This document shows, in pieces, positions 1 through 64,000 of a stretch of 64,000 nt of DNA. The position numbers and the translations under genes were made by a program. Every line of letters begins with the position of its first letter. Within the stretch, counting starts at the first letter, position 1. The notes beneath the pieces were generated by a model. The model did not search any database. It saw only the letters and a list, made by a program, of their open reading frames with translations, and was not told the origin of the DNA. This DNA comes from Loigolactobacillus binensis. GTDB lineage: Bacteria; Bacillota; Bacilli; Lactobacillales; Lactobacillaceae. The stretch is taken from positions 62,001 through 126,000 of the forward strand of contig NZ_BJDN01000003.1 of NCBI RefSeq assembly GCF_005405165.1, given 5' to 3'.

Positions 1-677
1 GACAGTTAGTACCTTGCATGATTTTAGGTGGTACTTTACAAATGATCGCCTTAGGCTGGTCCAACGTCGGTGCCGCAGTTGCACCTGACGCTGCCTTAGC
101 CGCAGTCGCATCCGCTATTATTTTAGTATTAGGTGGTCAAGGTAAAGATGGTGTTTCATCAGCCATTGCCATTGCCGTACCTTTAGCCGTAGCCGGATTA
201 TTATTAACGATTCTTGCTCGGACAATCGCAACTGCTATTGTTCATATCATGGACCGTTATGCTGAAAAAGGTAGCTTCAGAGGAATTGAAACTTGGCATA
301 TTATCGCTATCTGTATGCAAGGTGTCCGGATCGCTATCCCTGCAGCATTGATCTTAGCTGTTGGTGCTGGCCCAGTGCGTGATATCTTAAATGCAATGCC
401 TACTTGGTTAACTGATGGCTTATCCATTGGTGGTGGTATGGTCGTTGCCGTAGGTTATGCAATGGTTATCAACATGATGGCTACTGCTGAAGTATGGCCA
501 TTCTTCGCTATTGGTTTCGTATTAGCAACTGTTACTGATTTAACTTTAATCGGTCTTGGTGCTATTGGTATCTCCATGGCTTTGATCTACCTTAACCTTT
601 CCGAAAAAGGTGGCTCAAGCAACGGTGGTCCATCTAATTCAGGTGACCCGCTCGGCGATATCATAGATAACTACTAA
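1..677 (+). CDS. manY: PTS mannose-family transporter EIIC (3' part)
   Basis: Membrane channel subunit (IIC) of a mannose/fructose/sorbose-family phosphotransferase system, which takes up hexoses and phosphorylates them with IIAB and IID. The reading frame is open at the left edge (codons from base 3, Q-L-V-P-C before the first Met at 18), so the 5' end lies outside the window. About 224 residues are visible, rich in hydrophobic helices, with the family stretch around ILGGTLQMIALGWSNVGAA followed by APDAALA. The C-terminus is a short Gly/Ser/Asn-rich tail. The IID gene follows after 19 bases with its own RBS, so both are in one operon; the IIAB gene is expected upstream. Family assignment is firm; the exact sugar is inferred. 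Confidence 0.93.
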   Translation, partial: QLVPCMILGGTLQMIALGWSNVGAAVAPDAALAAVASAIILVLGGQGKDGVSSAIAIAVPLAVAGLLLTILARTIATAIVHIMDRYAEKGSFRGIETWHIIAICMQGVRIAIPAALILAVGAGPVRDILNAMPTWLTDGLSIGGGMVVAVGYAMVINMMATAEVWPFFAIGFVLATVTDLTLIGLGAIGISMALIYLNLSEKGGSSNGGPSNSGDPLGDIIDNY

Positions 678-696
678 CGAAAGGAGCGTATAAAAA

Positions 697-1629
697 ATGG
701 CAGATAATAAAATTGCACCAACAAAAAAAGTAGCCTTAACTAAAAGAGATCGTATCTCCGTTTGGTGGCGTTCAACGTTTATCCAGGGTTCATGGAACTA
801 CGAACGTATGCAAAATGGTGGCTGGGCTTACACGTTGATTCCAGCTTTGAAACGCCTCTATACAACTAAAGAAGACCGTGCTGCTGCATTGAAACGGCAC
901 ATGGAATTCTTTAACACCCATCCATATTTAGCTTCACCGATCATCGGGGTTACGATGGCACTTGAAGAAGAACGTGCCAATGGCGCTCCTATCGATGACG
1001 TTGCTATCCAAGGGGTCAAAGTAGGTATGATGGGTCCTTTGGCTGGTGTCGGTGATCCAGTATTCTGGTTCACGGTTAAGCCAATCTTAGGTGCCTTAGC
1101 TGCATCATTGGCAATCAGTGGCAATATCATGGGTCCTATCTTGTACTTTGTTTTATGGAATGCAATTCGGATGGCCTTCATGTGGTATACACAAGAATTC
1201 GGCTACAAGGCCGGTGCTTCTATTTCTGATGATTTATCTGGTGGTCTGTTACAAAAAGTAACTAAGGGTGCTACTATCCTAGGTATGTTCATCTTAGGAT
1301 CACTGATCAATCGTTGGGTTGTCGTTAAATTTACACCAGTTGTATCTTCGATCAAACAAGCAAAAGGGGCCTTCATTAACTGGGCTACTTTACCAAAAGG
1401 TGCTGCTGGTATCAAAGAAGCTTTGACCCAGCAAGCTGCTGGTTTGTCATTGGACAAATACAAAGTAACAACTTTGCAAGATAACTTAGATCAATTGATT
1501 CCAGGTTTAGCTGGCTTATTGGTTACTTTCTTGTGCATGTGGTTATTAAAGAAGAAAGTTTCCCCAATCATTATCATTCTTGGTTTGTTCGTAGTCGGTG
1601 TCGTATTACATGTATTGAAAATTATGTAA
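697..1629 (+). CDS. manZ: PTS mannose-family transporter EIID
   Basis: Membrane subunit IID of the mannose-family PTS, 310 residues, partner of the IIC just upstream. The start ATG is preceded by a good RBS (AAGGAGCG, about 8 bases away). The N-terminal half has typical IID features: a SWNYERMQNGGWAYTLIP stretch near residue 35, then FFNTHPYLASPIIGVTMALEE and a Gly-rich GVGDPVFWFTVKPILG segment. The last third is hydrophobic and ends in a membrane anchor. An intrinsic terminator follows 14 bases after the stop, closing the operon. Length matches the family. Confidence 0.95.
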   Translation: MADNKIAPTKKVALTKRDRISVWWRSTFIQGSWNYERMQNGGWAYTLIPALKRLYTTKEDRAAALKRHMEFFNTHPYLASPIIGVTMALEEERANGAPIDDVAIQGVKVGMMGPLAGVGDPVFWFTVKPILGALAASLAISGNIMGPILYFVLWNAIRMAFMWYTQEFGYKAGASISDDLSGGLLQKVTKGATILGMFILGSLINRWVVVKFTPVVSSIKQAKGAFINWATLPKGAAGIKEALTQQAAGLSLDKYKVTTLQDNLDQLIPGLAGLLVTFLCMWLLKKKVSPIIIILGLFVVGVVLHVLKIM

Positions 1630-1642
1630 TCGGTACTTCATT

Positions 1643-1673
1643 AAAGCCTGGGTCTTTGTACCCAGGCTTTTTT
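1643..1673 (+). terminator. Intrinsic terminator of the mannose PTS operon
   Basis: AAAGCCTGGGT pairs perfectly with ACCCAGGCTTT around a short loop, followed directly by a T run, 14 bases after the IID stop codon. Confidence 0.93.
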
Positions 1674-1733
1674 GATAAAATAGGCACAACCAAGTATAAT
1701 TGAGTAAAATGAAAAAGAAATGGAGTTATCCTG

Positions 1734-2129
1734 ATGGTACAATCAATCAACACGAAGGTCGATTTAGTTGTCGAAGCGACGTCCTTTATGGGTACAGCCC
1801 GTTATGGGAAAATTATGATCGGTGATAAAGGGTTTGAGTTTTTTAATAGCCGCAACGTTCGTGATTTCATTCAAGTCCCGTGGCCTGAAGTCGATTATGT
1901 GTTAGCCTCGGTTATGTTTAAGGGTAAGTGGATCCCACGTTTTGCAGTACGGACTAAACATAACGGTACGTACAGCTTTTCGGCTAAGAATACGAAGCAA
2001 CTGCTTCGGGGCATCCGTGAACATGTTGATCCTAGCCATATGGTACGTTCATTAAGCTTTTTCGACGTGATCAAACGCAGCTTGGTGCGCCTATTCAACC
2101 GGATCACGCGCCGCGGCAGCAAATCATAG
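1734..2129 (+). CDS. manO: DUF956 family protein (ManO-like)
   Basis: Small cytoplasmic DUF956 protein, 131 residues, of the kind usually found right after mannose PTS genes in lactic acid bacteria and often called ManO, a proposed regulator of that operon. Here it sits 100 bases past the PTS terminator with its own RBS (AATGGAG) and a nearby possible -10 (TATAAT at about 1695). The family pattern is visible: TSFMGTARYGKIMIGDKGFEFF, then VPWPEVDYVLASV and an FSAKNTKQLLR segment. The C-terminal 25 residues are basic (RLFNRITRRGSKS). Biochemical role is not established; a shorter paralogue follows at 2438. Confidence 0.88.
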   Translation: MVQSINTKVDLVVEATSFMGTARYGKIMIGDKGFEFFNSRNVRDFIQVPWPEVDYVLASVMFKGKWIPRFAVRTKHNGTYSFSAKNTKQLLRGIREHVDPSHMVRSLSFFDVIKRSLVRLFNRITRRGSKS

Positions 2130-2148
2130 GATTCAGCTGAAAGGAAGA

Positions 2149-2246
2149 GTGTGACATAAGGCGCCCAGCTACTACTTCACAGTAGTAGTTGATTTTCATA
2201 CTGAAAATCTTTGATGTTTCGGGCGTTGACCATTCTTATGGCACAC
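2149..2246. repeat. Three-armed inverted-repeat element (possible structured RNA)
   Basis: An outer stem, GTGTGACATAAG (2149-2160) with CTTATGGCACAC (2235-2246), has one mismatch and encloses two perfect hairpins: CTACTACT/AGTAGTAG (2169-2176 and 2181-2188) and GATTTTCA/TGAAAATC (2191-2198 and 2202-2209). GCGCCC/GGGCGT add a further inner pairing. No ORF runs through it. It could be a dispersed palindromic element or a transcribed structured RNA; the sequence alone does not decide. Confidence 0.7.
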
Positions 2247-2277
2247 ATTTTAGCTATATTGTTCGGAAGTACAAAAA

Positions 2278-2318
2278 AGGAGTTGGACATAAATGACTTA
2301 TGTTACGACTCTTTTTTT
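2278..2318 (+). terminator. Terminator-like hairpin between the DUF956 genes
   Basis: GAGTTGGACATAA (2280-2292) pairs imperfectly with TTATGTTACGACTC (2298-2311) and is followed by seven T. It probably ends transcription from the first DUF956 gene or from the structured element before it. Confidence 0.65.
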
Positions 2319-2437
2319 ATTAGTTTTAAGTACGCTTAGTCAGTATGGTAACGCTTAAGTACCGCTGTAAATGGTATAATTAAAGTTAGATCAGGATCAG
2401 ATAATCTTGTGAAATATTAAAAAAGTGGGGTAAACAA

Positions 2438-2794
2438 ATGACTGAAGCGATTAATCATAAAATTGATCTACAGACGGCGGCCGTTTTCTACACGGGAACA
2501 CCGCAGTCCGGGAAGGTTATTATTGGTGAAACAGGCTTTGAGTTTATTAATCAGAACAAGCAGCGGTTATCGTTACAATTGGTCTGGGCAAATATTGAAC
2601 TAGTAACGGCTTCAGTTTCACTCCGCAAAAAGGTGGTTCGTTACTCGATTCAGACCCAGGATGGTTTGTTGTATAGTTTTTCTTCAAAAAATGCAAATGA
2701 GGTATTAAGGGCGATGCGGGTCTATATAGATGCGAAAAAATTAGTCAAAGCCAAAAGCGTGTTTGACGTTTTTCACGTACAACATAAAAGCTGA
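2438..2794 (+). CDS. DUF956 family protein, second copy
   Basis: 118-residue paralogue of the protein at 1734, with the same layout: an AVFYTGTPQSGKVIIGETGFEF segment near residue 15, VWANIELVTASVS, then YSFSSKNANEVLRAMR. It lacks the long basic tail. It has its own RBS (GTGGGG, about 8 bases upstream) and is separated from the first copy by a terminator, so it is transcribed on its own. Divergence between the copies is substantial, which argues against a very recent duplication. A hairpin AAGCGCG/CGCGCTT at 2828-2849 lies after the stop but has a poor T tract. Confidence 0.82.
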   Translation: MTEAINHKIDLQTAAVFYTGTPQSGKVIIGETGFEFINQNKQRLSLQLVWANIELVTASVSLRKKVVRYSIQTQDGLLYSFSSKNANEVLRAMRVYIDAKKLVKAKSVFDVFHVQHKS

Positions 2795-3005
2795 AGACCA
2801 GTGGCTGATTCTTGAAAAATTAGTTTCAAGCGCGATGTTCAGCGCGCTTAACTAACGCCATACCACGCGAAAGCTACTTGGCAATGCGGCGATCAGGCTG
2901 ATTTGCTGAAGCAATATAAAAAAGAACAGTGACCGGGGTTTTAATAAGCTGGCGCGTTGTTCTTTAATTAACGGCCATGGTGGCTGAAAAGAAAGGGCGA
3001 CGCCG

Positions 3006-3710
3006 ATGGCACTCAAAGTCACAACTGTTGAAATTATCATCCGTTTACTGCTGGCAGTACTGATTGCCGGCGTGATCGGCTATGATCGCGAATATAAAAA
3101 TCGTCCGGCCGGATTGCGGACGCATATTTTAGTCTGTGTCGGGGCCTGTGTGATCGCAATGATCCAACAAAAAATCGGGTTTCAGGCCATTCAATTTGCG
3201 CGGGCTTTTCCCCAGTATGCTGGGGTCGTGCGCGCTGATGAAGCACGCTTGATCGCGCAGGTGGTCAGTGGAATCGGTTTTCTCGGTGCGGGCACGATCA
3301 TTGTGACCCGCCATTCAATTCTCGGGCTGACCACCGCTGCAAGTTTATGGGCGACAGCTAGTTTGGGCTTAGCGGTGGGAATGGGCTACTATGAAATTGC
3401 GATCATCAGCGCGCTGGTTGTGATCGGTGTGCTAACCTTTATGCAGAAGCTTATTCATGTCGATACCTTGAAAAAAATTGAAGTTAAATACCGCGACAAG
3501 CTGGCAACTAAAACGTATTTACAGCAATATTTTGCGACTAAGCACATTACGATCAATGATGTCAGTTTTAATACGGAACAAACAGCGCAAGGTGAAGTGT
3601 ATATAAACGTCTATAAAATAAAAATACCACGTCAATTAGCTTATACGCAGATCGTGGAGGATATTTCGTTACGTTCGGATATTGTTAAGGTCCGGTTGAT
3701 CAGTATTTAA
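3006..3710 (+). CDS. MgtC/SapB family membrane protein
   Basis: Integral membrane protein, 234 residues, of the MgtC/SapB family, linked in other bacteria to magnesium stress and growth at low Mg2+. The N-terminal 150 residues hold the family core: a helix, then GYDREYKNRPAGLRTHILVC near residue 25, a QVVSGIGFLGAGTII motif near residue 80, and LTTAASLWATASLGLAVG. The C-terminal 80 residues are a soluble, mixed-charge domain. The 211 bases upstream contain AAAGAACA...TGTTCTTT, a long-loop inverted repeat at about 2919-2965; I saw no M-box consensus. The LacI regulator starts 17 bases downstream, close enough for read-through. Confidence 0.9.
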   Translation: MALKVTTVEIIIRLLLAVLIAGVIGYDREYKNRPAGLRTHILVCVGACVIAMIQQKIGFQAIQFARAFPQYAGVVRADEARLIAQVVSGIGFLGAGTIIVTRHSILGLTTAASLWATASLGLAVGMGYYEIAIISALVVIGVLTFMQKLIHVDTLKKIEVKYRDKLATKTYLQQYFATKHITINDVSFNTEQTAQGEVYINVYKIKIPRQLAYTQIVEDISLRSDIVKVRLISI

Positions 3711-3727
3711 TTTAGAAGGGAAAAATT

Positions 3728-4675
3728 ATGACTTTAAAGGATATTGCTAAGCAAACAGGTTATTCGGCGTCCACAGTATCGCGGGCTTTGAATCATGATC
3801 CTCGAATCAGTGCTGAAGCAACCCAGATCATTCAGAAGGTGGCAACAGCAACAGGTTATACCAAGGATTTTGCTGCCCTTAATTTGAATAATCGTGAATC
3901 CAATATTTTAGCGGTGGTTTTTCCACCGGAAAATTTGATGAACGTCAATAATCCGTTTTATGTCGAAATTATCAAACAAGCCAATTATATTGCTAGTAAG
4001 CATGGGTATATGGTTTCTGTGGTAATGGCCAAAAGTATGGCGGCTTTACAACGGGAGGTCAGTACCATGATCACCAGCGGTAAAGTGCGCAAATATATTT
4101 TGCTATATAATTTGCCCAAAGATCCGGTGACGCAGCATTTGAAAAAAAATGGTGTCCGGTTTGTCGTGATCGGTGACCCCCATGATGCAACGGTTACCTT
4201 TGTTGATAATGATAACTATGCCGTTGGTGTAGCAGTAGCTGAACAAAAATTTACGCAATTTCAACCGTTAGTGCCGGCCTACATCTACTCAAATCAGCGC
4301 TGGCAATACGAAGTCGATCGTTTAAAGGGGCTCAAGCATGTCTTTGCTAAGCGTGGGGTGGCGTTAACTGAGTTTACCTTTGACCAGCAAAATTTAGCGG
4401 CTGCTAGTCAGGCTTTTCGGCAACTACTTAGGCAGCATAATTTATTGATCATTTCCAGTGATGACTTGTTGATCCAGCTTTATGGGTTGTTACACCACCA
4501 ACAGCCAGTACAGATCATCAGTTTCAATAATTCAGATTTTATTCAACCGATCAGCGAACATATTCAGTCGGTTGATCTGCAGCCGCAAAAAATGGGTGAA
4601 GTTGCGGCTAAAATTTTATTTAAGCCGGAAAATAAAAAAATTTCACAGGCGAATTACATTGACTTCAGGCTTTAG
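3728..4675 (+). CDS. LacI family transcriptional regulator
   Basis: Sugar-responsive repressor, 315 residues. Residues 1-50 are a LacI helix-turn-helix (TLKDIAKQTGYSASTVSRAL) plus hinge; the rest is a periplasmic-binding-protein-like effector domain (AVVFPPEN near residue 62, an SSDD segment near 240). Slightly short for the family but with no sign of truncation. It lies directly upstream of an MFS sugar transporter and an alpha-glucosidase, and the gap between them holds a long palindrome with the LacI-family core TGCAATCGGTTGCA overlapping the promoter. It is therefore very likely the repressor of those two genes, responding to an alpha-glucoside. Confidence 0.93.
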   Translation: MTLKDIAKQTGYSASTVSRALNHDPRISAEATQIIQKVATATGYTKDFAALNLNNRESNILAVVFPPENLMNVNNPFYVEIIKQANYIASKHGYMVSVVMAKSMAALQREVSTMITSGKVRKYILLYNLPKDPVTQHLKKNGVRFVVIGDPHDATVTFVDNDNYAVGVAVAEQKFTQFQPLVPAYIYSNQRWQYEVDRLKGLKHVFAKRGVALTEFTFDQQNLAAASQAFRQLLRQHNLLIISSDDLLIQLYGLLHHQQPVQIISFNNSDFIQPISEHIQSVDLQPQKMGEVAAKILFKPENKKISQANYIDFRL

Positions 4676-4694
4676 CATGAAGTTTTTTATTTTC

Positions 4695-4738
4695 TTTTTG
4701 TGCAATCGGTTGCACAAAAAGAAAACGTTTGCTATACT
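4695..4738 (+). promoter_or_regulatory. Promoter with LacI-type operator and cre-like site
   Basis: A 26-bp inverted repeat, TTTTTGTGCAA / TTGCACAAAAA around TCGG, spans 4695-4720. Its right arm contains the -35 (TTGCAC, 4710-4715); a 17-base spacer leads to the -10 (TATACT, 4733-4738). The spacer holds a cre-like AGAAAACGTTTGCT (4720-4733). The LacI protein would block the -35 and CcpA the spacer. Regulator identity is inferred from position. Confidence 0.83.
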
Positions 4739-4778
4739 TTATTTTGCCGGCAACAATAATAAACAGGATGTGACAGAA

Positions 4779-6110
4779 ATGGAAACAAAAGGATTACCAA
4801 CATTACCTGCTAGTCGTATTTGGATGATGAACTTCGGCTTTCTGGGTGTTCAGGTTGCGTTTACATTACAAAGTTCACAAATGAGTCGAATTTTTCAAAC
4901 CATTGGGGCTGATCCCAATAAATTAGGTTGGTTTTTTATTTTACCACCATTAGCAGGATTATTAGTGCAACCGCTTGTAGGTACATATTCTGATCGAACT
5001 TGGGCGCCTAAACTTGGTGGGCGGCGGTTACCGTATTTATTAGTTGGTGCGATTATGGCCGTGATCGTTATGTTATTGTTACCTAATTCGGGTAGCCTTG
5101 GCTTTGGTTATGGTTCACTGGCTGCCTTATTATTTGGTGCGATCACAGTCGCCTTTTTAGATGTTTCTTCTAATGTCGCAATGCAACCTTTTAAAATGAT
5201 GGTCGGTGATATGGTCAACGATCAACAAAAAAGTTACGCGTACGGTATTCAAAGCTTTTTATCCAATTCCGGTTCCGTTTTAGCCGCTATTTTTCCGTTT
5301 ATCCTGACCGCCATTGGTATTTCCAACGTCGCTAGTAAAGGCGTTGTGCCGAATTCAGTGGTTGTTTCCTTTTATATCGGAGCTGCTTTATTGATCGTCA
5401 CGAGTTTGTTTAGTGTTTTTAAAGTAAAAGAGTATGATCCCCAAACGTATGCTAAATTTCATGGTATTACAGAAAATGACAACGCTTCCGGTGGTAATTG
5501 GCTGGAATTATTGAAGAAGGCGCCTAAGTCTTTCTGGACAGTTTCGTTGGTGCAATTCTTCAGTTGGATGGCTTTTCAATATTTATGGACTTACTCCGCC
5601 GGTGCGATCGCACAAAATGTTTGGCACACCAATGATGCCACTTCAGCTGGTTATCAAGCGGCGGGCAATTGGTACGGGGTTTTAGCTGCGGTTCAGGCGG
5701 TTGCCGCCGTTGCTTGGTCTTACTTATTAGCTAAATTACCACCGGCTAAAGCTAAAGTTGCTTATGCGACTAGCCTATTGTTAGGCGCGCTTGGGTTCTT
5801 ATCGATCTTCTTGATCCACTCCCAATACTTACTGATCATTTCTTACATTTTAGTTGGTATTGCGTGGGCCGCGGTCAATACGTATCCGTTGACGATGGTG
5901 ACTAATGATTTATCCGGTGTGCATATGGGCACCTACTTAGGCTTATTCAATGGTTCGATCTGCTTGCCCCAAATCGTCGCTTCACTGGCTTCCTTTGGCT
6001 TATTCCCATTATTAGGCGGTTCTCAAGTCAATATGTTCGTTCTAGCAGCAGTGATCATGGCGTGTGGTGCACTTTCAGTTGGTTTTATTCGTAACAAAAA
6101 GGAAGGTTAA
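4779..6110 (+). CDS. MFS sugar transporter (SLC45-like, sucrose/maltose type)
   Basis: 443-residue membrane transporter with 12 predicted helices. It resembles the SLC45/plant sucrose symporter branch of the MFS: near residue 45 FILPPLAGLLVQPLVGTYSD followed by R-T and GGRR, the RTW...GGRRLPY loop being characteristic. It probably imports a disaccharide such as maltose, isomaltose or sucrose with protons. The frame is open further upstream, but the ATG at 4779 follows an RBS-like AGGATG and lies 40 bases after the -10, while earlier in-frame codons overlap the LacI gene. The alpha-glucosidase begins 4 bases after its stop, so import and hydrolysis are coupled. Confidence 0.88.
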   Translation: METKGLPTLPASRIWMMNFGFLGVQVAFTLQSSQMSRIFQTIGADPNKLGWFFILPPLAGLLVQPLVGTYSDRTWAPKLGGRRLPYLLVGAIMAVIVMLLLPNSGSLGFGYGSLAALLFGAITVAFLDVSSNVAMQPFKMMVGDMVNDQQKSYAYGIQSFLSNSGSVLAAIFPFILTAIGISNVASKGVVPNSVVVSFYIGAALLIVTSLFSVFKVKEYDPQTYAKFHGITENDNASGGNWLELLKKAPKSFWTVSLVQFFSWMAFQYLWTYSAGAIAQNVWHTNDATSAGYQAAGNWYGVLAAVQAVAAVAWSYLLAKLPPAKAKVAYATSLLLGALGFLSIFLIHSQYLLIISYILVGIAWAAVNTYPLTMVTNDLSGVHMGTYLGLFNGSICLPQIVASLASFGLFPLLGGSQVNMFVLAAVIMACGALSVGFIRNKKEG

Positions 6111-6114
6111 GACA

Positions 6115-7794
6115 ATGGTTAATACAAAATGGTGGAAAAATGAAGTGGTCTATCAAGTTTATCCGCGGTCATTTCAAGATACAAATAACGATGGTATCGG
6201 TGATCTAAATGGGATCACCCAACATTTGGATTATTTAAAGCAATTAGGGGTGACTATGCTTTGGATCTCGCCAGTTTATCGTTCACCGATGGTCGATATG
6301 GGTTACGACATTGCTGATTATCAAGCGATCGACCCTCAATTTGGGACGATGGCCGATTTTGATCATTTATTGGCGGAAGCTAAGAAGCGCGGTTTGAAGA
6401 TCATTATGGATCTTGTCGTCAATCACACTTCTGACCAACATATGTGGTTCAAACAGGCCTTAGCTGATCCGCAAAGTAAATACCGGGATTATTATATTTT
6501 TAAAACCCCGGCTAATGGGCAAGTGCCAAATAATTGGCGTTCGATTTTTGGTGGTTCAACTTGGACTGAGGTGCCTGGTGAACCAGGCACCTACTATTTT
6601 CATACCTTTGCGCCGCAGCAACCGGATTTAAATTGGGAAAATCCCCAGTTGCGCAAGGCCATTTATCAGATGATCAATTGGTGGCTGGATAAAGGCATTA
6701 GCGGTTTTCGGGTTGATGCGATCACGCATTTGAAAAAAGATTTGGATTGGGCCAGTATCGAACCTGATGGCAAGGACGGTTTGGCCGCGGTGGTCAAGAA
6801 AGGCCAGAATCGACCGGGATTGGCTAAATTCTTGCTTGAGTTAAAGGCGCAAACTTTCGATAGATATGATGCGCTGACTGTGGGTGAAGCGTACGGGGTC
6901 GCCGCCGCTGATCTGCCTAAATTCATCGGTCCCAATGGTTATTTTTCAATGATGTTCGATTTTTCTTATTTGAATATCGAAATGAAAAATGTTGATGAAT
7001 GGTACCGCGGCCGTTCTAACTGGACCGTGAAGGAATTAAAGACGACGATCTTTAATAGCCAACAAGCGACTAAAGCGGCCGGTGGATGGTCTGCCAATGT
7101 ATTGGAAAGTCATGATCAACAACGAACGCTTTCAAAATTAGTACCAAACCCGAAATTTCAAACTCCGACGGCTGCTAAAGCATTGGCAACGATGTACTAC
7201 TTCTTGCCAGGTGTACCTTTTATTTATCAAGGGCAAGAGCTAGGTATGAAAAATTTCCGGCGTCAGCGGATCGATCAATTTAAGGATATTTCCTCACTTA
7301 ATAATTACCAAACGGGTATCAAGGAAGGATTATCTGCTACTGAGGCTTTGGCGATCGTTAACTTTAAGTCACGGGACAATGCACGAACCCCAATGCAATG
7401 GACAGATGCGACCTATGGCGGTTTCTCAACAACAACGCCTTGGTTGGAAATGGGTAATGATCGTGCTGGTATCAATGTGGCCGCCGAGGAACAAGATCCA
7501 GCTTCGGTTTTAAATTATTATCGGCAGATGGTGGCCTTACGTTTCCAGGCTCCTTATCAGGCAGTGATCGTTGACGGGGCTTTTGAACAAGTTACAAGTC
7601 CCGATAATGTTATCGCCTACCGCCGGCGGCAGGCTGAACAAGAATTAGTAATCGCAGTTAATTTAGGTGAAACTGCCGCAACGGTCACGCTACCTAAAGA
7701 CTACCAGGTCGTTTTAAGTAATGTTGCCGTGACCGTCACGAATCAGCAAGTCGAACTACCGCCTTATGCTGCCGTTATTTTAACGACAAAATAA
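6115..7794 (+). CDS. GH13 alpha-glucosidase (oligo-1,6-glucosidase / MalL-like)
   Basis: Cytoplasmic glycoside hydrolase family 13 enzyme, 559 residues, releasing glucose from imported alpha-glucosides. Start chosen at 6115: RBS GGAAGG sits 8 bases before it. Motifs in order: NEVVYQVYPRSFQDTNNDGIGDL at the N-terminus, DLVVNHTSDQH near residue 100, GFRVDAITH with nucleophile D201, VGEAYG with acid/base E258, and ESHDQQR with D334. The last motif reads ESHD instead of the more usual NHD, but the Asp is kept. A beta-sandwich C-terminal domain follows. Length is normal for the MalL/DexB group; alpha-1,6 against alpha-1,4 preference cannot be fixed from sequence reading alone. Confidence 0.9.
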   Translation: MVNTKWWKNEVVYQVYPRSFQDTNNDGIGDLNGITQHLDYLKQLGVTMLWISPVYRSPMVDMGYDIADYQAIDPQFGTMADFDHLLAEAKKRGLKIIMDLVVNHTSDQHMWFKQALADPQSKYRDYYIFKTPANGQVPNNWRSIFGGSTWTEVPGEPGTYYFHTFAPQQPDLNWENPQLRKAIYQMINWWLDKGISGFRVDAITHLKKDLDWASIEPDGKDGLAAVVKKGQNRPGLAKFLLELKAQTFDRYDALTVGEAYGVAAADLPKFIGPNGYFSMMFDFSYLNIEMKNVDEWYRGRSNWTVKELKTTIFNSQQATKAAGGWSANVLESHDQQRTLSKLVPNPKFQTPTAAKALATMYYFLPGVPFIYQGQELGMKNFRRQRIDQFKDISSLNNYQTGIKEGLSATEALAIVNFKSRDNARTPMQWTDATYGGFSTTTPWLEMGNDRAGINVAAEEQDPASVLNYYRQMVALRFQAPYQAVIVDGAFEQVTSPDNVIAYRRRQAEQELVIAVNLGETAATVTLPKDYQVVLSNVAVTVTNQQVELPPYAAVILTTK

Positions 7795-7796
7795 GC

Positions 7797-7843
7797 AAAA
7801 AAGCGCACCGCTTTGAAATAAAATTCAGACGGTACGCTTTTTT
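7797..7843. terminator. Bidirectional terminator between alpha-glucosidase and folT
   Basis: AAAAAAGCG-C-ACCG pairs with CGGT-A-CGCTTTTTT. A or T runs lie on both sides, so it can serve the convergent genes on both strands. Confidence 0.9.
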
Positions 7844-7851
7844 GCGCGTTG

Positions 7852-8367
7852 CTAGGCATATTTACGTAAAGTAGTGCGGACAATATTGATATTAAATAGC
7901 ACCGTTAGTAAGCTGCTGTAGATCGGGAAGGTGATCAATTCTTGGACTAACCGACCGGATAGAAGAGGGAGCCACGGTGTTTGGTACATCAAGTGCAACC
8001 ACAGGCTGTTTAGCCCCAAGTTCAACACCAGCGTAACGATCAAGCTGGCCCATAAAATTCGGCGTAAGCGTGGTGTTTTATGGTAAAAGGCGTAGCCAAA
8101 AACTAATCCCGTTAAAAAGGCGGTCAACACGAAGCCTGGGAAGAAAGTGAACTTAGGCATTAATAACATACCTAAAACATTGGCCAAGGCACTACTGCTA
8201 GCGGTGACCAGTGGTGGCACTAATGTCGCCATGATCGCGGTGATCAAGAAACTGAAGGAAATCTTGGTCAATAAGAATTGTAGTGAGAACATACTACCTA
8301 GGATCGTTTGCAAGGCGATCAAAACGCCAAGCAGCGCGATTTGACGCGCCTTTGAATGCTGTAACAT
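7852..8367 (-). CDS. folT: Folate-type ECF transporter S component
   Basis: Substrate-binding membrane subunit of an energy-coupling-factor transporter, 171 residues and about six helices, which would use the shared EcfAA'T module encoded elsewhere. The N-terminus (KARQIALLGVLIALQTILG) and the LLMPKFTFFPGFVLTAFLTG segment fit folate-family S components. The ATG at 8367 is preceded by GGGGG with 8-base spacing; an in-frame start 30 bases earlier has no RBS. The 300-base leader carries a THF-riboswitch-like aptamer and an intrinsic terminator, which supports folate as the ligand: expression would fall when tetrahydrofolate is plentiful. Confidence 0.85.
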   Translation of the reverse strand: MLQHSKARQIALLGVLIALQTILGSMFSLQFLLTKISFSFLITAIMATLVPPLVTASSSALANVLGMLLMPKFTFFPGFVLTAFLTGLVFGYAFYHKTPRLRRILWASLIVTLVLNLGLNSLWLHLMYQTPWLPLLSGRLVQELITFPIYSSLLTVLFNINIVRTTLRKYA

Positions 8368-8416
8368 GGCTATTACCCCCAAAACTATATTTGGCACTGC
8401 CAGTCATGAGCGTACT

Positions 8417-8478
8417 AAAAAAACCGCACGACCACTGGCTGCAACTGATTGTCGGACAAAAGCCACTGGTACGTGCGG
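8417..8478 (-). terminator. Regulatory terminator in the folT leader
   Basis: On the minus strand CCGCACG-T-ACCAGTGGCT pairs with AGCCAGTGGTCGTGCGG (one bulge, one mismatch) and is followed by seven T, 50 bases before the folT start. As it lies between aptamer and gene, it is the likely expression platform. An additional ACCGAATAA/TTATTCGGT hairpin sits at 8533-8573. Confidence 0.85.
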
Positions 8479-8574
8479 CGAATGCGGACCCAAAACCGCA
8501 AATAAACAGCGTGTTTTTTCAAACACATTTAAACCGAATAAGATTTAAGCTTAAGTTGCCCATATTATTCGGTC

Positions 8575-8672
8575 AGCACCTATCCTTTCAGTGCCTGCAG
8601 TTCATTTTTCGTCCACCGCCCACATTCCGTTTCGGTGGCACTTAACGCTTTGGGTCCTACCCCGATAATTTA
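8575..8672 (-). promoter_or_regulatory. THF (tetrahydrofolate) riboswitch aptamer
   Basis: Read on the minus strand, the leader starts about 7 bases after a TATAAT -10 (8684-8679) and contains GCGTTAAGTG, then CCACCG, an internal loop AAACGGAATGTGGG and the closing CGGTGG, followed by ACGAAA. These match the conserved blocks of the folT/THF riboswitch as I remember it (GCGUUAAGUG, GGGAUGU-type loop, CGAA). The outer P1 pairing is less clear by eye. Position in front of a folate S component supports the call. Confidence 0.78.
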
Positions 8673-8815
8673 ATTTCCATTATAGTTCAAGCCAGATCAA
8701 TTTAAAAGGCTGAATCCTTAGGGTTAAGCGTTGAAAAATGGTACATTAGAAGTGTCATTAAAATACTGGTGTCCAGCCAGCACGGAAAATAAAATAAAGT
8801 TAGGGAGGTTTTTTC

Positions 8816-9445
8816 ATGAAAATTGGGATTATTGGCGCCACAGGTAAAGCAGGCTCATTGATCGCTAGTGAAGCAGTTGAGCGCGGCTACCGGGTCACGG
8901 CTATCGTGCGCCATCCAGACAAACTCAAGCTTAAGGTGCCGGTTGTGGAGAAGGATCTATTTGCTTTAAGAACAGCTGATTTGACTGATTTTGACGTGAT
9001 CGTTGACGCCTTTAATGCACCAGCAGGCCAAGAAGAACAACAGCAAACTTCGTTACAACATCTAGTTGAGCTATTACACGGTACTAAAGTGCGCTTATTG
9101 GTGGTTGGCGGCGCCGGTTCGCTGTTTGTGGATGATGCACAGACCACACGTTTGTATGAAACGCCTGATTTTAAGGCCGAGTGGAAACCAACTGCAGTCA
9201 ATATGGGTAAGGCTCTGCTCAAGCTGCAACAAGTTACTGATGTTCAATGGAGTTACCTCAGCCCATCCGCTATTTTTCTACCTAATGGACCACGGACCGA
9301 TCATTATACTTTAGGTCAGGATAATTTATTGACCAATGCCGCTGGTAAAAGTGAGGTCAGTTATGCCGATTTTGCGGCGGCCTTAGTTGATGAAATCGCT
9401 AAGCCGCAGCATGTGCAGCAACGTTTTACGGTGGTCAGTCAATAA
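8816..9445 (+). CDS. NAD(P)-binding SDR-like reductase
   Basis: 209-residue Rossmann-fold protein of the atypical SDR / NmrA-like NAD(P)H-binding group. The dinucleotide motif GIIGATGKAGSLIASEA lies at residues 3-20, VTAIVRHPDKL follows, and VVGGAGSLFVDD near residue 98 is the second core strand. It has no Tyr-x-x-x-Lys catalytic motif of classical SDRs. RBS AGGGAGG is 8 bases upstream. It stands alone between folT (divergent) and pepC, so no pathway can be assigned; such proteins are often quinone or stress-related oxidoreductases. Confidence 0.85.
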   Translation: MKIGIIGATGKAGSLIASEAVERGYRVTAIVRHPDKLKLKVPVVEKDLFALRTADLTDFDVIVDAFNAPAGQEEQQQTSLQHLVELLHGTKVRLLVVGGAGSLFVDDAQTTRLYETPDFKAEWKPTAVNMGKALLKLQQVTDVQWSYLSPSAIFLPNGPRTDHYTLGQDNLLTNAAGKSEVSYADFAAALVDEIAKPQHVQQRFTVVSQ

Positions 9446-9596
9446 CTAGCGCCACGAATAAATAATGATCACTGCACCGTCGTGGGCCGAAAGTCTGCGG
9501 CGGTGTTTAAATTATAAGGTTGTAAACTAAATTAACTATGTTTTTTGGTTGTTATTAGCTTAAAATAAAGATATTAACTTTAGGGGATGATCACAT

Positions 9597-10904
9597 ATGA
9601 GTCAAGCAATCACGCCGGCCGCTCAGGCAAGCTTTAAAAAAGCATTTCAGGCGCAACCACAAGCAGCCGTTGTGCAGCGCGCAGTGATGAGCGTCGGCAT
9701 TAACGCTGCCAGTGAGGATTCAACGGTACAAACTGACTTGGCGCGTACTTTTTCTGTAGAACTACCCACCGGTAAAGTGGCTAATCAAAAACACAGTGGC
9801 CGCTGCTGGTTATTTGCGACCTTAAATACCTTACGCCATGAAGTTGCGGTTAACTATAATGTGAAAGATTTTGAATTTTCGGAAAATTATTTATCGTTTT
9901 GGGATCGGTTTGAAAAAGCCAATGCCTTCTATGAAAATATTATCGCCACTGCTGAGCAAGCGGCTGACAGCCGGATCGTCACGTGGTTGCTGGATTCGCC
10001 TAATGGTGACGGTGGCCAGTGGGATAACGCCGCAGCCTTGATCAAAAAGTACGGTTTAGTGCCCAAGGCGGTAATGCCGGAAACTAAGGCCAGTGAGAAC
10101 ACGACTGAGTTTAATCAGGTGCTTAGCCTACGGTTGCGCAAGGATGCCGTTAAATTACGTGCGTTAGTGGCTGCCGGCGCTGACGTTGCCGCAGCAAAGA
10201 CGGACATGTTGACGGTGATCTATCGCATGTGCGCCTATGCCTTCGGGACGCCAGTGGAACAGTTTACTTTCAGCTATCGTGATGATGATAAGAAGTATCA
10301 CCGCGATGCTGACTTGACGCCGCAAAGTTTTGCCGCCAAATATTTAGGCCGCGACCTAGCTGACTACGTGACGGTGATCAATTCACCAGACAAGCCGTTC
10401 AATCAGCTTTATACTTTGCCGCGGGAAGATAATGTGGTCGGCGGGCAGCACGTGACGTTTTTAAACGTTGATCTGGCCACTTTTAAAGACTTGACCATTG
10501 CCCAATTGCAAGCCGGCGAGACGATCTGGTTCGGCAACGACGTTTTACAACAAATGAGCCGCTCGAAAGGACTGTTGGCTAGTCACTTATTCAATTACGA
10601 TCAGTTATTTGCTACCGATCTACAATTAAGCAAAAAAGAACGGCTACAGTATCGCGAAGCCGTGGTCTCGCACGCGATGACCTTGACCGGCGTCGATCTA
10701 GTTGACGATCGACCAACCAAGTGGCAGGTCGAAAATAGCTGGGGTGAAAAAGTTGGCGCGGACGGTTACTTCGTGATGAGTGATCAATGGTTTGACGATT
10801 ATGTTTATCATGTGGTGATCGATCAGAAGTTGCTCAGCGCAGAACTAAAACAAGTGTTGCAAAGTGAACCAACTGAATTAACGCCGTGGGATTCGATGGC
10901 GTAA
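9597..10904 (+). CDS. pepC: Aminopeptidase C (peptidase family C1B)
   Basis: Cytoplasmic thiol aminopeptidase of the bleomycin-hydrolase family, 435 residues, which trims amino acids from oligopeptides during growth on protein. Catalytic residues are all present: Cys70 in SGRCWLFATLN, His359 in VSHAMTLTGVD and Asn380 in VENSWGEK. The N-terminal motif VANQKHSGRCW and overall length match lactobacillar PepC. Own promoter and terminator on both sides make it monocistronic; pepO is encoded convergently downstream. Confidence 0.96.
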   Translation: MSQAITPAAQASFKKAFQAQPQAAVVQRAVMSVGINAASEDSTVQTDLARTFSVELPTGKVANQKHSGRCWLFATLNTLRHEVAVNYNVKDFEFSENYLSFWDRFEKANAFYENIIATAEQAADSRIVTWLLDSPNGDGGQWDNAAALIKKYGLVPKAVMPETKASENTTEFNQVLSLRLRKDAVKLRALVAAGADVAAAKTDMLTVIYRMCAYAFGTPVEQFTFSYRDDDKKYHRDADLTPQSFAAKYLGRDLADYVTVINSPDKPFNQLYTLPREDNVVGGQHVTFLNVDLATFKDLTIAQLQAGETIWFGNDVLQQMSRSKGLLASHLFNYDQLFATDLQLSKKERLQYREAVVSHAMTLTGVDLVDDRPTKWQVENSWGEKVGADGYFVMSDQWFDDYVYHVVIDQKLLSAELKQVLQSEPTELTPWDSMA

Positions 10905-10905
10905 G

Positions 10906-10942
10906 AAAATAGCGTTCTGTCAATGGACAGAACGCTATTTTT
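10906..10942 (+). terminator. pepC terminator
   Basis: Perfect 16-bp stem AAAATAGCGTTCTGTC / GACAGAACGCTATTTT with AATG loop, immediately after the pepC stop, ending in T. Confidence 0.95.
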
Positions 10943-10946
10943 CCCA

Positions 10947-10986
10947 CAAAAAAAGCAGCCACCAATGTAGTTGGTAGTGGCTGCTT
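10947..10986 (-). terminator. pepO terminator
   Basis: On the minus strand AAGCAGCCAC pairs with GTGGCTGCTT, followed by a run of seven T (A run at 10947-10953 on the plus strand). It lies about 90 bases beyond the pepO stop. Confidence 0.88.
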
Positions 10987-11078
10987 GGCGTTCAATAAAG
11001 AACGCGGCGCGACTTATAAATGCGCGCGCAGACGCGAGGGTCTGCAGGTCTGGCACCTTAGTGGCCATTATAACATAC

Positions 11079-13016
11079 TTACCAGATGCTGACACGCTTT
11101 TCCGGTGCTAAATACATACCGTCGCCGGGCCGAATGTTAAAGGTGCGGTGAAAATCAGCGAAGTTTTGCACCTGAACATTGGCGCGCAGTTTAGCCGGTG
11201 CGTGGACATCGATCGCCAACAATAATTGTTGATATTCTGGTTGCGCCTTGGTCCGCCAGATTTTAGCCCAATTAGTGAAGAAGGTGGTTAAATTAACATC
11301 TGGCTCACCTTTGGCGGCTTCTAAGGCACAACTCAAGCCACCAGCATCGGCAATGTTTTCCGAAACGGTGAGCTTGCCATTAACTTTGCTGCCAGCAAAA
11401 GGCAGACCATCAAACTCGGTGATCATCGCTTGGGCCAATGCCTTAAAATGTGCGGTATCCGCCGCAGTCCACCAGTTGTGTAAGTTACCAAATTCATCGA
11501 AAAGGGCCCCATTATTATCAAAAGCGTGGGAAATCTCGTGGGCGATCACGGCACCGATCCCGCCATAATTGGCGCTGGATGGTTGCTCTAAGCTATAAAA
11601 TGGCGCCTGCAAAATCGCTGCTGGAAAAACAATGATATTGCGGAAAGGATGATAATAAGCGTTAACGGTGTTGGCGCTCATTTCCCATTCGGTTCGTTCC
11701 ACCGGCTGATGCCATTTGCTGAAATTATCGGCAATGGCGATATGGGTGAAGCGCATTGCATTGACCAACAAGCTGGCGCCGGTGTTGACCGTGAATTTTT
11801 TGAATAAGGGCTTAATGGCATCAGGATAACCAACTTGAATGCCTAAATTATCCAACTTAACAATGGCCTTTTTACGTGTGTCCGCCGACAACCAATCATT
11901 ATTTTGGAGCCGTTGCTTGTAAACACCGATCATTTTGATCACCATTTTATGGACATCAGCTTTAGCCGCCTCACCAAAGTATTTGTGGCCGTAATAATCG
12001 CCAACGACCTGATCGAATTGTCCGGCGGCTAAATAATAAGCACTTTTCTGAGGTTTCATTGCTTCCTTACTACCAGAAAGCGCGCGGCCGTAAATACCGC
12101 CAATTTCACGAAAATCATTACTCAGGTAACCACTCATGCTGCGCACTGTATTGACGATCAGCCAACTTTTCAGAAGATTGAAGTTTTCATTGGTAATGAT
12201 CTCATCAAAGGCAGCGAAGAATTTCGGTTGAGAAACAATGATTTTTTCTGGCTGGGCACCGATCAATTCGGGAAGCAGACGGCCAAAATCAATTTGACTG
12301 CTATGTGCGGTGAATTCGCTGAAACTTTGGGGATTGTACATTTTACTATAATCGGCCGATTCTTCCGCACTTTTAACGTGGGGTGCTAAGCTTTTATCAA
12401 AAGCAATTGCTTGTTCTAAAATCAATTGTGCATCTGCAGCACTGTAGCCGGCCATTGTCAATAATTGCTGCATCATTTGCTGGAAGACTTGCAATAATTG
12501 TGGCCCGCTGGGATTGTCGGCCGCGTAATAAGTTTTATCCGGTAAAAACAGCCCCGGTGCGCCGGCAAAAAGTGCGTTGATCTTGGTATTTTTCATGTCG
12601 GCATCAACATCTAAAGCAAACGGCACCGGTAATCCGTCTAACAGCCAATCTTTAAGGTCGGCCTGCCAGTCCGCCAAATTATCGTACTTGGCGATCCGCC
12701 GTAAGTACGGTTGTAGTGGTGCGGCGGCTTGGACGTCCCGCTGCTTGAAGTCGGCCGCTAAAGTGTAATATTTGAGAAATTCATTTAATAATGGTTTATC
12801 TGGTGCGCCGGTGGCTTGCAGCGCTGCAAAATCGGCCATTAAAGTTTTTTCAATATTTTCCACTAGAACCTGGAACCCACCAGTGGCCGGCCGATCCGCT
12901 GGAATTTTGGCGGTTTTTAGCCAGGCAGCATTGATCGCGGCGTAAAAATCGTCTTGTAAACGGGTATTTTCATTGTGATCGCTGCTAGTACCAGCAGCAA
13001 ATTGTAATTGTTTCAT
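11079..13016 (-). CDS. pepO: M13 family zinc endopeptidase PepO
   Basis: Neprilysin-type metalloendopeptidase, 645 residues, cleaving casein-size and smaller peptides in the cytoplasm (no signal peptide). Zinc site: HEISHAFDNNG with His493, Glu494, His497; the third ligand is in ENIADAGG downstream. The family motif NAYYHPFRNIIVFPAAIL precedes the zinc site. Start set at 13016 because GAGGTG lies 5 bases upstream; an in-frame start 33 bases earlier has no RBS. With PepC and PepD it gives the window a peptide-using character. Confidence 0.95.
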   Translation of the reverse strand: MKQLQFAAGTSSDHNENTRLQDDFYAAINAAWLKTAKIPADRPATGGFQVLVENIEKTLMADFAALQATGAPDKPLLNEFLKYYTLAADFKQRDVQAAAPLQPYLRRIAKYDNLADWQADLKDWLLDGLPVPFALDVDADMKNTKINALFAGAPGLFLPDKTYYAADNPSGPQLLQVFQQMMQQLLTMAGYSAADAQLILEQAIAFDKSLAPHVKSAEESADYSKMYNPQSFSEFTAHSSQIDFGRLLPELIGAQPEKIIVSQPKFFAAFDEIITNENFNLLKSWLIVNTVRSMSGYLSNDFREIGGIYGRALSGSKEAMKPQKSAYYLAAGQFDQVVGDYYGHKYFGEAAKADVHKMVIKMIGVYKQRLQNNDWLSADTRKKAIVKLDNLGIQVGYPDAIKPLFKKFTVNTGASLLVNAMRFTHIAIADNFSKWHQPVERTEWEMSANTVNAYYHPFRNIIVFPAAILQAPFYSLEQPSSANYGGIGAVIAHEISHAFDNNGALFDEFGNLHNWWTAADTAHFKALAQAMITEFDGLPFAGSKVNGKLTVSENIADAGGLSCALEAAKGEPDVNLTTFFTNWAKIWRTKAQPEYQQLLLAIDVHAPAKLRANVQVQNFADFHRTFNIRPGDGMYLAPEKRVSIW

Positions 13017-13498
13017 TTCAGCACCTCGTATTCTTAATACTGCCATCATACACTAACTTTTAGTGGTTGGTGTAGGATTAGTTTGTGTGCTGGCCAATTT
13101 TTAGTGACTACCACTGAAATGGAATGCGTGCGACTTGGACTAGCCGCTTTTTGACTTAGTCCAATCGACAGCGGAAAACGTGTTTTGCTTGGCAAATATG
13201 TTCAAATAACTGATACTTACTAAAATTAGTTATTAAGAATGAGCGCCAGTGATGCGCCAGCACCCCTGCCACTTTCTGGCTGTAGCTGAACATTGAAACG
13301 TTGTTTGTGAGCCAGTTATAGTGAAAGCATGCTGTCGCGCGCAGTAGAAAAATTTATTTCCAGTGTTGATTATAGTTAAGCTGTCACTTAACTTGAAAAT
13401 TGCGAATTATTAAAGCCAGCAGACACACACCTGGTTGACTAACCAGACGATTAAATTGATCAATCATCAATGTTCTACCGTTGCCAAGGTGGAATGGA

Positions 13499-13656
13499 GG
13501 CGCTGGCGTATCAGCTGTGTCGAAGGTGCTTGATGACCGAATTGTGGTCATTTAGCACCTTGCGCGCTTGATAAGATCCATTTTCTTTTCCGACTGGTTT
13601 TTAATCGGAAAGAAAATTAGCTTGTCAATGCGCCACGCGTTCCATACGCCAGCGCC
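13499..13656. repeat. Nested multi-hairpin element with 13-bp terminal inverted repeats
   Basis: GGCGCTGGCGTAT (13499-13511) and ATACGCCAGCGCC (13644-13656) form a perfect outer stem. Inside are AAGGTGCT/AGCACCTT (13523-13530, 13554-13561) extended by ATGACC/GGTCAT, and ATTTTCTTTTCCGA/TCGGAAAGAAAAT (13580-13593, 13605-13617; one bulge). The direct word GGAATGGA flanks both ends (13491 and 13657). The architecture is like that of the element at 2149 although the sequence is different. Confidence 0.75.
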
Positions 13657-13787
13657 GGAATGGAACCCGTTCTGTCCTATTCTGACTAAACTGCAAATTC
13701 CTAAAAATTAGTTAAGACCTTTAACTGTGAGAGCTGCACGCCACTAACCGTACGTGAATCTAAGTTTTTGATCTGTGCTCAACTAGT

Positions 13788-13817
13788 AAGCGGCTAGGAC
13801 AGTTGTCCTAGCCGCTT
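13788..13817 (-). terminator. Perfect hairpin downstream of the TCA operon
   Basis: AAGCGGCTAGGAC / GTCCTAGCCGCTT with a 4-base loop, about 30 bases after the icd stop. The following T tract is poor (CTTACTAG), so termination strength is uncertain; it may instead protect the 3' end. Confidence 0.6.
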
Positions 13818-13845
13818 GATGTGGTTCATTAAATAATGCCTTAAG

Positions 13846-15102
13846 TTAAAGTTGCGTGATCAAGTAAGCACCAAAATCACTGGTACTCAGTTGGGTGGCG
13901 CCGGGAATTTTAGTGGCGAAGTCCCAAGTCACCTGTTTGTTTTTAATGGCCTTAGCGATCGTTTGCCGAATCTTGGCGGCAACTTCCGGCCAGCCAATGT
14001 AGTCAAACAGCAGTGCGCCAGATAAAATAAGCGACGTCGGATTTAATTTGTTTTGACCGGCAAATTGTGGCGCGGTGCCGTGGGTCGCTTCAAAAATGGC
14101 GGCGCCCGTTTCATAATTAATATTCGCACCAGGCGCGATGCCGATACCACCGACTTGAGCGGCTAAAGCATCGGAAATATAGTCCCCATTTAAGTTTGGC
14201 GTGGCCACAACAGCGAACTGTTCCGGTGCTAACAAGGCTTGCTGGAAGAAGTTATCGGTGATCACGTCTTTTATGATCAGTTTGCCGGCTTGTTGGGCCG
14301 CCTTGTAAGCGGCGTCGGCTGCAGCTTGGTCGTTCTTGGCCAGTTGGCGATACGTTTCCCAAGTGAAAACTTGATCGGCGTAGTCTGCAGCCACGGCGTA
14401 TCCCCATTTTTTGAAGCCACCTTCAGTTAGTTTCATAATGTTACCTTTGTGGACCAAGGTAACGGACGGTAACTTTTGGGCTAACGCGTAGTCGATGGCA
14501 CTTTTGACCAAGCGCTGGCTACCGCTTTTGGAGATCGGTTTTAGCGCAAAGGCACTTTCTGTGGGGAAACGAACCTTACTTAGTTGGTCATCGGCCGCTA
14601 AAAGCGCGCGTAATTTCTGGCTGGCTGCGCCTGGCGCATATTCAATGCCAGCGTAGATATCTTCGGTATTTTCCCGGAAAACGACCATTTCTGTTTTTTC
14701 TGGTTGTTTCAGTGGTGAGGGTGTACCGGCAAAATAATGAATCGGCCGGAAGCAAGCGTACAGATCGAGTTTTTGGCGTAAAGTCACGTTAAGGGAACGG
14801 TGACCGCCTCCGATCGGTGTTGTTAGGGGACCTTTGATCGCCACTAAATTTTCTTTTAATGCCGTCAAAGTAGCCGCCGGCAACCACTCACCAGTTGCCT
14901 TAAAGGCCGCCGCACCTGCCAGTAGTGGTAACCACTGAACGGCCTTAGTTGACCCATAAACACTGGCCACCGCGGCGTCAAATAGCGGTTGCGCAGCCGC
15001 CCAAATTTCTGGACCAATACCGTCACCAGCGATAAAAGGAATCAGTGGCTGCGCGGGAACTTTGAGCTGACCGTTTTGTTTAGTGATCGTTTGTGTTGTC
15101 AT
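13846..15102 (-). CDS. icd: NADP-dependent isocitrate dehydrogenase
   Basis: Oxidises and decarboxylates isocitrate to 2-oxoglutarate with NADP+, 418 residues, cytoplasmic. Seen: FIAGDGIGPEIW at the N-terminus, the substrate loop GGGHRSLNVTLRQKLDLYAC with its phospho-acceptor-type Ser and Arg residues near 105, FRENTEDIYAGIEY near 150, and ATPNLNGDYISDALAAQVGG near 300. Its ATG overlaps the citrate synthase TGA by 4 bases (ATGA), so translation is coupled. It is the last gene of the aconitase/citrate synthase/icd operon. No 2-oxoglutarate dehydrogenase is nearby, so the product most likely feeds glutamate synthesis. Confidence 0.95.
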   Translation of the reverse strand: MTTQTITKQNGQLKVPAQPLIPFIAGDGIGPEIWAAAQPLFDAAVASVYGSTKAVQWLPLLAGAAAFKATGEWLPAATLTALKENLVAIKGPLTTPIGGGHRSLNVTLRQKLDLYACFRPIHYFAGTPSPLKQPEKTEMVVFRENTEDIYAGIEYAPGAASQKLRALLAADDQLSKVRFPTESAFALKPISKSGSQRLVKSAIDYALAQKLPSVTLVHKGNIMKLTEGGFKKWGYAVAADYADQVFTWETYRQLAKNDQAAADAAYKAAQQAGKLIIKDVITDNFFQQALLAPEQFAVVATPNLNGDYISDALAAQVGGIGIAPGANINYETGAAIFEATHGTAPQFAGQNKLNPTSLILSGALLFDYIGWPEVAAKIRQTIAKAIKNKQVTWDFATKIPGATQLSTSDFGAYLITQL

Positions 15103-16244
15103 AGTGCGGCGCCACCTTCTTGTTTAAACGGCTGCGGTGCCAGATCGCTTAGTTGCAGTTCGCTGGGGATGGTTTGATCGTATTTGCCTGTATAGTGTGA
15201 GCTAGGGCGAATCAAATAACTGGCCGCTTTTTGTTCACGAATATGGGCTAACCAGCCGGCAGTGCGGCTAACCGCAAAGATCGGTGTGAAAATATCATGG
15301 GGCACACCTAGGCAATGGTAAATAATGGCGGCGTAGAAATCTACGTTAGGTTTTAATTTTTTAGCTTGCCACATGTAAGCCGCTACACTTTCGGCCAGGG
15401 TAAACATCGGCATCTGATCGTGCTGCTGCGCCATTGTTTGCGCATAATCATGCAGGTAATAGGCCCGGGGATCGCCATTTTTATAGATGCGGTGACCGAA
15501 GCCCATGATTTTTTCGTGGTTGGCGAGCCGAGCGGCTAAATAATCGGCTACCGGTTGGCCACTTTGACGGATCGCGTCTAATAATAGATAAACTTGTTCG
15601 TTGGCGCCACCATGTAGTGGACCTTTAAGCGTGCAAATGGCGGCGGTTAAGCAAGAATACTCGTCAGCGTTGGTCGAAGCAGCAACCCGCGCTGTAAAAG
15701 TCGATGCGTTGAATTCATGATCCGCATGTAGTAGGAGCACCTTGTTGAATAGATCGTTTTCTGCAGCAGTAGGCACTTTTCCAGTCAGCAAGTAAACAAA
15801 GTTACCAGCAAAGTCCAATTCGCGGCGCGCCTTTAATGGTTTTTTGCCCGCCCGCAAACGAACGATCATCGCAACAATCATCAAAACTTTTGCTTGAATG
15901 GCGGTCGCGTTACTTTCAGCTTTAGATTCCGTTGAACCTAGGAAAGAAACACTGGTTCGCAGTAAGCTCATTGGGTGCCGTTGAATTTTACTGATTTTTT
16001 TCAAAGTTGATAGAAAATCTGGCGCTAGTTCCATTTCGGCAAAAAGTGCGGCCCGAAAATTGCGCAATTCCTCTGCTGTGGGCAAACGTTGATGCCATAA
16101 TAAGAAAACCACTGCTTCATAAGGCACGTTTTTGGCGATCAATTCGGTGATCGGATAACCAGCATAAGTTAACATATCATTTTTAGTCGAACTAATGGCA
16201 GTGTCCGCAATGACAACACCAGCTAAACCTTTAGGTAAATTCAT
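15099..16244 (-). CDS. citZ: Citrate synthase
   Basis: Condenses oxaloacetate and acetyl-CoA to citrate; 381 residues, the length of Gram-positive type I enzymes. Active-site blocks: LHGGANEQV near residue 205 (first His), GFGHRIYKNGDPRA near 245 (second His and Arg), and the C-terminal Asp region FYAAIIYHCLGVPHDIFTPIF. RBS AAAGGAGG lies 7 bases before the ATG. It sits 60 bases after the aconitase gene and overlaps icd by 4 bases. Specificity for 2-methylcitrate cannot be fully excluded from sequence, but the acn/icd neighbours favour citrate. Confidence 0.94.
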   Translation of the reverse strand: MNLPKGLAGVVIADTAISSTKNDMLTYAGYPITELIAKNVPYEAVVFLLWHQRLPTAEELRNFRAALFAEMELAPDFLSTLKKISKIQRHPMSLLRTSVSFLGSTESKAESNATAIQAKVLMIVAMIVRLRAGKKPLKARRELDFAGNFVYLLTGKVPTAAENDLFNKVLLLHADHEFNASTFTARVAASTNADEYSCLTAAICTLKGPLHGGANEQVYLLLDAIRQSGQPVADYLAARLANHEKIMGFGHRIYKNGDPRAYYLHDYAQTMAQQHDQMPMFTLAESVAAYMWQAKKLKPNVDFYAAIIYHCLGVPHDIFTPIFAVSRTAGWLAHIREQKAASYLIRPSSHYTGKYDQTIPSELQLSDLAPQPFKQEGGAAL

Positions 16245-16303
16245 ATGGAACCTCCTTTACTAAGCAAGTAACGGTCAATTTTAAGTACATTATTTAGTAG
16301 TAA

Positions 16304-18895
16304 CTAAGCCAGGTGCGCTTTGCGCCGCAAAACTAAAGGTAGAATCCCATCGTTTTCGTAATAAGTCATATCAGTGGGGGTATCAAAACGTAAGCGCGCG
16401 GTAAATTTGGTTTGGTGTCCAGCTGCATCTGTGGCGACAACGTGTGCGGTATGTTCGCTAAAGCTGATCGCAAAAGTTTCGCTGCCATTTAAGCCAAGCC
16501 TAGTGGCATTTTCACCAGCTTGAAATTGTAACGGCAATACGCCCATCATCACTAGGTTAGCCCGATGGATCCGTTCAAAACTTTCAGCGATCACGGCTTT
16601 AACGCCCAACAATTTCACACCTTTAGCGGCCCAATCACGGGATGACCCCATGCCGTAATCCTTACCAGCCAAGATCACTAAACCAGTTCCGGCGGCTTGA
16701 TATTTAGTGGCGGCGTCGAAAATTGGGAGTTGTTCATTGGTTGGCCAGTAGCGCGTGTAGCCACCTTCCTTTTCCGGGGTGATCTGATTACGAATGCGAA
16801 TATTAGCCAGGGTACCCCGCATCATAACGTGATGGTTACCGCGGCGCGAGCCATAGGAATTGAAATCCTTGGGGGCGACGTTTTGTGCCTGTAGGTATTT
16901 ACCTGCTGGCGTATTTTGACCGATGAATCCGGCTGGAGAAATATGATCGGTGGTGATCGAGTCGCCAAACTTAGCTAAAACGCGTAACCCGGTCAATTCA
17001 GGCAGGCCTTGATGGTGGGTCAATTGCTGGAAAAACGGGGGCAAAGCAATATAAGTGGAATCGTTTTGCCAAGCGTAACTATTGCCAGTTGGGGCAATCA
17101 GAGCATTCCAAGTTTTGTTAGCCGTTAACAGCGAAGCGTATTCGCGTTTGAAAGTAGCTGCAGTCACATTTTGCTGGATCAAGGCACTAACAGCACTGGC
17201 GGCTGGCCATAAGTCCTTCAGAAAAACGGGTTGGCCGTCGTGATCATATCCTAATGGCTCTGTGGCTAAGTTGATCCGTAAAGTACCGGCCAAAGCATAG
17301 GCCAAAACTAACGGTGGCGACGCGAGGTAGGTATCTTTGACCAGCGGATTGACCCGGCCAGAAAAATTACGATTACCGGATTCGATCGCGGCAATTGGAA
17401 AATCAGTGGCAGCCACAGCAGCCTGCATTTCGGGCTTTAATTGCCCCGAATTACCAATACAAGTGGTACAGCCATACCCAACTAAATTGAAGCCAAGTTG
17501 ATCTAGTGCTGACTGTAAGCCCGCCGCAGCGAGATAAGCAGTGACCACTTTTGAGCCGGGAGCAAAAGATGTTTTAACATAGGCTGGTACTTGTAAACCT
17601 GCTGCCACTGCCTTTTGGGCAATTAGCCCGGCAGTTAGTAATAAACTAGGATTAGAGGTGTTGGTGCAACTGGTGATGGCTGCGATTGCGAGATCACCAC
17701 GCCGCAACTGAAAGTTTTGTTGATCAATGGTCACAGCCAAAGTTTCCGTGCTGGTAAATTGGTGTTTAAGTGCCGTTAGCGGTACTAAATCTTGTGGCCG
17801 GTTGGGTCCAGCTAAACTAGGTACGATCGTTGCTAAGTCGAGCGTTTCGGTTTCAGAATAATGACAATGTGCATCAGTTTCATGAAAAAGGTGATTCTGG
17901 TGGGCGTAGTCGCTGATCAATTGAATTTGTTCCGCACTCCGATTGGTCAACTTAAGGTAATTCAGAGTTTGTTGATCAATTGGGAAGAAGCTAGCTGTCG
18001 CGCCATATTCTGGCGCCATATTTGCAATGGTCGCGCGATCGGCAATTGACAATGCCGCCAAGCCAGGGCCATAGAACTCAACAAATTTACCGACTACGTT
18101 ATGTGCGCGCAGTAATTTGGTGACGGTCAAAGCCAGATCTGTTGCGGTTGTGCCTTCAGGTAGTTGGTTGCTTAAGCGGACACCAACGACCTGCGGAATT
18201 TGCATAAAGGAGGCTTCACCAAGCATGCTGGCTTCGGCCTCAATACCACCAACTCCCCAACCCAATACACCCAGTGCGTTGACCATTGTGGTGTGTGAAT
18301 CCGTACCAACTACTGTATCCGGAAAGGCCCAATGCGTACTGCCTTCAGTTGTTGTGCGAACCACACTGGCTAAGTATTCCAAGTTGATCTGGTGAATGAT
18401 CCCAGTATCCGGCGGAACGATCCGTAGATTTTTGAAGGCTTGTTGGGCCCATTTGAGAAATTGATAGCGTTCATGATTACGGGCAAATTCTTTTTCAATA
18501 TTAGTTTGAAATGCGGCGTCATCGCCGGCCCGATCAACTTGTACAGAGTGATCGATGATCAGATCAACGGGGACGTCAGGATTAATGGCCGCTGGATCAC
18601 CACCAGTAGTAGCTAGTTGACTGCGCATGGCGGCTAGATCAACTAATGCAGGCACACCAGTAAAATCTTGTAGAATGACGCGCTCTGGTTTAAAGGCAAT
18701 ATCTGCTGCCGCTTGGGGCCAAGTGAGGAAAGGTGTTGGCGCCGCCTTTTGCTGGCGCAACGTCATTTCTAACAAAACCCGTAAACTATAGGGTAATTGG
18801 GTCACATCAAAGTGCTGTTCTTGTGCCCAAGCATTGATGTCATAATAGTGGTAAGTGGTTCCATTTGATGTAAAAGTTGCTTGATAAGCCGACAC
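16304..18895 (-). CDS. acnA: Aconitate hydratase
   Basis: Isomerises citrate to isocitrate through a [4Fe-4S] cluster; 863 residues, AcnA/IRP1 type. Cluster cysteines are in TSCTNTSNPS and GYGCTTCIGNSG; other family blocks include VVGTDSHTTMVNALGVLGWGVGG, SNRNFSGRVNP-like GNRNFSGRVN, and the swivel-domain DYGMGSSRDWAAKG. The start is taken as GTG at 18895: AGGGGG lies 8 bases before it. A longer in-frame ATG exists 21 bases upstream but would put this RBS inside the coding region. First gene of the operon; a TTGACT...TAAATT promoter is possible at about 18995-18966 on the minus strand. Confidence 0.93.
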   Translation of the reverse strand: MSAYQATFTSNGTTYHYYDINAWAQEQHFDVTQLPYSLRVLLEMTLRQQKAAPTPFLTWPQAAADIAFKPERVILQDFTGVPALVDLAAMRSQLATTGGDPAAINPDVPVDLIIDHSVQVDRAGDDAAFQTNIEKEFARNHERYQFLKWAQQAFKNLRIVPPDTGIIHQINLEYLASVVRTTTEGSTHWAFPDTVVGTDSHTTMVNALGVLGWGVGGIEAEASMLGEASFMQIPQVVGVRLSNQLPEGTTATDLALTVTKLLRAHNVVGKFVEFYGPGLAALSIADRATIANMAPEYGATASFFPIDQQTLNYLKLTNRSAEQIQLISDYAHQNHLFHETDAHCHYSETETLDLATIVPSLAGPNRPQDLVPLTALKHQFTSTETLAVTIDQQNFQLRRGDLAIAAITSCTNTSNPSLLLTAGLIAQKAVAAGLQVPAYVKTSFAPGSKVVTAYLAAAGLQSALDQLGFNLVGYGCTTCIGNSGQLKPEMQAAVAATDFPIAAIESGNRNFSGRVNPLVKDTYLASPPLVLAYALAGTLRINLATEPLGYDHDGQPVFLKDLWPAASAVSALIQQNVTAATFKREYASLLTANKTWNALIAPTGNSYAWQNDSTYIALPPFFQQLTHHQGLPELTGLRVLAKFGDSITTDHISPAGFIGQNTPAGKYLQAQNVAPKDFNSYGSRRGNHHVMMRGTLANIRIRNQITPEKEGGYTRYWPTNEQLPIFDAATKYQAAGTGLVILAGKDYGMGSSRDWAAKGVKLLGVKAVIAESFERIHRANLVMMGVLPLQFQAGENATRLGLNGSETFAISFSEHTAHVVATDAAGHQTKFTARLRFDTPTDMTYYENDGILPLVLRRKAHLA

Positions 18896-19221
18896 TAGCA
18901 AAACCCCCTGAATCATTTAATTTCGTAAGATTAAAAATAAATGAGTTATTGATTAATTAAGTCTAATTTAATCGGTTTCGGAAATAGAAGTCAATCAATA
19001 TTATAAAATAGTTAGAAAATAAGCATATTCACATTTAAATTTAATTTAAATTAAAATTGAACCGCTAACTGTTGATTAAACTAAAGCAAGTTACTTAATT
19101 GATGTCACCAAGAATTTGTTGTGGCGGCCGCAATCAACGGTTAAATTATGCTAAAATGAATGCAACATACTTTAGGCGTGCAGGCTGAAGTTAATCAAAA
19201 GAAAGTATGAAGGAATCAATG
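18896..19221. other. AT-rich divergent intergenic region
   Basis: About 325 bases, very AT-rich, between the aconitase start and a secreted protein on the other strand. On the minus strand TTGACT (around 18995) and TAAATT about 18 bases further form a possible operon promoter. On the plus strand TATGCTAAAAT at about 19146 is a possible extended -10 for the secreted protein. No riboswitch-like structure was recognised. Confidence 0.5.
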
Positions 19222-19899
19222 ATGCGATTGAAACGATTAAGTTGGCTGGTGGTTTTGTTAGGGTGCTTGTTATTACCGACGCCTAGTCAAGCCGCCACGA
19301 AAGTAGCTACGCAACAGGCACCATTTGCCGGAAAAATTGAGAATTATCGCTATCAGCAAAAAACTTACCGGATCCCGGCAGTTTATTTGCAATACAAACA
19401 TAAAAAATTAGCGCTATTAACGGTCAGTAACGATCATAAGGGGCACGTCATGGTCGTCAGCTATATCGGTACTAGCGTTAGTACTGCTAAGTATTATCAT
19501 TTTACGGGGCAGCTACGTTATTTTGCTAGTTTGTATTCACTGCAGGATTTTATGGCAGCTTATCAACAGCGAAAAGGGGACTACGTGGCTAAAACGATCT
19601 ACGCGGCGACCCACGCCCAGCCGATCGTCAATCCGCAACAAAATTCCTTGCAATTCACCACGGCACCGCTGTTATATCAATTTGCCGGCATGAATTGGAC
19701 GACTGGCCATGCGATCTATAAGGAAACGATTAAGGCTTATCGGGCCACCCGCCAAACTGCTTTAGTGAATTCAGCACTGGACTTACCGCAGGTCAATATG
19801 CTAAATACTGCCGGTGAAAATGCAGCGTTATATTATCAAACAGCTGATGTCAGTCAGATCGTGGTTGATCCATTAGGGATTTTTGTGCGGGTTGAGTAG
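19222..19899 (+). CDS. Secreted protein of unknown function
   Basis: About 225 residues. The N-terminus is a classical signal peptide: basic MRLKRLSW, a hydrophobic stretch VVLLGCLLL, then PTPSQAA-T as a likely signal peptidase I site. There is a Cys in the hydrophobic core but no lipobox. The mature part is basic and rich in Tyr and Gln, with no domain I recognise. AAGGAA lies 6 bases before the ATG at 19222; in-frame ATGs at 19207 and 19219 are less well placed. A terminator follows. No neighbour suggests a role. Confidence 0.75.
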   Translation: MRLKRLSWLVVLLGCLLLPTPSQAATKVATQQAPFAGKIENYRYQQKTYRIPAVYLQYKHKKLALLTVSNDHKGHVMVVSYIGTSVSTAKYYHFTGQLRYFASLYSLQDFMAAYQQRKGDYVAKTIYAATHAQPIVNPQQNSLQFTTAPLLYQFAGMNWTTGHAIYKETIKAYRATRQTALVNSALDLPQVNMLNTAGENAALYYQTADVSQIVVDPLGIFVRVE

Positions 19900-19906
19900 T
19901 TAAATT

Positions 19907-19939
19907 AAGGTGCGACCAAATAGCTGGTGGCACCTTTTT
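19907..19939 (+). terminator. Terminator after the secreted protein gene
   Basis: AAGGTGC (19907-19913) pairs with GCACCTT (from 19930), followed by T residues. Confidence 0.75.
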
Positions 19940-19975
19940 CAAAAAATTAATTTTTGCGAAGTGGAGGGGTTGGAA

Positions 19976-21136
19976 GTGGAAAAGCGTTATCGTTGGTTAT
20001 TGTTGGGCATTGTATTGGTCGGGACTTGTCTGCGGATGCCGATCACCTCAATACCACCGTTATTGGATATGATCCAACAAAGTTTTCAATTACCGGCTAG
20101 CTTATTAGGTAGTTTGACGACGATTCCGCTGCTTTGTTTTGCCCTATTGTCACCGTTAGCACCGCAGTTAGCGCGGCGCTGGGGTAATGAACTGACGATT
20201 TTAGTTGCCCTAGTTTTCTTGACGATTGGTGATTTTGTACGCGGATTCAGTGCTATTTGGTTGCTGATCGGCACGCTGTGCTTAGGGGTCGGCATTGCCG
20301 TCATGAATGTTTTGGTGCCAGCGGTGATCGCGGATCATTTTCCGCAGCGGATCGGTGGCGTCACCAGTATGTACACTTTTGCAATGACCTTATTTAGTGC
20401 GATCGGTGCTGGTTTCAGCGTTCCGTTAGCTAAACAGTTTGGGTGGCAACCTATTGTCCAGATCTTAGCGTTTATTGCTGGTGTGATCGCTTTATTGTGG
20501 GTGCCTAATTTACGCTTAAATCATCGGTTAGTCAAAAGCAAATTACAGCAAAGCCGTTCTGTTTGGCAAATGCGTGGTGCGTGGATCATGACGATCACCA
20601 TGGGGATCCAATCCTTACTTTTTTATACGGTGCTGACCTGGCTACCTAAAATTATGACCAGCCGCGGGGTACCACAAACAACTTCTGGTCTGATGTTAGG
20701 TCTATTCCAGTTAGCGGCTTTACCGGCGGCCTATTTAGTGCCTAATATAGCGGCTAAAGCACAGCGTCAGAGCCGCTTGATCTGGGTGATCTGTATCACT
20801 TTTGCTTTAGGGTTAGCGGGATTGATCATTCCCAGTCGGTCATTATGGTATTTAGGATTACTCTGTATGCTATTGGGTTTGGCCAGCACCGGTGCTTTTG
20901 GTCTATGTATGACGTTATTCAGCCTGAAAACAACGACGGCTGCTGAAACGGCGGCTATTTCCGGTATGGCCCAAGCAGCGGGCTATTTATTAGCTGCAAT
21001 CGGCCCCGTTTCCTTTGGTGTGATTTATGGTGCGTTACATTCGTGGACCTTGTTGCTAATTATTTTAATTATTTTGGATTTAGGGATGTTACTCGCTGGT
21101 CTAGCAGTGGAGCGGCGCAAAACGGTGTTTGATTAG
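19976..21136 (+). CDS. MFS transporter, CynX/NimT family
   Basis: 386-residue, 12-helix major facilitator of the CynX/NimT group (cyanate and 2-nitroimidazole-type exporters in other bacteria; true substrate unknown). The N-terminus LGIVLVGTCLRMPITSIPPLL and the LLGSLTTIPLLCFALLSPLAPQLARRWG loop are typical for that group. Start taken as GTG at 19976 with GGAGGGG 6 bases upstream; an upstream ATG at 19910 would overlap the terminator of the previous gene. No regulator is adjacent. Confidence 0.85.
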   Translation: MEKRYRWLLLGIVLVGTCLRMPITSIPPLLDMIQQSFQLPASLLGSLTTIPLLCFALLSPLAPQLARRWGNELTILVALVFLTIGDFVRGFSAIWLLIGTLCLGVGIAVMNVLVPAVIADHFPQRIGGVTSMYTFAMTLFSAIGAGFSVPLAKQFGWQPIVQILAFIAGVIALLWVPNLRLNHRLVKSKLQQSRSVWQMRGAWIMTITMGIQSLLFYTVLTWLPKIMTSRGVPQTTSGLMLGLFQLAALPAAYLVPNIAAKAQRQSRLIWVICITFALGLAGLIIPSRSLWYLGLLCMLLGLASTGAFGLCMTLFSLKTTTAAETAAISGMAQAAGYLLAAIGPVSFGVIYGALHSWTLLLIILIILDLGMLLAGLAVERRKTVFD

Positions 21137-21215
21137 ATCAAATAGCGGCCGGCGTTGCTAAACTTTTGGGTTGATCAGCCTTAGCCTGATTGTAGAGTTT
21201 AATGCAGCGAAGAAG

Positions 21216-21262
21216 AAAAAACGTGTTCCCCAAGGTGGTTAACCTTAAGGAACACGTTTTTT
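21216..21262. terminator. Bidirectional terminator between MFS gene and hicD
   Basis: AAAAAACGTGTTCC (21216-21229) and GGAACACGTTTTTT (21249-21262) form a perfect stem with an inner AAGGT/AACCTT pairing, between two convergent genes. Confidence 0.93.
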
Positions 21263-21266
21263 ATTG

Positions 21267-22214
21267 TTAGGCCGTTTTAACAGCCTTGGCCATGCCTGGC
21301 AAGGTTTCAAATCTTTCGCGGATCAAGTCTGCGGAACGTTTGAACTTGGCTTCTTCAGCGGCGGTCAATGGTAATTCAGTGACGCTAACGACACCTTCCT
21401 TACCGATAATGGCAGGTTGGCCAACGTAAGTATGGTATTTTTCACTATAAGCGGAGCACGGGCAAGCTAAGTTAGCATCAGCTAAAACAGCCTGACTGAG
21501 TTTGACCGCACAAGTGGCGATGGCGTAGCTCGTATAGCCTTTGCCAGAATGAACAGCCCAACCACCACGACGAGCAGCATCTTCTAATTCGCTGAGATCA
21601 ACGTTTTGCTCAGCCGCTAATGCACGGATCGGTAGGCCGTTAACACGAACGGTCGACCAAGCAGAAAATTGCGATTCACCGTGTTCACCATAGACATAAC
21701 CGGTGACGTTTTTAGGATCAACATCAAATTGATCACTAACGACTTTTTGCATGCGGGCGGTATCGAGAAAGGTTCCGGTACCTAATACGTGACTTTGGGG
21801 TAAACCTGTTGTTTGTTGTAAGTAATAAGTGATGCAATCACAGGGATTCATCACGTCGATCAAAACGCCTTTAAAGCCAGAGGCCTTGATTTTAGGTGCA
21901 ATATCCTGAACGATTTCGCGAGTATAACTAAATTCGGCCCAACGATTGCCACTAGCGTTATCCAATGCATGAATATTACCAGCAGTGACAAATAATATAT
22001 CAGCGTTAGCCAGTTCGGCGTAATCACCGACTTTGATACGAGTACGTGTATCCAAACGGGCCTGTGCATCTTCTAAATCTAATTTTTCGGCCATCGCTTT
22101 GGCCTCATTATGATCATCGAGGAGGATGAGTTCGTCCGCAATTCCTTTGGTCACCAAAGTATAAGCAGTTGTGGCGCCAACATGGCCCACACCAATAATT
22201 CCGTATTTACGCAT
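21267..22214 (-). CDS. L-2-hydroxyisocaproate / L-lactate dehydrogenase family protein
   Basis: NAD-dependent 2-hydroxyacid dehydrogenase, 315 residues, closest in feel to L-2-hydroxyisocaproate dehydrogenases of lactobacilli, which reduce branched or aromatic 2-keto acids. Rossmann motif GIIGVGHVGATTAYTL at residues 5-20; catalytic His178 in GEHGESQFSAWS; VLGTGTFLDTARM with the substrate-binding Arg near 154. The stretch normally reading NPVD reads NPCDC (residues 123-127), and further cysteines occur in ANLACPCSAY. RBS GAGGAG precedes the ATG. Such enzymes shape 2-hydroxyacid formation from amino-acid transamination products. Confidence 0.87.
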   Translation of the reverse strand: MRKYGIIGVGHVGATTAYTLVTKGIADELILLDDHNEAKAMAEKLDLEDAQARLDTRTRIKVGDYAELANADILFVTAGNIHALDNASGNRWAEFSYTREIVQDIAPKIKASGFKGVLIDVMNPCDCITYYLQQTTGLPQSHVLGTGTFLDTARMQKVVSDQFDVDPKNVTGYVYGEHGESQFSAWSTVRVNGLPIRALAAEQNVDLSELEDAARRGGWAVHSGKGYTSYAIATCAVKLSQAVLADANLACPCSAYSEKYHTYVGQPAIIGKEGVVSVTELPLTAAEEAKFKRSADLIRERFETLPGMAKAVKTA

Positions 22215-22335
22215 TCAATCACTCCTCATTTTTTTATCATTTAATTTTAATTTATGTAGCTTATTTTAGGACGGTAATAAACGAATGTCAACCCAATTTA
22301 TGATAAAAAATAAGATTTATGCAAACATTTATGGC

Positions 22336-22380
22336 TATTTAATTAAATAAATACGTTTGAAACTTTATTTAATTAAATAA
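22336..22380. promoter_or_regulatory. Two palindromic AT sites, 29 bp apart
   Basis: TATTTAATTAAATAA occurs at 22336-22350 and again at 22366-22380 (extended to the 16-bp palindrome TTATTTAATTAAATAA), between the divergent dehydrogenase and DUF2207 genes. They could be paired operator sites; the AT-rich background makes chance possible. Confidence 0.4.
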
Positions 22381-22475
22381 GTAGCAATAGGTAATTAAGT
22401 TACCTAAAGTATTTTTTTGTGACGTTTGTTGGACCATGGTAAAATAAAGATTAAATAGATCGTGAAGGGGGTTAG

Positions 22476-24329
22476 ATGATGCGGCAACGATTAAATTGGC
22501 TATGGTTATTAGCTGGAGCGTTAGTCTTCTTAGTTTGGGCACCGGTGGTACAAGCAAAAAGTTATACTATTACGGATTACGCCATGGCAATTGATGTAGC
22601 TAAAGATGGTAGTGCAACAGTTGTGCAGAAAATTCGCTATGATTTTGATGGTGATTTTAACGGTGTTTACTATAATCAGGATTTGGCGGGAATCGGTGGT
22701 ATGAGCCAAACATCAGTGGGGGTCGTTAATAGCAGTGGCCATTTGCAAACGCTGACTGCCAGTAACAACGAAACGGCCGGGACATACACGACGACTAATA
22801 GTGATGACCAGCAGCAATTAAAGGTCTTTTATCCGATCAGCGATGATACGGCAACGTTTATTTACCGGTACCGGCTTAACGGCGTGGTGACAAATTACCG
22901 TGATACCGCCGAGCTAAACTGGAAAGTGATCGGTACTGGCTGGGATGTACCCTTGAATAATGTTAAGGTGACCATTCAATTGCCGGCAAAAAACGTGTCG
23001 CAGTTGCAGGCGTGGACGCACGGACAATTATCCGGTCATACGAAAGTACAACGAAAGGCTGGACGGGTAGTGATCACGTTGGCAAAGAATCCGGCTAACA
23101 CTTATGTTGAAAGCCATTTACTTTTTCCCACCACCGTTACCGCAGCCAATCAGAAAACCAGCACCAAAGCACGGAAGAAAGCAGTGCAGCAGCAGGAGGC
23201 CAAGTTTGCGGCTGAGGCCAATGCGCAGCGGCAGCGAGCGCAATTGATCCCAGGTTTGATCGCTGGTGTGAGTCTGCTTCTAGGTGGCGTGATCTTGATC
23301 AGTCAAATTATCTGGTTACGCCGTCATCCGGCACAGCGCTATCCAGCGCCAGTACCGGTCAAGCACTGGTACGATCTTCCTGAGTATCCGCCGGCGGTCG
23401 CGCAACGCTTACTCAATGCCTTTGGCCCAAATAAAAAGGCCTTTACGGCGACGTTAATGGATCTGGCGGTGGCTAAGCAGATCACCATCACGCCAGTTAA
23501 AGTTGGTCACAAGGATACCTTTGAATTGGCACCAACGGCTAACTTCACGCATAATGAACGGATTTTTAAGCTACTATTTGAAACGGTACCGCGGCGCGAT
23601 CATGATGGTGGGGTGTCCTTACTCGATATTAAGAATTACGGGCGGACAGATAAAAATGGCCGGCTTAATCGCGCTTATGAGGACTGGGAAATGCGCGTTC
23701 GTGGTGCTGCAGATGAATTGCATTACGAAAACACGCTTAATGGGCAGATTCGTAATCGGCTTTGGATCGTTGCTGTTGCGGCGCTTGTCTTTGCACTAGG
23801 TGCTAGTGCTGCAGCGTTTTTCACTTTTCCTAATGTGCGGCTGCCGTTATGGATCATTGCTGCGTTGTTGGTGATTATTAGTTGGTTATTATTGGTGATC
23901 AAAAAACATGATCTACCACGCTACACACAATTAGGAGCGCAAAAAATCAATGAGTTGCAAGGTTTCAAACAAATGTTAACCGATGTTGGTCATTTTGATA
24001 TGGCGCAGGTCGGTGATTTGATTTTATGGGATCGAATTCTGCCTTATGCTGTGGCCTTTGGGGTTGCCGATAAAGTTGTTGCTGCGTTGAAACTTAACTT
24101 TAGTGAAGCGCAACTGGCCACAGGAATGCCGATCAATTACCCGCTATTTATTTATGGCTATGGTGGTTTTGGTGGCCAGGCCGATTTTGGCGAAGCTTTT
24201 ACTAGCGGTTTCGGCAGCAGCCTTTCGGCAAGTCACAGCGCTAGTTCTAGTGGTAGTGGGGGTTCTGGCGGCTTTTCCGGCGGGAATTCTGGCGGCTTTG
24301 GTGGTGGTTCCGGTGGTGGTGCCTTTTAA
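22476..24329 (+). CDS. DUF2207 domain membrane protein
   Basis: 617-residue exported membrane protein. Signal or anchor helix at residues 10-27 (LLAGALVFLVWAPVVQA), then an extracellular DUF2207 domain with the typical opening (YTITDYAMAIDVAKDGSATVVQKIRYDFDG), a helix near residue 260, a cytoplasmic stretch with KHWYDLPEYPPAVAQRLL, two close helices near 435-470, and a C-terminal low-complexity tail of Gly and Ser (about 30 residues). RBS GAAGGGGG precedes ATGATG. Family function is unknown; the Gly/Ser tail is common in the family. It stands alone. Confidence 0.88.
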   Translation: MMRQRLNWLWLLAGALVFLVWAPVVQAKSYTITDYAMAIDVAKDGSATVVQKIRYDFDGDFNGVYYNQDLAGIGGMSQTSVGVVNSSGHLQTLTASNNETAGTYTTTNSDDQQQLKVFYPISDDTATFIYRYRLNGVVTNYRDTAELNWKVIGTGWDVPLNNVKVTIQLPAKNVSQLQAWTHGQLSGHTKVQRKAGRVVITLAKNPANTYVESHLLFPTTVTAANQKTSTKARKKAVQQQEAKFAAEANAQRQRAQLIPGLIAGVSLLLGGVILISQIIWLRRHPAQRYPAPVPVKHWYDLPEYPPAVAQRLLNAFGPNKKAFTATLMDLAVAKQITITPVKVGHKDTFELAPTANFTHNERIFKLLFETVPRRDHDGGVSLLDIKNYGRTDKNGRLNRAYEDWEMRVRGAADELHYENTLNGQIRNRLWIVAVAALVFALGASAAAFFTFPNVRLPLWIIAALLVIISWLLLVIKKHDLPRYTQLGAQKINELQGFKQMLTDVGHFDMAQVGDLILWDRILPYAVAFGVADKVVAALKLNFSEAQLATGMPINYPLFIYGYGGFGGQADFGEAFTSGFGSSLSASHSASSSGSGGSGGFSGGNSGGFGGGSGGGAF

Positions 24330-24438
24330 CGGCGCGCACAATTAATTTAAAAATTTTTTGTGTCTTTAAGGTTAGTTTAAGCTGCTGCCTTTATATTGTT
24401 CATATACCCCAAACCCCAAACTTCATCTAATTTCACTG

Positions 24439-24489
24439 AAAAACAAATACGGACTGACAGCCAAAATAGTTGTCAATCCGTATTTGTTT
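24439..24489 (-). terminator. P-type ATPase terminator
   Basis: On the minus strand CAAATACGGATTGACA pairs with TGTCAGTCCGTATTTG (one G-T pair), followed by TTTT. It lies just after the ATPase stop. Confidence 0.88.
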
Positions 24490-24499
24490 GTGCTTATTT

Positions 24500-27247
24500 T
24501 TAACGATCTGCCGCTGCGTGGCGGCGTAAGCCATACTTGCGGGCTTCTTCGATCAACACCAATGGAATTGGGATCGCCAACAGATAAAGCCATTCACCAC
24601 CGCGCAGTGGTGCTGTATTGAAAATAACTTGCAATTCGGGAATGTACATTAAAGCAAATAATAAAAATACTTCAAAAATAATCCCGCCAATAATTTTGCG
24701 ATTACTGAACAGACCAACTTTGAGTACTGAAGAACGTTGGGTGCGGCAATTCAGAGCCGCGGCAATTTGACAGAAAATAATCGTGGCCAAAGTCATGGTC
24801 GTGGCCTGGCGATAATCGAAGCCACTGGCCGCTAATGCTGCTTGGGGCCAACCATTAAGGTGGTTGGTCACGAAGTAACCGCCGGTGGATAAAATAGCCG
24901 CAATCAAACCGTACCAACCAAAAGCTTTCCAAATGATCCGCCGGTTAAGCAAGTGGGCATTGTGCGCCCGCGGTGGCTGCTCCATAATGCCTGGCTCACT
25001 ACGTTCTGCGCCTAACCCCAATGCGGGTAGCATGTCGGTGCCTAAGTCAACGGTCAAAATTTGCATGACGGTCAGTGGCAATGGTACGAAGCCGCGACTG
25101 AAAAGAAAGACGACTGACGGTGCCGCTTCCGGTAAATTACTATTTAAAATATAAAGCAGAAACTTTTGAATATTACTATAAACGGTGCGGCCTTCTTCAA
25201 TTGCGGCAACAATTGAAGCAAAGTTATCATCGGTTAAAATCATGTCGGCAGCGTCTTTGGCAACGTCGGTACCAGTCATACCCATCGCCACACCGATATC
25301 GGCTTTTTTTAGCGCCGGTGCATCGTTGACGCCGTCGCCAGTTGAGGCCACAACTTCGCCCATGCTTTGTAACATGGTGACCACCCGGTATTTTTGTTCA
25401 GGTGCTACCCGAGCGAAGATCAGTTCAGCGCTTAAGGCCGTTTTCAGGTCAGCATCGGACATTTGTGCTAATTCAGTACCGGTAACCACCCGGGCTTGGT
25501 CACTGGTGATGCCGATTTTGGTAGCAATACTTTTGGCAGTTAGTGCACTATCACCAGTGACCATGATGATCCGAATATTGGCCGCATGACATTTGGCCAC
25601 TGCAGCATAGATTTCTGGCCGTGGTGGATCGGCCATAACGGTAAGGCCAACAAAGGTCAGTTGCTGTTCAACGCTGGCCTGATCGCTGGCGGCTTGAGCG
25701 TCTAGTTTGCGGTAGGCCATTGCCAGAGAACGTAAACCCTTAGCCGCAAACTGCTTATCGGCGGCGAGAATGTTTTGTTGATCGGCAGCGGTCAGCGGCC
25801 GAACTTGACCGTGATCTAAAATCGTGGTGCTGATGGCCAGTAAGCCATCCAACGCACCTTTAACATAGGCAACTGTCTGGCCGTGATCACGGTGGATCGT
25901 GGTCATCCGTTTGCGTTCCGAATCAAAAGGAAACTCTTGTTGCCGCGGCAATTTTGCTTGCAAACTTGGTAAGTCTAGCTGCGCTTTTTCTGCTAAGATG
26001 ATCAAAGCCGCTTCGGTTGGCGTGCCTAAAATCTTAGCCTGTTGGCCGGCACTAGCTGGTGCTTTAACGGTGGTATTATTATTGAGCACACTGATCTGCA
26101 ATAGTAGATCTAGATCAGCAGCTTGGCCAAAAGTATAGTTTTCGATTTGACCATTGTTAACGTAGCCTTGCCCACTAACGGTGTATTCACGACTGGGCAA
26201 CCAAATATGATTGACCGTCATTTGATTTTGAGTCAGGGTACCAGTTTTGTCAGAACAGATCACCGTAGTTTCGCCTAAAGTTTCCACACTGGCTAGGTCT
26301 TTGACCAACGCATGCTTTTTGGCCATCCGTTGAACACCTTGAGCCAGTGACAGGGTAACTGTTGGCAGTAAGCCTTCAGGAATAAAGGCAACGATCATAC
26401 CTAAAGCGAAAATAAAGGATTTAGCCACGGGATAGTGAACAAAGAAAATGGCTAAAATGAAAAACAGCACCCCGACTAAAATAGCCAACAAAGAAATTTG
26501 TTGGGTCAAATGATTCAGTTCCTTTTGCAACGGACTAATATTTGGCCGTTGGTTTTGGGTCAACTGAGCAATTTGACCAAATTCAGTGGCCATTCCGGTA
26601 TTTAAGGCCACGGCTTGAGCGTTGCCACTGGCGGCCATGGTACCTGCATAAACAATGTTGGTTTCAGCAAATTTACCATCGCCAGGCTGATAAGCTACTG
26701 TTTTCGACTCGGGTACTGATTCACCGGTCAACGCGGATTCATCGACTTGAAGGCCAGTGGCACTCAATAAGCGAGCATCGGCCGAAATACTGTTGCCGGC
26801 TTGGATCGTAAAAATATCACCTGGTACTAATTCTGCCGCGTCAATGCGTTGTTGCTGACCATCGCGCAAAACCTGAGTATATGCCGGTAGCATTTGCCGT
26901 AAAGAGTCTGTCGCCTTTTGGGCCGCATGTTCTTGCCAAAAACTGAAGCAGCCGTTGATCAAGTTGACCGCCCAAATCGCGATGGCCAATTCTAACATAC
27001 CAGCGAATAAGGCGATCACCCCGCTGACCCACAGGAGCAGCGCCATTAAACTAGTAAAATTTTTGATGAATAATTTGAATTGTGATTGTCGCTGGCCACG
27101 TTGAATCGTGTTAGGGCCATAAGTGGTCAAACGCGTTTGGGCCTCATGACTACTTAAACCAGCAGCACTAGTTTTAAATTGCTGATAGACCTGCTTTAAA
27201 GGTTGCTCAGCATACATACCGGCTGCTTTAATTTTTTGTTGCGCCAT
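24500..27247 (-). CDS. P2-type cation-transporting ATPase, Na+/K+-ATPase-like
   Basis: Ion pump, 915 residues, with all P-type signatures: LTGESVPESK in the actuator domain, CSDKTGTLT with phosphorylated Asp333, and TGDGVNDAPALKKADIGVAMG. Membrane motifs resemble the eukaryotic Na+/K+- and H+/K+-ATPase branch (P2C) more than SERCA: IPEGLLPTVTLSLA in M4, SNLPEAAP in M5 and VDLGTDMLPALGLGAE in M6, with two Asp in DLGTD. The N-terminus carries the cation-ATPase N domain (GLSSHEAQTRLTTYGPN). Start ATG at 27247 has GGGAG 9 bases upstream. Ca2+ transport remains possible; the ion should be tested. No beta-subunit-like gene is nearby. Confidence 0.92.
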   Translation of the reverse strand: MAQQKIKAAGMYAEQPLKQVYQQFKTSAAGLSSHEAQTRLTTYGPNTIQRGQRQSQFKLFIKNFTSLMALLLWVSGVIALFAGMLELAIAIWAVNLINGCFSFWQEHAAQKATDSLRQMLPAYTQVLRDGQQQRIDAAELVPGDIFTIQAGNSISADARLLSATGLQVDESALTGESVPESKTVAYQPGDGKFAETNIVYAGTMAASGNAQAVALNTGMATEFGQIAQLTQNQRPNISPLQKELNHLTQQISLLAILVGVLFFILAIFFVHYPVAKSFIFALGMIVAFIPEGLLPTVTLSLAQGVQRMAKKHALVKDLASVETLGETTVICSDKTGTLTQNQMTVNHIWLPSREYTVSGQGYVNNGQIENYTFGQAADLDLLLQISVLNNNTTVKAPASAGQQAKILGTPTEAALIILAEKAQLDLPSLQAKLPRQQEFPFDSERKRMTTIHRDHGQTVAYVKGALDGLLAISTTILDHGQVRPLTAADQQNILAADKQFAAKGLRSLAMAYRKLDAQAASDQASVEQQLTFVGLTVMADPPRPEIYAAVAKCHAANIRIIMVTGDSALTAKSIATKIGITSDQARVVTGTELAQMSDADLKTALSAELIFARVAPEQKYRVVTMLQSMGEVVASTGDGVNDAPALKKADIGVAMGMTGTDVAKDAADMILTDDNFASIVAAIEEGRTVYSNIQKFLLYILNSNLPEAAPSVVFLFSRGFVPLPLTVMQILTVDLGTDMLPALGLGAERSEPGIMEQPPRAHNAHLLNRRIIWKAFGWYGLIAAILSTGGYFVTNHLNGWPQAALAASGFDYRQATTMTLATIIFCQIAAALNCRTQRSSVLKVGLFSNRKIIGGIIFEVFLLFALMYIPELQVIFNTAPLRGGEWLYLLAIPIPLVLIEEARKYGLRRHAAADR

Positions 27248-27698
27248 CACATATCACTCCCTATTTTTTTGAACCGCTACGCTACTTTTAACGCCAGTAT
27301 AGTGCTAAAAAGTAGAAAAAACAAAAAAGGAGCAACTCCACCGAATTACCGAAGTAGTGAACGGCCATAAGCAGAGCACCTAGTTGATCCGCTGCGGTGG
27401 TGTACCTGACTTTAGCCGTGTGCTATTTTCAATTTGAAGTTAAAATCAGGAAATAAATAGCACCAGTAAAAGTAGTTTTGCGCTACCTTTACTGGTGCTA
27501 TTAACCGTATCTGTTGGCGGCTTATTTTTCAAGATCAGCATCACTAAAGTAGCAAGCTGCTTTTTAAAGCCTTAAAGCTTGCTTGCAACCCAACATCGGT
27601 GACCCGCGAAACTTTGGCCCCGTCCGCTAACTGACTTTGTTCACATGTACTTTAGTGGTCAAACTGCAAAACGCTTGTTTTAGGGCACCCACTAAAGC
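27248..27698. other. Gene-free stretch with a strong hairpin (27456-27502)
   Basis: About 450 bases without a credible ORF. It contains a perfect 15-bp stem AATAGCACCAGTAAA / TTTACTGGTGCTATT (27456-27470 and 27488-27502) with inner GTAG/CTAC pairing; on the minus strand it is followed by TATTTATTT and may terminate nrdI transcripts. A second pair, GCAAGC/GCTTGC, lies around 27563-27595. Otherwise I see nothing I can name. Confidence 0.6.
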
Positions 27699-28163
27699 TT
27701 AATGAGTAGCAGCGATTTGCTGCAATGTGGCGTAAATTCGCTTAACATCGGTTGACGTTCCGCGCAACTCGTAATCGCCGATAAAGGGGAAGCCATAGTC
27801 GCGGGCATAGCGCTTAGCAGTCAAACAATACTGTTCGTTGAAATTACGGTTGCCAGAACCGACAACTCCCAGGCAGTATTTACGATTAGTGTGGTAGGCA
27901 ATGTATTCGCCAAGAACGGTGGTCAATAATTCTTTAACACCGTTATCAATGCCATTACCCCCATCTAAATAAGTGGGTACAAAAGCAAAATAAGGAACAG
28001 TCTCATCAACTAATGGACTGGCTTCAGAGATTTCTTTCAGCGTGATCAGCGGTTGGTCGGCTGCAATTTGATGTTGCTGTTCCGCAAATTCTTGTAGATC
28101 TTCAACAAAGGAACGGGTATTACCAGAAATGGAAATATATAAAATATTAATTGGTGCAGGCAT
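27699..28163 (-). CDS. nrdI: NrdI-like flavodoxin (class Ib ribonucleotide reductase activator)
   Basis: 154-residue flavodoxin-fold protein matching NrdI, which supplies the oxidant for assembling the Mn-tyrosyl radical of NrdF. Seen: ILYISISGNTRSFVEDL (FMN phosphate loop) at the N-terminus, VPTYLDGGNGIDNGVKELL near residue 65, and CLGVVGSGNRNFNEQYCLTA near 105. Start ATG at 28163 chosen because AGAGGTGG lies just upstream; a GTG 9 bases earlier overlaps that RBS. No nrdE, nrdF or nrdH gene is adjacent, so this copy is separated from the reductase operon. Confidence 0.88.
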   Translation of the reverse strand: MPAPINILYISISGNTRSFVEDLQEFAEQQHQIAADQPLITLKEISEASPLVDETVPYFAFVPTYLDGGNGIDNGVKELLTTVLGEYIAYHTNRKYCLGVVGSGNRNFNEQYCLTAKRYARDYGFPFIGDYELRGTSTDVKRIYATLQQIAATH

Positions 28164-28238
28164 TGTGGCCACCTCTTCTATTCAGTAGTATTTCCATGGT
28201 ACCACAAAATATCGTGGCACTAAAGAGCGCCTGCTACC

Positions 28239-29429
28239 TTATTTAGTGCTTGTGGCCATTACAGCCTGGCGTAACAGTAAGCCAACTAAAATAAGACTTG
28301 CACCGACCATCAACGCGCCGAAAAGTGGTGTCGCGGCCAAACCAATTTTAGCGGTGACTTGGCCACCGATCAAAGAGCCTAAAGCAATACCAATATTGAA
28401 CGCGGGAATATTCAATGATGACGCTAAGGTAATGTCATTTGGGGTATACATTTCCGCTAAGTTAACAATATATAATTGTAAGCCCGGAACATTCATGAAG
28501 GCGAACAGCCCCATCACTAAAACGGTCAATAAACCTAGAATGTGCATTTGTGCTGTGAACGCTAAAACCACTAGTGTTAAGGCTAAACCAACGAACATTT
28601 TCAATAATGCCTTTAGTGGCTGTAAATTAGCCCAGCGTCCACCTAATGTGTTGCCTAAAGCAACCATTAAGCCGTAGATCACTAAGATAATGACAACGGC
28701 AGATGTGGACCAACCCATTTTTGTTTCCAATAGTGGGCTTAAGAAAGTGTAAACCGTGAAAGTACCACCGTAACCTAAAGCAGTGATCAATAACGCTGTT
28801 AGCAGCCATGGGTTTAATAGAATGCGCAACAAGCCGCGTGGATCCGTTTTGCCAGGGCGGGGGAGATTGCGGGGAATTAATAATAAATTGGCGATCAGGC
28901 CGATCACGCCAATGGCACTAATAAATAGAAACGACATGTGCCAAGAAGCGATTTGGCCAATGAAAGTTCCCAACGGCACCCCGGTTACCGTAGCAACAGT
29001 TAATCCGGTAAACATAACGGCGATGGCGGAGGCACGTTTTGCTGGCGCAACCACATCCGCAGCGATCACGGAAGCGACTGACATGAATAAACCGTGGGCA
29101 AAGGCGGCCAATACGCGGGCGACTAATAAAACGGCAAAGGTCGGGGCAACGGCGGCCAATAAATTACTGGCCACGAATAAAGTCATGATTCCGATCATCA
29201 GCTGTTTACGGTCAAATTGACCAGTGAGCAACGTTAATAATGGGGCACCAACAGTGATCCCTAGCGCGTAAATGGAAACGGTCCAGCCAGCCTGGCTGAC
29301 GGTGATCCCGAAACTTTTAACTAGTAGGGGCATTAAACCGACACTAATAAATTCAGTTGAGCCGATGGCAAAAGCACTGATGGCTAAAGCAAGCAACGTC
29401 CAGGTCGGGGCAATTTGTTTTTGGGTCAT
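28239..29429 (-). CDS. MFS efflux transporter (AraJ-like)
   Basis: 396-residue, 12-helix major facilitator of the AraJ/YdhP/PbuE-type drug or metabolite efflux group. Near residue 20: GSTEFISVGLMPLLVKSFG, a hallmark of that group; then GAPLLTLLTGQFDRKQLM and FAHGLFMSVASVIAADVV. GAGGAG lies 8 bases before the ATG at 29429. It is divergent from an HxlR-type regulator with 180 bases between them, so the regulator probably controls it, perhaps in response to a reactive electrophile or drug. Substrate unknown. Confidence 0.9.
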   Translation of the reverse strand: MTQKQIAPTWTLLALAISAFAIGSTEFISVGLMPLLVKSFGITVSQAGWTVSIYALGITVGAPLLTLLTGQFDRKQLMIGIMTLFVASNLLAAVAPTFAVLLVARVLAAFAHGLFMSVASVIAADVVAPAKRASAIAVMFTGLTVATVTGVPLGTFIGQIASWHMSFLFISAIGVIGLIANLLLIPRNLPRPGKTDPRGLLRILLNPWLLTALLITALGYGGTFTVYTFLSPLLETKMGWSTSAVVIILVIYGLMVALGNTLGGRWANLQPLKALLKMFVGLALTLVVLAFTAQMHILGLLTVLVMGLFAFMNVPGLQLYIVNLAEMYTPNDITLASSLNIPAFNIGIALGSLIGGQVTAKIGLAATPLFGALMVGASLILVGLLLRQAVMATSTK

Positions 29430-29511
29430 TCTGTACACTCCTCATATAATAAAATTTTGTGCTGCTGCCCGTTTCGTGGCAGCAACTTGATTGGCCACGG
29501 ACTTGAAGTCG

Positions 29512-29573
29512 TGGTACAATTTGCTATTATACGTGGTGGTTTCAAAAAAACAATTACGCACTATTTTGTACCA
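29512..29573. promoter_or_regulatory. Paired TGGTACAA / TTGTACCA sites between MFS and HxlR genes
   Basis: TGGTACAA at 29512-29519 and its exact inverse TTGTACCA at 29566-29573 lie 54 bp apart in the shared promoter region. A third related word, AAGTACC, is at about 29586. They are candidate operator halves for the HxlR regulator; binding is inferred. Confidence 0.5.
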
Positions 29574-29609
29574 TAGGGACTAAAAAGTACCTATAGAAAG
29601 GAGCAAATA

Positions 29610-29987
29610 ATGGCTAAAACTTATAATATTGGCGTTGAAGCAACGATGGAAGTGATTGGTGGTAAATGGAAGCCGATCATTCTCTGCCATTTACGTAAAG
29701 GTGTTTTGCGAACTGGCGAATTACGTCGCGCGATCCCTAAAATTACACAGAAAATGTTGACTCAGCAGTTGCGGGAATTAGAAGCTGCTAATATTGTTTG
29801 CCGCACAGTTTATCAGCAAGTGCCGCCAAAAGTAGAATACAGCCTAACTGATTATGGGGAAAGTTTGGAAGACATTTTGCATCAGTTGTGCGTTTGGGGT
29901 GAAGAAAACGTTGACCGGCGGCAAGCGCAAGGCGAAGCCGTTAAGCTTTTACAATGGGATGACGTTGCCGCAAGTTCACAGCAGTAG
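29610..29987 (+). CDS. HxlR family transcriptional regulator
   Basis: 125-residue winged-helix regulator. The family core is clear: EATMEVIGGKWKPIILCHL at residues 10-28, RTGELRRAIPKITQKMLTQQLRELEAANIV, then VEYSLTDYGESL. It contains two Cys (residues near 27 and 65) that could serve as a redox or electrophile sensor, as reported for several HxlR proteins. Divergent from the MFS efflux gene. RBS AAAGGAG is 7 bases before the ATG. Confidence 0.93.
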   Translation: MAKTYNIGVEATMEVIGGKWKPIILCHLRKGVLRTGELRRAIPKITQKMLTQQLRELEAANIVCRTVYQQVPPKVEYSLTDYGESLEDILHQLCVWGEENVDRRQAQGEAVKLLQWDDVAASSQQ

Positions 29988-30198
29988 CTAGGCACCGCAG
30001 CCAGTATTAGCGCCAGGGCAGGGCCGGTTATTAAGTTGGTATTTGCCGATTTTGTGCTGGCGGGCTAACAACCTTTGGTGGCACTTTCTAATTTTATCTA
30101 AAGACTTTTTTTGGTAGCTGATATTTTACTTGCATTCTTGTTATAGACGCGGTAATATATGCGCTATATTATCAGCTATACGAGATGGAGGAAGCGCT

Positions 30199-30408
30199 AT
30201 GGACATTCAAATAGGCAACACTGTACGCTGCAAGGCCAACGGTAATATGGAAGCAGATTTTTCTGGTGTGATCGAAAAAGTTTATGAAAACTCCGCATTA
30301 GTTAACATTACCGACTACGACGCTAAAACCGATAGTATGAACATCCAAGATTTGCAAAATAAAGCTGTGATCAGTTTCGGTAAAATGAAACTAGTTGCTG
30401 CTAAATAA
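30199..30408 (+). CDS. DUF2187 family small protein
   Basis: 69-residue soluble protein of the DUF2187 (YkvS-like) family, predicted SH3-like barrel: IQIGNTVRCKANGNMEADFSG followed by VIEKVYENSALVNI. The start at 30199 has GGAGGAAG 6 bases upstream; the longer open frame before it is not supported by an RBS. A strong terminator follows at once, so it is monocistronic. Function unknown. Confidence 0.85.
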   Translation: MDIQIGNTVRCKANGNMEADFSGVIEKVYENSALVNITDYDAKTDSMNIQDLQNKAVISFGKMKLVAAK

Positions 30409-30411
30409 ACT

Positions 30412-30449
30412 AAAAGAGCAAAATCGTGATCGCGATTTTGCTCTTTTTT
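30412..30449. terminator. Terminator after the DUF2187 gene
   Basis: AAAGAGCAAAATCG / CGATTTTGCTCTTT perfect 14-bp stem followed by T on the plus strand and by A-rich sequence on the other side, between convergent genes. Confidence 0.93.
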
Positions 30450-30524
30450 AATTTAAAGCAGGTTGGTCGTCTTCAGTTAGTGTTAGAATTACTTGCGTTA
30501 CTTATTTACGGTCATTGATTGCGA

Positions 30525-31187
30525 TCATTTTGTCATCTGATCGTTTAATTTATCAACGGCTTTGGTCGGCCCGACTACTGACAGCTCATCGTTAAGTTGG
30601 ACGACGTCACTGCCAGCTGGAGAGACTGTGACCTGATCGCCGTGTTGGATCGCGATCACAGTGAGGCCAAAGCGCTGATGAAAACTGAGCTCGGTTAAGC
30701 TTTTACCGACAAATTCAGGGCTGGTCATTTTGACTTCGGCCATTGTAACATCATCATTGATCGCTAAATAGTTTAAAATATTCGGTGACAACAAGTGGTG
30801 TGCTACCCGAGCGCCCATGTCACGTTCGGGGTGAACCACTTGATCAGCGCCGATCCGTTTTAACACCCGTGCGTGGGTATCATTTTCCGCCTTAGCCGTG
30901 ATATCAGGCACGCCTAGTTCTTTGACGATCAAGGTCACCAAAATATTAGCCTGAATATTTTTACCAATAGCAACGATGACGTGATCGAATTTACCGATCT
31001 CCAGTGAGCGCAGGGTTTCTTCATCCTGCGCATCAGCGACAATTGCCTGAGTAGTCACAGCGGCCAGCGTATTGACCCGTTCTTCGTTAACGTCGATCGC
31101 CAATACATCTTGTTCTTCAGCGGCCAGTACGCGGCAAATACTGGTACCAAAACGACCTAAACCGATCACGGCAAAATTTTGTTTCAT
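30525..31187 (-). CDS. ktrA: KtrA/TrkA-type potassium uptake regulatory protein
   Basis: 220-residue cytoplasmic gating ring subunit of a Ktr/Trk potassium channel. The N-terminal RCK domain has VIGLGRFGTSIC (nucleotide-binding Gly9, Gly11, Gly14), then IDVNEERVN with the acidic ribose-binding position and VADAQDEETLRSL; the C-terminal RCK_C domain (about residues 138-215) could bind cyclic di-AMP. The ktrB membrane partner is not adjacent. The ATG has only a weak RBS (CAGG, 12 bases away), and the start of transcription may lie within or close to the right end of the TnpB element immediately upstream. Confidence 0.88.
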   Translation of the reverse strand: MKQNFAVIGLGRFGTSICRVLAAEEQDVLAIDVNEERVNTLAAVTTQAIVADAQDEETLRSLEIGKFDHVIVAIGKNIQANILVTLIVKELGVPDITAKAENDTHARVLKRIGADQVVHPERDMGARVAHHLLSPNILNYLAINDDVTMAEVKMTSPEFVGKSLTELSFHQRFGLTVIAIQHGDQVTVSPAGSDVVQLNDELSVVGPTKAVDKLNDQMTK

Positions 31188-31274
31188 TAGTAAGTTAGCC
31201 TGCTATGCAAAATATAGAGTAATGTAGGTAATCGTTACGAATTACCACATTTAGAAAGATTGCATTTTTCCTTT

Positions 31275-31381
31275 CATTATTTTACTCGCTGCCGTTAAGA
31301 CGCTGGTATTCCGATAGGCCACCAGGGCGTAATCACATTGACCAACTAGGACAGCATCAGGGCAAAGCCTGCCCCTTTGTT
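31275..31381 (-). ncRNA. Candidate omega RNA / right end of TnpB element
   Basis: In IS605-family elements the guide (omega or reRNA) runs from the 3' end of tnpB to the right end. Directly after the tnpB stop on the minus strand comes GGGGCAGGCTTTGCCCTG, with a short hairpin GGGCA/TGCCC, and about 90 bases of GC-rich sequence (GCCCTGGTGGCC, CCAGCGTCTTAACGG) before the AT-rich flank at about 31275. Boundaries are estimated from composition. The guide would be the flanking bases leading into the ktrA leader. Confidence 0.45.
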
Positions 31382-32530
31382 TTAGATTAATGCTAATAAA
31401 TTAGTCACGGCATTCTCATTGCGTTCAAGTGTCGCGCCACAGTGATAACAAACATATTCGTGGTGCTTGGTTTTGTGCGCGATATTTCCTTGCAAAGTAA
31501 TTTTATCGTTGCCGGACTTGATATAGCCGCATTTTGAGCAACGTTGGGTTGACGGATAATGCTTATCAGCCAAAATCAACACTTTACCATACCACTCACA
31601 CTTGTAGCTCAATGTTTGGCGGAAATAGCCAAACATCGACCGTTGCAGGCCTTTTGAAGCCACATGTGTCATCTGCATTTTTTTAACTGATAGATCTTCA
31701 ATGACTATTCTGTCGTAATCAGTCACTAACTGAGTCGTGAACTTCTGCATGATATCATGCTGGATATTGGTCACCTTGCGATAATCCCGTTGCAACTTGG
31801 CTCTCGTTGCTTGGTAATTATTGCTTTTAGTTGCCTGTTTGCCATTCACGACCCGTTTGCGGGCTAAGCGTTTCTGATAAAATTTAATGCGCTGATACAA
31901 TCTTTGCAAGCGCGTAGGTAGCGTGTTGACCACGCCGGCTGTGTAGTTCAGATGGCCAACATTAACATCAACTGCCGAACTTTTGCCCGTTTTAGGCTTA
32001 GCTTCAACCGCAACTTCAAACGGTAAACTAGCCCAATATTGGCCATTTTCACGGTAAATACTAACCACTTTGAGTACACCGGTTAAATCAACATGTCTGT
32101 TAATCCGGATGTCATACCAAACTTTAACGTCACGCGGTCTATCCAACCGCAGCTTACCATTTATAATTTTAGCGCGATCCGTTTTAAAACCTTGCCGTGG
32201 CGCGCGCTTTGACTTAAATCTCGGCTTACCCCAATCAGGCAGGCTTTTATCAAAAAAATTCTGCCAAGACTTCCCAAGATCAGCTATTGCCAACTGTAAA
32301 GTTCTTGCCGACAACCCATATTGCCAATCAGCTTTAGCGGCCACCAGCTCATTGCGCACAGAATAAGCGCTCGGTCGGAGACTACTATGCTCAATTGTGT
32401 GTAAATCGTACATGTCGTTCCAAGTTGCTAGACCTTGATTCCAACAATAACGGCGATAATCGCAAAGACTATCGAGAACTTTTACCATATGCCGGTTGGG
32501 ATAAAGTCTAACCTTTTGTGCCCGCAGCAT
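31382..32530 (-). CDS. tnpB: TnpB, RNA-guided nuclease-like protein with altered RuvC site
   Basis: 382-residue IS605 TnpB, ancestor type of Cas12. The N-terminal helix-turn-helix (LRAQKVRLYPNRHMVKVLDSL) is intact. RuvC: Asp188 in AVDVNVG and Glu278 in IVIEDLSVKKM are present, but the usual C-terminal R-D-x-N-A motif reads R-N-E-N-A, placing Asn371 where the third catalytic Asp is expected. The zinc ribbon is complete (CSKCG and CYHCG). Start at 32530 follows GGTGGTG with 6-base spacing. Full length and no frameshift, so it is conserved but possibly cleavage-deficient or dependent on Glu372. Confidence 0.9.
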   Translation of the reverse strand: MLRAQKVRLYPNRHMVKVLDSLCDYRRYCWNQGLATWNDMYDLHTIEHSSLRPSAYSVRNELVAAKADWQYGLSARTLQLAIADLGKSWQNFFDKSLPDWGKPRFKSKRAPRQGFKTDRAKIINGKLRLDRPRDVKVWYDIRINRHVDLTGVLKVVSIYRENGQYWASLPFEVAVEAKPKTGKSSAVDVNVGHLNYTAGVVNTLPTRLQRLYQRIKFYQKRLARKRVVNGKQATKSNNYQATRAKLQRDYRKVTNIQHDIMQKFTTQLVTDYDRIVIEDLSVKKMQMTHVASKGLQRSMFGYFRQTLSYKCEWYGKVLILADKHYPSTQRCSKCGYIKSGNDKITLQGNIAHKTKHHEYVCYHCGATLERNENAVTNLLALI

Positions 32531-32952
32531 TCGTTGCACCACCAATCAAATCGGCGCTGTTTTTCGTTTCTTCCTTATACACATCATATCATCAGATTAA
32601 ATAATAGTCATGCTGTTCAGCTTCATATTTACTTTTATGAATAGCGGCTTACTTTTCTATTTATTTCTGCTTTATTACATATTTTTTCTAATGATTGTTT
32701 CCTCCTGCAAAAAAGGTTAAAAAGTTACTTCTATCATAGCATGCTTGCCCTAGAAACGCAGTCAAAGCGCCTGATGTTGTGCGAAAGTCAATTACTGGTC
32801 GTTTTAGTTAACTTATGTTAAAATAAAAAATTAAAAAATTTTGCGCAACCTATTGTATTTAGATCCGATTATTGTTATAATTTACTTACAAATAATAAGT
32901 TATGAATTATTTGTGTTGTCGTACAAAAATTTTTGACAAAGGGGCGTTTTAA
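32531..32952. other. Gene-free stretch between tnpB and the Spx paralogue
   Basis: AT-rich, 420 bases. It should include the left end of the TnpB element and its promoter (unresolved). For the Spx gene there is a promoter TTGTAT (32853-32858), 17-base spacer, TATAAT (32876-32881), and a 5'-leader hairpin CAAATAAT/ATTATTTG at 32889-32913. Confidence 0.6.
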
Positions 32953-33354
32953 ATGACCGTACAACTTTACACGTCATCAAGCAATGCATCCAGCCGCAAG
33001 GCCCGCGCTTGGTTCCGCGACCACGAAATTCCATTTATGGAACGGAATATCATGGCGCAACCACTAAGTCAGGATGAAGTTAAACGCCTGTTGCGTCTGA
33101 CTGAGAATGGTACCGAAGATATTATCTCGACACGAGCAAAGATTTTCGGCAAATTGCATATTGATTTGGACACCATCTCAACTAGTGAATTAATCAAATT
33201 AATTGCGCAACACCCAGACTTACTGAAACGGCCGATCATGTTTGATGATAAACGATTGCAAATTGGCTACAATGAAGAAGAAATTCGGCGCTTCTTACCA
33301 CGCAAGACCCGCCAACTAGAAATGGAAAAAGTCCGTGCGCGTTTAGCAATCTAG
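32953..33354 (+). CDS. Spx/ArsC family regulator lacking the CXXC redox motif
   Basis: 133-residue Spx-type protein, which binds the RNA polymerase alpha C-terminal domain and redirects transcription under thiol stress. The frame LYTSSSNASSRKARAWF aligns with the canonical LYTS-x-SCTSCRKARAW, but both redox cysteines are replaced: Asn11 and Ser14. The rest is well kept: LLRLTENGTEDIISTRAK and RPIMFDDKRLQIGYNEEEIRRF. There is no Cys anywhere in the protein. It is therefore an Spx paralogue that cannot use the disulfide switch. Lactobacilli often have several Spx copies; this one may be constitutive or a modulator. Confidence 0.88.
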   Translation: MTVQLYTSSSNASSRKARAWFRDHEIPFMERNIMAQPLSQDEVKRLLRLTENGTEDIISTRAKIFGKLHIDLDTISTSELIKLIAQHPDLLKRPIMFDDKRLQIGYNEEEIRRFLPRKTRQLEMEKVRARLAI

Positions 33355-33491
33355 AGTGGATTGAAAAAGCGTCTAGGCTAAATTTGTTGATCAAATTAGT
33401 GCAGCATAGATTACCAAGTACCAAGCTTCTTACCGTGATCTTTATGGTAAGGGGCTTTTTTTGTTAAAATGAAAAAAGGGGGTGCGTTATA

Positions 33492-33734
33492 ATGCACGTT
33501 AGGACAAAACAAACGGGCACTGAGGTTGTCATACCAGTTCCAGCAGAATTTAGAATTGCCGCTGATATGACTTATGCTGTTGAAAAATTGGCTGACGGCA
33601 CACTGCAGTACCGGCCCCAACCAATTTTTCCAAAAATTTGGCAGGATCCAGCATCTGAGCTCGCCCAGTTTAATAAAATGATTGGGGCGCAGGATGATGG
33701 CCAAAATTATGGTCGCGAGCATGTTGCCGACTGA
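33492..33734 (+). CDS. Orphan MazE/PemI-like antitoxin-type protein
   Basis: 80-residue protein with an N-terminal AbrB/MazE-type beta-barrel pattern (VRTKQTGTEVVIPVPAEFRI) and an acidic, unstructured C-terminus (PASELAQFNKMIGAQDDG), the usual design of a toxin-neutralising antitoxin. RBS AGGGGG is about 8 bases upstream. No toxin gene follows: a strong terminator begins 2 bases after the stop and Hsp20 is on the other strand. It may be a solitary antitoxin or a stand-alone DNA-binding protein. Confidence 0.65.
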   Translation: MHVRTKQTGTEVVIPVPAEFRIAADMTYAVEKLADGTLQYRPQPIFPKIWQDPASELAQFNKMIGAQDDGQNYGREHVAD

Positions 33735-33735
33735 A

Positions 33736-33772
33736 AAAGGCCGCTAACGTAGTAATTGCGCTAGCGGCCTTT
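33736..33772. terminator. Bidirectional terminator between antitoxin and hsp20 genes
   Basis: AAAGGCCGCTA (33736-33746) and TAGCGGCCTTT (33762-33772) form a perfect 11-bp stem between convergent genes. Confidence 0.92.
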
Positions 33773-33783
33773 CCTGTATTTAC

Positions 33784-34209
33784 CTATTCGATTTCAATGT
33801 GGCTAGCTGGGCTGTCAGGCCGTTTGGGCAAAGTAATGGTTAAAATACCATTATCATTTTTAGCCGTAATACCGTGAGGGTCCACGTTGGGTAGCCGGTA
33901 ACTTCTGCTCATGCGGCCATAGTGGCGTTCGGACATCAGTAAGTTGCCGTCCTTGTCCTCATGATCGCCGAAACTGTCTTTGCGGACGCCGATGCTTAAA
34001 GTGTCGTTGTCATAATTGAGGTGGATGTCTTTCTTGTCGATGCCAGGAACATCAATGGCAACCACGTAATCATGGTCACGTTCTTTGATATCAGTTTTCA
34101 AAACTTTGTCACTGAAGGTTGACGGGTAATTAGGAAATAGTTGCCGGTACAGCCGCTCAAATGGATCCAACCGCCGATCATTTGCCTCGTTTGTCACTTC
34201 GTTCGTCAT
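33784..34209 (-). CDS. hsp20: Small heat shock protein, Hsp20/alpha-crystallin
   Basis: 141-residue ATP-independent chaperone that holds unfolding proteins. The N-terminal segment has PFERLYRQLFPNYPS; the alpha-crystallin domain runs from about residue 42 (VVAIDVPGIDKKDIHLNYDNDTLSIGV) through MSRSYRLPNVDPHGITAKNDNGILTITLPK. The C-terminal I-x-I-type tail is present as HIEIE. Start at 34209 (GGGAG 9 bases upstream); the in-frame Met further upstream lacks an RBS. I did not find a clear CIRCE or CtsR box in the upstream 60 bases. Confidence 0.94.
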   Translation of the reverse strand: MTNEVTNEANDRRLDPFERLYRQLFPNYPSTFSDKVLKTDIKERDHDYVVAIDVPGIDKKDIHLNYDNDTLSIGVRKDSFGDHEDKDGNLLMSERHYGRMSRSYRLPNVDPHGITAKNDNGILTITLPKRPDSPASHIEIE

Positions 34210-34476
34210 AGCATAAGACTCCCTTTCCATATGATTTAGCACGCTTCTCGCGTTCTTTTATTATAACGTGGTCATTTGGGCATGTTAAATCTTATGCATG
34301 GCTTAAAAAGTGAGTTATAGCTAGCTCCGGGAGAAAATAGCGCCGCTCAAAATAATTTGTTTAGCTGGTTCAATGCGCTAGCAGAAGTGCAGTTGACCAA
34401 GCAAAACATAATCAGTGACCGCTTTGCAGCCATAGTGCCCAGCGACTTTTGGTTAGTAGCTGTTGTTCTTGACTGC

Positions 34477-36249
34477 TTAGTTGTGCCTAGATTTTAGTCG
34501 TGCGCGCCGCCTGCTGCGACTTAATTGTGCTAGGAGTACGCCTAACCAAGTCAGCACGGTCAACACCGCCGCCCCAATAACGGGTAGCCCAGGGACATAT
34601 TTCAAGGTCAGTACATTGGTTCCTTTTTTAGCTGGAACGGAAAGCGCACCAATGTTGGAAGTCTTCATTTGGTGGCCAGCGAGCCGTTGTCCGTTTAAGG
34701 TCACGGCGGAATGGGCATATTTGATCAGTGGTAATTGAACCCACTTTTGCTTAGCACTGGTCCAGGTTACCTGTAAGGTATGGTGGTCGATGACTTTGCG
34801 GGTCAGCTTAAGCTTGTTGCGGATCACCTGCTTGGAATAGATACCATAGGGATCTTGCCGTGCGTAGTGCTTAAATTTAGTACCATCAATCGTTCTAGTT
34901 GGCAAATAATCGGGGCTGGCCTTGACGATCAACTTTAGGCCCCAATCTAACTGCCGACTTTTAAAAGCCCGGCGAATAAAGTGCTTATCTTGGGTCATAT
35001 ACTGTACACTACCTGCGTAGGAAACGACTTGCTTGGATGCCCACCAACCTGCGCTTTGGCTGGTCATTTGGTTAACGTTTAAGCCGAGCAACAGGACGAC
35101 GGTTGCGCCGATCGTCAAAACAAGGCGTTTAAGTTGGTGCTGCTGGGCAAGCAAACGATTAATATTCAGCCCTAAACCAGCTAACAGTAAAATATTGGCG
35201 ATCACCGCAAACCGTTCGGGAAATTGTAAGAAGGTTCGCAGCATGGGAAAAGTAAGTTGACTGATACGCCAGGGAAAAAGCCCGGTTGATAAGATCAGAA
35301 ATAGGGCACCAGTTAAATTAAGCACCTTTTCCGTTCCCGCCAATTTATGCCAATAAAAAACCGTTAACATACATTGGGCGATGAAGAGAAGCGAAAAATA
35401 CAAACCAAAGTCAGTAAAGGCCAATGAATTAGTGGAAAATTTCATTACCGAAGCGGTTAAATCGTTGGGAAAGGGCGAGATGAGTTTATTGGTGAACATC
35501 ACGTCGATGACTGCGCCCCAAATATTACCGGTTAAACCGACGACCAAAAGAATCGCGCCGCCAAGCTTTTGCAACATTTTAGATCTATTTGCAGCGGTCA
35601 TTAGGCCAGCAATGAGAAAAGGAACTAACGCTAACACCCCGATCAAGCCGCTGAGTAAATGAATCTGCAGTAAAATCGCTACTGGTAGGGCTAACCCTAA
35701 AATCGTCAGTGGGCGTTTATGATCGGTGGTCATTCGCAGGCCAGCACGAAGTACAAACGGCAAAACCGCCGCGCCAATTGCGGTGAAGTTTTGACTGATC
35801 CCCCAATAGATCGAAGTGGTGGCGGTCATGTAAAGCATGGCAATGAGGGTGGCCACTGCAGTGCGCATTTTTAGCGTTTTAGCGAGGTAAAACATGCTGC
35901 TGCCAGCAACGACAAAAACTAGCAAATCGGTTACCAGCTGGAATTTGTACCAACTGCCTAATAGCAGCAACAGCAAGCCCATTAGGTAAGTGAAAAGTGG
36001 CCCGTATAAAGCATTAACGACCCTACCCGTTTGTTGAAACCCATACAACATTTGGAAGTAACTGAAGTTGCCCGTTTTGATTTGCTGGTAGGTTTCGTAA
36101 AAACGATTCATATGAAATAATGAATCAGCGCCTAGAATCAGCGAATGATCGTAAATCTGTGGTGCAATTAAAAAAATAGCGTACAAAATGAAGCAAAGAT
36201 AGGGGCCAAACTTCCTTAACCCGTGCCGATCACTAAACTTAATCACCAT
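34477..36249 (-). CDS. Large multi-pass membrane protein, YfhO/GT-C-like
   Basis: 590 residues with about 12 transmembrane helices in the first 390 residues, then a soluble beta-rich extracytoplasmic domain (about 400-560) and a final helix with a basic cytoplasmic tail (SRSRRRARLKSRHN). The first loop after helix 1 has the acidic motif GADSLFHMNRFYETY, where GT-C glycosyltransferases keep a catalytic Asp, and the layout is like YfhO/6-pyruvoyl-tetrahydropterin-synthase-related membrane proteins of lactobacilli. A role in adding sugars to a cell-surface polymer is an inference. No glycan gene cluster surrounds it. Confidence 0.75.
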   Translation of the reverse strand: MVIKFSDRHGLRKFGPYLCFILYAIFLIAPQIYDHSLILGADSLFHMNRFYETYQQIKTGNFSYFQMLYGFQQTGRVVNALYGPLFTYLMGLLLLLLGSWYKFQLVTDLLVFVVAGSSMFYLAKTLKMRTAVATLIAMLYMTATTSIYWGISQNFTAIGAAVLPFVLRAGLRMTTDHKRPLTILGLALPVAILLQIHLLSGLIGVLALVPFLIAGLMTAANRSKMLQKLGGAILLVVGLTGNIWGAVIDVMFTNKLISPFPNDLTASVMKFSTNSLAFTDFGLYFSLLFIAQCMLTVFYWHKLAGTEKVLNLTGALFLILSTGLFPWRISQLTFPMLRTFLQFPERFAVIANILLLAGLGLNINRLLAQQHQLKRLVLTIGATVVLLLGLNVNQMTSQSAGWWASKQVVSYAGSVQYMTQDKHFIRRAFKSRQLDWGLKLIVKASPDYLPTRTIDGTKFKHYARQDPYGIYSKQVIRNKLKLTRKVIDHHTLQVTWTSAKQKWVQLPLIKYAHSAVTLNGQRLAGHQMKTSNIGALSVPAKKGTNVLTLKYVPGLPVIGAAVLTVLTWLGVLLAQLSRSRRRARLKSRHN

Positions 36250-36481
36250 AATGCCTCACTTTTCATGTTTTTTGCCCAATAATTGATGATGTTACGTTGC
36301 ACGTAAAAGTGCCCACGCCTATTATCGTTGAAAAATAGGCTATCAGCAAGGCTGATGGAAAAATGCTTATGTGATCTTAATGTAAAAGCGGGCGCGTATT
36401 TATAATTTCGACCCCTTAATTCGTCCTCCGCCAGCCCTAGCGGTATAATAACAAGGACAACAAAAAATGGAGGTCGAGCAA

Positions 36482-37915
36482 ATGACAGAAACAGAGCGTA
36501 TCGAACTTTCCGCCTGCACGTCGATCATGGTGGGGAAAAAGGCGTCGTTGGATGGGGCCACTTATATTTCACGGAACGAGGACCGGGTGGTGGCGATCCA
36601 CCCGAAACGCTTTTGTGTGCAGCCGGCAGTAAGTGGGCGCCAGGCAACCTATACGTCACCGTATAACGGTTTGACGGTACCGTTGCCGGCGTCTGGTTAT
36701 CGCTACACCGCAACGCCGAATGTGGATACCAGCGCGGGTCCCAATGAAGAGGACGGCTTTAATGAAAAAAACGTTGGTGAAAGTGCTACGGAAAGTGTCT
36801 ACGCCAACGAGCGGGTGTTGGCTTACGATCCGTACGTTAAAAATGGTTTGGCGGAAGATTCGTTGACCACACTAGTGTTACCGTTTATTGATTCTGCCCG
36901 TGACGGGGTGCGTTATTTAGGTGACTTAGTCGCAAAATATGGTTCGGCTGAAGGTAACGGAATTCAATTTAATGATGCGACTGAGGTGTGGTACATGGAG
37001 ATCGTCACTGGTCACCAATGGGTCGCGGTGCGCATCCCGGATGATTGCTATGCGGTGGCGGCCAATCAGATCGCAATTCAGGACATTGATTTCAATGATC
37101 CGAAAAATTACATGTGGGCGGCTGGCATTCAACAGTTTGTCACGACTAATCAATTGAACCCGGATGCTAATCGGTGGAATTTCCGCCATATTTTTGGCAC
37201 GGATACGGAAAAGGATCATCATTATAATACGCCGCGGGTCTGGTTTGCCCAGCGTTATTTAAATCCAGAAATCCAGCAGGATCCTGAGTCAGCGGAGTTA
37301 CCGTTTATCCGCAAGGCCAACCGTAAAATTGCCGTTGAGGATATTCAGTATATTTTGAAATCGCATTACAACGAGACCCAGTACGATCCGTTAGGTCATG
37401 GCAGTGAACACGATAAGAAAACTTACCGGGCGATCGCTTTGTCGCGGACGGCTAATTCACATATTCTCCAGATGCGGGCCGCTAACAAAGGCGCAGCGGC
37501 CGGCGTGCAGTGGTTAGGCTATGGTGTGCCAAGCTTCTGCCCCCACGTTCCTTTCTTCATCAATGTGACCGATACCGACGCCAGCTATCGCGAAGTGACG
37601 CCTAACTTGACGCTGACCAGTGCCTACTGGTTGTATGAAACGTTGGCGATGATCGTGGAAGCGCACTACGCGGAATTTATTCAGGCTGATCTGGATTATC
37701 AGAAGGAATTAGCGGTGTGGGCGCGGCAAAAGATCGCGGCCGTTGACGCGCAGGTTGCGACTTTACCGGCCGAGCAAGTGCCTGCTTATTTGACGGCGCA
37801 AAATCACGCGATCGCCAGTCATTACAACGCAGCAACTAAAAAGCTATTGGCTGCTCTAGTCATGCAAGGCGCTGAATTATCCCAGTTGACCTTTAAAATG
37901 GATCCTAATTTATAG
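36482..37915 (+). CDS. pepD: Dipeptidase, peptidase family C69 (PepD type)
   Basis: 477-residue Ntn-hydrolase-fold dipeptidase. The nucleophile is Cys12 in ELSACTSIMVGKKASLDG; in family members the residues before this Cys may be removed to free its amino group. ISRNEDR and a later DPLGHGSEHDKKTYR segment with conserved residues follow. Start at 36482 follows GGAGGTC with 7-base spacing; a Met 15 bases earlier would overlap this RBS. A TATAAT (36444-36449) lies 38 bases before the start. Completes, with PepC and PepO, a set of peptide-degrading enzymes near the OppA gene. Confidence 0.93.
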   Translation: MTETERIELSACTSIMVGKKASLDGATYISRNEDRVVAIHPKRFCVQPAVSGRQATYTSPYNGLTVPLPASGYRYTATPNVDTSAGPNEEDGFNEKNVGESATESVYANERVLAYDPYVKNGLAEDSLTTLVLPFIDSARDGVRYLGDLVAKYGSAEGNGIQFNDATEVWYMEIVTGHQWVAVRIPDDCYAVAANQIAIQDIDFNDPKNYMWAAGIQQFVTTNQLNPDANRWNFRHIFGTDTEKDHHYNTPRVWFAQRYLNPEIQQDPESAELPFIRKANRKIAVEDIQYILKSHYNETQYDPLGHGSEHDKKTYRAIALSRTANSHILQMRAANKGAAAGVQWLGYGVPSFCPHVPFFINVTDTDASYREVTPNLTLTSAYWLYETLAMIVEAHYAEFIQADLDYQKELAVWARQKIAAVDAQVATLPAEQVPAYLTAQNHAIASHYNAATKKLLAALVMQGAELSQLTFKMDPNL

Positions 37916-37992
37916 CCTACCCTAAATTTAGCCTTGACAGTCGTTTCTAAAAGGCTTAAAGTTATCCCAATCATTAAAATTAAATAATAATG

Positions 37993-38254
37993 TGATGAAG
38001 AGAAGAGTAAGCAAACTAATCTATTAAGCGAGTATCGTTTGGTGTAAGGGTACGAGATCAGTTGGCCGAAGATGAGCTTGGAGCATGCCTACTGAATGAA
38101 AAGTAGGCCGGAAGTCACCTGTTAGCGTGACCCAGTTTAATTGGTGCTTAAGCCAACGGAACTGATGACGGTCGTTATCGTAAGGTAGCGGCGAATGATG
38201 GTGGTAACACGGGTAATAACTCGTCCTGACGGATATACGTTAGGGCGTTTTTTT
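37993..38254 (+). promoter_or_regulatory. T-box riboswitch leader with terminator, probable Met specifier
   Basis: The gap before the OppA gene has T-box layout: GAAGAGTA and AGCGAG on the 5' side of stem I, a TTTGGTG apical motif near 38037-38043, a 3' segment CTGA-ATG-AAAAGTAGG near 38091-38107, then the T-box core GATGGTGGTAACACGG (about 38197-38212) and an intrinsic terminator CGTCCTGACG/CGTTAGGGCG with seven T (38222-38254). The likely specifier triplet is ATG (Met), and the UGGU in the core bulge fits an A73 tRNA such as tRNA-Met. Specifier assignment is by eye. Confidence 0.85.
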
Positions 38255-38283
38255 GTACATAATTATTTTTTGGGGGGATCTGT

Positions 38284-39894
38284 ATGCATTATCGACGTGG
38301 AATTGTTTTAGGCGCTTTAGCTTTTTTGTTGGCGGCAGGAACCGCACTGAGTCCAGTAGCGGCTAAAAGTGAGGTGTTCCACAGTACCAGCAACGCAACG
38401 ATCGAGAGTTTGGACAGCACAAAGTATGCCTTAGCTGTCAGCACCGAGGCCATCAAGGCTTATGCCGAAGGGTTATACACGTATGGCGAAAATAATCAGG
38501 TCACAGCGGGCATGGTCAAGGGGGAGCCCCAAGTCAATGCGGCAAAAACGGTTTATACGTTTACCTTGCGGGACGCTAAATGGTCGAATGGTGCGGCGGT
38601 CACCGCAGACGACTTTGTTTACGCTTGGCAACGGTTGGCGAATCCGAAAACCGCTTCCAGTAACGCCTACCAGATCGACTTGATCAAAAATGGGGCGGCG
38701 GTCCGGGAAGGGAAAAAGCCGGTTAGCGACTTAGGGGTCAAAGCTTTAAGCGCGCACAAATTACAGGTGACCTTAACGCAGCCGGCACCGTATTTGAAGC
38801 AGTATTTGACCGGGGCGCCGTTTGTGCCGATCAACCGGAAATATGCGGAAGCCCAAGGTAGCAAGTACGGCACTTCGGCTAAACATGTGTTGGCTAACGG
38901 ACCGTTCATCGTTAAAGGTTGGACTGGGACCAACGATAGCTGGGAATATGTCCGCAACCCTAATTATTGGGATGCTAAGCACGTGAAGTTAACTAAGGCC
39001 ACCGTACAAGTGGTCAAAGAATCCGCAACTGCCGCCAACTTGTTTGACGATAAGAAAATTGATTATGCGGTGTTAGGTGACAGTAACCTACAACGTTACA
39101 CCGGCAAGCAAGTCTTACATCAAGAAACAACGCCGACCATTGGGTATATCAGCGTTAACAACCAACGCTCATTGACTAAAAATCGGCATTTGCGCCTGGC
39201 TTTGGCCCAAGCCTTTAACAAAAAGTCATTGACTAAAAACGTTTTAAAGGATGGCTCCGTGCCACTTAACGGCCTGATCCCAACTAACTTTGCCAAGTCA
39301 CCAAGTGGGCAAGATTATCGTAAAGCCACTGGTCAACTTTTAACTTATTCACCAGCGAAAGCTAAAAAGAATTGGCAATTAGCGCAAAAAGAATTAAATA
39401 AAAAGAAAGTCACACTCGAATTATTAGTTGCGGATACGCCACAAGCTAAAAATGTTGGTGAATACTTACAAGGCCAGATCGAAAAACATTTAGCTGGCGT
39501 AACGATCACCATCAAGTCAGTACCTGTAGCGCAACGGATCGCAGCTGAAAAAGCGGGCAAGTACGACTTGGCCTTTGGCACTTGGGCACCAGATTACGCG
39601 GATCCGATCGACTTCTTATCCTTGTATCGTTCCAGCAGTGATCTGAACTTTTCGAAGTACACCAACGGCAGCTATGACAAGCAGTTGACCGCGATCAACA
39701 CCAGCTTAGCCACGAAGGAAACCCAACGTTGGCAAGCAATGCAAGCTGCCGAAAAGCAGTTGATCCAGCAAGACGCTGCTTTGGCGCCGGTTTACCAAGC
39801 AGGGGTCAGCTACTTGCAACGGACTAACGTTAAAGGTTTGCATTTATCACCATTTGGCTCGATCGTCAATTATAAATACGTGACCGTTAAATAG
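38284..39894 (+). CDS. oppA: Peptide-binding protein OppA family, without lipobox
   Basis: 536-residue extracytoplasmic substrate-binding protein of an oligopeptide ABC transporter (SBP_bac_5). Signal peptide: RRGIVLGALAFLLAAGTALSPVAA, then KSEVF. No Cys is present in the first 60 residues, so there is no lipobox, unlike most Gram-positive OppA proteins. The mature part opens with the typical ESLDSTKYALAVSTEAI and AEGLYTY, and has RDAKWSNGAAVTADDFVYAWQR. No permease or ATPase genes are adjacent. The T-box leader links it to aminoacyl-tRNA (probably Met) supply. A glutamine amidotransferase follows 54 bases later. Confidence 0.92.
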   Translation: MHYRRGIVLGALAFLLAAGTALSPVAAKSEVFHSTSNATIESLDSTKYALAVSTEAIKAYAEGLYTYGENNQVTAGMVKGEPQVNAAKTVYTFTLRDAKWSNGAAVTADDFVYAWQRLANPKTASSNAYQIDLIKNGAAVREGKKPVSDLGVKALSAHKLQVTLTQPAPYLKQYLTGAPFVPINRKYAEAQGSKYGTSAKHVLANGPFIVKGWTGTNDSWEYVRNPNYWDAKHVKLTKATVQVVKESATAANLFDDKKIDYAVLGDSNLQRYTGKQVLHQETTPTIGYISVNNQRSLTKNRHLRLALAQAFNKKSLTKNVLKDGSVPLNGLIPTNFAKSPSGQDYRKATGQLLTYSPAKAKKNWQLAQKELNKKKVTLELLVADTPQAKNVGEYLQGQIEKHLAGVTITIKSVPVAQRIAAEKAGKYDLAFGTWAPDYADPIDFLSLYRSSSDLNFSKYTNGSYDKQLTAINTSLATKETQRWQAMQAAEKQLIQQDAALAPVYQAGVSYLQRTNVKGLHLSPFGSIVNYKYVTVK

Positions 39895-39948
39895 AAACCG
39901 CGGGTTTAGCCGCAGGTCGGTTCAGCTTGAATTGAAGGAAGTGACGGT

Positions 39949-40677
39949 ATGACTAAACCACTGATCGCCATTGTTGCGAATCAATATGAATATGCGGAGA
40001 CGGTATTTCATCATCATCCGGCCAGCTACGTGCCGCAATTTTTTCTCACGGCGATCCATGCAGCCGGCGGTGTACCGGTGATTTTGCCGCTGGTGGATCG
40101 GGAAGCGATTCCCCGTTATGTGGCGCTATATGATGGTTTCTTATTGACGGGTGGGCAAGGGGTTTCGCCCTTTCTCTACGGTGAAGAACCGCAGCCGAAG
40201 TTAGGAACGACGTTGTTAACGCGCGATCTGTTTGAACTTGAGCTGGTCAAAGCCGTTGCGCAAACGCACAAGCCGCTGTTAGGCGTTTGCCGCGGGATGC
40301 AGATTTTAAATGTTGCGCTTGGCGGCACGTTGTACCAGGACCTTGCCTACCGCGGCCAACCTAGCCTGAAGCACATGCAGATTCCGTCGCCGGACACACA
40401 ACCAACGCACGCTATTCAGTTGTCCGCTGGTACGATCCTAGCCAAAACTTTTGGCGCGTCAGTATTGGTCAATTCACTGCACCAACAGGCGGTGAAGCAG
40501 GTCGCGCAAACGCTAGAGGTGGTTGCGCGCAGCAATGATCAAGTGGTGGAGGCCATTCAAAGCATTGCTGGCACAACCCCGCAATTTCTCGGCGTGCAGT
40601 GGCATCCAGAAATGTTGCTTGCTTATGATCCCCGCCAGTTAGCGGTGTTTGAAGACTTAGTTCAAAAGGCAGAATAG
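39949..40677 (+). CDS. Class I glutamine amidotransferase, PuuD-like gamma-glutamyl hydrolase
   Basis: 242-residue protein of the peptidase C26 / gamma-glutamyl-GABA hydrolase family. Nucleophile Cys114 in LGVCRGMQILNVALGG; the partner His is in GVQWHPEM near residue 217. The N-terminus has HHHPASYVPQFF, then FLLTGGQGVSP. It lies 54 bases after oppA with an RBS (GAAGGAAG) and without an obvious intervening terminator, so it is probably in the same T-box-controlled transcript, perhaps hydrolysing gamma-glutamyl peptides or related amides that are imported. Substrate is inferred only. Confidence 0.88.
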   Translation: MTKPLIAIVANQYEYAETVFHHHPASYVPQFFLTAIHAAGGVPVILPLVDREAIPRYVALYDGFLLTGGQGVSPFLYGEEPQPKLGTTLLTRDLFELELVKAVAQTHKPLLGVCRGMQILNVALGGTLYQDLAYRGQPSLKHMQIPSPDTQPTHAIQLSAGTILAKTFGASVLVNSLHQQAVKQVAQTLEVVARSNDQVVEAIQSIAGTTPQFLGVQWHPEMLLAYDPRQLAVFEDLVQKAE

Positions 40678-40992
40678 CCAAGTCTGTGCAGTTTAAAAAT
40701 TAAATGCACCTGCTTAAAGGGCAGTGCAGCTGGCTACAGCGCTTGGCAAATGGCGTTACTATCTGTATCGTGCCCGATCTAATCCAATGGATCGGTTAAT
40801 CAATTAATTGTGCCGATAAAAAACGACTATTTTAACTTAATAGTCGTTTTTTTTGAGTCTAATGTGCTGGACCAATTTTAAATATGATTTAGATTTGCCA
40901 GCCAGTGTTGGTTCAATTGGGAATACATGTTTATCATGCTACTAGCTGTTGCACCATAAATGCGTTAGAGTAAGAGGAAGGGGGGCTAGAAC
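40678..40992. other. Intergenic region with a terminator
   Basis: About 315 bases. It contains the terminator at 40818-40854 (AAAAAACGACTATT / AATAGTCGTTTTTT). The 140 bases before it and the 130 after it show no ORF or recognisable regulatory motif apart from a likely promoter for the small gene at 40993. Confidence 0.6.
40818..40854 (+). terminator. Terminator after the amidotransferase gene
   Basis: Perfect stem AAAAAACGACTATT / AATAGTCGTTTTTT with extra T residues, 140 bases downstream of the stop. Confidence 0.9.
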
Positions 40993-41259
40993 ATGATGAA
41001 CACAACAATTAAAATGTCTTCAAAAGGTCAAGTTGTTATTCCGGCCGCTATGCGGGTTAAATTGGGATTGGATAGCGGTAGTGAATTAATTGCTATTCTT
41101 AATGAGAATAATGAAATTGTGCTGCGAAAGGTACCTTCTAGCGCTGAATGGTCCAGCTTAATGAGCAAAATTCCACATGAGCGAATTGCGTTTGATGAGA
41201 ATGGTCATTATGATCCTAAGGCGCATCCTAGCTTTGATGAGTGGGTACGTAAGGGCTAA
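40993..41259 (+). CDS. AbrB/MazE-type DNA-binding protein, orphan antitoxin-like
   Basis: 88 residues. The SpoVT/AbrB swapped-hairpin domain is clear: TIKMSSKGQVVIPAAMRVKLGLDSGSELI at residues 4-32, then VLRKVPSS. The C-terminal half is acidic and Trp-containing (SSAEWSSLMSKIP, PSFDEWVRKG), as in toxin-binding antitoxin tails. RBS GAAGGGGGG lies 8 bases upstream. The next gene, 84 bases on, is another antitoxin-like protein instead of a toxin, so no partner is visible. Confidence 0.8.
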   Translation: MMNTTIKMSSKGQVVIPAAMRVKLGLDSGSELIAILNENNEIVLRKVPSSAEWSSLMSKIPHERIAFDENGHYDPKAHPSFDEWVRKG

Positions 41260-41343
41260 AGATTGATGCTCATTCAGTCATTTAGTTAGTAGCTAAGTGA
41301 ATATTGTGTTGTTCTAAAGCCGCACAAATTAAGGGGCTAGAAT

Positions 41344-41574
41344 ATGAAAGTAAAAGTTAGGACTGTTGGCAACGCCAATATACTGACGATTCCCAAAGCT
41401 TTTAATGTTACACCGGGAACCGAATTTGAAGTTGAGCAACAAAGTGATGGTGATGGTATGATCGTCTTTAAGCCTAGGCACCGTAATCCATTTGAAGGAA
41501 ATTGGTTTAATACTGATCTTAAGCAAATAGACATTACGCTTGAGAGGGCGGAATTAGGCCATGAGTGGCATTGA
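41344..41574 (+). CDS. MazE-like antitoxin-type protein, orphan
   Basis: 76 residues with a MazE-like N-terminus (KVRTVGNANILTIPKAFNV, then PGTEFEV) and a C-terminus with aromatic residues (NPFEGNWFNTDLKQID). The ATG follows AAGGGGCTAGAAT. After its stop come 285 bases without a toxin gene, including a terminator at 41703-41746. Similar design to the proteins at 33492 and 40993 but low sequence similarity. Confidence 0.68.
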   Translation: MKVKVRTVGNANILTIPKAFNVTPGTEFEVEQQSDGDGMIVFKPRHRNPFEGNWFNTDLKQIDITLERAELGHEWH

Positions 41575-41702
41575 CGGCTAACGCATAAAGTAGTGATTCT
41601 TCCTGACATGGGTTAGAGCGAAACAAAAGAAGTTAACTTCTGGCTAGTGCATGCCAAATTTAGTGGTGCAGCCGGCACCGATCATTACCTAGTTTGTACG
41701 CA

Positions 41703-41746
41703 AAAATGCTAGTAAAAACAGATTTAATTGTTTTTACTAGCATTTT
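41703..41746. terminator. Bidirectional terminator, antitoxin / glutathione peroxidase
   Basis: AAAATGCTAGTAAAAACA / TGTTTTTACTAGCATTTT perfect 18-bp stem between convergent genes. Confidence 0.93.
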
Positions 41747-41862
41747 GTTTGGCAAAAAGCTGCTTGATTTTAAAATTGCGAATTACCGAGCTCGAACACC
41801 TAGCCGCACCAGTTAGACTAATTATTCAGTGCACTGCCAAGGTGTTGGTGTAGCAGTTATAT

Positions 41863-42351
41863 TTAAGCTTCCGTAACGGCTTGGTTGGCTAACGCCGCGA
41901 CTACTGCGTCTTCAAAAGATTGCGGCGTGGTCGTTGGCGCATAGCGGTGGATCAATTGGCCAGTGCGGTCGACCAAAAATTTGGTGTAGTTCCACTTGAT
42001 GCGACCGTGACCGGAGGCTTCCTTCAAGTAATTGAACAGCGGATCAGTTTCGTCACCGTTAACGGCGATCCGTTTGGTCATGAGAAAAGTAACGCCATAA
42101 TGGACTTGGCAGTATTCACTGGCAGCTTCATCGGAATCCAATTCTTGTCGGAATTGATTAGACGGTAAGCCGATCACAACCAATCCTTTATCCGCATACT
42201 TTTTGTGCAGGTCTTCTAACCCTTTTAACTGCGGGGCGAGGCCGCATTTGCTGGCGGTATTGACGATCAACAGAACTTTGCCGCGAAAACGGTCAAGGCC
42301 AAAAGTTTCGCCTTCCATACTGGTGATTGAAAAATCATAAACTGATGTCAT
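41863..42351 (-). CDS. gpx: Glutathione peroxidase family protein
   Basis: 162-residue thiol peroxidase of the GPx family (BsaA type), reducing hydroperoxides, probably with thioredoxin. Peroxidatic Cys36 in NTASKCGLAPQLKGLEDL, Gln in GLPSNQF near residue 70 and Trp-Asn in IKWNYTKFLVD near 122. The start at 42351 has GGAGG 9 bases upstream; an upstream in-frame Met would put 27 extra residues of no family similarity. It is transcribed in the same direction as xpk but after a terminator. Confidence 0.92.
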   Translation of the reverse strand: MTSVYDFSITSMEGETFGLDRFRGKVLLIVNTASKCGLAPQLKGLEDLHKKYADKGLVVIGLPSNQFRQELDSDEAASEYCQVHYGVTFLMTKRIAVNGDETDPLFNYLKEASGHGRIKWNYTKFLVDRTGQLIHRYAPTTTPQSFEDAVVAALANQAVTEA

Positions 42352-42552
42352 AGATGCTTTCCTCCTTAAACTGATTGAAAACTGATTGAAGATGCTGACT
42401 AAGCATGTCGGGGTGCATAGAAAAAACGCCAATAAGTCTTGTTTGCTTCAGTATAGCAGACAAGTGGTTGCAACTGGGGGCTTAAACCTCACCGCTAATA
42501 TAACGCGTTGCGGCCCGGTATTCAATCAGTACGCGACTGAATTTGACCAGAT

Positions 42553-42589
42553 AAAAACGGACCGCAGTTTAAGCTGCAGTCCGTTTTTT
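42553..42589 (-). terminator. Phosphoketolase terminator
   Basis: AAAAACGGACCGCAG / CTGCAGTCCGTTTTTT stem, T run on both strands, 29 bases beyond the xpk stop on the minus strand. Confidence 0.9.
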
Positions 42590-42617
42590 GTGGGCTAAAA
42601 AGGAGGAAACTAGGTCA

Positions 42618-45005
42618 TTATTTTAGTGGTTGCCATTTCCAATCTTCAACTTCTGGCAGATCAGTACCTTCAGCACGGATAAAGGCGTTGTGCTTAGCCA
42701 CCATGTTGTCCATATCTTGGATCAGGTGAGCCCCTTTATTTTCGTAGCCTTTGGCAACTTGCATAGCTGCTTTGGTTAAGTGGAAACGATCAAGGCCGTT
42801 ACGAACACGCATATCAAATGGTGTCGTAATGTCGCCTTCTTCACGGTAACCATGAACGTGAACGTTATGGTTATGGCGATCGAAGAAGATCGTCTTGATT
42901 AAGTCATCGTAGCCATGATAAGCGAAGATAACTGGTTTGTCAGTGGTGAAGTAAGTGTCAAATTCACGATCAGACAAGCCCCGTGGATCGTCCTTCTTCA
43001 AGCGTAACAAGTCAACAACGTTTACGAAGCGGATCTTCAATTCAGGCACATTCTTGTGCAAGATCGAAATTGCGGCTAGACTTTCCAAAGTTGGTTCGGA
43101 ACCAGCGGCAGCGAAAACCACGTCAGGTTCTTCACCGTTATCGGTGCTGGCCCAATCAATGATGCTTAAGCCATTATCCACTAATTCTTTTGCTTCTGAA
43201 GCCTGGAACCATTGTGGCCGTGGGTGCTTGCTGGCAACAACCAAGTTGATCACTTGCTTTGTTTGCAAAGCTTTGTTGAAGACGGCGACCAAAGTATTGG
43301 CATCAGCTGGCAAATATTCGCGAATATATTGCGTTTTCTTTTCAGCTAAATGAGTGATGACACCAGGATCTTGATGAGAATAACCATTATGATCTTGCTG
43401 AAAAGCAGTTGAGGTTGCGATCACGTTCAATGAAGGCACATCTTCCCGCCAAGGTGTTTCTTCATGCGAATTACGTAGCCACTTGAAGTGCTGTGTCAAC
43501 ATAGAATCGACAACTCGCAAGAATGATTCATAACTTGAGAAGAAGCCATGCCGACCAGTTAAGTTATAAGTTTCCAACAAACCTTCGTCAACATGTTCAG
43601 ATAACATGGAATCGATCATCCGACCTTCAGGTGCAAGAAGGGCGTCATTGTTCTTCTTAACCGGTTCCATCCATTGCCGGTCAGTCTTTTCAAAGACTGC
43701 GTTTAAACGGTTGGACAAGGTTTCATCAGGGCCGAAACCACGGAAGTTTTTGTTCTTATCATTTAAAGCGAAGACGTCGCGAATGAATTCACCTAAAACC
43801 GTCATATCTTGTGCTTCATTGGCACCACGTTCCGTGTTGTCTAAAGCATAATCCTTAACGTCAGGTAAGATCAATTCCTTCGTCAAACGACCACCGTTAG
43901 TAATCGGGTTAGCAGCCATCCGTTGATCACCTTTAGGCGTCAAAGCGGCAATTTCTGGTTTCAAAGTCCCGTTTTCATCGAATAATTCGTCCGGTTTGTA
44001 TGATTTCAACCAGCCGACTAATTCATCAATATCTTCGGTATGGTTACGATCAACTGCGATCGGAATCTGATGAGCACGGAATGAACCTTCGATCGGCGCA
44101 TCAGCTGGGCCTTTAGGACCTTTCCAGCCTTTAGGTGCGCGGAAGACGATCATTGGCCATACAGGGCGTGATTCGTCATTAGTTGCTTTAGCATGTTCCC
44201 GGATCGCTTTGATCTCTTCAATTACTGTGTCCAAGGTCTCAGCCATTAATGGATGCATCTTTTCAGGATCAGTACCTTCAACAAAATGTGGTTTCCAGCC
44301 TAAGCCCTTGAAGTAGCTACCTAATTCTTCATCAGAAAGCCGAGATAGAATCGTTGGGTTAGAGATCTTGAAACCATTTAAGTTTAAGATCGGTAAAACA
44401 GTCCCATCGGTGATCGGGTTCAAGAATTTGTTAACATGCCAAGAAGTTGCCAAAGGACCAGTTTCAGATTCGCCATCACCAACAACCGTTGCGGCGATCA
44501 AACCAGGGTTGTCTAAAACAGCACCGGCACCATGAAGAATGGAATAACCTAATTCGCCACCTTCGTGAATTGAACCAGGTGTTTTAGGATCAGCATGAGA
44601 AGCGACCCCACCAGGGAAGGAGAATTGTTTGAATAATTTCTTCATACCTGCTGTATCTTGAGTAATTGAAGGGTAAGTTTCCGTATAACTACCATCTAGG
44701 TAAGAATTGGAAACCATTACTTGGCCACCATGACCGGGGCCTTCAATGTAGAACATATTCAAGTTGTACTTATTGATGACCCGGTTTAAATGCGCGTAGA
44801 TGAAGTTCTGACCAGAAATCGTGCCCCAATGGCCGATCGGATGAACTTTCAGATCTGCGGCGGTTAATTCTTTTCTCAATAATGGATTGTTTAATAGATA
44901 TAATTGTCCAACTGATACGTAATCGGCAGCGCGCCAATAGGCATCAACCTTCTCTAAGTATTCAGTGGAAGAATAGTCGGGATCTTTTACTGATGTTTGA
45001 CTCAT
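42618..45005 (-). CDS. xpkA: Xylulose-5-P / fructose-6-P phosphoketolase
   Basis: Thiamine-diphosphate enzyme splitting xylulose-5-P to glyceraldehyde-3-P and acetyl-P, the key step of the heterofermentative route; 795 residues, normal length. Family blocks: [81 protein letters not shown] (ThDP motif GDGE) and [20 protein letters not shown] is 9 bases upstream. The promoter carries a perfect cre match across its -10 and a TTGCAAA-type motif also found in the neighbouring polyol PTS promoter, which implies carbon-catabolite and possibly DeoR control. Confidence 0.96.
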
Positions 45006-45054
45006 GTTGGCAATCTCCTTTGCAAATGTTTGCTTTATATTTCATTACACCTAT

Positions 45055-45115
45055 ATGATATCGGTTTCAAGATAAAAGTCAAGCGTATTTTTAAAAATTG
45101 CCAATATATTGCAAA
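45055..45115 (-). promoter_or_regulatory. xpkA promoter with cre and a DeoR-type motif
   Basis: On the minus strand TTGACT (45082-45077), 16-base spacer, TATCAT (45060-45055). The cre TGAAACCGATATCA (45069-45056) fits TGWAANCGNTNWCA at all positions and covers the -10. Upstream at 45098-45115 lies TTGCCAATATATTGCAAA on the plus strand; the same words occur at 45990-46012 in the polyol PTS promoter. Another TTTGCAAA is at 45019-45026 in the leader. Confidence 0.78.
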
Positions 45116-45125
45116 TTTTAGCTTG

Positions 45126-45920
45126 TCAATTACTCGTTAATTTCTCAGAAACGGATTCACCATTAATAAATGAAATATCTGCTAAACGCATATTTTTAGC
45201 AGTTTGCGGATTGATTTCATTATCAGTAATGATGACATCAATATCTTTAATATCAGCAGTTTTATATAAAGCTGTTTTTTCGAACTTAGTATGATCAGCT
45301 AACACAATCTTGATCCGGCAGTGAGCCATCATCCGTTTTGAGACTTCTACTTCCCCAAAATAATGATTAGTAATACCGGCGGTTAGGTTAACACCGCCAC
45401 TACCGAAAAAGCCGACATCGGCGTAAATATTATCGATATTATCTAGTGTTAGGGGCCCGGAAACTGAACCTTCATCACCACGGACACTGCCACCGAGAAA
45501 AATCATATCAATTTTTTGTTCATATAATAGCGTGGAAAGTACAGTAGTAGAATTAGTGATTACCGTAATATTTTTTAGCTGACTGTGCTTGATGGCTTCA
45601 GCAACTTCAAAAGCAGTTGTGCCATAATCAAGAAAAATAGAATCACCATCACGAATAAAACGAATAGCGTTTTTAGCGATTTTTTGCTTTTCGGGAATAT
45701 TAAGAGCCGTACGATGACCATATTTAGTGCCACTAACAGTATCAGAGGCGGTTGCACCACCACGCACAGCTTGAATGATACCTTGCTTGTCTAATGTATA
45801 AATGTCTTTTCGAATCGTTTCTCTGGTGATATCCAGTTCTTGGCTGATATCGGAGATACGTACAGTACCTTGAGCCTTAACCTTATCAATGATATATTGA
45901 CGTCTTTGATTGATATCCAT
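45126..45920 (-). CDS. DeoR family transcriptional regulator
   Basis: 264-residue sugar-phosphate-responsive repressor. HTH at residues 1-57 (INQRRQYIIDKVKAQGTVRISDISQELDITRETIRKDIYTL, VRGGA) and a DeoR sensor domain with FLDYGTTAFEVAEAI (GTT motif near residue 95), ITNSTTV and GGSVRGDEGSVSGPL. Start at 45920 follows AGGAGG with 8-base spacing. It is divergent from the galactitol-type PTS operon and lies 120 bases from the xpkA start; shared TTGCAAA motifs suggest that it may control both. The effector is likely a phosphorylated polyol or ketose. Confidence 0.93.
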   Translation of the reverse strand: MDINQRRQYIIDKVKAQGTVRISDISQELDITRETIRKDIYTLDKQGIIQAVRGGATASDTVSGTKYGHRTALNIPEKQKIAKNAIRFIRDGDSIFLDYGTTAFEVAEAIKHSQLKNITVITNSTTVLSTLLYEQKIDMIFLGGSVRGDEGSVSGPLTLDNIDNIYADVGFFGSGGVNLTAGITNHYFGEVEVSKRMMAHCRIKIVLADHTKFEKTALYKTADIKDIDVIITDNEINPQTAKNMRLADISFINGESVSEKLTSN

Positions 45921-45952
45921 GATCAATGCCTCCTAGCAATTTAGCATTTACC

Positions 45953-46203
45953 TTTGCATAATTATAATTAACGAAGTGTGTATTTGCTATTGCCAATATA
46001 ACACTTTGCAAAAAATAATTCTATAAAAAGTTCAGAAATTCACTAATTGCTTTTAAAACGGCAATGAAGACGTTTTACATGGAAACACTTATTTTGCGTG
46101 TATATAAACATATTCTTTGCAAAAAAAGATTTTAAAAACTCTTGCAAAATAAATGCAAACTGATATACTTAATTTTGTTGAAAGCGTTTGCTAACATTGC
46201 AAA
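45953..46203. promoter_or_regulatory. Divergent promoter region with repeated TTGCAAA motifs and cre
   Basis: TTGCAAA (palindromic as TTTGCAAA) occurs at 46006-46012, 46117-46123, 46142-46148 and 46197-46203, with TTTGCATA at about 45953 and the longer TTGCCAATATA block at 45990. The PTS promoter is probably TTGCAA (46142-46147), 16-base spacer, TATACT (46164-46169), so one motif overlaps the -35. TGAAAGCGTTTGCT (46179-46192) is a cre-like site just after the -10. Assignment of TTGCAAA to the DeoR protein is inferred from distribution. Confidence 0.65.
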
Positions 46204-46220
46204 AAGAAAGGGTGATAAAT

Positions 46221-46691
46221 TTGAGTGATAACACAACGCTAAAAGTCAGTGATTATTTAAGAGAACCATTAATTCTGTTAAACACTAATTTTAATAGTAC
46301 CGATGAATTATTTAACGGTGTAAATGATATCGCTTTCGCTGAAGGCTTTGTAACCGATCAGTTCTTACCTAAAATCAAGGCTAGAGAGGCGACATTTCCA
46401 ACTGGATTACAATTAGAAGATCGTGGTGTGGCTATTCCACATACAGATGCTGATACGATTAACAAGGAGTTCGTTGCTGTGGTTGTCAATCAACAACCAA
46501 TTTCCTTTAAACGAATGGACGATCCAGATTCAACCACACCGGTTAAGGTAGCGTTTGTTTTAGGATTAAATCAACCACATGCGCAACTCGAAATGTTGCA
46601 ATCGTTGATGGGCATCATTCAAGATAGTTCAATTTTAGATAAATTGGAAGCGGCTACAGACCAAAAAGATATCCAACAAATACTCAACTAA
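46221..46691 (+). CDS. gatA: PTS EIIA, galactitol/fructose type
   Basis: 156-residue cytoplasmic phosphocarrier passing phosphate from HPr to EIIB. The active His is His74 in RGVAIPHTDAD. Fold signs: LKVSDYLREPLILLNT at the start and VAFVLGLNQPHAQLEMLQSLMGII late in the chain. Start codon taken as TTG at 46221 because AAAGGGTG lies 6 bases before it; the upstream in-frame ATG at 46188 has no RBS and would overlap the cre-like site. First gene of a four-gene polyol operon. Confidence 0.9.
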   Translation: MSDNTTLKVSDYLREPLILLNTNFNSTDELFNGVNDIAFAEGFVTDQFLPKIKAREATFPTGLQLEDRGVAIPHTDADTINKEFVAVVVNQQPISFKRMDDPDSTTPVKVAFVLGLNQPHAQLEMLQSLMGIIQDSSILDKLEAATDQKDIQQILN

Positions 46692-46708
46692 TAGAGAGGG
46701 TTTTTAAA

Positions 46709-47008
46709 ATGAACAAAAAGATTAATGTACTTGTCGCTTGTGGCGCCGGAATTGCTACTTCAACTGTTGTTATGAAGAAAGTTGAAGATTTATTCAAAGA
46801 AAATAATATTGAGGCCAACTTGATTCAGATCAAAATTGCTGAGGCTGCTTCAAAACAAGATGACGCTGATATGTTGATTTCAACAACTGTTTTGCCAACT
46901 CAATATAAAATTCCTGCGATCAAAGCGATGGGCTTCTTAACTGGTTTAGGTGTTGACAAAGTTAAGGCCGAAATTCTTGATACAGTTAAACAAATTCAAT
47001 CAGCATAG
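46709..47008 (+). CDS. gatB: PTS EIIB, galactitol type
   Basis: 99-residue EIIB with phospho-Cys11 in VLVACGAGIATSTVV, typical of GatB proteins. RBS AGAGAGGG precedes the ATG. 17 bases after gatA and 26 before gatC. Confidence 0.93.
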   Translation: MNKKINVLVACGAGIATSTVVMKKVEDLFKENNIEANLIQIKIAEAASKQDDADMLISTTVLPTQYKIPAIKAMGFLTGLGVDKVKAEILDTVKQIQSA

Positions 47009-47034
47009 TTGCTTAGATTAGGAGGATATAATCA

Positions 47035-48303
47035 ATGGATATTCTATCTAATGTGGTGCAAAGCATTATCGGGGTCGGCCCTAGTGTAATGTTGCCAATC
47101 ATTATTTTCATTGTTGGGTTAATTTTTAGAGTTAAACCTGGTAAAGCTTTGGTTTCTGGTATTACTGTTGGTATCGGTATGATCGGTATTAATTTAGTTA
47201 TTAATTTATTGACAACTAGTGTTGGTCCAGCCGCTCAAGCAATGGTAAAGCGTTTTGGCTTCCACTTGACAATCATTGATGCTGGCTGGCCAGCTGTTTC
47301 TGCTGGGACTTGGGCACAACCCATTGCAGCAATTATGATTCCAATTATTTTAGTTGTTAATATTGGTCTTATTTTAATCAAATTCACTAAGACTTTAGAT
47401 ATTGATATTTGGAACTATTGGCATATGATTGCCGCTTCATCAACAGCCTATGTTATTACAAAGAGCTGGTGGTTCAGTATTCTTTGTGGGATCATCTACG
47501 AAGCCGCAGTTCTGATCATTGCTGATAAGACTGCACCGAAAGTACAAGAATATTATGGCCTGGAAGGGATCAGTTTCCCAACTGGTTCTGCCGCTGCCTA
47601 TGGACTACTTGGTATTCCTGTAGGCTGGGTCGTTAGTAAAATTCCTGGGATCAGTAAGTTAGATGTTGACCCAGAAACAATTCAAAAACGTTTCGGTATT
47701 TTCGGTGAACCAATGGTTATGGGAATCATCATCGGCGCCTTGTTGGCTGCTTTGGGTGGTTACTCTGTACCTAATATTCTTAAATTAGGAATGGCCATGG
47801 GTGGGGTTATGTTCTTAATGCCACGGATGGTCAAAATCTTGATGGAAGGTTTAATCCCAATTCAAGAAGGTGCGCAATCATTATTGCAAAGTAAGTATGG
47901 CAATCGTGAAATCTATTTAGGTATGGATGCCGCTTTATCAACTGGTGCACCAGCAACCTTGGCAACTGGTTTGTTAATGGTACCAATCACTTTATTCTTG
48001 GCAATTATTTTACCTGGTAACCGTGTTTTACCATTTGGTGATTTAGCAACTATTCCATTCTTTGTTGCCTTGATCGTACCAAGTCGTAAAGGGAATATTG
48101 TTCATTCTGTAATTTCGTGCACGATCGTTATGGCTGTTGGTTTATTAATGGCAACAGACTTTGGCCCAACCTTAACAACTATGATGCACGGGATCGTTAA
48201 ATTCCCACATGGTGCTGCTGAAGTAAGTAACTTGGATACTGGTGGTAACGTTTTAAACTGGTTAGTTCTTAAGTTCTCACAATTAGTTAAGCCATTATTC
48301 TAA
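47035..48303 (+). CDS. gatC: PTS EIIC, galactitol type
   Basis: 422-residue membrane permease of the galactitol PTS family, about nine to ten helices. Seen: FRVKPGKALVSGITVGIGMIG near residue 30, DAGWPAVSAGTWAQP near 85 and DKTAPKVQEYYGLEGISFP near 165, all family blocks. GatABC-type systems of lactobacilli are also used for pentitols, so galactitol itself is not proven as substrate. RBS AGGAGG precedes the start. Confidence 0.93.
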   Translation: MDILSNVVQSIIGVGPSVMLPIIIFIVGLIFRVKPGKALVSGITVGIGMIGINLVINLLTTSVGPAAQAMVKRFGFHLTIIDAGWPAVSAGTWAQPIAAIMIPIILVVNIGLILIKFTKTLDIDIWNYWHMIAASSTAYVITKSWWFSILCGIIYEAAVLIIADKTAPKVQEYYGLEGISFPTGSAAAYGLLGIPVGWVVSKIPGISKLDVDPETIQKRFGIFGEPMVMGIIIGALLAALGGYSVPNILKLGMAMGGVMFLMPRMVKILMEGLIPIQEGAQSLLQSKYGNREIYLGMDAALSTGAPATLATGLLMVPITLFLAIILPGNRVLPFGDLATIPFFVALIVPSRKGNIVHSVISCTIVMAVGLLMATDFGPTLTTMMHGIVKFPHGAAEVSNLDTGGNVLNWLVLKFSQLVKPLF

Positions 48304-48333
48304 ATTAATTTGATTTAAAGGAGATAATTTTTC

Positions 48334-49413
48334 ATGAGTGATGTAGCAAAAACAATGGAAGCAGTTGTTAAAAGTGAAGCTGGATACGATAACATGTCGA
48401 TCCAAGAAGTTCCAGTACCAGAAGTAACGGGTGATCGTGTTTTACTTAAAGTTGCTTATACAGGTATCTGTGGCACTGATATCCATACTTTTAAGGGACA
48501 GTATGCCAATGCAGTAACCCCCTTAGTATTAGGTCATGAATTTTCTGGTAAGGTCGTTGCTGTCGGCCCTGACGTAACTAAGGTTAAGCCTGGCGATCGG
48601 GTTACTTCCGAAACGACCTTTAATACTTGTGGTAAATGTGTTTACTGTCAAGCTGGCGAATATAATCTTTGTGAAAATCGTGAAGGTATCGGCACTAAGG
48701 CTAATGGTAGTATGGCTAATTATGTGCTTACTCGTGATGAAAGTTGCCATATTTTACCAGATAATGTTAGCTATAAAATGGCAGCGATGTCAGAACCTTT
48801 AGCTTCATGTGTCCATGCGATGTACCAAAAGACACCATTCACATTGCATGACACTTTGCTGATCATGGGACCTGGACCAATGGGCTTACTTTCATTGCAA
48901 ATTGCTAAAGAAATTGGTGCCTTCACTATCGTTACTGGTATTACTAAGGACCAAGAACGGTTGGATATTGCCAAAGAATTAGGTGCTGACCTAATTGTTA
49001 ATACACAAACCGAAGATTTAGCCAAGGTTGTCATGGATGCTACTAATGGTGTTGGTGTGACTAAGGTCTATGATTGTTCTGGTGCCGTACCAGCTGTTAA
49101 TGCAGCTTTACCATTGATTCGTAAAGGTGGCACTTTCCAACAAGTTGGCTTGTTTGCTAAACCAATGAACGAATTGGATGAACGCTCAATTATTCAACAT
49201 GAGATCACTTATCGTGGTTCACGTTCGCAAAACCCATATGACTGGCCAATTGCATTACACCTTGAAAGTAAAGGTGCGATTGATCAGGAGAAGATGGTCA
49301 CTAAAGTATTCGATCTTGAACACTGGCGTGATGCCTTCGAAGCGATGATGGCCGGTCAAGAATTGAAAGTATTGATTGCTTCCAATCCTGACGATCCTGA
49401 TTTAGCTGACTAG
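48334..49413 (+). CDS. Zinc-dependent polyol(-phosphate) dehydrogenase
   Basis: 359-residue medium-chain dehydrogenase of the sorbitol/L-iditol/galactitol-1-P dehydrogenase group. Catalytic zinc ligands Cys46 (GICGTDIH) and His68-Glu69 (LGHEFSG); structural zinc cysteines in NTCGKCVYCQAGEYNLCE; Rossmann motif MGPGPMGLLSLQIAKEIG near residue 180. Last gene of the gatABC operon, so it probably oxidises the polyol phosphate made by the PTS to a ketose phosphate. If the substrate is a pentitol, the product would be xylulose- or ribulose-5-P, the feed for the nearby phosphoketolase. Confidence 0.9.
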   Translation: MSDVAKTMEAVVKSEAGYDNMSIQEVPVPEVTGDRVLLKVAYTGICGTDIHTFKGQYANAVTPLVLGHEFSGKVVAVGPDVTKVKPGDRVTSETTFNTCGKCVYCQAGEYNLCENREGIGTKANGSMANYVLTRDESCHILPDNVSYKMAAMSEPLASCVHAMYQKTPFTLHDTLLIMGPGPMGLLSLQIAKEIGAFTIVTGITKDQERLDIAKELGADLIVNTQTEDLAKVVMDATNGVGVTKVYDCSGAVPAVNAALPLIRKGGTFQQVGLFAKPMNELDERSIIQHEITYRGSRSQNPYDWPIALHLESKGAIDQEKMVTKVFDLEHWRDAFEAMMAGQELKVLIASNPDDPDLAD

Positions 49414-49450
49414 TTTTAGTCAAATCAACAGAGTATAGTAACGCCCAGTT

Positions 49451-49499
49451 AAAAGTCTGCAGAATTAGAGTGAAAACTCTGATTGTGTAGGCTTTTTTT
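49451..49499 (+). terminator. Terminator of the gat-type operon
   Basis: A long stem from AGTCTGCAGAATTAGAGT to ACTCTGATTGTGTAGGCT, with G-T pairs and a GAAA tetraloop, followed by seven T. Confidence 0.85.
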
Positions 49500-49577
49500 G
49501 TATAAATAATCGCCTCCTTAAAGGTAGATTAGACGTGCTAAGAGTTAACTCGATAGACTCATCATACGTCATATTGA

Positions 49578-49672
49578 ACAAATGTCAACACTAAAAACAA
49601 ATGTAAATAAAATTGTTGACAAAATAATGAAAGCGATGTTATTATACATTTGTTCAATAAACAAACATTTGT
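49578..49672 (+). promoter_or_regulatory. SAF-oxidoreductase/glucitol PTS promoter with ordered ACAAATGT sites and cre
   Basis: ACAAATGT lies at 49578-49585 and 49597-49604 (19 bp between starts); its inverse ACATTTGT lies at 49646-49653 and 49665-49672 (again 19 bp). Between the pairs is the promoter, TTGACA at about 49616-49621 and an AT-rich -10 (TTATTATACA) about 17 bases later. A cre-like TGAAAGCGATGTTA (49628-49641, one mismatch) overlaps the spacer. A further ACATTTGT is at 50959-50966. The SorC-type regulator encoded at the operon end is the likely binder. Confidence 0.68.
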
Positions 49673-49688
49673 TAGGGAGGAAATAATA

Positions 49689-50939
49689 ATGACATTATAT
49701 CAACAATTACAACAACGTGAGGCAGAGGAAAATCCAATTAGAGTTGGCGTTATCGGGGCCGGACAGATGGGATTTGGTATGATTTCGCAGATTGCTGGAA
49801 TTCCAGGGATGGTTGTAACGGGTATCAGCGATATTAATATTGCTAATGCTGAGAAGGCAAAAGAATCATTTAATAAGAACTCAAAAACACCGGTGGATAT
49901 TTTGACCTCAACTGATTTTAAAGAAATAGTTCACTCTGATCGAGTTGAAGTACTTGTTGATGCAACAGGGGTAACAGAAGTTGGCGCACAATTAGCTTTA
50001 GAAACATTAATTGCTAAAAAACACTTAGTATTATTGAATGTTGAAATTGATGTGACTATCGGACCGTTGATGAAAAAATTATATGATGCTGGGAACTTAG
50101 TTTATACCGGTTCTGATGGTGATGAACCTGCAGTAACGACTGGTTTATTCGAATTTGCAAAATCAATGGGTATGAAAGTATTAGTTGCCGGTAAGGGTAA
50201 GAATAATAAGATTCGTCTAGAAGCTAATCCAGATACCGCAAAAGCAGAAGCTGATGGGAAACATATGTCACCTCATATGTTGGCTGCTTTTCAGGATGGA
50301 ACTAAAACTATGGCAGAAATGACATTATTATCTAATGCCACTGGATTATTACCAGATATCACCGGTATGCATGGCATCAAAGCCGATTTAGATGGTACTG
50401 TCGAACAACTTGATTTGAAAAAAGACGGCGGCGTATTAGATAACTTTGGTGTCGTTGAATATGTTGATGGAATTGCACCAGGGGTCTTCGTTATTGTTGA
50501 GGGGCAAAACAAAGGTGTTGCCAACGAAATGAATTACTTACTAAAGAAGGGTGATAGAAAACACCATATTCTTTATCGGCCATTCCATTTAGCTAGCTTG
50601 GAAACACCACTAACAATTGCTAAAGCAGTTTTAAATCATGATCATGCAATTGTACCAATTGGAGCACCTGTTTCAGAAACAATCGCTGTTGCTAAGCGTG
50701 ATATTAAAGCTGGTGAAACAATTGATGGTATCGGCGGCTATTCTGTACGTGGTGTAATTGAAGCGCATACAGAATTTATTAAAAATGAACATGTTCCAGT
50801 TGGTTGTATCACAGGGAAATCAATTGCTAAACGTGACATCAAAAATGGTGAGGCACTGACCAAAGACAGTATTGAACTCGATGAGACGACTACAGTTGTC
50901 AAATTACGTCAATTACAAGATAGTGTTTTTGACAAATAA
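49689..50939 (+). CDS. NAD(P)-dependent oxidoreductase with C-terminal SAF domain
   Basis: 416-residue two-domain protein. Residues 15-160 are a Rossmann domain (VGVIGAGQMGFGMISQIAGIPGMVV, then VDATGVTEVGAQLALETLIAKKHLVLLN) like homoserine dehydrogenase or Gfo/Idh enzymes; about 330-416 form an SAF domain (AKRDIKAGETIDGIGGYSVRG, and again AKRDIKNGEALTKDSIEL). The start at 49689 follows GGGAGG. It heads a glucitol-type PTS operon that has no sorbitol-6-P dehydrogenase, so it probably supplies the first oxidation step for a phosphorylated polyol or related acid. I cannot name the reaction. A terminator and a cre separate it from the PTS genes. Confidence 0.82.
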   Translation: MTLYQQLQQREAEENPIRVGVIGAGQMGFGMISQIAGIPGMVVTGISDINIANAEKAKESFNKNSKTPVDILTSTDFKEIVHSDRVEVLVDATGVTEVGAQLALETLIAKKHLVLLNVEIDVTIGPLMKKLYDAGNLVYTGSDGDEPAVTTGLFEFAKSMGMKVLVAGKGKNNKIRLEANPDTAKAEADGKHMSPHMLAAFQDGTKTMAEMTLLSNATGLLPDITGMHGIKADLDGTVEQLDLKKDGGVLDNFGVVEYVDGIAPGVFVIVEGQNKGVANEMNYLLKKGDRKHHILYRPFHLASLETPLTIAKAVLNHDHAIVPIGAPVSETIAVAKRDIKAGETIDGIGGYSVRGVIEAHTEFIKNEHVPVGCITGKSIAKRDIKNGEALTKDSIELDETTTVVKLRQLQDSVFDK

Positions 50940-51082
50940 TTAATTTATAAGTTTGAGCACATTTGTTACTTAATAGATACTTTTGTTTTATAATAAGCAA
51001 GAAAATACTAGAAAAATAGCAATGTATTTTTCTAGTATTTTTAATATAAAATGTAAACGCTAACAGAAAAGAGGAAATAGAT
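50940..51082 (+). promoter_or_regulatory. Internal terminator plus cre before the glucitol PTS genes
   Basis: AAAATACTAGAAAAATA / TATTTTTCTAGTATTTTT (51002-51018 and 51025-51042) forms a perfect terminator-like stem. TGTAAACGCTAACA (51052-51065) fits the cre consensus TGWAANCGNTNWCA at all positions and sits 17 bases before the EIIA start. ACATTTGT (50959-50966) precedes both. The layout suggests attenuation or a CcpA roadblock between the oxidoreductase and the transporter genes, or a second promoter. Confidence 0.7.
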
Positions 51083-51445
51083 ATGGAAACTAAAGTAATT
51101 TCAATCGGAGAAGAAGTACAAGAATTATTGGATGGTAAGGTATTGATCATGTTTAATCCCAATGCTCCTCAGGAACTAAAAGATGTGGCAGTTCTCCACG
51201 AAAAACAGTCTACTGCAACAAACGTTTTGAATGTAGGAGGAACGGTCACATTTGGCGACCAAGCCTTTAACATTGATTTTGTTGGTAGTGAAGCAAATAA
51301 GAATTTTGATGAACTCGGTCATCTATCAATTTATTTCAATAATACTGATGAAGATATGGACAAATTACCCGGATCAATTTTTGTATCTTCAGTAAGTCAA
51401 TCTGCACCAACAATCGATTTAGATCAAGTAATTTCATTCCAATAA
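51083..51445 (+). CDS. srlB: PTS EIIA, glucitol/sorbitol type
   Basis: 120-residue EIIA of the glucitol family (SrlB/GutA), which phosphorylates the IIBC component. The likely active His is His39 in VAVLHEKQS; GGTVTFGDQAFNIDFVGSEAN and HLSIYFN are typical of the family. RBS AAGAGGAAA lies just upstream. Confidence 0.92.
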   Translation: METKVISIGEEVQELLDGKVLIMFNPNAPQELKDVAVLHEKQSTATNVLNVGGTVTFGDQAFNIDFVGSEANKNFDELGHLSIYFNNTDEDMDKLPGSIFVSSVSQSAPTIDLDQVISFQ

Positions 51446-51462
51446 GGTGAGGAGGAATTGAT

Positions 51463-52047
51463 GTGGATTTTTTAACAGATGCTGCCTCAGGATTCATTGG
51501 GCTATTTAATGCGGGTGGTAAAGTTTTTATGGGCTATATGACTGGCATTATTCCGCTATTGATCACATTGATTACAGCCATTAATGCATTAGTAAAATTT
51601 ATTGGTGAAGATCGGGTTAATAGTTTTATGTCTAGACTGACTAAATTTGCCGTTTTGCGTTATACTTTGCTACCTATTCTAGGTGTTTTCTTCTTTACCA
51701 ATCCAATGTGCTATACAGCTGGCCGGTTCTTGCCAGAAAAATATAAGCCAGCCTATTATGATTCGTGTGTTTCCTTCTTACATCCGGTAACTGGATTATT
51801 TCCTCACGCTAACTCGGCCGAACTGTTTGTATTCTTAGGTATTGCAAATGGTTTTGCTAAGGCGGGTGGTGATCAAACAAGGTTGGCATTACTTTATGCT
51901 GTAACTGGGATTGTTGTCATTTTGTTGCGCGGAATTATCACAGAAAAACTTAGCTTTTATTTCTTCAAACGCAATGGGAATACTGCAATTTTGGCGAAAA
52001 ATACCGATGTTAATGATTTGAAAAAAACCAATGCACAGGAGGCGTAA
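51463..52047 (+). CDS. srlA: PTS EIIC, glucitol/sorbitol type
   Basis: 194-residue membrane subunit (IIC2) of the glucitol PTS. Family features include ASGFIGLFNAGGKVFMGYMTGIIPLL at the start, NPMCYTAGRFLPEKYKPAYYDS in the middle and FPHANSAELFVFLGIANGF. GTG start at 51463 with GAGGAGG 7 bases upstream; the ATG two bases earlier is out of frame. Followed after 2 bases by srlE. Confidence 0.92.
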   Translation: MDFLTDAASGFIGLFNAGGKVFMGYMTGIIPLLITLITAINALVKFIGEDRVNSFMSRLTKFAVLRYTLLPILGVFFFTNPMCYTAGRFLPEKYKPAYYDSCVSFLHPVTGLFPHANSAELFVFLGIANGFAKAGGDQTRLALLYAVTGIVVILLRGIITEKLSFYFFKRNGNTAILAKNTDVNDLKKTNAQEA

Positions 52048-52049
52048 TC

Positions 52050-53072
52050 ATGAAGGGTAAAAGTGTTAAAATCTCAAAAGGTAATCATGGTTGGGGTGGA
52101 CCACTAACCGTTAAACCAGATGATAAGAAAAAATATGTTATCAGCGTTACTGGTGGTGGAATTGATCCCGTGGCCCAAAAAATTGCTGATATTACTGGTG
52201 CCCCAGTTGTCGATGCCTTTGCAGACCCAGTACCTAAAGAAGAAACTTTTGTCGCAGTGATCAACTGCGGCGGAACGGCCCGTAGTGGTGTATACCCCAA
52301 AATGGGAATTCCAACAATTAATACCGTTGCGATCACACCAGCAGGACCGTTAGCTAAATACATTAAAGAAGACATTTTTGTTTCGGGTGTAACAGCGGCC
52401 GATATTGAAGCAACTGATCAAAATGACGAAACAGAAACTAAAACAGCCGAAGCCAACACTAAAGTAGAAGATTCTGCAAGCGCTGATCAATCCAAAGTAC
52501 AGGATACGGTAACCGCTAGTGTAGATAATTCTTCTGAAGGAGTGCTTTTAAAGATTATTGATAAGGTCGGTAAAGTTGCCGGTGAATTTGTTAATACATT
52601 TTATCAAGCCGGTCGGGATACAATTGATACCCTGATTAAAAATGTTTTACCTTTCATGGCCTTTGTAGCCACTTTAGTTGGTATTATTAATTATTCAGGT
52701 ATAGGCAAAATCTTGGCCAATATTCTAAGCCCATTAGCTGGTAATATTGTTGGCTTAGTTGTGTTAAGCATCATTTGTGCACTGCCATTTTTATCACCAA
52801 TTCTTGGTCCTGCAGGGGTGATCGCAGCAGTAGTTGGTACCTTGATCGGTCAACAAATTGCTACTGGAGTTGTTCCAATGTACTTGGCCTTACCGGCATT
52901 ATTTGCCATTGATGCTCAGGCAGGCTGTGATTTTATTCCTGTTGGTTTAACTTTAGGGGAGGCCGAACCCGAAACCATCACCTCGGGAACACCCGCCATT
53001 TTATTTTCTCGCTTGATTACTGCGCCACTTGCCGTATTAATCGCTTTTGGCTTTTCATTTATGTTAAGATAA
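52050..53072 (+). CDS. srlE: PTS EIIBC, glucitol/sorbitol type
   Basis: 340-residue subunit with an N-terminal EIIB domain (phospho-Cys73 in VAVINCGGTARSG), an acidic Thr/Glu-rich linker (about residues 115-165), and a C-terminal membrane domain (FMAFVATLVGIINYSG, PFLSPILGPAGVIAAVVGTLIG, AQAGCDFIPVGLTLGEAEPETI). RBS CAGGAGG. Completes the three-protein glucitol-type permease with the two genes before it. Confidence 0.93.
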   Translation: MKGKSVKISKGNHGWGGPLTVKPDDKKKYVISVTGGGIDPVAQKIADITGAPVVDAFADPVPKEETFVAVINCGGTARSGVYPKMGIPTINTVAITPAGPLAKYIKEDIFVSGVTAADIEATDQNDETETKTAEANTKVEDSASADQSKVQDTVTASVDNSSEGVLLKIIDKVGKVAGEFVNTFYQAGRDTIDTLIKNVLPFMAFVATLVGIINYSGIGKILANILSPLAGNIVGLVVLSIICALPFLSPILGPAGVIAAVVGTLIGQQIATGVVPMYLALPALFAIDAQAGCDFIPVGLTLGEAEPETITSGTPAILFSRLITAPLAVLIAFGFSFMLR

Positions 53073-53096
53073 ATCTAAAATAAGGAGTTGTTCACG

Positions 53097-53483
53097 ATGA
53101 GTGGTGCTGGACTAATCATATTTTTATTGATTATTATCGTGCTTAAGCAGTTTACTAGTATATTAAATAGTAAACTTTATGTACGCGAATATAAGGATAT
53201 TATTAAAAATAATTCGCATGGTTATTTTGGAGTCGGCACTTTTCAACCTAAATTAGGTATTGGACAGGTCTGCTTGATTGTGATCGATGATCAAAATATT
53301 ATTCGTGAATGCCGATTGATCAATGGTTTATCTATTTTTGCTAAATTTCATCAATATGTACCAGTAATTGATCAGTCAACTGAATCAGAAGCTGTTTTGA
53401 ATGATAAACATCGTAAAGTACTTTATCAGGCCGTTCAAAATGCGAGCAATGCCCGAACTAAAAGTCAGCGAGGTTCCAGTTAA
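53097..53483 (+). CDS. gutM: GutM-type glucitol operon activator
   Basis: 128-residue protein with an N-terminal membrane helix (SGAGLIIFLLIIIVLKQF) and the GutM pattern NNSHGYFGVGTFQPKLGIGQVCLIVID. GutM proteins accompany glucitol PTS genes and assist their transcriptional regulator. Start at 53097 with AAGGAG 9 bases upstream. Its stop overlaps the start of the SorC regulator (TAATG). Confidence 0.88.
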   Translation: MSGAGLIIFLLIIIVLKQFTSILNSKLYVREYKDIIKNNSHGYFGVGTFQPKLGIGQVCLIVIDDQNIIRECRLINGLSIFAKFHQYVPVIDQSTESEAVLNDKHRKVLYQAVQNASNARTKSQRGSS

Positions 53484-54427
53484 TGACTAATGAAATTGTA
53501 GATCATGAATTATTGTTAAAGGCGGCAATTCTGTACTATGAGCAGAACATGAATCAAGAACAAGTTGCAAAGGCGATTGGTGTTTCACGGCCTAGAGTAT
53601 CCAAAGTTCTTCAGATTGCAAAGCAAGAACACCTTGTAGAATTCTTTGTTAAAGATGTCAATAAGGATGTTGTTGAACTTGAATTAGCATTACAACAACG
53701 ATATGCGCTTAATGATGTAAAGGTTGTTTCTACTCGGTATGACCGCTCTGAGGAGGCAGTGAGTAATCAGGTTGGTTTATTATCGGCCCGGTATATGCGA
53801 AAAATCTTGGATCAAGTCAAAACCATCGGTATTGGTTGGGGGAATGCCGTCTCCCACTTTGTGGCAGAGACTAATTACTTAATTGCCAATGACGTGACTA
53901 TTGTGCCGTTAGTAGGCGGTTTAGGCTTGGTTAATTTAGATGTTCATGCCAATCGTCTTGTTTCTGAACTGGCTATTAAACTACGTTCCCAATACTGCAC
54001 TTTTTATGCACCAGTAATTGCAGAATCAGCTCAGGTTGCACAAGAATTAAAAAATTCGACGTTAGTTTCGTCGGCCCTAAAAGCAGCGCGAGATGTTGAT
54101 GTTGCCTTTATTGGGGTTGGTAATGAAGTTCGTGATTCTACTTGGCATAAATTAAATTACATCACCGAAGCTGAAACTGAAGAATTAGAGGAAGCCGGCG
54201 CTGTTGGTGACGTGGTTGCCAATTTCTTTGATGCAGAAGGGAATACAATTAAAAATGATTTTGCAGATCGTCTGATTGGGATCACAATTGAAGAACTAAA
54301 AGAAATCCCGAATGTTGTTTTAATGGCGGTTGGAAAACAAAAAGCGCGCAATGTTAAAATTATGTTGGATAACCATATTGTTAATACCCTATTTATTGAT
54401 CAAAGCATTGCAGAAAAAATTATTTAA
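53483..54427 (+). CDS. SorC/CggR family sugar-binding transcriptional regulator
   Basis: 314 residues. N-terminal HTH (ILYYEQNMNQEQVAKAIGVSRPRVSKVL, residues 12-40) and C-terminal sugar-phosphate sensor domain of the SorC group (IGIGWGNAVSHFV near residue 112, VPLVGGLG, VDVAFIGVGNEVRDSTW near 210, FADRLIGITIEELK). It is translationally coupled to gutM and is the last gene of the operon, hence probably autoregulated through the ACAAATGT sites upstream of the oxidoreductase. Effector likely a phosphorylated polyol or ketose. Confidence 0.92.
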   Translation: MTNEIVDHELLLKAAILYYEQNMNQEQVAKAIGVSRPRVSKVLQIAKQEHLVEFFVKDVNKDVVELELALQQRYALNDVKVVSTRYDRSEEAVSNQVGLLSARYMRKILDQVKTIGIGWGNAVSHFVAETNYLIANDVTIVPLVGGLGLVNLDVHANRLVSELAIKLRSQYCTFYAPVIAESAQVAQELKNSTLVSSALKAARDVDVAFIGVGNEVRDSTWHKLNYITEAETEELEEAGAVGDVVANFFDAEGNTIKNDFADRLIGITIEELKEIPNVVLMAVGKQKARNVKIMLDNHIVNTLFIDQSIAEKII

Positions 54428-54443
54428 TTGATGCCAGATTTAT

Positions 54444-54494
54444 TAAAAACGTACTTGTTAAAGGTCTTAAACTAAGCCTTTAATAGGTACGTTT
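54444..54494 (+). terminator. Terminator of the glucitol-type operon
   Basis: AAAAACGTAC...TTAAAGG pairs with CCTTTAA...GTACGTTTTT, 16 bases after the regulator stop. The stem starts with AAAAACGTAC, as in the terminator at 61734. Confidence 0.9.
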
Positions 54495-54560
54495 TTAATT
54501 AAAAGTAACTAATCGCAATCACTGATTATGCGCAGATGCTAACAACTTTCCAAAAGTAAA

Positions 54561-55259
54561 TCACTTAAATAAATTATCCCCATGAAAAATAGTTAATAGC
54601 AGACCCAAACCGAGTAGGCCTGCGCAAAATAACCAATCCGGCCAATTGATTACATAATGTTGAGAATAGGTTCGGGTTTCATCGCTTGAAAAGCCGCGTG
54701 AAGTCATTGCAGTAGCTAATAATTCTGACCAGCGAATTGTTTTGACTAATAATGGTGTGACTATTTTAATTGAAAAATAGTTGTTGGTAATTCCGCGTGA
54801 CCTTAAACTATTGATTGTATTACGGTATTCATGTGGAATCATTGGCGCCATATGAAAGGCGGCCATTAAACCATAGGCAAAAATTGCTGGCAAATGTAAT
54901 TGCTGCTGTAGCGAATAAATGAAGGCTGTCATGGACGTGGTGGCGGCAAATAGGCTACCGGTAAAGCCAAAACAATAAATTCTTGAAGCCAAACCAATTG
55001 CATATTGTAGAGAAGAAATGTTGGTTGTTCCGTGCTGGTTATCGCGATAAAAAATCAGTCCCGTGAAGAAAACGCCGGCTGCAGCTAAAGTCAGAAATAC
55101 TGAAAGTAACAACAATTTTTTCACTGGTAGGTAGTAACTGACTAACAATAAAAAAAGTACGGCTAGAACAGTGTTAAGTAATACATTATTTTGAAAAGAA
55201 ACGAGCAAGGCCAGCGCCAAAATGGTGCCGAACTTTACGGTTGGATTCAGTTTTTTCAT
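54561..55259 (-). CDS. ykoC: ECF transporter T component, thiamine precursor (YkoC-like)
   Basis: 232-residue membrane coupling protein of the CbiQ/EcfT family. Seen: LNPTVKFGTILALALLVS at the start, the coupling motif SLRSRGITNNYF near residue 132 and a second A-R-G-type motif MTSRGFSSDE near 190, which contact the ATPase grooves. RBS AAAGGAG is 6 bases upstream. Its first 74 bases overlap the ATPase gene in another frame, so the two are tightly coupled. Last gene of the TPP-controlled operon. Confidence 0.87.
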   Translation of the reverse strand: MKKLNPTVKFGTILALALLVSFQNNVLLNTVLAVLFLLLVSYYLPVKKLLLLSVFLTLAAAGVFFTGLIFYRDNQHGTTNISSLQYAIGLASRIYCFGFTGSLFAATTSMTAFIYSLQQQLHLPAIFAYGLMAAFHMAPMIPHEYRNTINSLRSRGITNNYFSIKIVTPLLVKTIRWSELLATAMTSRGFSSDETRTYSQHYVINWPDWLFCAGLLGLGLLLTIFHGDNLFK

Positions 55260-56595
55260 TGGCCGTCTCCTTTACAAATTGATTGAAATTAAGTGTATAG
55301 TCGCAAAAATCATTTAATAACCGATCATCGTGGCTAACAATTAAAATTAATGTTCCAGTAGCGGCCTTTTCACTAAGCAAAGTCATTAATTGCCAGGCGT
55401 TACGCAGATCTTGACCATAAGTTGGTTCATCGACTAACAAAATAGGAATCGGTCGCTCAAGTAAGCAGGCTACTGCCAAGCGGCGTTGTTGTCCTTGACT
55501 CAATAAAAATGGTGATAAATCACATTTTGTCAGCAGGCCCAATTTGCTCAGTTTATTAGTTGTTACGGGTGCATGGTTACCATTTGCTAATTCTCTGGCT
55601 ACGCTGGCTTCAATAAACTGATCTTGGGGATTTTGCATGATCCAACTCATTTTGCTAAAGGCCGCGTGTTTAGTTAATAGGTGATCTTTAAAATAAATCT
55701 TCCCCGCATATTTTTCTTGCTGCAGTATGGCCCGAAAGAAAGTGGATTTGCCAAGCCCGCTTTTGCCGGAGATACCGATCATTTCGCCAGCATAAAAAGT
55801 GTAGTTAGGCAGATTGATAGCGTAGTCGCGAATCGGTAATTGAAAATGGTCAAAATATAAAAGTGGGCTTCCTTTTTTAGTTGATTTGGATCGATGTGGT
55901 AAAGTAGCGCGGAGCCGATTTTCTTGTTTCAGCAATTCTTCTGTAGAAACAACATGAAAATTATCTTGTAAGACTAACCATTCATGAATCCAAGTATTTA
56001 CCAGATCTAAGCGATGATCGATCAACAAGATACCAACTTGTTTGTTTTTTTGTAAGATTTTAAGTTTTGTCAGTAGAAAGTCGATTGTCGCCTGATCAAG
56101 ATTGGCAAAAGGCTCATCGAGTAGTAAGTATTTGCTTTCTAAAACGACGCAACAAGCTAAGGCAACAAGTTGTTTCTCCCCACCGGACAGTGTGGTTAAC
56201 GCTTGGTTTGCTAAATGCAGAATACCGCAAAAGGCCAAAGCGTCATGAACCATTAAGGCCATCTTCGATACTGGCACAGCACGGTTTTCCAGGCAAAAAA
56301 GTAATTCTTCCCGTGGCGTTTCCATGCAAAACTGTGTATCAGGATTTTGAAACATTAAACTGACAAAGGGGATGCGACCTTTGGGAGTTAAATCAACCAT
56401 ATTTTTGCCATCAATCAAGCAGTTGCCGGTATCAAAACTGGTTTCAGCTAAACCGGCTAGCAAATGGAATAAAGTGCTTTTACCTGATCCGGAAGGGCCA
56501 TAGATACCTTTAACTTGTCCCGGTGTCAACTCAAATGAAGCACAAATAGGCTGATCATCTATGGTGAAAACACCAGAATTGACGATTAGGCTCAT
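55186..56595 (-). CDS. ykoD: ECF transporter duplicated ATPase (YkoD-like)
   Basis: 469-residue protein with two fused ABC ATPase domains. First: Walker A GPSGSGKST near residue 35, signature LSGGEKQLVAL near 140, Walker B LLLDEPFANLD. Second: Walker A GKSGLGKST near 275, a signature of LSQGQQRRLAVA type near 375 and ILLVDEPTYGQD. This double architecture is typical of YkoD. The C-terminal 24 residues come from the region overlapping ykoC. Three bases separate it from ykoE. Confidence 0.9.
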   Translation of the reverse strand: MSLIVNSGVFTIDDQPICASFELTPGQVKGIYGPSGSGKSTLFHLLAGLAETSFDTGNCLIDGKNMVDLTPKGRIPFVSLMFQNPDTQFCMETPREELLFCLENRAVPVSKMALMVHDALAFCGILHLANQALTTLSGGEKQLVALACCVVLESKYLLLDEPFANLDQATIDFLLTKLKILQKNKQVGILLIDHRLDLVNTWIHEWLVLQDNFHVVSTEELLKQENRLRATLPHRSKSTKKGSPLLYFDHFQLPIRDYAINLPNYTFYAGEMIGISGKSGLGKSTFFRAILQQEKYAGKIYFKDHLLTKHAAFSKMSWIMQNPQDQFIEASVARELANGNHAPVTTNKLSKLGLLTKCDLSPFLLSQGQQRRLAVACLLERPIPILLVDEPTYGQDLRNAWQLMTLLSEKAATGTLILIVSHDDRLLNDFCDYTLNFNQFVKETANEKTESNRKVRHHFGAGLARFFSK

Positions 56596-56597
56596 TA

Positions 56598-57197
56598 TTA
56601 CACCCCGCTTGCCTGTTTGGAATGGTTGTTCTGAGCAATTGGATAGCTATTAAGAATGCCCATAGTATTCAAATGATCACAGATCAGCTTAACTGCTACC
56701 GCTGAAAATAATAGAGCGGAAAGCAAGCGGATCACAAAAATAGCCAGCAGTAACTGCCATTTTAAATCAACAAAGTCTGATCGAACGATACCCCAAATAA
56801 AGCTGGTAATGGTTGCGCCGACAGCACCAATAATCAATGAGGACCAACCAAATTTATGATAACGCGTAGCGGCAAAACCAGCTTCGGTCCCGATACCCTG
56901 GACGAAGCCGCTGACAAAGATAATTGGGCCGTAAAAATTACCCATGAAAACTTCTAACAAGGCAGCAATCATTTCAGTTATTGTCGCTGCACCAGGTTTA
57001 CGTAAAATATAACCGGCAAAGGCTGCCGCCATAAACCATACCCCAAAAATAAATTCATTAGCCAAAACGGACAAACCTAATGGTGTCAACAAGGTTCCCA
57101 ATAAAACACCTAATTGAACGGCACCAATATAGATCACGCCGAAAACTAAGGAGGCAATACCTACCATAATAACGTCTTTTAATTCCCACTTAAACAT
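56598..57197 (-). CDS. ykoE: ECF transporter S component, hydroxymethylpyrimidine/thiamine (YkoE-like)
   Basis: 199-residue, about six-helix substrate-specific component. N-terminus FKWELKDVIMVGIASLVFGVIY, then FAGYILRKPGAATITEMIAALLEVFMG and FVQGIGTEAGFAATRY are typical of the YkoE family, which imports a thiamine precursor. Start at 57197 with AAAGGAG 7 bases upstream; an ATG 6 bases earlier is too close to that RBS. It overlaps the end of the ykoF-like gene by 8 bases. Confidence 0.9.
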   Translation of the reverse strand: MFKWELKDVIMVGIASLVFGVIYIGAVQLGVLLGTLLTPLGLSVLANEFIFGVWFMAAAFAGYILRKPGAATITEMIAALLEVFMGNFYGPIIFVSGFVQGIGTEAGFAATRYHKFGWSSLIIGAVGATITSFIWGIVRSDFVDLKWQLLLAIFVIRLLSALLFSAVAVKLICDHLNTMGILNSYPIAQNNHSKQASGV

Positions 57198-57738
57198 GTG
57201 CATTCTCCTTTAGCGATGGACTATTAACAGAAACCGTTGCTTCGATAATATAATGAGCCAAATTTTCATGTGCATAAGCTAAGGCAGCTTCAAAATAAGC
57301 AAATAATTGATTAGCCGTGCCAGTTAACACGGTTGCATAGTGAATTGATTTTGGTTTTAGTCCCATTTTTTCAGCCAAATTAACGATGTGCTCAATTTCT
57401 GGCATATAGCGGCCTTGGCCAAAAGTATAGAACGCATATTTGCAGTCTACGCGAAAGTTGCCATTTTTAACATTGTTGGTCTGATTAGGACGAGTTGGTT
57501 GATCAGTCAAAAAATTGTCGCCGGCTGTGTCACCGGGACAACCCTTAGAGAATGTAAATTCACCTACCATATGGGTAGTGGGGTCATAGGCGTTAATAAA
57601 TAAACCACTTGCAGCGTCAATAACACTTTCCGGTTCGCCGCGATAGAGTGTACTAAATAGGTCGGTTTGGCTCCAAACTGCCTCAGTGTTTGTTTGTTGG
57701 ACACTGCTAATTATTTGTTCTGCAAAGTTGTCTTTCAT
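57190..57738 (-). CDS. ykoF: YkoF-like thiamine/HMP-binding protein
   Basis: 182-residue soluble protein with the YkoF double-domain fold. The first half contains VGEFTFSKGCPGDT; the second half VDCKYAFYTFGQGRYMPEIEHIVNLAEKMGL is the repeated ligand-binding half. YkoF proteins bind thiamine or hydroxymethylpyrimidine and may capture the imported molecule. First gene after the TPP riboswitch; order F-E-D-C is that of the Bacillus ykoFEDC operon. Confidence 0.82.
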   Translation of the reverse strand: MKDNFAEQIISSVQQTNTEAVWSQTDLFSTLYRGEPESVIDAASGLFINAYDPTTHMVGEFTFSKGCPGDTAGDNFLTDQPTRPNQTNNVKNGNFRVDCKYAFYTFGQGRYMPEIEHIVNLAEKMGLKPKSIHYATVLTGTANQLFAYFEAALAYAHENLAHYIIEATVSVNSPSLKENAHV

Positions 57739-57841
57739 CGGGAATAAACTAACTCGACACCCGTAATATCAAAATGACCAATATCACAATTTTCCATTTT
57801 TATCATCCTTTCGTCTTCTTTTTATTTTCTTGCAAAATAAT

Positions 57842-57893
57842 AAAAAAACGTCCCCTCCTTTTTATCCACTCGTAGATAAAAAATCAGGAACGC
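57842..57893 (-). terminator. Regulatory terminator of the TPP leader
   Basis: On the minus strand CGTTCCTG...TTTTTTATC pairs with GATAAAAAGGAGGGGACG and is followed by seven T, just after the aptamer and 100 bases before ykoF. Confidence 0.83.
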
Positions 57894-57904
57894 AAATTAA
57901 TAGC

Positions 57905-57992
57905 GTTGACACTTTCCTACGTTGGTATTAACCAAATCAGGTTCAAAGGGACAAGACAATTGTCTATCTCAGCATAATGCGCCCCTAGTGGA
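57905..57992 (-). promoter_or_regulatory. TPP riboswitch (THI box)
   Basis: The minus strand reads CACTAGGGGCGC, then GCTGAGATAGA, CCCTTTGAACCTGATTTGGTT, AATACCAACGTAGGAAAGTG: the canonical thiamine pyrophosphate aptamer with its CTGAGA and ACCTGAT blocks and GTAGGAAAG closure. CACT and AGTG form P1. It should repress ykoFEDC when TPP is abundant. Confidence 0.97.
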
Positions 57993-58090
57993 TAATTATT
58001 AAGTTATATTACAATGTGAGTGTAGCATATGAAAAATGAAATGACAACGCTTAATCTGGAGAAAGTATACTAGCTGTTGATGGATTGTTT

Positions 58091-58183
58091 AAAATAGATA
58101 AGTACAGCACCCGTTTAATTATAGAAATAGAGAGCGTATTTATTTTCTAAGCAATTTTGAAATTCAATAAGTGTAGCTATTTT
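58091..58183 (+). repeat. Direct repeat copy A (~90 bp)
   Basis: Shares AAAATAGATAAGTA at its left end and a ~45-bp right half (starting GTATTTATTTTCTAA, ending AATAAGTGTAGCTATTT) with the sequence at 62066-62155, in the same orientation. The central hairpin is degenerate here. Confidence 0.8.
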
Positions 58184-58384
58184 GTAAGCACTTAAATAAT
58201 AAATCGGTTTTAAATACAAATTTGATTTATAACATAAATAGCTTTTATGAAACAAGGTTATTGGTCGATTTGTATCCGTTATGTTATTGAGTGTTTACTA
58301 TCTATTTGGTAGTAATGTTATTTAATTAGCCATTATTGCTGATAAAGTAGTGATGAAATATCAAATTAATTAAATTTAAGACAT

Positions 58385-58419
58385 AAAAAATTGAGTAATG
58401 ATGTACTACTCAATTTTTT
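58385..58419 (-). terminator. Terminator of the flavoprotein gene
   Basis: AAAAAATTGAGTA (58385-58397) and TACTCAATTTTTT (58407-58419): stem TTGAGTA/TACTCAA with T run on the minus strand, 14 bases past the stop. Confidence 0.88.
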
Positions 58420-58432
58420 ATTATGGTTATGA

Positions 58433-60373
58433 TCAGAGCTGATTAGCTAATGCCATTGCCGCTTCTGTTGCATTATTAGCTTGCCCAGGTTTATTTGCAT
58501 CACCAATCGTATAAACTTGTGTATCAGTATGGGTCAAGGCATCTTTTAGCGGATTGTATGATCTAACCCCCATTGCAAGAATAATATCGTCAAAGCCACC
58601 AATACATTTCTCTACACCATTTTGTTCATAAATGACATCATTATTATCGTTTCCGGTAAATTTTTTGACAGTTGCACCTAAAATGAATTCTGTATGACCA
58701 TTTTCCAATCGGTTTAATAGATGATCATGTACGCCAAGAATCGTGTCACTGGCAATGGTAGATTTTAATTCGATAATAGTTGCTTGGCGATTATGCTCAC
58801 GCAAGAAATCGGCTGTTTCAGCACCAACCATTCCGCCACCAACGATCAAGCAATTTTTGCCAACAGTTTGTTTGGCGTCAATAACATCAATCGCATTCTT
58901 AAAAGTGGAATTATGAATGCCCGTAATATTGGGAATAAGCGGTGTTCCACCAGTAGCGATGATAGTGATGTCAGGATTTTCCTGTGTTAATAGCGCTTGA
59001 TCGACTGGACAATTCAAGTGATAGTTAACGCCATATTTTGCGCCCATTGTCAGATAGTATTTAATGGCACTGTTCAATAAACTTTTAGCAGGCGGGATGG
59101 CACCAATTCTAAATTGACCACCAAGTTGGAAACCTTTTTCATATAAGTTTACTTTATGGCCACGTTTGGCTAAAATCCAGGCACTTAAGAGTCCTGCAGG
59201 GCCGCCGCCAACAATCATAATCTTTTTCGGTGTAGTTGTTGGTGTGAATTTATATTGACCCTCGTGTCCCGTACGTGGATTAACTAAACATGATATTTTT
59301 AATTTATTCGGATCCATTAAATAACCGACGCAAGATTGTAGACAAGAGATACAAGGTGAAATTTCATCTAAATTACCAGCTTTAACTTTGTCAGGAAAGT
59401 GCGGATCAGCAATGGATTCGCGACCAAGGGCAACAAAATCAGCTTGATGATTATCGACAACTTCTTTTTGAATTTCAGGTGTGTTAAGCCGACCAACTGC
59501 AATGACCGGAATATTGACTACTTGCTTGATTTGATGCGCATTTTCTACATTGAAACCGGACGGTGTATCTTGGGGCATAAACATGTAATCTAAGCTTGCA
59601 TAAGTACAAATGGAAACGTTGATCGCATCAGCACCGGCTTCTTCTAAATAGCTTGAAATCTGCTTGGTTTGGGAAATATCTAAACCACCAGGAATTTTTT
59701 CGGTGCCACTGATTCTAAAAATGACCGGGAAATCAGCGCCACACTTTTGCTTAATATTATGAATGATATCACACGCAAATTTTGCTCGACCCCGGATAGA
59801 TCCGCCATATTCATCAGTCCGTTTATTGACTTGAGGTGACAAGAATTGAGCAACTAAATAGCCATGTGCACCATGAATTTCAACTGCATCAAAGCCGTTA
59901 TTCTTAGCACGTTTAGCTGCATCACCAAATTTTTCAATCAAATCCAGTATTTCTGGTTTAGTGAGTGCACGGGGAACTTCGTCAAATACTGGACAGGCAA
60001 TGGCAGAAGATGATACAGGTTGGTGGCCGATTAATTGGGCGCTTGTTTGACGACCGGAATGCTGAAGTTGAACGGCGATCTTTGCTCCATTTTGGTGTAC
60101 GCTATTCGTCAATTTGTGCCACGAAGAATCAAACTCATTATTCCATAAACCTAATTGGCCTGGAGTGCAGATGCCATCCTTCGTGACTGCAGTTACTTCA
60201 ACGATGATCAAACCAAATCCACCACTAGCACGTTCGGTATAATAGTCAATTGATTGTTGTGAAGGTTCACCAGATAGATTACCATAGCTTGTGCCCATTG
60301 CTGGCATGACATAGCGATTTTTGATTTCTAGGGTACCAATTTTTTTACTTTCAAAGAGATTAGTGAAATTCAT
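58433..60373 (-). CDS. Old-Yellow-Enzyme / 2,4-dienoyl-CoA reductase-type flavoprotein
   Basis: 646-residue NADH:flavin oxidoreductase of the FadH/BaiCD/trimethylamine-dehydrogenase architecture. Residues 1-335: FMN TIM barrel (KNRYVMPAMGTSYG, QLQHSGRQT, AVEIHGAHGYLVAQFLSP). Around 340-360: [4Fe-4S] cysteines in CISCLQSC and a later SCLVNPR. After residue 385: FAD/NAD domains (IMIVGGGPAGLLSAWILAKRGH and CLIVGGGMVGAETADFL). It reduces an activated C=C bond; the substrate is unknown. Divergent from a PucR-type regulator, which probably controls it. Both are bracketed by direct repeats. Confidence 0.92.
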   Translation of the reverse strand: MNFTNLFESKKIGTLEIKNRYVMPAMGTSYGNLSGEPSQQSIDYYTERASGGFGLIIVEVTAVTKDGICTPGQLGLWNNEFDSSWHKLTNSVHQNGAKIAVQLQHSGRQTSAQLIGHQPVSSSAIACPVFDEVPRALTKPEILDLIEKFGDAAKRAKNNGFDAVEIHGAHGYLVAQFLSPQVNKRTDEYGGSIRGRAKFACDIIHNIKQKCGADFPVIFRISGTEKIPGGLDISQTKQISSYLEEAGADAINVSICTYASLDYMFMPQDTPSGFNVENAHQIKQVVNIPVIAVGRLNTPEIQKEVVDNHQADFVALGRESIADPHFPDKVKAGNLDEISPCISCLQSCVGYLMDPNKLKISCLVNPRTGHEGQYKFTPTTTPKKIMIVGGGPAGLLSAWILAKRGHKVNLYEKGFQLGGQFRIGAIPPAKSLLNSAIKYYLTMGAKYGVNYHLNCPVDQALLTQENPDITIIATGGTPLIPNITGIHNSTFKNAIDVIDAKQTVGKNCLIVGGGMVGAETADFLREHNRQATIIELKSTIASDTILGVHDHLLNRLENGHTEFILGATVKKFTGNDNNDVIYEQNGVEKCIGGFDDIILAMGVRSYNPLKDALTHTDTQVYTIGDANKPGQANNATEAAMALANQL

Positions 60374-60504
60374 AATAAGATTTCCTCCTTTATTTACAGT
60401 ACTAATTCTAGATTACCAATCAAATAATTATAATATGTGATATGATGAACTTTATAGAATGAATTTGTGCATTAAGCACAATAAGAGATTGGGTAGTGAT
60501 CATT

Positions 60505-61719
60505 ATGGCGACTAAATCTAGTGGTGAAATATTTTTTGATGCGGTTTACGAAGGAACTGATACAGCAAAGCTAATCAATCTAGCCTATGAATTATTAAAT
60601 AACCCAATTATGGTGACTGACGAAACCTTTCATGCGCTATGTTTGAAGCGTGATAAACCGGTGAATGATCCAGTTTGGCTTGACGTTGAACAAAAAGGAT
60701 ACTGTAGTGAAGATTATGTATTGAGTTTTCGAGCAGACCCAGTTTCGACAATGCTTTTTCAACAAACTCAAGCGATAATATATAAAACAGGTTTGGCAAT
60801 AAAAATGCCCCGGATCTTGTGTCGTATTAATAACCGAGAAAAAACGCTAGGCTATGTGATTCTTTTTGCTGCAGAGCGAAAACTTGTAGAAGACGATCGT
60901 TTAGTTGTTATGAATTTGGCTAAAGCGCTAAGTTTAATTTTACGAGGTAAAGGCGGGCTCACTCAGATGAATAATTCGCGAGATATTGCATTATTATTAC
61001 GCGATTTAATCCTTAAGCCGGCCATATCTCCAGAAGAATTGGCCGAAAAAAAGCGCGCATTGCCACACTTGAAAACCTATTTTCAAGTTGTTGTTTTAGA
61101 TAGCATTCAAAAGCGCTATGTAGCGTATTTAGAACGGAGTATTACCTCAATCTTGAACGTGCTCTGTGTGTTGCATGCCAGCGATGATCAACTTATTATT
61201 GTGATAAATACTGATACAGCAATCACCGATTTAACTAACATAGAGAGAATTTGTACTAAATACGCTATTACTGCTGGTATTAGCTGGAAGTTTAAAAATT
61301 TAGCGCTTGCTCGAGACTACTATAATCAGGCTTGTCGTGCCATCGATTTTGGCTTATCTGGGCAGCTTAACGATTATGACCATTATTATTTGCTGCATAT
61401 TTTGAGTTATATTCCGACACCATTATTGAATACAATGATCTACCCAAGCTATCGTAAATTGCGAGAATACGATATAAAAAATGCTAGCAGCTACTGTCAG
61501 ACTCTGATCAATTATTTTGAAACTGGACTAAGTGTCAATGAAACGGCTAATCGGTTGCATATTCATCGAAATACGATGAAATATCGGATAGATAAAGCTG
61601 AAGTAATTGGTGAGTGTGATCTGAACGATGAAAATACGCTTTTAAAAATATATTTATCGAGCTTGATCTATGCCTGCTTGGAGCAAGGGCAATTAAAGTT
61701 AAACATTGGCCATGGATAA
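60505..61719 (+). CDS. PucR/CdaR-type transcriptional regulator
   Basis: 404 residues. The C-terminal 60 residues form a PucR HTH (YFETGLSVNETANRLHIHRNTMKYRIDK, then LNDENTLLKIYLSSLIYA). The first 150 residues look like a sensory domain (LAYELLNNPIMVTDETFHAL), and the middle like a CdaR GGDEF-like domain. Start is uncertain: ATG at 60505 or GTG at 60496, neither with a strong RBS. The divergent flavoprotein gene is its probable target. A terminator and a 12-bp tandem repeat array follow. Confidence 0.85.
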   Translation: MATKSSGEIFFDAVYEGTDTAKLINLAYELLNNPIMVTDETFHALCLKRDKPVNDPVWLDVEQKGYCSEDYVLSFRADPVSTMLFQQTQAIIYKTGLAIKMPRILCRINNREKTLGYVILFAAERKLVEDDRLVVMNLAKALSLILRGKGGLTQMNNSRDIALLLRDLILKPAISPEELAEKKRALPHLKTYFQVVVLDSIQKRYVAYLERSITSILNVLCVLHASDDQLIIVINTDTAITDLTNIERICTKYAITAGISWKFKNLALARDYYNQACRAIDFGLSGQLNDYDHYYLLHILSYIPTPLLNTMIYPSYRKLREYDIKNASSYCQTLINYFETGLSVNETANRLHIHRNTMKYRIDKAEVIGECDLNDENTLLKIYLSSLIYACLEQGQLKLNIGHG

Positions 61720-61733
61720 AAATCATAAATTAG

Positions 61734-61784
61734 AAAAACGTACCGATAGAAGTTTTGCAAAAACTTTTATCAGGTACGTTTTTT
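61734..61784 (+). terminator. Terminator after the PucR-type regulator
   Basis: AAAAACGTACC pairs with GGTACGTTTTTT, with inner AAGTTTT/AAAACTT, 15 bases after the stop. Its T tract merges with the first unit of the tandem repeat. Confidence 0.92.
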
Positions 61785-61955
61785 AGCGTCAGTTTTAGCG
61801 TCAGTTTTAGCGTCAGTTTTAGCGTCAGTTTTAGCGTCAGTTTTAGCGTCAGTTTTAGCGTCAGTTTTAGCGTCAGTTTTAGCGTCAGTTTTAGCGTCAG
61901 TTTTAGCGTCAGTTTTAGCGTCAGTTTTAGCGTCAACTTTAGCGTCAACTTTAGC
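61781..61955. repeat. 12-bp tandem repeat array, about 14 units
   Basis: TTTTAGCGTCAG is repeated 12 times without any change (61781-61924), followed by TTTTAGCGTCAA, CTTTAGCGTCAA and a partial CTTTAGC. Unit size is a multiple of three, so both strands show long repetitive open frames, but neither has a credible start context. It begins exactly at the T tract of the preceding terminator. Identity of the core units suggests recent expansion; copy number is likely to vary between strains. Confidence 0.95.
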
Positions 61956-62065
61956 TTAGTCGTTTTAAGTGACAGATATGGAATGATTCATGACTGTTTT
62001 TGTAGTGGAATATTCCGTTAGATTGGTGTATCAAGCAGTTATTTAACTTTCATCCTTTAGTTATT

Positions 62066-62155
62066 AAAATAGATAAGTAAAATACACCCTCAATTTTAAA
62101 TAGAGGGTGTATTTATTTTCTAATCAACTTTGAAATTCAATAAGTGTAGCTATTT
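62066..62155 (+). repeat. Direct repeat copy B with terminator hairpin
   Basis: Second copy of the repeat at 58091-58183. Here the centre is an intact hairpin AATACACCCTC / GAGGGTGTATT (62081-62091, 62103-62113) followed by TATTTT, so it can act as a terminator upstream of the PRD regulator gene. Confidence 0.8.
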
Positions 62156-62231
62156 CCGAATGAAGGAAGAAACAAGATGTACTTTTTTTAATGTAATCGG
62201 TTACTTATCATTAAAGTGCGGGGTGAGATAA

Positions 62232-64000
62232 ATGCGTGAAAGATTAGTGGATCTTTTAAGTAAATTAATTAAAACTGATTCGGAATCAATTAACAACTTG
62301 TCCAGTGAATTAAATGTAACAACCAGAACAATTCGAAATGAGATACGAGAACTTAATGAGATGCTGGCCAGCAATCAATTATCGCAATTTTCGATTAGTA
62401 AGGGGATTGTCTATAATAATTTAGAAAAAATACAACAAAAAACTTTGGTTAGAACCTTTGTTTTATCAGATATCGAACAAAGCTATCTCAGCCCACAACA
62501 GAGAATGCTGTACTTATTGCTAGAATTCCTAACTGCTAAAACCCCGGTGTTTATCGTTGACATTCAAGCAAAGTTAGAAATTAGCAAAAGTACAATGGAT
62601 GGTGATATGCGCGATTTTAGAGCGTTATTACAAGAATATAGTTTACGTTTGATTACTGATCCCAAGCTTGGGGCCCGTGTTGTTGGTAATGAACGTACGA
62701 TCAGGATGATGTTTTGTGATCTGATCATTCAACAGGCAAATATGAATGAACTTATTACTGGCAGTTTCTTTACTGACAACATTCTAACCCAGAAGCTAAA
62801 GGCAATTTTTAAACCTGATGATCTTAGCTTTATTGATGGATCAATCAGAACTATTTTTAAGAACAGCAATTTAGCTTCAAATGATAATTATCGGTATCAA
62901 GCAATTATGCTGACGGTGATCTGGTTGGTACGTACACAAAACAATTATTACATCAGCGAAGATTCTGATACCGAAGATATTGATCTAAATGCTAAGCAGT
63001 CACAATTTATTAATGCTTTAATCATTAAGTTTGATTTGGAGATCACCATCAATGCCGAAATAAAATATTTGGCCTTTATTATCGGGAGCTTTGATAAAAA
63101 TGAAGAAGCAGCACTTGATAATTGGGTGCAAGCACAAATGATCAGTGTTTCTCTGATTGAATGGATGGAAGGAAGTTTAGGTTTTCCATTTTCACAAAGC
63201 GAGAATCTATTTGAAGAAGTTTATTATCATGTTTCCAGCCTCTTAAGGCGGTCGGAGCAGCATATAAATGTATTTAATCCACTGAAAAATACGATCAAAC
63301 AAGGTTATCCAGAAATATTTAATGCGGTTAGTGAATTCACCAATGTATTTAAGGATAAGTATCATTTGAATTTATCTGATGACGAAAAAGGTTATCTGTC
63401 TATGTATTTTTCGGCGGCTAAAGTTGAAATTCAGAAAAAGCAGGATTTCAAATATCGAATAGCCGTTGTTTGTAACTATGGCATGGCTACTGGTAAATTA
63501 TTGGCCGCTAAATTAGAGGAAAATTTTAACGTTGATGTTATCGCTGTTCTTAGTGTTGTTGAAATCGGAATATTAAAGAAACTACGGGTTGATTTAGTGT
63601 TTAAAACAATTGATGTTGAAATTGAAGGTGTACCAAGCATTAAATTAAACCCAATTCCATCAAATACAGATCTAAAGTTTGTAAAACAGTTTTTGGCAGA
63701 GCATGCAGAATTGTCGCGATATGAAGGAAATTCATTTGAACCAACCCGATTATTTAATGGCATTTTAACGCTCCTTAAGAATAAGAAAATACCCGTAGGT
63801 AAAGATTTGGTATTTGATTTACAACGTGTGTTTTATGCCAATCATCTAAATATTAACGAAAGGGAGGTTCAACCAATGTTAAAGGACCTTATCAATGATA
63901 ATCAAATCCAACTTAATCAGGCTGTAAAAGATTGGAAAGAGGCAATTAAACTTTCGGCCCAACCTTTATTAAAGCAAGGTTTTATCACTCAATCCTATAT
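62232..64000 (+). CDS. PRD-containing BglG/MtlR-type PTS regulator (5' part)
   Basis: Open to the right edge; 589 residues visible. Order: N-terminal HTH (LIKTDSESINNLSSELNVTTRTIRNEIREL), a second winged helix (IVDIQAKLEISKSTMDGDMRDF), two PTS-regulation domains (about residues 190-400), an EIIB-like domain with Cys414 in VVCNYGMATGKLL, and the beginning of an EIIA-like domain (LINDNQIQLNQAVKDWKEAIK). This is the LicR/MtlR/ManR layout: a transcription activator phosphorylated by PTS proteins. The ATG follows GGGGTGAGAT. It probably controls a further PTS operon to the right of the window. Confidence 0.9.
   Translation, partial: MRERLVDLLSKLIKTDSESINNLSSELNVTTRTIRNEIRELNEMLASNQLSQFSISKGIVYNNLEKIQQKTLVRTFVLSDIEQSYLSPQQRMLYLLLEFLTAKTPVFIVDIQAKLEISKSTMDGDMRDFRALLQEYSLRLITDPKLGARVVGNERTIRMMFCDLIIQQANMNELITGSFFTDNILTQKLKAIFKPDDLSFIDGSIRTIFKNSNLASNDNYRYQAIMLTVIWLVRTQNNYYISEDSDTEDIDLNAKQSQFINALIIKFDLEITINAEIKYLAFIIGSFDKNEEAALDNWVQAQMISVSLIEWMEGSLGFPFSQSENLFEEVYYHVSSLLRRSEQHINVFNPLKNTIKQGYPEIFNAVSEFTNVFKDKYHLNLSDDEKGYLSMYFSAAKVEIQKKQDFKYRIAVVCNYGMATGKLLAAKLEENFNVDVIAVLSVVEIGILKKLRVDLVFKTIDVEIEGVPSIKLNPIPSNTDLKFVKQFLAEHAELSRYEGNSFEPTRLFNGILTLLKNKKIPVGKDLVFDLQRVFYANHLNINEREVQPMLKDLINDNQIQLNQAVKDWKEAIKLSAQPLLKQGFITQSY

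What the first reader, a model, noticed from the sequence alone, without database searches (positions are those of the whole stretch)
31275..32600. Solo TnpB with the third RuvC Asp replaced by Asn, placed directly upstream of ktrA
TnpB is otherwise intact (HTH, D188, E278, zinc ribbon, no frameshift) but reads R-N-E-N-A where R-D-x-N-A is expected. Nuclease-dead TnpB-like proteins have been described as RNA-guided repressors. Here no TnpA is present and the omega-RNA-like 3' end runs into the leader of a potassium-channel regulator, so the guide would be made from the ktrA leader sequence. This could be an exapted RNA-guided regulator or a dying element.
Basis: partly seen in the sequence, partly recalled or inferred. 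Interest (0 to 1): 0.62.

Follow-up and report, generated by a model that had tools for sequence, protein, structure and literature searches.

The report
One mutated copy of jumping gene
A lactic acid bacterium carries one copy of an ordinary RNA-guided mobile element whose cutting enzyme has lost a key catalytic residue; its place in front of a potassium-regulator gene reflects where this element family usually lands, not a demonstrated regulatory role.

Summary
The window holds a tnpA-less IS607-type TnpB element (31200-32701, minus strand) with both ends, an intact 3' guide-RNA scaffold and an open tnpB. Codon 31420-31418 reads AAT (Asn) at the third RuvC Asp (ISDra2 D361 by alignment). The change is one G-to-A step private to this copy: the three other full copies in the genome and 51 of 51 readable loci among 55 others examined (47 distinct places) have Asp. 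It is this copy's only departure from otherwise invariant columns in 38 proteins.

The place before ktrA is a family trait. The element inserts after AGGAG, the published TAM of most active IS607 TnpBs, here mostly a Shine-Dalgarno site: 37 of 43 located right ends abut a start codon. No other TAM-plus-guide site lies in the genome within 3 mismatches, the five same-genus ktrA loci found lack the element, and the ends are intact.

Best reading: a nuclease-inactivated IS copy, not a domesticated regulator. Purifying selection along its branch leaves a small opening for a retained binding role.

The parts
31200..32701 (-). Solo-tnpB IS607-type element, left end at 32701, right end ...GCATAGCAG at 31200, 1502 bp
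   Evidence: Ends set by comparison with the C7, C4, C6 and C19 copies and relatives
31382..32545 (-). tnpB, 387 aa from TTG (ATG at 32530)
   Evidence: HTH_OrfB_IS605, OrfB_IS605, Cas12f1-like_TNB; NF040570 guided_TnpB 239 bits, cut-off 100
31418..31420 (-). Codon AAT, N376 (N371 from ATG): third RuvC position; GAT in the three other full copies
31967..31969 (-). D193, most likely the first RuvC Asp
   Evidence: alignment ambiguous by two residues
31697..31699 (-). E283, RuvC Glu
31200..31381 (-). Predicted guide-RNA (reRNA) scaffold, up to 182 nt, 3' of tnpB; Rfam RF03014 core at 31297-31354
   Evidence: 36.3 bits, under the gathering score 42.8; consensus fold of 20 copies, window copy forms 49 of 51 pairs
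31180..31199 (-). Predicted 20-nt guide GCTAACTTACTAATGAAACA: 12 nt of ktrA leader plus ATGAAACA of ktrA
   Evidence: guide position by analogy with PMC11061315
32702..32706 (-). AGGAG next to the left end: TAM / probable former Shine-Dalgarno
   Evidence: TAM 5'-AGGAG in PMC11061315
32707..32952 (.). Probable former intergenic region between the spx-like gene and the AI-2E permease; keeps the stretch GCATGCTATGATAG, like the one found before the permease in relatives
   Evidence: Comparison with same-genus genomes
30525..31187 (-). ktrA (TrkA_N, TrkA_C), separated from its partner ktrB
   Evidence: ktrB on contig C9

Best explanation
The feature is a tnpA-less, non-autonomous IS607-type TnpB element that has lost (or nearly lost) nuclease activity by a single private missense change at the third RuvC Asp. 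Shown by sequence: both ends, open tnpB, intact 3' guide-RNA scaffold, Asp in the sister copies and in every readable relative examined, left flank AGGAG. Inferred: loss of cutting (Ala at the corresponding position abolishes cutting in ISFba1; Asn was not tested there). The element sits before ktrA because this family integrates right after AGGAG, which in these genomes is mostly a Shine-Dalgarno sequence, so its guides usually span a start codon. It also lies on the junction of a reciprocal exchange between the ktrB|ktrA and AI-2E-permease leaders, both at AGGAG; a one-ended recombination event of the IS607 serine recombinase is the simplest account (inferred). The substitution is probably recent and neutral (inferred): the target site is occupied and paralogues with an intact triad are present, so cutting by this copy is dispensable.
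For: One G-to-A step; Asp in the 3 other full copies of the same genome and at 51 of 51 readable loci among 55 others (47 distinct places, because four are held in two collections; four loci are cut short of the residue). D376N is the only violation of an otherwise invariant column in this copy among 38 aligned proteins; the other 37 have 0-4, none in the triad. Position fixed by alignment to ISDra2. Published ISFba1 D371A loses cleavage and plasmid interference (PMC11061315). Ends, tnpA deletion and sister tnpA genes. Landing before start codons: 37 of 43 right ends against 17.9% of control positions. GGAG at the expected place by the left end: 15 of 25 candidate left ends, 14 of the 16 whose core has at most one mismatch. 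ktrB-ktrA adjacent in 5 of 5 same-genus loci and split in this genome.
Against: The window branch shows strong purifying selection, not decay: 40 private synonymous against 13 nonsynonymous changes, like its sister copy (43 and 17; Fisher p 0.68). If the substitution were old, that would suggest a function kept without cutting. Only one genome of the species is held, so its age and frequency are unknown. Cleavage by an Asn variant was not measured, and no usable structural model was obtained.
Confidence: 0.85

Rival explanations
1. Exapted TldR-like RNA-guided repressor: the dead TnpB keeps guide-RNA and DNA binding and, with its ktrA-leader guide, represses ktrA in cis or a matching site in trans.
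For: Catalytic residue lost; tnpB otherwise intact and constrained; scaffold intact, 49 of 51 pairs; natural precedents of binding-only TnpB/Cas12 relatives (TldR, PMC13418256 passages; Cas12m, PMC10442227 passages).
Against: TAM plus 15 guide bases occurs within 3 mismatches only at the element's own right end, with AGCAG, and single changes in the AGGAG TAM abolished cutting by ISFba1. The 16-nt guide alone gives 37 sites at up to 3 mismatches against 26 for the reversed control. The element is absent from 5 of 5 same-genus ktrA loci. Transposon ends intact.
Confidence: 0.06
2. The enzyme still cuts: Asn, or the neighbouring E377, takes over metal binding.
For: Some Cas12m clades are listed with DND and NED triads (PMC10442227 passages), though none with DEN; E377 is next to the position.
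Against: E377 is also present in most Asp-bearing relatives, so it is not a compensating change. The nearest tested change (D371A in ISFba1) is dead.
Confidence: 0.06
3. The Asn codon is a sequencing or assembly error.
For: Draft assembly of 97 contigs with several copies of the element.
Against: The copy differs from its sisters at many sites (89% protein identity at best), so mixing of copies is unlikely at this place; a single-base error cannot be excluded without reads.
Confidence: 0.03

Closest known systems
IS607-family TnpB, ISFba1 (PDB 8IAZ; PMC11061315)
   Same: 387 aa; guide RNA wholly 3' of tnpB, scaffold of similar length; AGGAG next to the left end; IS607 serine TnpA in sister copies
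   Different: Third Asp is Asn; tnpA deleted in this copy; Rfam match is RF03014 Transposase-1, no RAGATH-18 match; distant in sequence (profile E 7.8e-24)
ISDra2 TnpB (IS200/IS605)
   Same: Aligned over nearly the whole length, third Asp and Glu in register
   Different: Y1 transposase family and TTGAT TAM (both recalled); guide RNA overlaps the gene (PMC11061315, section 12)
TldR nuclease-dead TnpB-like repressors (PMC13418256)
   Same: RuvC catalytic residue lost, guide-RNA scaffold kept
   Different: Ends intact, association with ktrA not conserved, no TAM-bearing target found
Cas12m (PMC10442227)
   Same: Non-canonical RuvC triad in a TnpB relative; Cas12m2 binds without cutting
   Different: CRISPR effector with HDD and other clade-level triads; here a change private to one copy

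Membership tests
IS607-type TnpB element | TnpB with HTH, RuvC and zinc-ribbon domains | tested here: met
   The NCBIfam IS607_TnpB and IS200_TnpB exception models score under their cut-offs (125 of 350; 195 of 425); the general guided_TnpB model passes
IS607-type TnpB element | Serine-recombinase (MerR plus Resolvase) TnpA in the family | tested here: met
   Not in the window copy, but before tnpB in the C6 (complete frame) and C4 (broken frame) copies of the same genome
IS607-type TnpB element | AGGAG TAM beside the left end | tested here: met
   TAM from PMC11061315
IS607-type TnpB element | Guide-RNA scaffold 3' of tnpB | tested here: met
   by sequence and fold only, no RNA data
IS607-type TnpB element | Intact DED RuvC triad | tested here: not met
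   DEN in this copy, DED in the sister copies; activity not measured. It is a mutated copy of such an element
TldR | RuvC catalytic residue lost | tested here: met
   by sequence only
TldR | Stable genetic association with a non-transposon gene | tested here: not met
   0 of 5 same-genus ktrA loci carry it; strains of the same species not available
TldR | Loss of transposon ends (recalled criterion) | tested here: not met
   Both ends match sister copies
TldR | Guide matches a host target next to a TAM | tested here: not met
   only its own right end, TAM mismatched; 3-mismatch limit, own genome only
TldR | RNA-guided binding and repression | not testable with these tools
   Needs ChIP and expression assays

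The most novel reading that the evidence does not exclude
An IS607 TnpB caught at the first step of domestication: one substitution removes cutting while selection keeps RNA and DNA binding, so the particle can now sit on its own right-end/ktrA junction (perfect guide match, TAM one base off: AGCAG for AGGAG) without breaking the chromosome, and damps the shared tnpB-guide RNA-ktrA transcript. Because the family mostly lands on Shine-Dalgarno sites, most such inactivations would at once create a start-codon-directed binder.
Probability: 0.05. Interest if true: 0.7.

Novelty: new member of a known kind. Interest (0 to 1): 0.33.

Why it matters
It shows how a dead TnpB next to a regulator can look like a domesticated one when the evidence does not support it: in this family, lying directly upstream of a gene follows from the AGGAG target. 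The same property, if general, means that guides of these TnpBs mostly cover start codons, so an inactivated copy starts life as a potential start-site binder, a testable route to RNA-guided repressors. The split of ktrB from ktrA at the element is a concrete case of an IS607-type element at a rearrangement junction.

Tried and rejected
AlphaFold2 on the window protein with 12 relatives gave mean pLDDT 39.7, pTM 0.34: not usable, so no fold search was run and the active-site claim rests on sequence alignment. RAGATH-18 was not among the Rfam matches; RF03014 matched in all 10 loci, over its gathering score in five relatives and under it in the four own-genome copies and L061. A trans target for the guide was sought and not found. 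Frequency of Asn within the species could not be tested. Recombination between two element copies followed by precise excision of one also explains the operon split and is not excluded. The plasmid search gave relatives at 72% identity or less. Paper searches for a link between IS607 TnpB and Shine-Dalgarno sites or start codons: I saw listings only, 20 of 35 papers, 20 of 111, 3 of 3; no title or abstract start shown reports it. PMC11061315 has 0 occurrences of 'start codon', 'ribosome' and 'insertion site' in its main text; the Shine-Dalgarno passage of PMC13418256 concerns a fliC leader. The original TldR paper did not appear in the listings (20 of 34; 20 of 43) and was not read. PMC6188088 (IS607 recombinase; GG target dinucleotide) and PMC11844463 (TnpB mutational scan) were seen in passages only.

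Limits of the counts: one search was given 52 loci; 9 had no right end located, and the 43 include several copies per genome; the six misses are L004, L039, L046, L058, L066 and L074. Six of the 37 use TTG or GTG. One search was given 52 loci and found a left-end core in 25; nine of these had two mismatches (eight of them misses, several probably false cores); L040 (GGAA) and L041 (shifted by one base) are the two misses among the 16 good ones. One search used 38 of the 56 loci.

Full report
WHAT IS THERE. tnpB is a single open frame at 31382-32545 on the minus strand, 387 aa from TTG. Pfam and the NCBIfam guided_TnpB model identify it as a TnpB. At 31420-31418 it reads Asn. Alignment to ISDra2 TnpB puts N376 on D361 and E283 on E278, both in the pairwise and the profile search (positions counted from the printed chain). 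The first Asp is D193 on D191 in the profile alignment to ISDra2, but the pairwise alignment and the profile alignment to ISFba1 TnpB (8IAZ) shift by two residues onto N195; D193 and N195 are both invariant in the family, so D193 is the likely residue. The 387-aa IS607 protein ISFba1 has the triad D194, E290, D371; alanine at these positions loses cleavage in vitro and interference in E. coli (PMC11061315, sections 6 and 12 and passages read). The 8IAZ alignment stops before D371, so that equivalence is by inference.

THE SUBSTITUTION IS PRIVATE. The genome holds four full copies, one fragment at a contig end and one distant TnpB. The other three full copies read RDEN, RDKN and RDKN; the window codon AAT differs from GAT by one G-to-A step. 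Of 55 other loci, 51 reach the position and all 51 have Asp (47 distinct places; L055, L056, L057 and L065 repeat places held in another collection); L009, L011, L053 and L054 do not reach it. In a 38-protein alignment the window copy violates one otherwise invariant column, D376N; the other 37 violate 0 to 4, none in the triad.

SELECTION. dN/dS between the own-genome copies is 0.06-0.10, with dS 0.63 between the window and C7 copies. Changes private to the window copy (polarised by C7 and C4) are 40 synonymous and 13 nonsynonymous, against 43 and 17 in the C7 copy (Fisher p 0.68). So tnpB has not decayed along this branch; the substitution is either recent or tolerated. The data cannot date it.

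ELEMENT ANATOMY. The C4 and C6 copies carry an IS607-type serine-recombinase tnpA before tnpB; the C6 frame is complete, the C4 frame is broken. The window, C7 and C19 copies share a left end of about 150 bp that runs into tnpB without tnpA. The element runs 32701-31200, 1502 bp. The stretch between tnpB and the right end (182 nt) holds an Rfam RF03014 match (36.3 bits, gathering 42.8) and shares a consensus fold with 19 other copies; 19 of 51 pairs have at least one two-sided change. The window copy forms 49 of 51 pairs.

WHY IT LIES BEFORE ktrA. Of 52 loci, 43 had a right end located; in 37 a start codon opening an ORF of at least 60 codons follows within 3-16 nt, against 17.9% of 107,629 control positions (binomial p 5e-22, which treats copies as independent). 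GGAG precedes the left-end core at the same distance in 15 of 25 candidate left ends, 14 of the 16 with at most one mismatch in the core; GGAG makes up 0.14% of positions. AGGAG is the TAM in 18 of the 22 strains whose IS607 TnpBs cleaved (43 TnpBs from 41 strains were tested; PMC11061315). At the topB copy, the flanks GGAG|TTTAAATG resemble the uninterrupted leader GAGGTTTAAATG of G007; the leaders of the other six relatives differ more. So this family mostly integrates between Shine-Dalgarno and start codon, and its guides usually span start codons. The ktrA position is one instance.

THE SPLIT OPERON. ktrA was found in five of seven same-genus relatives; in all five ktrB lies directly upstream and the element is absent. 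In this genome the one TrkH-family gene found, ktrB, is on another contig, followed by an AI-2E-family permease with the junction AAGGAG|GTCATTATG. In three of seven relatives the permease is the divergent neighbour of the spx-like (ArsC family) gene, which in the window lies upstream of the element; the stretch between the spx-like gene and the element still holds a sequence like that found before the permease in relatives. In the other four relatives the two genes are apart or on different contigs, so the ancestral order is inferred. The exchange looks reciprocal, with both breakpoints at AGGAG. A single IS607-recombinase crossover between one element end and a target is the simplest account; recombination of two copies and excision of one is the rival.

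REGULATOR? The predicted guide is GCTAACTTACTAATGAAACA. The TAM plus 15 guide bases occurs within 3 mismatches only at the element's own right end, with AGCAG for AGGAG. The 16-nt guide alone gives 37 sites at up to 3 mismatches against 26 for a reversed control. Single TAM changes abolished ISFba1 cutting. TldR proteins are described as inactivated TnpBs, many with strong associations to non-transposon genes (PMC13418256, passages read). Here the association is not conserved, the ends are intact and no target is found. I file it as a mutated copy of an IS607-type TnpB element, not as a TldR.

ORGANISM. 

Noticed in passing
43 right ends in L001-L078: Right ends of this IS607 TnpB subfamily abut start codons in 37 of 43 cases; good left ends are preceded by GGAG in 14 of 16. 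Guides therefore mostly span start codons.
   Followed up: partly
window 31187-32952 and L031 1400-1500: ktrB-ktrA operon split by an exchange with an AI-2E permease leader, both breakpoints at AGGAG, element at one junction.
   Followed up: partly
L036 1-331 (contig C19 end): A further solo copy, 96% identical to the window copy over its left 330 bp, is cut by the contig end; the rest was not found.
   Followed up: no
L034 9460-10139: The IS607 tnpA of the copy before topB is in two frames.
   Followed up: no
G001, G002: No ktrA match at E 0.001 in two same-genus genomes; G002 has 13 matches to this TnpB.
   Followed up: no
window 30411-30450: Terminator-like hairpin seen by eye between a small plus-strand ORF and the 3' end of ktrA; its weak Rfam match to a plastid 3' UTR family is under the gathering score.
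   Followed up: no
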